Assembly: GCA_023488455.1 (NCBI GenBank)
Contig: JAMDDV010000023.1
Location: 1-10,334 of the forward strand
Source: Actinomycetota bacterium
GTDB taxonomy: Bacteria > Actinomycetota > Humimicrobiia > Hakubellales > JAMDDV01
Direction of reading: 5' to 3'
DNA: 10,334 nucleotides
The position numbers and the translations under genes were made by a program. Under the pieces are notes generated by a model. The model was not told the DNA's origin. It did no database searches and was given only the letters and a program-made list of their open reading frames with translations. Shown piece by piece: positions 1 to 10,334 of this stretch (positions within the stretch are counted from its first letter, which is position 1; each line of letters begins with the position of its first letter).

Positions 1-335
1 CTTTTGATACCTCAAATACGGTGGATGCCCTAAAGAATGCCATCTACTCCGTAAGAAAGGGTGGGAATGTCTATGCGATAGGTGAGCACCCATCTCTTCC
101 TGCTGATCTAGGTGAAATTTTCATAAGTGACATACTGGTGCACAGGCATCTTGGAATTAGAGGATTAATGTACTTCCCCATTGGTGAATATAAAAATATA
201 GTAGATGTGTTGAGAAAAGATAAGGAAAGCTTTGAAAAGCTAATTACTCATGTGTTCCCACTCGATAAGATCAATGAAGCTTTCAATGTTTTCTTTGAAG
301 ATAATGAGTCAATAAGGGTATTGATAAAACCATAG
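1..335 (+). CDS. Medium-chain zinc-type alcohol/polyol dehydrogenase, C-terminal part only
   Basis: This is the 3' end of a gene that begins before the window; the reading frame is open from base 3 and the first visible residues are FDTSNTVDALKNA. The visible 110 or so residues match the end of the nucleotide-binding domain and the C-terminal return to the catalytic domain of medium-chain dehydrogenases: a helix, then VRKGGNVYAIG (a beta strand ending in glycine), then LITHVFPLDKINEAFNVF, the usual ITHxFPLxxxxEAF signature, and a short final strand. The GTG at 21 is an internal valine, not a start. It lies 43 bases before another dehydrogenase of the same superfamily on the same strand, so the two are probably co-transcribed. 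The final segments are only distantly similar to the downstream enzyme. The zinc-binding half is outside the window, so neither zinc dependence nor substrate can be read. The superfamily call is firm. Confidence 0.85.
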   Translation, partial: FDTSNTVDALKNAIYSVRKGGNVYAIGEHPSLPADLGEIFISDILVHRHLGIRGLMYFPIGEYKNIVDVLRKDKESFEKLITHVFPLDKINEAFNVFFEDNESIRVLIKP

Positions 336-378
336 GAGAAAAATGCGTTGAAAAGGAAGATTAATAAGAGAAATTTGT

Positions 379-1395
379 ATGAAAGGTTTAAGATTTTTAG
401 GAAAAAGAACAGTTGAATTAAGAGAACTTCCTAATCCAGTCGCGAAAGATGATAAAGTCGTAGTTAAAATAAAGGCATCTGCAATTTGTGGTTCTGATTT
501 GCCTAATTATAGAGCTAATTCAGATATCTTAGGGTGCGTACCTGGACATGAGCTAGCTGGTGTAGTCTTTGAAGTTGATAAAGCTTGTAAAGTAAAAATT
601 GGCGATAGAGTAGCTTTAAACACACAAATTGGATGTGGAATATGTAGATATTGTAGAGTTGGTCAGGTACTGTTTTGTAAATCACTGAAAATTATGGGTT
701 ATACGGCTGGTTTTAATGGCGGACATGCAGAATATGTAAGTATCCCCGAAAAAGACTGTTTATCGTTACCAGATGATATAGGATTTGATATAGGTGCAGT
801 GATCCCTGATGGTGTGGGTGTTGCCCATCATCTATTAAATAGAATGGGATTAAGGGCTAAAGAATCAGTGGCGGTATTTGGTTGCGGTCCTATAGGTATT
901 GGAATGATTACGCTTTTAAAATTTTGGGGTGCATATGTAGTAGGTGTTGATGTAAATGAATATAGGTGTGAACTGGCTTCAAAGTTAGGGGCAGATATTG
1001 TTATTAATGCTAATGAAGAGGAACCTGTTGGTACTATTATGAAAATAACAGAAGGAGATGGTGCTGCAAAAACAATAGATTGCGTTGGGGAAACAGATAT
1101 TACTTTAAATCAAGCTTTATCCAGTGTAAGAGCTGGAGGTAAAGTAGGCTTTTTGGGAGTAAAAAGTAGAGTAATAATTAATGACTTTTATAACCTGGTC
1201 TCAACTAGAGAGCTGGAGATTTTCGGGAGCTGTGGATATAATTTGTCTGAATTCGATAATATTATTTCCTTAATAAGGAGTGGGTTACCAGTGGAAAAAA
1301 TGATAACCCATAGATTCCCATTAAAGAAAGCAGATGAAGCCTATAGATTGTTTGATCAAGGGAAAACCGGCAAAGTTGTTTTAATACAGGAGTAG
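379..1395 (+). CDS. Zinc-dependent NAD(P) alcohol/polyol dehydrogenase (medium-chain family)
   Basis: This 338-residue protein has normal length for the sorbitol/threonine dehydrogenase-type medium-chain family, which oxidises a secondary hydroxyl to a ketone with NAD(P)+ in the cytoplasm. The catalytic-zinc ligands are C37 (AICGSD) and H57-E58 (PGHELAG). The structural-zinc cysteines are C86, C89, C92 and C100. The Rossmann motif is GCGPIG at 168-173, and D191 at the end of the second strand suggests NAD rather than NADP. The ending ITHRFPLKKADEAYRLF is typical. The start at 379 is supported by collinearity from residue 1 with the paralogue at 7405-8418, although the ribosome site is weak (AAGAG at 366-370). 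By hand count the two share just under 60% identity over the first 210 residues. Sequence and context suggest a sugar or polyol substrate; the exact one cannot be told. The family call is very secure. Confidence 0.93.
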   Translation: MKGLRFLGKRTVELRELPNPVAKDDKVVVKIKASAICGSDLPNYRANSDILGCVPGHELAGVVFEVDKACKVKIGDRVALNTQIGCGICRYCRVGQVLFCKSLKIMGYTAGFNGGHAEYVSIPEKDCLSLPDDIGFDIGAVIPDGVGVAHHLLNRMGLRAKESVAVFGCGPIGIGMITLLKFWGAYVVGVDVNEYRCELASKLGADIVINANEEEPVGTIMKITEGDGAAKTIDCVGETDITLNQALSSVRAGGKVGFLGVKSRVIINDFYNLVSTRELEIFGSCGYNLSEFDNIISLIRSGLPVEKMITHRFPLKKADEAYRLFDQGKTGKVVLIQE

Positions 1396-1435
1396 ATTTT
1401 ATAAAATGTTGAAAATGTTATGAACCAGAATATTT

Positions 1436-1448
1436 CTTGATTATCAAG
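1436..1448. promoter_or_regulatory. Perfect palindrome overlapping the -35 box, possible operator
   Basis: CTTGAT and ATCAAG form a perfect six-base inverted repeat around a single T, covering the proposed -35 hexamer. The position is that of a repressor operator. A related TTGA...TCAA arrangement occurs at 4470-4483, just before the ribosome site of the LsrF-like gene. No regulator gene is in the window, so the binding protein is unknown. Confidence 0.3.
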
Positions 1449-1465
1449 TAGATTTATATTATTAT
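1437..1465 (+). promoter_or_regulatory. Candidate sigma-A-type promoter for the E1 alpha operon
   Basis: TTGATT at 1437-1442 and TATTAT at 1460-1465 are separated by 17 bases, the optimal spacing for a housekeeping promoter. The boxes match the TTGACA/TATAAT consensus at 4 of 6 and 5 of 6 positions. Transcription would start near 1472 and leave a leader of about 80 bases before the ATG at 1553. In such AT-rich DNA matches of this quality arise by chance, so this is a candidate only. Confidence 0.4.
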
Positions 1466-1552
1466 ACGATAAAGTAAACGTTAAAGTTTAAATTTATAAC
1501 AGAAGAAATAAATAAAAATAAATCGATTAAATACTTCAGTAAATATAAACAT

Positions 1553-2530
1553 ATGATTGAAAATAAATTCAAACACTTAGAAGCCAGTAAAAAAATAGAA
1601 ATGCTTAAAAAGATGTACGAGATTAGGCATTTTGAAGATGAAGTAGACCAATTACTTATAAGAGGTGAAATTCATGGTTCATGCCATCTTTGTGTTGGTC
1701 AGGAAGCATCAGCAGTAGGATCTATATATGCTTTGGATGAAAAAGATTATATAACTTCTAATCATAGGGGTCACGGTCATTGTATTGCAAAGGGAGCAGA
1801 CATTGGAAAGATGATGGCAGAGATCTTGGGAAGAAAAACGGGTTATTGCGGTGGTAGAGGCGGATCAATGCATATGGCAGACATCGAAAAGGGTAATTTA
1901 GGAACAAATGGTATTGTAGGCGGCAGTATTGGATTAGCAACTGGAGCTGCTCTTACCTGTAAACTAAAAGAAAATGGGAAAATTGTTGTTTGCTTTTTCG
2001 GTGATGGGGCAATAAATAGAGGTATTTTCCATAGTTCTATAAACATGGCATCTATTTGGAATCTTCCCATTATATATCTTTGTGAAAACAATCTCTACGG
2101 ATTATCGACGCCGATAAAGGAAGCAATAAATATAAGTAAAATATCAGACAGGAAATGTGCTTATGGTATTGAAGGTATGACCATAGACGGGAATGATCTT
2201 GTTAAGGTTTTTAATACAGTGAAACATTTTGCTGAATATTGCAGAGAAGGAGAAGGGCCAGTATTGATTGAAAGCCAGACCTATAGATGGAAGGGTCATT
2301 CAAGAAGCGATGCACAGGTATATAGAACAAAGGAAGAAGTAAAAAACTGGATGGAGAAAGATCCCATTAGAAAATATAAAGAAATGTTAATCAAAGAAGG
2401 TTCATTTAGTGAAAAAGAGGACAAGGTTTTGGAAGGGGAAGTAACAAATGAAGTAAATCAAGCTGTTAAGTTTGCAAGAGAGAGTCCTTATCCAGATCCC
2501 TCAACACTGGAAGATGATGTTTATGCATGA
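1553..2530 (+). CDS. TPP-dependent dehydrogenase E1 component, alpha subunit (acetoin/pyruvate dehydrogenase type)
   Basis: This 325-residue protein matches the AcoA/PdhA alpha family, in which an alpha2-beta2 E1 uses thiamine diphosphate to cleave or decarboxylate a 2-oxo acid or acetoin and passes the acyl group to E2 lipoate. The TPP/Mg motif runs from GDG at 150-152 to NN at 179-180. Other family marks are HRGHGH at 71-76, GGRGGSMH at 100-107, and a C-terminal phosphorylation-loop-like block with GHSRSD followed by YRTKEEV. The length is right for an intact subunit. No Shine-Dalgarno stands before the ATG at 1553; the internal ATG at 1601 is no better, and starting there would shorten the helix that precedes the conserved IRHFED block. 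The stop overlaps the beta-subunit start by 8 bases, as expected for a stoichiometric pair. No E2 or E3 gene follows, so whether it acts in a complex or alone is open. Confidence 0.9.
   Translation: MIENKFKHLEASKKIEMLKKMYEIRHFEDEVDQLLIRGEIHGSCHLCVGQEASAVGSIYALDEKDYITSNHRGHGHCIAKGADIGKMMAEILGRKTGYCGGRGGSMHMADIEKGNLGTNGIVGGSIGLATGAALTCKLKENGKIVVCFFGDGAINRGIFHSSINMASIWNLPIIYLCENNLYGLSTPIKEAINISKISDRKCAYGIEGMTIDGNDLVKVFNTVKHFAEYCREGEGPVLIESQTYRWKGHSRSDAQVYRTKEEVKNWMEKDPIRKYKEMLIKEGSFSEKEDKVLEGEVTNEVNQAVKFARESPYPDPSTLEDDVYA
2509..2513 (+). promoter_or_regulatory. Ribosome binding site that fixes the E1 beta start
   Basis: GGAAG inside the end of the alpha gene lies 9 bases before the ATG at 2523. 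ATGs at 2514 and 2517 are too close to it, and the TTG at 2472 has no comparable site. This favours 2523 as the translation start. Confidence 0.5.
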
Positions 2531-3533
2531 CAATGTAAAGATAAGGGAAATAACATATATAGAAGCAATAAGAGAAGCCATGCAGCAAATGATGAGAATT
2601 GACAGTGATGTATACCTCATGGGCGAAGATGTGGCGGAATATGGCGGGATATTCAGTGTCTCCGTGGGTATGGTTCAGGAGTTTGGAAAAGAAAGAATTA
2701 GAAATACTCCCATTTCAGAGGAAGCAATAGTAGGAGCTGCAGCTGGGAGCGCGCTCACTGGAATGAGACCAATAGCTGAAATAATGTTCATTGATTTCAT
2801 CACTATCGCTATGGATGAAATTATAAATCAAGCTGCAAAAATCAGATATATGTTTGGGAAGCAGGCAAAAGTGCCCTTAGTTATAAGAACAGCAGCAGGA
2901 GGAGGTTTGGGTCACGCAGCACAACATTCACAAAGCCTGGAAGCTCTGCTTACCCATATTCCAGGTATTAAAGTTGTAATGCCTTCATGTCCATACGATG
3001 CAAAGGGATTATTGATATCCTCAATTAGAGATAATAATCCGGTAATTTTTATTGAACATAAGCTGCTATATAGAAATAAAAAATATGCGCAAAATGTGCC
3101 CGAGGAAATATATGAAATACCCCTTGGAGTTGGAGACGTGAAGAGAACGGGGAAAGATCTCAGCATAGTTGCAACCTCTTTTATGGTACAAAAATCTCTT
3201 GAAGTGGCAGAAGAACTAAAGAATGAAGAGGGGATAGATTGTGAGGTAATTGATTTGAGAACACTTCGCCCACTTGATATTAATATTGTTTTAGGTTCAA
3301 TAAAAAAGACCGGTAAGCTTATTTGTGTTCAGGAAGCGTGCGGTTTTGGAGGATTTATGGGTGAAGTAATAACTCAGGTTGTAGAAAAAGGATTTAATCT
3401 TCTTAAAGCACCGATAGCAAGAGTAACCGGGAAAGATTGCCCTGTTCCATGCAGCATAGTATTGGAACAGGAGATGATTCCAAGTATCGATAGGATAAAA
3501 AAAGGTATATTGGAGATTTTGCAAAAAACCTGA
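2523..3533 (+). CDS. TPP-dependent dehydrogenase E1 component, beta subunit
   Basis: From the preferred ATG the protein has 336 residues, the usual size for AcoB/PdhB, which forms the TPP site together with alpha. Visible family blocks are MGEDVAEYGG at 33-42, TPISE with E66 (the glutamate that activates the TPP aminopyrimidine), EIMFIDF near 86-92, AAKIRYM at 104-110, and the glycine-rich AAGGGLGHAAQHSQ ending with H135 as the probable active-site histidine. The C-terminal transketolase domain has EVIDLRTLRPLD and a late RVTGKDCPVP block. An open frame extends upstream to a TTG at 2472, but those residues lie under the alpha C-terminus and do not resemble the family. The gene overlaps alpha by 8 bases, consistent with translational coupling. 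Nothing catalytic seems missing. The oxo-acid, acetoin or diketone substrate cannot be decided from sequence. Confidence 0.92.
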   Translation: MHDNVKIREITYIEAIREAMQQMMRIDSDVYLMGEDVAEYGGIFSVSVGMVQEFGKERIRNTPISEEAIVGAAAGSALTGMRPIAEIMFIDFITIAMDEIINQAAKIRYMFGKQAKVPLVIRTAAGGGLGHAAQHSQSLEALLTHIPGIKVVMPSCPYDAKGLLISSIRDNNPVIFIEHKLLYRNKKYAQNVPEEIYEIPLGVGDVKRTGKDLSIVATSFMVQKSLEVAEELKNEEGIDCEVIDLRTLRPLDINIVLGSIKKTGKLICVQEACGFGGFMGEVITQVVEKGFNLLKAPIARVTGKDCPVPCSIVLEQEMIPSIDRIKKGILEILQKT

Positions 3534-3592
3534 TTTGGGGATAATTTTTACAATCAGAAAAATAGAAATAAATGTTATTAAAAAGAATAACT

Positions 3593-3601
3593 AAGGGGAG
3601 G
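3593..3601 (+). promoter_or_regulatory. Strong ribosome binding site before the class II aldolase gene
   Basis: AAGGGGAGG ends 5 bases before the ATG at 3607 and only 2 bases before the TTG at 3604, so the ATG is the likely start. It is one of the strongest such sites in the window and implies efficient independent initiation after the 73-base gap that follows E1 beta. Confidence 0.7.
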
Positions 3602-3606
3602 TATTG

Positions 3607-4452
3607 ATGTTAGTTGATATAGTAAAAATTTTAAATGATGCTAGGAATAAAAAATATGGAGTAGCAGCGCCAACTATATGGGATGAAAGGTCTATAAGGG
3701 CAAGCTTAGCAGCTGCCACTGAACTCAAATCTCCTATTATTCTAGATTTTGTTAAGGATTATGGATTAAATGAAATTTTTGAAAACAGAGTAGCATTTGA
3801 ACTGGCAGATAGCGTGGAGGTTCCTGTTGCTGTACAGCAAGACCATGGTCCTACCTTCGAAGCCAATATTTGGGCCATACATGCCGGTTTTCAATCCATT
3901 ACTGTAGAGCGTTCCGAACTGCCTTATGCGCAGCAAATAGTAGAAATAAAAGAATTGGTCCGGATTGCACATGCAGCCAATGTAGCAGTAGAGTCAGAGG
4001 TGGGGCATGTTACTGAATTAGGGGGATCCGAAGAAACAGTAATGACGGATCCGGAGCAAGCAAAAAAATTTGTTGAGGAAACTGGAGTAGATTTGATAGC
4101 AGTAGCAATAGGCAATGTACATGGTGTTTATCAAGAAAAACCAAAGTTCAATTTTGAAAGAATAATGAAAATTAGGGATATGGCAAATGTTCCAATGACC
4201 ATACATGGTGGTTCTGGAATTGATCTTAGGGATATGACTAAACTTGCAGAATCTGGCATTACTAAATTTAATATGCAAACTTATCTAAGTAAGACAGCAA
4301 TAAATACAGCATTAAAATACATTGAAGATAATCGGGATAATCCAGATCCCTGGAAAAGAATGCTTAAATATGTAGCAGAAGCTGCTGATGAGGGATGGAA
4401 AGAGGAGCTGAAACGATACATTCTGGCATTAAAGTCGGATGGAAAAGCGTAA
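3607..4452 (+). CDS. Class II (zinc) fructose/tagatose-bisphosphate aldolase-like protein
   Basis: The 281-residue protein is a TIM-barrel class II aldolase of the FbaA/GatY/KbaY type, enzymes that split ketose phosphates into dihydroxyacetone phosphate and an aldehyde. The central block VPVAVQQDHG supplies the catalytic D79 and a zinc ligand H80. H172 (GNVHGVY) and H200 (TIHGGSG) complete the zinc site, and E131 lies in the VESEVGHV strand. GGSG at 201-204 and ITKFNMQT around N222 form the usual phosphate-binding end. Two segments differ from the textbook family: the N-terminal AFNxxN-type motif is APTIWDE here (21-27), and the loop after strand 4 reads TVERSE rather than the usual MIDGS. 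Retained metal ligands with altered substrate loops suggest an active enzyme with a different aldehyde or ketose partner. It lies between the E1 pair and the LsrF-like gene, 47 bases before the latter. Confidence 0.85.
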   Translation: MLVDIVKILNDARNKKYGVAAPTIWDERSIRASLAAATELKSPIILDFVKDYGLNEIFENRVAFELADSVEVPVAVQQDHGPTFEANIWAIHAGFQSITVERSELPYAQQIVEIKELVRIAHAANVAVESEVGHVTELGGSEETVMTDPEQAKKFVEETGVDLIAVAIGNVHGVYQEKPKFNFERIMKIRDMANVPMTIHGGSGIDLRDMTKLAESGITKFNMQTYLSKTAINTALKYIEDNRDNPDPWKRMLKYVAEAADEGWKEELKRYILALKSDGKA

Positions 4453-4499
4453 TAAATTAATAATAAATAATTGAAAATTCAATATCGGAGGATTGACAA

Positions 4500-5294
4500 A
4501 TGGATTGGGGTATGTCAAATAGGCTTAATAAGCTGATACCTGATGGTCATTGTTTCTTTATACCAATGGACCATGGATATTTTCAGGGGCCTACAACAAA
4601 TCTTGAAAAACCAGGAGATACCATAAAACCACTTTTACAATATTGTGATGGGATATTTTGTACAAGAGGTGTTTTGCGTTCTGCAATACCACCAGTTAAT
4701 AGTAAACCAATAATACTCAGAGTTAGTGGAGGGTCTAGTATGGTAGGGAAGGACCTGGCAAATGAAGAAATAACAACTTCTATTGAAGAGATAATTCGTT
4801 TGGATGTGGATGCAGTGGGAACTTCAGTATATATCGGAAGTGATTATGAAAAACAAACAGTCATTAATCTATCAAAACTTGTAAACGAGTGTGAAAATTA
4901 TGGTATTCCTGTCATGGCGGTTACAGCAGTAGGAAAAGAAATAGAAAAACGTGAATCACGCTATCTTGCATTGTGCTGCCGCATTTGCGCAGAAATGGGC
5001 GCGAAAATAGTGAAAACATATTGGTGTGAAAACTTTGAAAAAGTAGTGAACGGTTGTCCAGTTCCAGTAGTTATGGCGGGGGGGCCTAAATGTGAAACGG
5101 AGCGTGAAGTATTTGAATTTGTATATGATGGGATGCAGAGGGGTGCAATTGGAATCAATCTTGGAAGAAATGTATGGCAGAGTCCCCATCCGGTAGCAGT
5201 AGCGGCTGCACTTCAAGCAATCGTTCATAAGAATGCTAATGTTAGTGAAGCATGCGATATATTCAATGAATCTAAAGATACCCGATTGAAGTAG
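4500..5294 (+). CDS. LsrF-like class I aldolase/thiolase (3-hydroxy-5-phosphonooxypentane-2,4-dione thiolase family)
   Basis: The 264-residue protein closely resembles E. coli LsrF, which transfers the acetyl part of the phosphorylated autoinducer-2 dione to CoA and releases dihydroxyacetone phosphate. Blocks I recall as shared with LsrF include DHGYFQGPTT at 24-33, CTRG...LRS...PP at 54-65, VYIGSDYE at 110-117, KTY at 172-174, GCPVP at 185-189 and GRN..QS.HPVA at 222-233. K172 matches the Schiff-base lysine K203 of LsrF with a constant offset of 31, so the difference is a missing N-terminal extension. The ATG is supported by GGAGG at 4487-4491, 8 bases upstream. No lsrK, lsrG, lsrR or transporter neighbours are present, so an autoinducer role is doubtful. 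The same family includes archaeal ADTH synthases, so an aldol or transaldol reaction is an alternative. Family membership is very likely; the substrate is unknown. Confidence 0.9.
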   Translation: MDWGMSNRLNKLIPDGHCFFIPMDHGYFQGPTTNLEKPGDTIKPLLQYCDGIFCTRGVLRSAIPPVNSKPIILRVSGGSSMVGKDLANEEITTSIEEIIRLDVDAVGTSVYIGSDYEKQTVINLSKLVNECENYGIPVMAVTAVGKEIEKRESRYLALCCRICAEMGAKIVKTYWCENFEKVVNGCPVPVVMAGGPKCETEREVFEFVYDGMQRGAIGINLGRNVWQSPHPVAVAAALQAIVHKNANVSEACDIFNESKDTRLK

Positions 5295-5309
5295 TCATTA
5301 ATATTCTAT

Positions 5310-6479
5310 ATGAAAAGGTTAAAAGTAGGTCTAATTGGAGCAGGTTTTATGGGCAGAGCCCATAGCATCGGATACTCAATTATGCCTCTATATTTTTGGC
5401 CACCCCCGGCAATGCCCATAAAGGAAGTTATTGTAGATGTTACTGAAGATCTTGCTAAAAAAGCAGCAGAACGATTAGGTTTTAACAGATGGACGACAAA
5501 ATGGGAAGATGTCATTAATGACAATAATATAGATATTGTTGATATAACTGCCCCCAATTATTTACATAAGCCTATTGCTATTGCGGCTGCAAAGGCAGGC
5601 AAGCATATATTTTGCGAGAAGCCGCTGGCGATGAATGGAAAAGAAGCAAAAGAGATATATGAAGTTGTTGAAAAAAGTAAAGTAAAGCATATGGTGGGAT
5701 TTAATTACAGAAAAATCCCGGCGGTTGAATATGCAAAACAGCTGATAGAAGAAGGTAAGTTGGGTGAGATAAGTCACTTTCGTGGTTTTTATATTAATGA
5801 TTGGGCTACAGATCCGGATATGCCAATATCATGGAGGTTTCAACCATCAAAAACGGGGTCAGGAGTTGTTGGAGATCAGGGGTCACATATATTTGAAATG
5901 AGCCGGTATTTATTGGGTGAATTTAAAAGAGTTATTGCGCAAACTGATATTCTGCTAAAAGAAAGACCGTTTCCAGCTTCTTCATTCGATACTTTTGGTA
6001 AATCAGCCAAGTCACTGGACACTGAGAAAATGAAAATTAATTTAGAGGATAAAGGGACAATGCTGGTTGAATTTGAAAGTGGTTTAAAGGGCACAATAGA
6101 GGTTAGCAGAATGGGTTGCGGACATAGAAATTATCTTTCATTTGAGATTAGCGGGACAAAGGGGTCTATATATTTCAATTGGGAGAGAAATAACGAGATT
6201 AAATTTTTTTCTACAAATGAGCCTTATGAAATGCAGGGTTATAAAGTTATACAAATTGGGCCAGATCATCCAAGAGGCAAAGCTTTTTGGCCTATACCCG
6301 GAATAAATATTGGATTTTCTGAAACATTTGCAATAGAGTTTTTTGATTTTATATCTGGGATTATAAAAGATAAAGAAATTAATCCAAACTTTGGTGATGG
6401 GGTCAGGATATGTGAAATTGTTGATGCTGCTCTTAGATCAGTTGTGAGTGGGAAATGGGAGGAGTGTCGCAGCGTTTGA
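5310..6479 (+). CDS. Gfo/Idh/MocA-family NAD(P)-dependent oxidoreductase
   Basis: The 389-residue protein has the two-domain layout of this family, whose members oxidise or reduce sugars, inositols and their derivatives in the cytoplasm. The N-terminal Rossmann fold shows GLIGAGFMGRAH at 7-18, and D43 at the end of the second strand suggests NAD. The family EKP motif, with the catalytic lysine, is E103-K104-P105. The second domain has GFNYR at 130-134 and GDQGSH at 188-193, with H193 the probable catalytic histidine. The ending ALRSVVSGKWEE is also typical. The ATG lies 15 bases after the previous stop with no clear ribosome site, so coupling to the LsrF-like gene is likely. The start fits the family because the Rossmann motif begins within the first ten residues. 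A proline-rich insertion (WPPPAMP, 30-36) precedes strand 2. Position suggests it oxidises the same sugar or polyol as its neighbours. Confidence 0.92.
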   Translation: MKRLKVGLIGAGFMGRAHSIGYSIMPLYFWPPPAMPIKEVIVDVTEDLAKKAAERLGFNRWTTKWEDVINDNNIDIVDITAPNYLHKPIAIAAAKAGKHIFCEKPLAMNGKEAKEIYEVVEKSKVKHMVGFNYRKIPAVEYAKQLIEEGKLGEISHFRGFYINDWATDPDMPISWRFQPSKTGSGVVGDQGSHIFEMSRYLLGEFKRVIAQTDILLKERPFPASSFDTFGKSAKSLDTEKMKINLEDKGTMLVEFESGLKGTIEVSRMGCGHRNYLSFEISGTKGSIYFNWERNNEIKFFSTNEPYEMQGYKVIQIGPDHPRGKAFWPIPGINIGFSETFAIEFFDFISGIIKDKEINPNFGDGVRICEIVDAALRSVVSGKWEECRSV

Positions 6480-6512
6480 ATTAATAAAACAATAGCAAAA
6501 TGGGGGATTAAT

Positions 6513-7391
6513 ATGAAGGTAGTCGTTACTGGCGGAAGCGGCTTAATAGGAACATATGTAGTAGATGAGTTGGTTAATTACAAATATGAAGTCTTAAATT
6601 TTGACATAGTCGAGCCAAAGGAAAATAAATCGGAATTTGTTAAAGGAGACATGCTAAATATTGAAGACTGCAGAAAGTATTTGAAAGGAGCTGATGTCAT
6701 CGTTCATTTAGCTGCTATACCAAATCCGTTCAATGATCCACCAGAAAGAATTATTTATTATAACGTAATGGGGACTGCAAATATGTTCATTGCCGCAGCA
6801 GAACTTGGAATAAATAAAGTAATCCATTGCAGTACTGATTCAACTTATGGATTCTGGTTCAGGAAGCAGGAATTCTTACCCTACTATCTTCCTTTGGACG
6901 AAGAACATCCCATTAACACACAGGATTCTTATGGATTCAGCAAGAAAATTGATGAGGAGATAGCAGCTAACTTTGCCAGAAGTCATAGTATCTATTCAAT
7001 GAGTATTAGAATTCCGTTTATTGCAATTCCTAATTTCATAATGCCGCACATGATATTCCATAAAATTTCTTCTTATAAAGAGATGAATGAGAATCCGTTG
7101 CACTTGAAAAGCGGGTTCTGGTCGTATTGTCATGTTAGAGATGTAGCTCAAGCATTCAGGCTTGCAGTTGATGCAATAACGACAAGAAGTGTTAGGAAGC
7201 ATGAGATATTTTGTGTGTGTGCTGATGATAATATTACAAAGTCAGATAGCATCGATTTGGTAAAAAAGTACTGGTCTGAAATGATCCTATTTAAGAAGGA
7301 AATCAAGGGCAGACAATCGCTTTATGATAATAGCAAGGCAAAAATAATGTTAGGATATAAACCTAATTATTCATGGCGAGATTTCATATAG
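6513..7391 (+). CDS. NAD-dependent epimerase/dehydratase-type extended SDR
   Basis: The 292-residue protein is an extended short-chain dehydrogenase, a group that includes sugar-nucleotide epimerases and uronate dehydrogenases. TGGSGLIG at 6-13 binds NAD, D31 closes the second strand, and HLAA at 65-68 is the next conserved block. The catalytic triad is visible as S107 or T108 in HCSTDSTYG plus Y140 and K144 (YGFSK). The C-terminus LGYKPNYSWRDFI matches the usual end of the family. A ribosome site (GGGGGA at 6502-6507) precedes the ATG at good spacing. It lies 33 bases after the Gfo/Idh/MocA gene and is the last gene of the plus-strand run, converging on the minus-strand dehydrogenase. A role in sugar oxidation is more plausible here than cell-wall epimerisation, because no glycosyltransferase or nucleotidyltransferase is nearby. 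The exact reaction is not readable. Confidence 0.88.
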   Translation: MKVVVTGGSGLIGTYVVDELVNYKYEVLNFDIVEPKENKSEFVKGDMLNIEDCRKYLKGADVIVHLAAIPNPFNDPPERIIYYNVMGTANMFIAAAELGINKVIHCSTDSTYGFWFRKQEFLPYYLPLDEEHPINTQDSYGFSKKIDEEIAANFARSHSIYSMSIRIPFIAIPNFIMPHMIFHKISSYKEMNENPLHLKSGFWSYCHVRDVAQAFRLAVDAITTRSVRKHEIFCVCADDNITKSDSIDLVKKYWSEMILFKKEIKGRQSLYDNSKAKIMLGYKPNYSWRDFI

Positions 7392-7404
7392 ATAGTGGCC
7401 ATAT

Positions 7405-8418
7405 TTAATGAATTATAACCACCTTCCCCGTATTGCCTGTATCAAATAATTGATAAGCCTCTGCAACTTCAGTGAAGTTGAACCTATGGGTGATCAGCTT
7501 ACCGATACCAAACCCTCTTTTTACCAACTTGATCAGCTTTCCGTATTCGCTGATATTGTAACCACATGAACCGTAAATGATGGTTTCCTTGTGAATTATC
7601 ATCTCCCTTAGGTTATCAAGGCAAACCCTTTCTTTTTCGCCTATGAATGCGACTTTCCCTCCATTCTTAATCACGCGCAGGGACTGGTTGGTGGTTACAT
7701 CGGTACCAGCTGCGCAGTCAATTGCTTTATCAACCCCTTCGCCATCTGTGATGTCAAGTATCGATTTGATCACATCATCTTTATCTGGATTAATAGCAAC
7801 ATTGGCACCGAACTGACTGGCGAGGTTACGGCGATATTCATTCATCTCCACTGCTATGGTGAAAGCACCCAGGTACTTGAGCATGATCACCATGCCAAGA
7901 CCAATTGGTCCAGTACCAAAGACAACTACCGAATCCATGCTCGTGATCCCCATCTTGCCCGTGGAATGATATGGAACTCCTAAGCAGTCCGGTATTACCG
8001 ACCCCACATCATATGGAATTTCATCCGGCAGGTTGAGGCAATCCTTCTCAGACGCCTGGACGTACTCAGCATGACCTCCGTTAAAGCCGGGTGTGACGCC
8101 CATTGTCCGCATATCATTGCAGAACAGTACTTGGCCGTTTCGGCAGTTATCGCAACTGCCGCAGCCGACCTGCGTGCTCACTATGACCCTATCTCCTACT
8201 TTTAAGCTCACCGTTCTATCCACCTCAGCAACTTCTCCAGCTATCTCATGACCTGGAATAGCTCCAAGTACATCAGTTGATGCCCTGTAAAATGGTAGAT
8301 CAGTTCCACATAGAGCTGAAGCCATTACTTTTATTACCACAAGATCATCTTTGGCCTTGGGCTTTGGAAATTCCTTATATACCACTTTTTTATTGCCCGT
8401 GAACCTTGTGCCTAACAT
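7405..8418 (-). CDS. Zinc-dependent NAD(P) alcohol/polyol dehydrogenase, paralogue of the one at 379-1395
   Basis: The 337-residue protein keeps every signature of the zinc medium-chain dehydrogenases: C37, H57 and E58 for catalytic zinc, C86/C89/C92/C100 for structural zinc, GTGPIG at 168-173 for the dinucleotide, and the ITHRFN...EAYQLF ending. The residue closing strand 2 is E191 instead of the D191 of its paralogue, still compatible with NAD. The AGGAG at 8427-8431 lies 8 bases before the start and fixes it well. Its DNA is visibly richer in G+C than its neighbours: several 60-base rows have about 31 G+C, against 20-23 in comparable rows of the paralogue. It follows two URO-D-like genes on the same strand after a 59-base gap. 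Its stop is only 13 bases from the stop of the convergent SDR gene, with no clear terminator between them. It probably acts on a related polyol or ketose. Confidence 0.93.
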   Translation of the reverse strand: MLGTRFTGNKKVVYKEFPKPKAKDDLVVIKVMASALCGTDLPFYRASTDVLGAIPGHEIAGEVAEVDRTVSLKVGDRVIVSTQVGCGSCDNCRNGQVLFCNDMRTMGVTPGFNGGHAEYVQASEKDCLNLPDEIPYDVGSVIPDCLGVPYHSTGKMGITSMDSVVVFGTGPIGLGMVIMLKYLGAFTIAVEMNEYRRNLASQFGANVAINPDKDDVIKSILDITDGEGVDKAIDCAAGTDVTTNQSLRVIKNGGKVAFIGEKERVCLDNLREMIIHKETIIYGSCGYNISEYGKLIKLVKRGFGIGKLITHRFNFTEVAEAYQLFDTGNTGKVVIIH

Positions 8419-8426
8419 AGCAGATA

Positions 8427-8431
8427 CTCCT
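8427..8431 (-). promoter_or_regulatory. Ribosome binding site of the minus-strand zinc dehydrogenase
   Basis: AGGAG on the minus strand, within AAAGGAGT, lies 8 bases before the ATG at 8416-8418. The gap upstream of it (8419-8477) also has an inverted repeat CAAATA (8442-8447) / TATTTG (8461-8466), too AT-rich and long-looped to call a terminator. Confidence 0.65.
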
Positions 8432-8477
8432 TTTATTTGGTCAAATAGTCATTTATTAAATATTTGCATATATTTTA

Positions 8478-9497
8478 TTAAAGCTCAACCTTTCCATATT
8501 TTTTTATGGTCCTTAACATAGCAAGATAGTTTTGTGGCTTCACACTGGCATGGATACAATTACTTGACGAAACTATAAGACCACCTCCCGAGGCGCATTC
8601 ATCAATAATTTTTATTACTTCTTTTTCAACATCCTCCTCAGTTCCAAAAACAAGGGTGGTGGCGCAATTTACATTGCCCTTAAGTGCAATTTTATTACCA
8701 TACTTCTCCTTAACATTCTTAATATCCATGCCTCCAAGTGGATCAATTGGGTCAAGACAATCGATACCTGAATCAACGATCAAGTCCATGACTTCATTTA
8801 TATTGCCATCTGTATGTTTAATGACATAAAGCCCTGCCTCCTTGAACCCGCTGATTAGCTTCTTGAATGCTGGGTAGAACATCGAAGTGTAAAGTCTTGG
8901 TGATAGAAGCAAACTAAGATTGTCTGCGATATCATCTCCCATAACTACACCATCTGCCCCTATCTCCTTGGCTTTTTTGCCTAAGCTGAGGTTGAACTCG
9001 TAAGAAAGCTCTACAAGTGATCTAATTAGTGAGGGAGAGTCGTAGAGGCCAACAAGAAAATTTTCATATCCCATCAAATCACGCGGCAGCGAAAATACGT
9101 CATTTAAAGCGAATATTAAAAACTTCTTATTCTTAAATCTACTAACAGCATTTTTAAGATCATCAAATCTGGACTCATCCAACGGATCAGGTACATCTAA
9201 TTTTCCGAGATCAGAAATAGTTTTAATCGGACCATCAATAGCAATCTTATGTGATTCCTGGGTTTGTGCTCTCTTTATACCCCATTCATCAACGAAAATA
9301 TTTTCGTCTATCTGTAAATAGTTTCTGCCCCAAGATATCGTTAATCCGTCTAAACCAAATCTTTCGACAAAGTCGAACAGGTCCGTGCTACCCATTAATG
9401 ATTTTATAATACAGGGATGAATGTCCCATTCAAATGTTGGCACTATGTCTGGTAGTTTAAGATTAAGAGCAGCAACTACTCTTTGAAAAGAATTCAT
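8478..9497 (-). CDS. URO-D/MtaA-superfamily protein (uroporphyrinogen decarboxylase-like, possible methyltransferase)
   Basis: The 339-residue protein has the TIM-barrel pattern of the URO-D superfamily, which includes HemE and the cobalamin or coenzyme M methyltransferases MtaA, MtbA and CmuA. It lacks the N-terminal RQAGR motif of true HemE, so it is unlikely to make haem. Recognisable blocks are DEWG at 70-73, GDD at 187-189, SPRLY at 199-203, H228-T-D230 followed by GN, LKGNV at 272-276, and the C-terminal SSSNCIHA...P.NYLAM with C314. MtaA-type enzymes bind zinc through HxC plus a later Cys; here the pair reads HxD while C314 is kept. The ATG overlaps the preceding gene's stop as ATGA, so the two are co-translated. 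Corrinoid- or methyl-transfer chemistry is possible but unproven. No corrinoid protein gene is in view. Confidence 0.82.
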   Translation of the reverse strand: MNSFQRVVAALNLKLPDIVPTFEWDIHPCIIKSLMGSTDLFDFVERFGLDGLTISWGRNYLQIDENIFVDEWGIKRAQTQESHKIAIDGPIKTISDLGKLDVPDPLDESRFDDLKNAVSRFKNKKFLIFALNDVFSLPRDLMGYENFLVGLYDSPSLIRSLVELSYEFNLSLGKKAKEIGADGVVMGDDIADNLSLLLSPRLYTSMFYPAFKKLISGFKEAGLYVIKHTDGNINEVMDLIVDSGIDCLDPIDPLGGMDIKNVKEKYGNKIALKGNVNCATTLVFGTEEDVEKEVIKIIDECASGGGLIVSSSNCIHASVKPQNYLAMLRTIKKYGKVEL

Positions 9498-10334
9498 GCT
9501 TTGATTGGATATTTTCCATATTTCCTTGTTGCCTGGTAAAAAGCGGCAATATTTTCAGACGGCACATCCAGTTGAATCCTTGAGGCAGTGGCAAGAATGT
9601 ATCCACCACCTGGCGCAAGATCTTTTATTGTTCTGTGCACTTCTGACTTTACATCAACGGCCGAACCAAACGGCAAAATAGTCTGAACACCAATTGCTCC
9701 CCATAAAACAAGTTTTTTTGCATATCTTTTTTTTATCCATACAGGATCCATACTTTCAGGCTGAACACCGTGTATAATATTTACTCCAGCTTCAACAAGA
9801 TCATCCAAAATTTTATATATACAACCATCACTATGATAGGCAATTTTAATGTTGGGATTTACTTTTCTTAACTCATTCACTACATAAGCTACCCTTGGCT
9901 TTATTAATTTTCTATAAATTTCAGGTGAAATCATCAGATCATGCTCCAAACCTACGTCATCACCAAACCAGATGGCATCTACCCCAAGGCCGATTAATCT
10001 TTTAGCAAAAAACAGGTTATAATTTACTACCATATCCATTATTCTACTTGCCAAATCCGGGTTTAACATCAAATCCATCAAACCTTGTTCCCAACCCCTT
10101 AGATATCTAAGGGGTTCAAAAGCTAACACTGTGATATCCCCAATTATGTAATGAGATTTTCCATATTTTTTCATAAGTTCTATTGATGGGTTAAAATCCA
10201 CCAAATTTGGATCCGGCGGCGCATATGAATTAATTGCATCATCATCAGCTAAGGGGTGTTCTATGATCTCATTGTAATAGCCTATACCAAAAAGCGTTTT
10301 GTACGGAATTTTTCGAAGCCTTATTCCCCATTCA
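9494..10334 (-). CDS. URO-D/MtaA-superfamily protein, N-terminus cut by the window edge
   Basis: The frame stays open to the end of the window and gives 279 visible residues, starting at EWGIRLRKIPYKTL. The TTG at 10202-10204 is an internal leucine, not a start. By alignment with the neighbouring paralogue (DEWG at its residues 70-73) about 70 N-terminal residues are missing. Family blocks are WFGDDVG, SPEIYRKL, YHSDGC (visible H167 and D169), VLWGAIG, and a C-terminal region with PSENIAAFYQATRKYG. Unlike the downstream protein it has ATASR where the zinc cysteine of MtaA-type enzymes would be, so that ligand is absent. Its TGA overlaps the next gene's ATG by 4 bases. Divergence between the two copies, rather than near identity, argues for two specialised proteins. 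The substrate is unknown. Confidence 0.82.
   Translation of the reverse strand, partial: EWGIRLRKIPYKTLFGIGYYNEIIEHPLADDDAINSYAPPDPNLVDFNPSIELMKKYGKSHYIIGDITVLAFEPLRYLRGWEQGLMDLMLNPDLASRIMDMVVNYNLFFAKRLIGLGVDAIWFGDDVGLEHDLMISPEIYRKLIKPRVAYVVNELRKVNPNIKIAYHSDGCIYKILDDLVEAGVNIIHGVQPESMDPVWIKKRYAKKLVLWGAIGVQTILPFGSAVDVKSEVHRTIKDLAPGGGYILATASRIQLDVPSENIAAFYQATRKYGKYPIKA

What the first reader, a model, noticed from the sequence alone, without database searches (positions are those of the whole stretch)
1553..7391. Possible undescribed sugar/polyol cleavage pathway built from E1 alpha/beta, a class II aldolase, an LsrF-like thiolase and two oxidoreductases
Six consecutive same-strand genes combine three different kinds of C-C bond chemistry (TPP, zinc aldolase, Schiff-base thiolase) with a Gfo/Idh/MocA enzyme and an SDR, preceded by two zinc dehydrogenases. 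I do not recognise this combination from a named pathway such as acetoin, inositol, autoinducer-2 or apiose use. A working model is oxidation of a polyol or sugar to a diketo intermediate, then cleavage to dihydroxyacetone phosphate and an acyl-CoA. The lack of a kinase or transporter in view leaves the substrate and the direction open.
Basis: partly seen in the sequence, partly recalled or inferred. Interest (0 to 1): 0.72.

Follow-up and report, generated by a model that had tools for sequence, protein, structure and literature searches.

The report
Sugar-splitting operon with borrowed E1
Six genes from an uncultured bacterium look like a sugar- or polyol-breakdown operon that pairs two carbon-carbon-splitting aldolases with a diverged copy of pyruvate dehydrogenase's first enzyme; the substrate is unknown.

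Summary
The six genes exist as described. Relatives of E1alpha, class II aldolase and Gfo/Idh also share one other contig of 61,466 bases, so part of the set is conserved once; order there is unseen.

Two labels change. The 'LsrF-like thiolase' sits in a 78-row subfamily apart from three true LsrF (100/100); E. coli Asp251, proposed as catalytic, is Asn in 78 of 78. The E1 pair is a diverged offshoot of PDH-operon E1s of one uncultured Actinomycetota class, changed beside the catalytic beta-His, with no E2 in the window.

In that class E1 pairs recur among sugar genes: of 83 E1alpha, 12 have a class II, AraD-type or LsrF-like aldolase within five genes, in three E1alpha clades, and 17 more only a transaldolase-like gene; control 0 of 174 positions for either (small, labels biased). 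The window's own set was not found again: no close aldolase relative in 40 genomes; E1-linked class II aldolases there are 27-35% identical.

Best reading: a sugar/polyol catabolic operon with a recruited E1. Kinase, transporter, substrate and E1 reaction are inferred or unknown.

The parts
3..335 (+). zinc alcohol dehydrogenase, C-terminal part, cut by the window edge
   Evidence: open 5' end; weak matches to ADH models; no Pfam match at 1e-3
379..1395 (+). zinc dehydrogenase of threonine/sorbitol dehydrogenase type, 338 aa
   Evidence: (Tdh model 210 bits, cut-off 380)
1553..2530 (+). E1 alpha subunit (PF00676), 325 aa
   Evidence: trees
2523..3533 (+). E1 beta subunit, 336 aa; Glu59beta and His128beta (G. 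stearothermophilus numbers) kept; A125, L129, H131, K295 differ from 14 of 14 PDH-operon-group rows
3607..4452 (+). class II aldolase, YdjI/KbaY type; AAGGGGAGG ahead of the ATG at 3607
4500..5294 (+). LsrF-like class I aldolase of the Asn subfamily; Schiff-base Lys172 kept
5310..6479 (+). Gfo/Idh/MocA dehydrogenase near levoglucosan dehydrogenase
   Evidence: 6a3f, 401 bits
6513..7391 (+). extended SDR of epimerase/dehydratase type, 292 aa, no close named family
7405..8418 (-). third zinc dehydrogenase, convergent, 52% identical to the one at 379-1395
8478..9497 (-). URO-D/MtaA-CmuA-like protein
9494..10333 (-). second URO-D family protein, cut by the window edge, 29% identical to the first over 204 positions

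Best explanation
A catabolic operon for a sugar, polyol or anhydrosugar in an uncultured bacterium, probably of the Actinomycetota class that holds genome G275 (inferred). Zinc dehydrogenases, the Gfo/Idh enzyme and the SDR oxidise or re-set hydroxyls (inferred from family). A kinase outside the window phosphorylates the keto-sugar (inferred; FGGY or DhaKL kinases stand beside E1 or LsrF-like genes in relatives). The class II aldolase, and the LsrF-like Schiff-base aldolase on the same or a second keto-phosphate, split it to dihydroxyacetone phosphate and an aldehyde or keto fragment (inferred). The E1alpha/beta pair, derived from a PDH-type E1 and changed beside its catalytic histidine (tree and alignment), takes a sugar-derived 2-oxo acid or acyloin and passes the acyl group to an E2/E3 core encoded elsewhere (inferred).
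For: Tight same-strand packing with no terminator-like site inside. Relatives of E1alpha (P0345, 72%), aldolase (P0004, 76%) and Gfo (P0122, 64%) each list one contig of 61,466 bases; window and P0345 E1alpha pair at 100/96 and 99/94. At columns conserved in PDH-operon-group rows the window E1alpha departs at 19-22 and P0345 at 14-15, against 0-9 for the 15 group rows left out in turn. In E1beta G125A, T129L and A131H (14 of 14 otherwise) lie just ahead of the catalytic His; 131 aligns to T124beta, which lines H128beta. Class context: of 83 E1alpha, class II/AraD/LsrF-like aldolase within five genes 12, transaldolase-like only 17, FGGY kinase 17, E2 within three genes 26; control 0 of 174 for aldolase or FGGY labels. 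The sister of the window's LsrF-like row (L208, 97/87) lies beside DhaK, DhaL, E1alpha and FGGY kinases.
Against: No kinase, transporter or regulator in the window. No aldolase relative at 1e-55 in 40 class genomes (the tool warns that an empty answer without a known positive shows nothing), and class II aldolases beside E1 there are only 27-35% identical to the window's: the pairing of families recurs, not this operon. Most of the 29 aldolase-type labels are transaldolase-like genes, many in one orthologous operon. Only 1 of 80 LsrF-like loci has E1 nearby. URO-D is hardly enriched (9 of 83 against 7 of 174). Labels came partly from E1 neighbourhoods. E2 partner, substrate and organism are inferred.
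Confidence: 0.4

Rival explanations
1. The E1alpha/beta is simply this organism's pyruvate dehydrogenase E1, moved next to a sugar operon; E2 and E3 sit elsewhere.
For: The window E1alpha nests among E1alpha of PDH-type operons with E2, lipoate ligase and E3, at up to 71% identity. Glu59beta and His128beta are kept.
Against: Window and P0345 share their own branch and depart at 19-22 and 14-15 conserved E1alpha columns against 0-9 in group rows; changes in the loop before the catalytic His, and D295K, in E1beta. P0345's contig also bears the aldolase and Gfo. The host genome is not held, so a second PDH E1 cannot be shown.
Confidence: 0.28
2. The E1alpha/beta is a stand-alone carboligase or lyase that moves a two-carbon acyl anion to or from a keto-sugar, as proposed for AviB1/AviB2 and Pau11/Pau12, so the operon makes or breaks a branched or 1-deoxy sugar.
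For: Proposed precedent of E1alpha/beta pairs acting on keto-sugars (PMC4425429 passages). Keto-sugar-forming dehydrogenases and an epimerase-type SDR in the same gene run. Class-wide 113 E1_dh matches, 17 of another kind, against 41 E2 matches.
Against: No glycosyltransferase or nucleotidyltransferase among the window's scanned ORFs; some related loci carry ABC transporters and FGGY kinases, which fit catabolism. The precedent is a proposal, and kinship of the window pair to AviB/Pau was not tested.
Confidence: 0.18
3. Unrelated genes that happen to adjoin: an E1 pair followed by a separate aldolase-dehydrogenase operon.
For: The six families were not found together again; about 73 bases separate E1beta and the aldolase; LsrF-like relatives mostly lie elsewhere.
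Against: Three of the six families on one other contig at comparable identity, 64-76%; no terminator-like site in the gap; E1-aldolase vicinity recurs in three further E1alpha clades.
Confidence: 0.14

Closest known systems
Pyruvate/acetoin dehydrogenase E1alpha/beta
   Same: Pfam domains, Glu59beta and His128beta; up to 71% identity of E1alpha to class PDH-operon rows
   Different: No E2/E3 in the window; loop before the catalytic His and C-terminal Asp295 changed
LsrF (3-hydroxy-5-phosphonooxypentane-2,4-dione thiolase)
   Same: About 46% identity to Klebsiella aerogenes LsrF; Schiff-base Lys and phosphate-site residues kept
   Different: Asn at Asp251; separate 78-row subfamily; no lsr genes in the window
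YdjI-type class II aldolase (PDB 6ofu)
   Same: Best solved relative, 150 bits; DHG, HG and HGxSG motifs aligned
   Different: 36% identity to E. coli copies; what else the ydj cluster holds is recalled
Levoglucosan dehydrogenase LgdA (PDB 6a3f; the entry says putative dehydrogenase, the name is recalled)
   Same: 401 bits over nearly the full length; NF052479 494 bits
   Different: Below the 650-bit cut-off; no PF01261 LgdB gene in the window
AviB1/AviB2 and Pau11/Pau12
   Same: E1alpha/beta pairs proposed to act on keto-sugars (PMC4425429 passages)
   Different: Those clusters make antibiotics; sequence kinship to the window pair was not tested

Membership tests
LsrF / AI-2 lsr system | Score over the curated LsrF model | tested here: met
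   351 bits, cut-off 297
LsrF / AI-2 lsr system | Asp251 next to the Schiff-base lysine (PMC2728841 passages) | tested here: not met
   Asn in the window and in 78 of 78 rows of its subfamily; Asp in 3 of 3 true LsrF
LsrF / AI-2 lsr system | lsrK/lsrACDB/lsrG neighbours | tested here: not met
   none among the window's ORFs; beyond the window not seen
Pyruvate or acetoin dehydrogenase complex | E1 catalytic residues | tested here: met
   Glu59beta and His128beta aligned by hand
Pyruvate or acetoin dehydrogenase complex | E2 and E3 genes in the same operon | tested here: not met
   none in the window; the host genome is not held
Pyruvate or acetoin dehydrogenase complex | Binding to an E2 core and activity on pyruvate | not testable with these tools
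   D295K and D292N noted; a role of this face in E2 binding is recalled, and the passages opened did not give it
Levoglucosan pathway | LgdB1 (PF01261) beside LgdA; 253 of 265 in PMC10066097 (passages) | tested here: not met
   no PF01261 match among the 11 ORFs scanned
Levoglucosan pathway | Score over the levoglucosan dehydrogenase model | tested here: not met
   494 bits, cut-off 650
Class II ketose-bisphosphate aldolase | PF01116 and metal-site motifs (motifs recalled) | tested here: met
   225 bits; DHG, HG, HGxSG aligned to YdjI
Alternative DXP synthase | DXR present while DXS is absent in the class | tested here: not met
   DXS over cut-off 0 of 40 (partial matches in 8), DXR 2 of 40

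The most novel reading that the evidence does not exclude
In an uncultured Actinomycetota class, PDH-type E1alpha/beta pairs have been recruited several times into sugar operons beside different aldolases (class II, AraD-type, LsrF-like, transaldolase-like) as stand-alone thiamine enzymes that cleave or build keto-sugars or acyloins without a dedicated E2. The window is one such recruitment, derived separately from the PDH E1 group and joined to an LsrF-like aldolase subfamily that is not LsrF.
Probability: 0.18. Interest if true: 0.75.

Novelty: new variant of a known kind. Interest (0 to 1): 0.48.

Why it matters
If right, 2-oxo-acid dehydrogenase E1 pairs would be exchangeable sugar-cleavage parts and not only pieces of E1-E2-E3 machines, and labels such as 'pyruvate dehydrogenase E1' and 'LsrF thiolase' would mislead for many genes of uncultured bacteria. 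The pairing gives concrete enzyme sets to express and assay.

Tried and rejected
DXS replacement: no class genome has DXS over cut-off (0 of 40; 8 of 40 have partial matches at 1e-60), which suggested that a lone E1 might make DXP. DXR is in only 2 of 40, so the MEP pathway is mostly absent from these drafts and the idea was dropped.

Levoglucosan pathway and AI-2 use: set aside on the tests in Membership tests.

Viral contigs: no relative of the class II aldolase. Plasmid records: true LsrF at 43-46% and more distant class I aldolases (60 of 269 records listed); Gfo up to 48% (30 of 1121 listed); class II aldolase up to 36% (30 of 401 listed). I opened five plasmid regions; none holds the window's set.

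Scans for the window's class II aldolase: 3 of 12 genomes at 1e-20, at most 38%; 0 of 31 at 1e-40; 21 of 396 at 1e-40, at most 41%; 0 of 40 at 1e-55. For the SDR: 2 of 40 at 1e-20, at most 34%. For Gfo: 26 of 40 at 1e-40, at most 50%; five Gfo loci opened lack the set.

Paper searches whose listings showed nothing on this combination: (the last is 955 papers, 10 listed, off topic). Open-licence PMC only.

No structure was predicted: sequence already places all six in families with solved members.

Corrections on checking: the first count '29 of 83 with an aldolase' was split (12 aldolases proper, 17 transaldolase-like only); identity of E1-linked class II aldolases is 27-35%, since the 36% row is not beside E1. 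For these I lowered the best reading from 0.42 to 0.40 and the novel reading from 0.20 to 0.18, and raised two rivals by 0.01 each.
Full report
The observation. The window holds six consecutive + strand genes from 1553 to 7391: E1alpha, E1beta, class II aldolase, LsrF-like aldolase, Gfo/Idh/MocA dehydrogenase and an epimerase-type SDR. E1alpha and E1beta overlap by 8 bases. The aldolase most likely starts at the ATG at 3607, behind AAGGGGAGG. No + strand terminator-like site lies within the run; promoter-like sites are no more frequent than in shuffles (31 found, mean 38.7), so they say nothing. Two zinc dehydrogenases precede the six genes. A third, 52% identical to the second, and two URO-D family genes face them from the other strand. 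No genome is held for the window.

Each part. E1beta passes the curated PDH-beta model (358 bits, cut-off 321); E1alpha falls just short of its model (376, cut-off 394); the LsrF-like protein passes the LsrF model (351, cut-off 297); the Gfo protein falls short of levoglucosan dehydrogenase (494, cut-off 650); the SDR has no close family (82 bits at best). Nearest solved structures: LsrF, YdjI, PDH E1 alpha and beta, 6a3f for Gfo, and sundry epimerase-type SDRs at 66 bits or less.

Conservation of the set. Protein searches give no gene context, but the length of the longest contig acts as a fingerprint. P0004 (class II aldolase, 76%), P0122 (Gfo, 64%) and P0345 (E1alpha, 72%) each list a single contig of 61,466 bases; I infer that it is one contig. 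Order and distance are unseen, and the LsrF-like, E1beta and SDR genes were not searched this way. Comparing the three lists of 120 by eye I saw no other shared length apart from the window's own.

The LsrF-like protein. One search returned 80 loci (best 80 of 85, a capped list) at 63-79% identity in many phyla. My simple ORF caller found the gene in 75; in 45 of these a zinc dehydrogenase is the next (44) or next-but-one gene on the same strand. By tblastn with the window's E1 proteins, 1 of 80 has E1 in the fetched stretch (L056); many stretches are cut short by contig ends. A tree of 81 rows (window, 75 loci, two class genomes, three plasmid LsrF) splits 78 from the three true LsrF at 100/100 on long branches; the tool warns that the Parabacteroides branch is long, but the residues agree. 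E. coli Asp251, 2.9 A from Lys203 and discussed as a possible catalytic residue in PMC2728841 (passages), is Asn in 78 of 78 and Asp in 3 of 3; the archaeal relatives shown have Ala. Equivalents of Lys203, Asp57, Gly226, Gly227, Gly253 and Arg254 are kept in the window. So aldol chemistry on a phosphorylated substrate is plausible, and LsrF thiolase is not a safe label. The window's sister row is L208 (97/87, a long branch), from G369; its most similar row is L001 (80%). L208 holds DhaL, DhaK, the LsrF-like gene, E1alpha, FGGY kinases, RpiB and cupins; in G377 an E1alpha gene stands divergent from the LsrF-like gene (L209). These are the only two class genomes of 40 with an LsrF-like gene above 35% identity.

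The E1 pair. Its closest relatives with known context are E1alpha genes of an uncultured Actinomycetota class reached through G275 (up to 71% for full-length matches). The link to Humimicrobiia is inferred: P0248, 'Actinobacteria', lists a 13,500-base contig, the length of G275 contig 24; P0253 and P0264 are 'Candidatus Hydr...'; an aldolase relative at 56% is 'Candidatus Humimicrobiaceae'; the taxonomy places Hydromicrobium and Humimicrobiaceae in Humimicrobiia. Against it, one listed E1alpha is 'Firmicutes' and a Gfo relative at 51% 'Atribacterota'. In that class the usual arrangement is SorC-type regulator, E1alpha, E1beta, E2, a small Cys protein, lipoate ligase, E3 (Pfam on representatives). 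In an 85-row tree the window pairs with P0345 (100/96) inside that group (97/88, then 98/87); an earlier 48-row tree agrees (99/94). At columns conserved in the 15 group rows (some on cut contigs) the window departs at 19-22 and P0345 at 14-15, against 0-9 for the rows left out in turn; seven departures are shared by window and P0345. In E1beta 19 columns differ from the 14 group rows; A125, L129 and H131 lie just ahead of the catalytic His135, and H131 aligns to T124beta, one of four residues nesting H128beta in PMC2663715 (passages; my hand alignment). D292N and D295K change the C-terminal domain; that this face binds E2 is recalled and not confirmed by the passages opened, and residue 295 is Lys in 12 of the 77 other rows too, so that change alone proves little.

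The class theme. PF00676 matches 38 of 40 class genomes, 113 matches by my addition, up to 13 in G369; 17 have frames of 750 aa or more at under 160 bits and are another kind. E2 (PF00198) matches 31 of 40, 41 matches. These are draft genomes. From the stretches fetched (not every match was fetched, and L208 and L209 were first fetched for their LsrF-like genes) I kept 83 distinct E1alpha of 200 aa or more. E1beta lies within three genes of 79, E2 of 26; within five genes there is a class II, AraD-type or LsrF-like aldolase for 12, only a transaldolase-like gene for 17, an FGGY kinase for 17, URO-D for 9, transketolase/RpiB genes for 18. Most transaldolase-like cases belong to one operon with split transketolase and RpiB; outside such contexts the figures are 11 aldolases and 5 transaldolase-like of 65. 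Of the 57 without E2 nearby, 10 have an aldolase, 14 more a transaldolase-like gene only, 12 FGGY and 7 URO-D. The 12 aldolase cases fall in three E1alpha clades: six with class II aldolases, four with AraD-type, two with LsrF-like, and the window lies in a fourth. The combined 'sugar' label (aldolase, FGGY or URO-D) needs at least 10 changes on starred branches, which may be losses as well as gains, and labels depend on contig ends. As control, 20 arbitrary stretches (192 kb, some masked; 174 gene positions, four of them masked runs) gave aldolase or transaldolase-like labels within five genes at 0, FGGY at 0 and URO-D at 7. The reference set was drawn partly from E1 neighbourhoods, which favours them, the control is small, and many E1 rows are orthologous operons, so the contrast is indicative only. 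Four representative class II, one AraD-type and one FGGY label were confirmed by Pfam. The E1-linked class II aldolases are 27-35% identical to the window's: a recurring pairing of families, not the same operon.

How it may work. Shown: gene order, families, subfamily and tree placements, residue changes. Inferred: oxidation by the dehydrogenases, an outside kinase, aldol cleavage to DHAP, and an E1 step on a 2-oxo acid or acyloin with E2/E3 from elsewhere. A bolder reading is E1 acting alone on keto-sugars, as proposed for AviB1/AviB2 and Pau11/Pau12 (PMC4425429 passages). The main rival is that this is just the organism's PDH E1. The idea that lone E1s replace DXS was tested and fell.

Novelty. 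The listings of four searches of open-licence papers showed no description of E1alpha/beta with class II and LsrF-like aldolases; subscription papers are not covered. I file it as a new variant of a known kind: known enzyme families in a combination I did not find described, conserved in part once, with an unproven reaction.

Noticed in passing
L001-L080, e.g. L001:3155-9432: The LsrF-like Asn subfamily occurs in Omnitrophota, Thermodesulfobacteriota, Chloroflexota and others, with a zinc dehydrogenase next or next but one in 45 of 75 loci. In some Omnitrophota (e.g. L001, L012, L020) it lies with an MtnA-like isomerase, an AraD-type aldolase and an aldehyde dehydrogenase, which resembles the DHAP shunt for 5'-deoxynucleosides (abstracts in the listing).
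   Followed up: partly
L247, L254, L284, L286, L287, L288, L292, L293, L296-L300: A recurring class operon of split transketolase, RpiB, SorC-type regulator, E1alpha, E1beta and usually a transaldolase-like protein, without a labelled E2: an E1 pair inside a pentose-phosphate operon (some loci cut).
   Followed up: partly
G369 (2.2 Mb draft): Thirteen E1_dh matches, some of them fragments, against two E2 matches in one small genome.
   Followed up: partly
window 8478-10333; L212, L274, L279, L282: URO-D family genes stand beside FGGY kinases, AraD-type aldolases or E1 pairs in several loci; their role is unexplained and the enrichment near E1 is weak (9 of 83 against 7 of 174).
   Followed up: partly
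class of G275, 40 genomes: DXS over cut-off in 0 of 40 and DXR in 2 of 40, so isoprenoids may come from mevalonate in most; not tested.
   Followed up: partly
L112:6192-8774: Parabacteroides plasmid with DhaK, DhaL and a gene annotated lsrF side by side, echoing the DhaL-DhaK-LsrF-like neighbourhood of L208.
   Followed up: no
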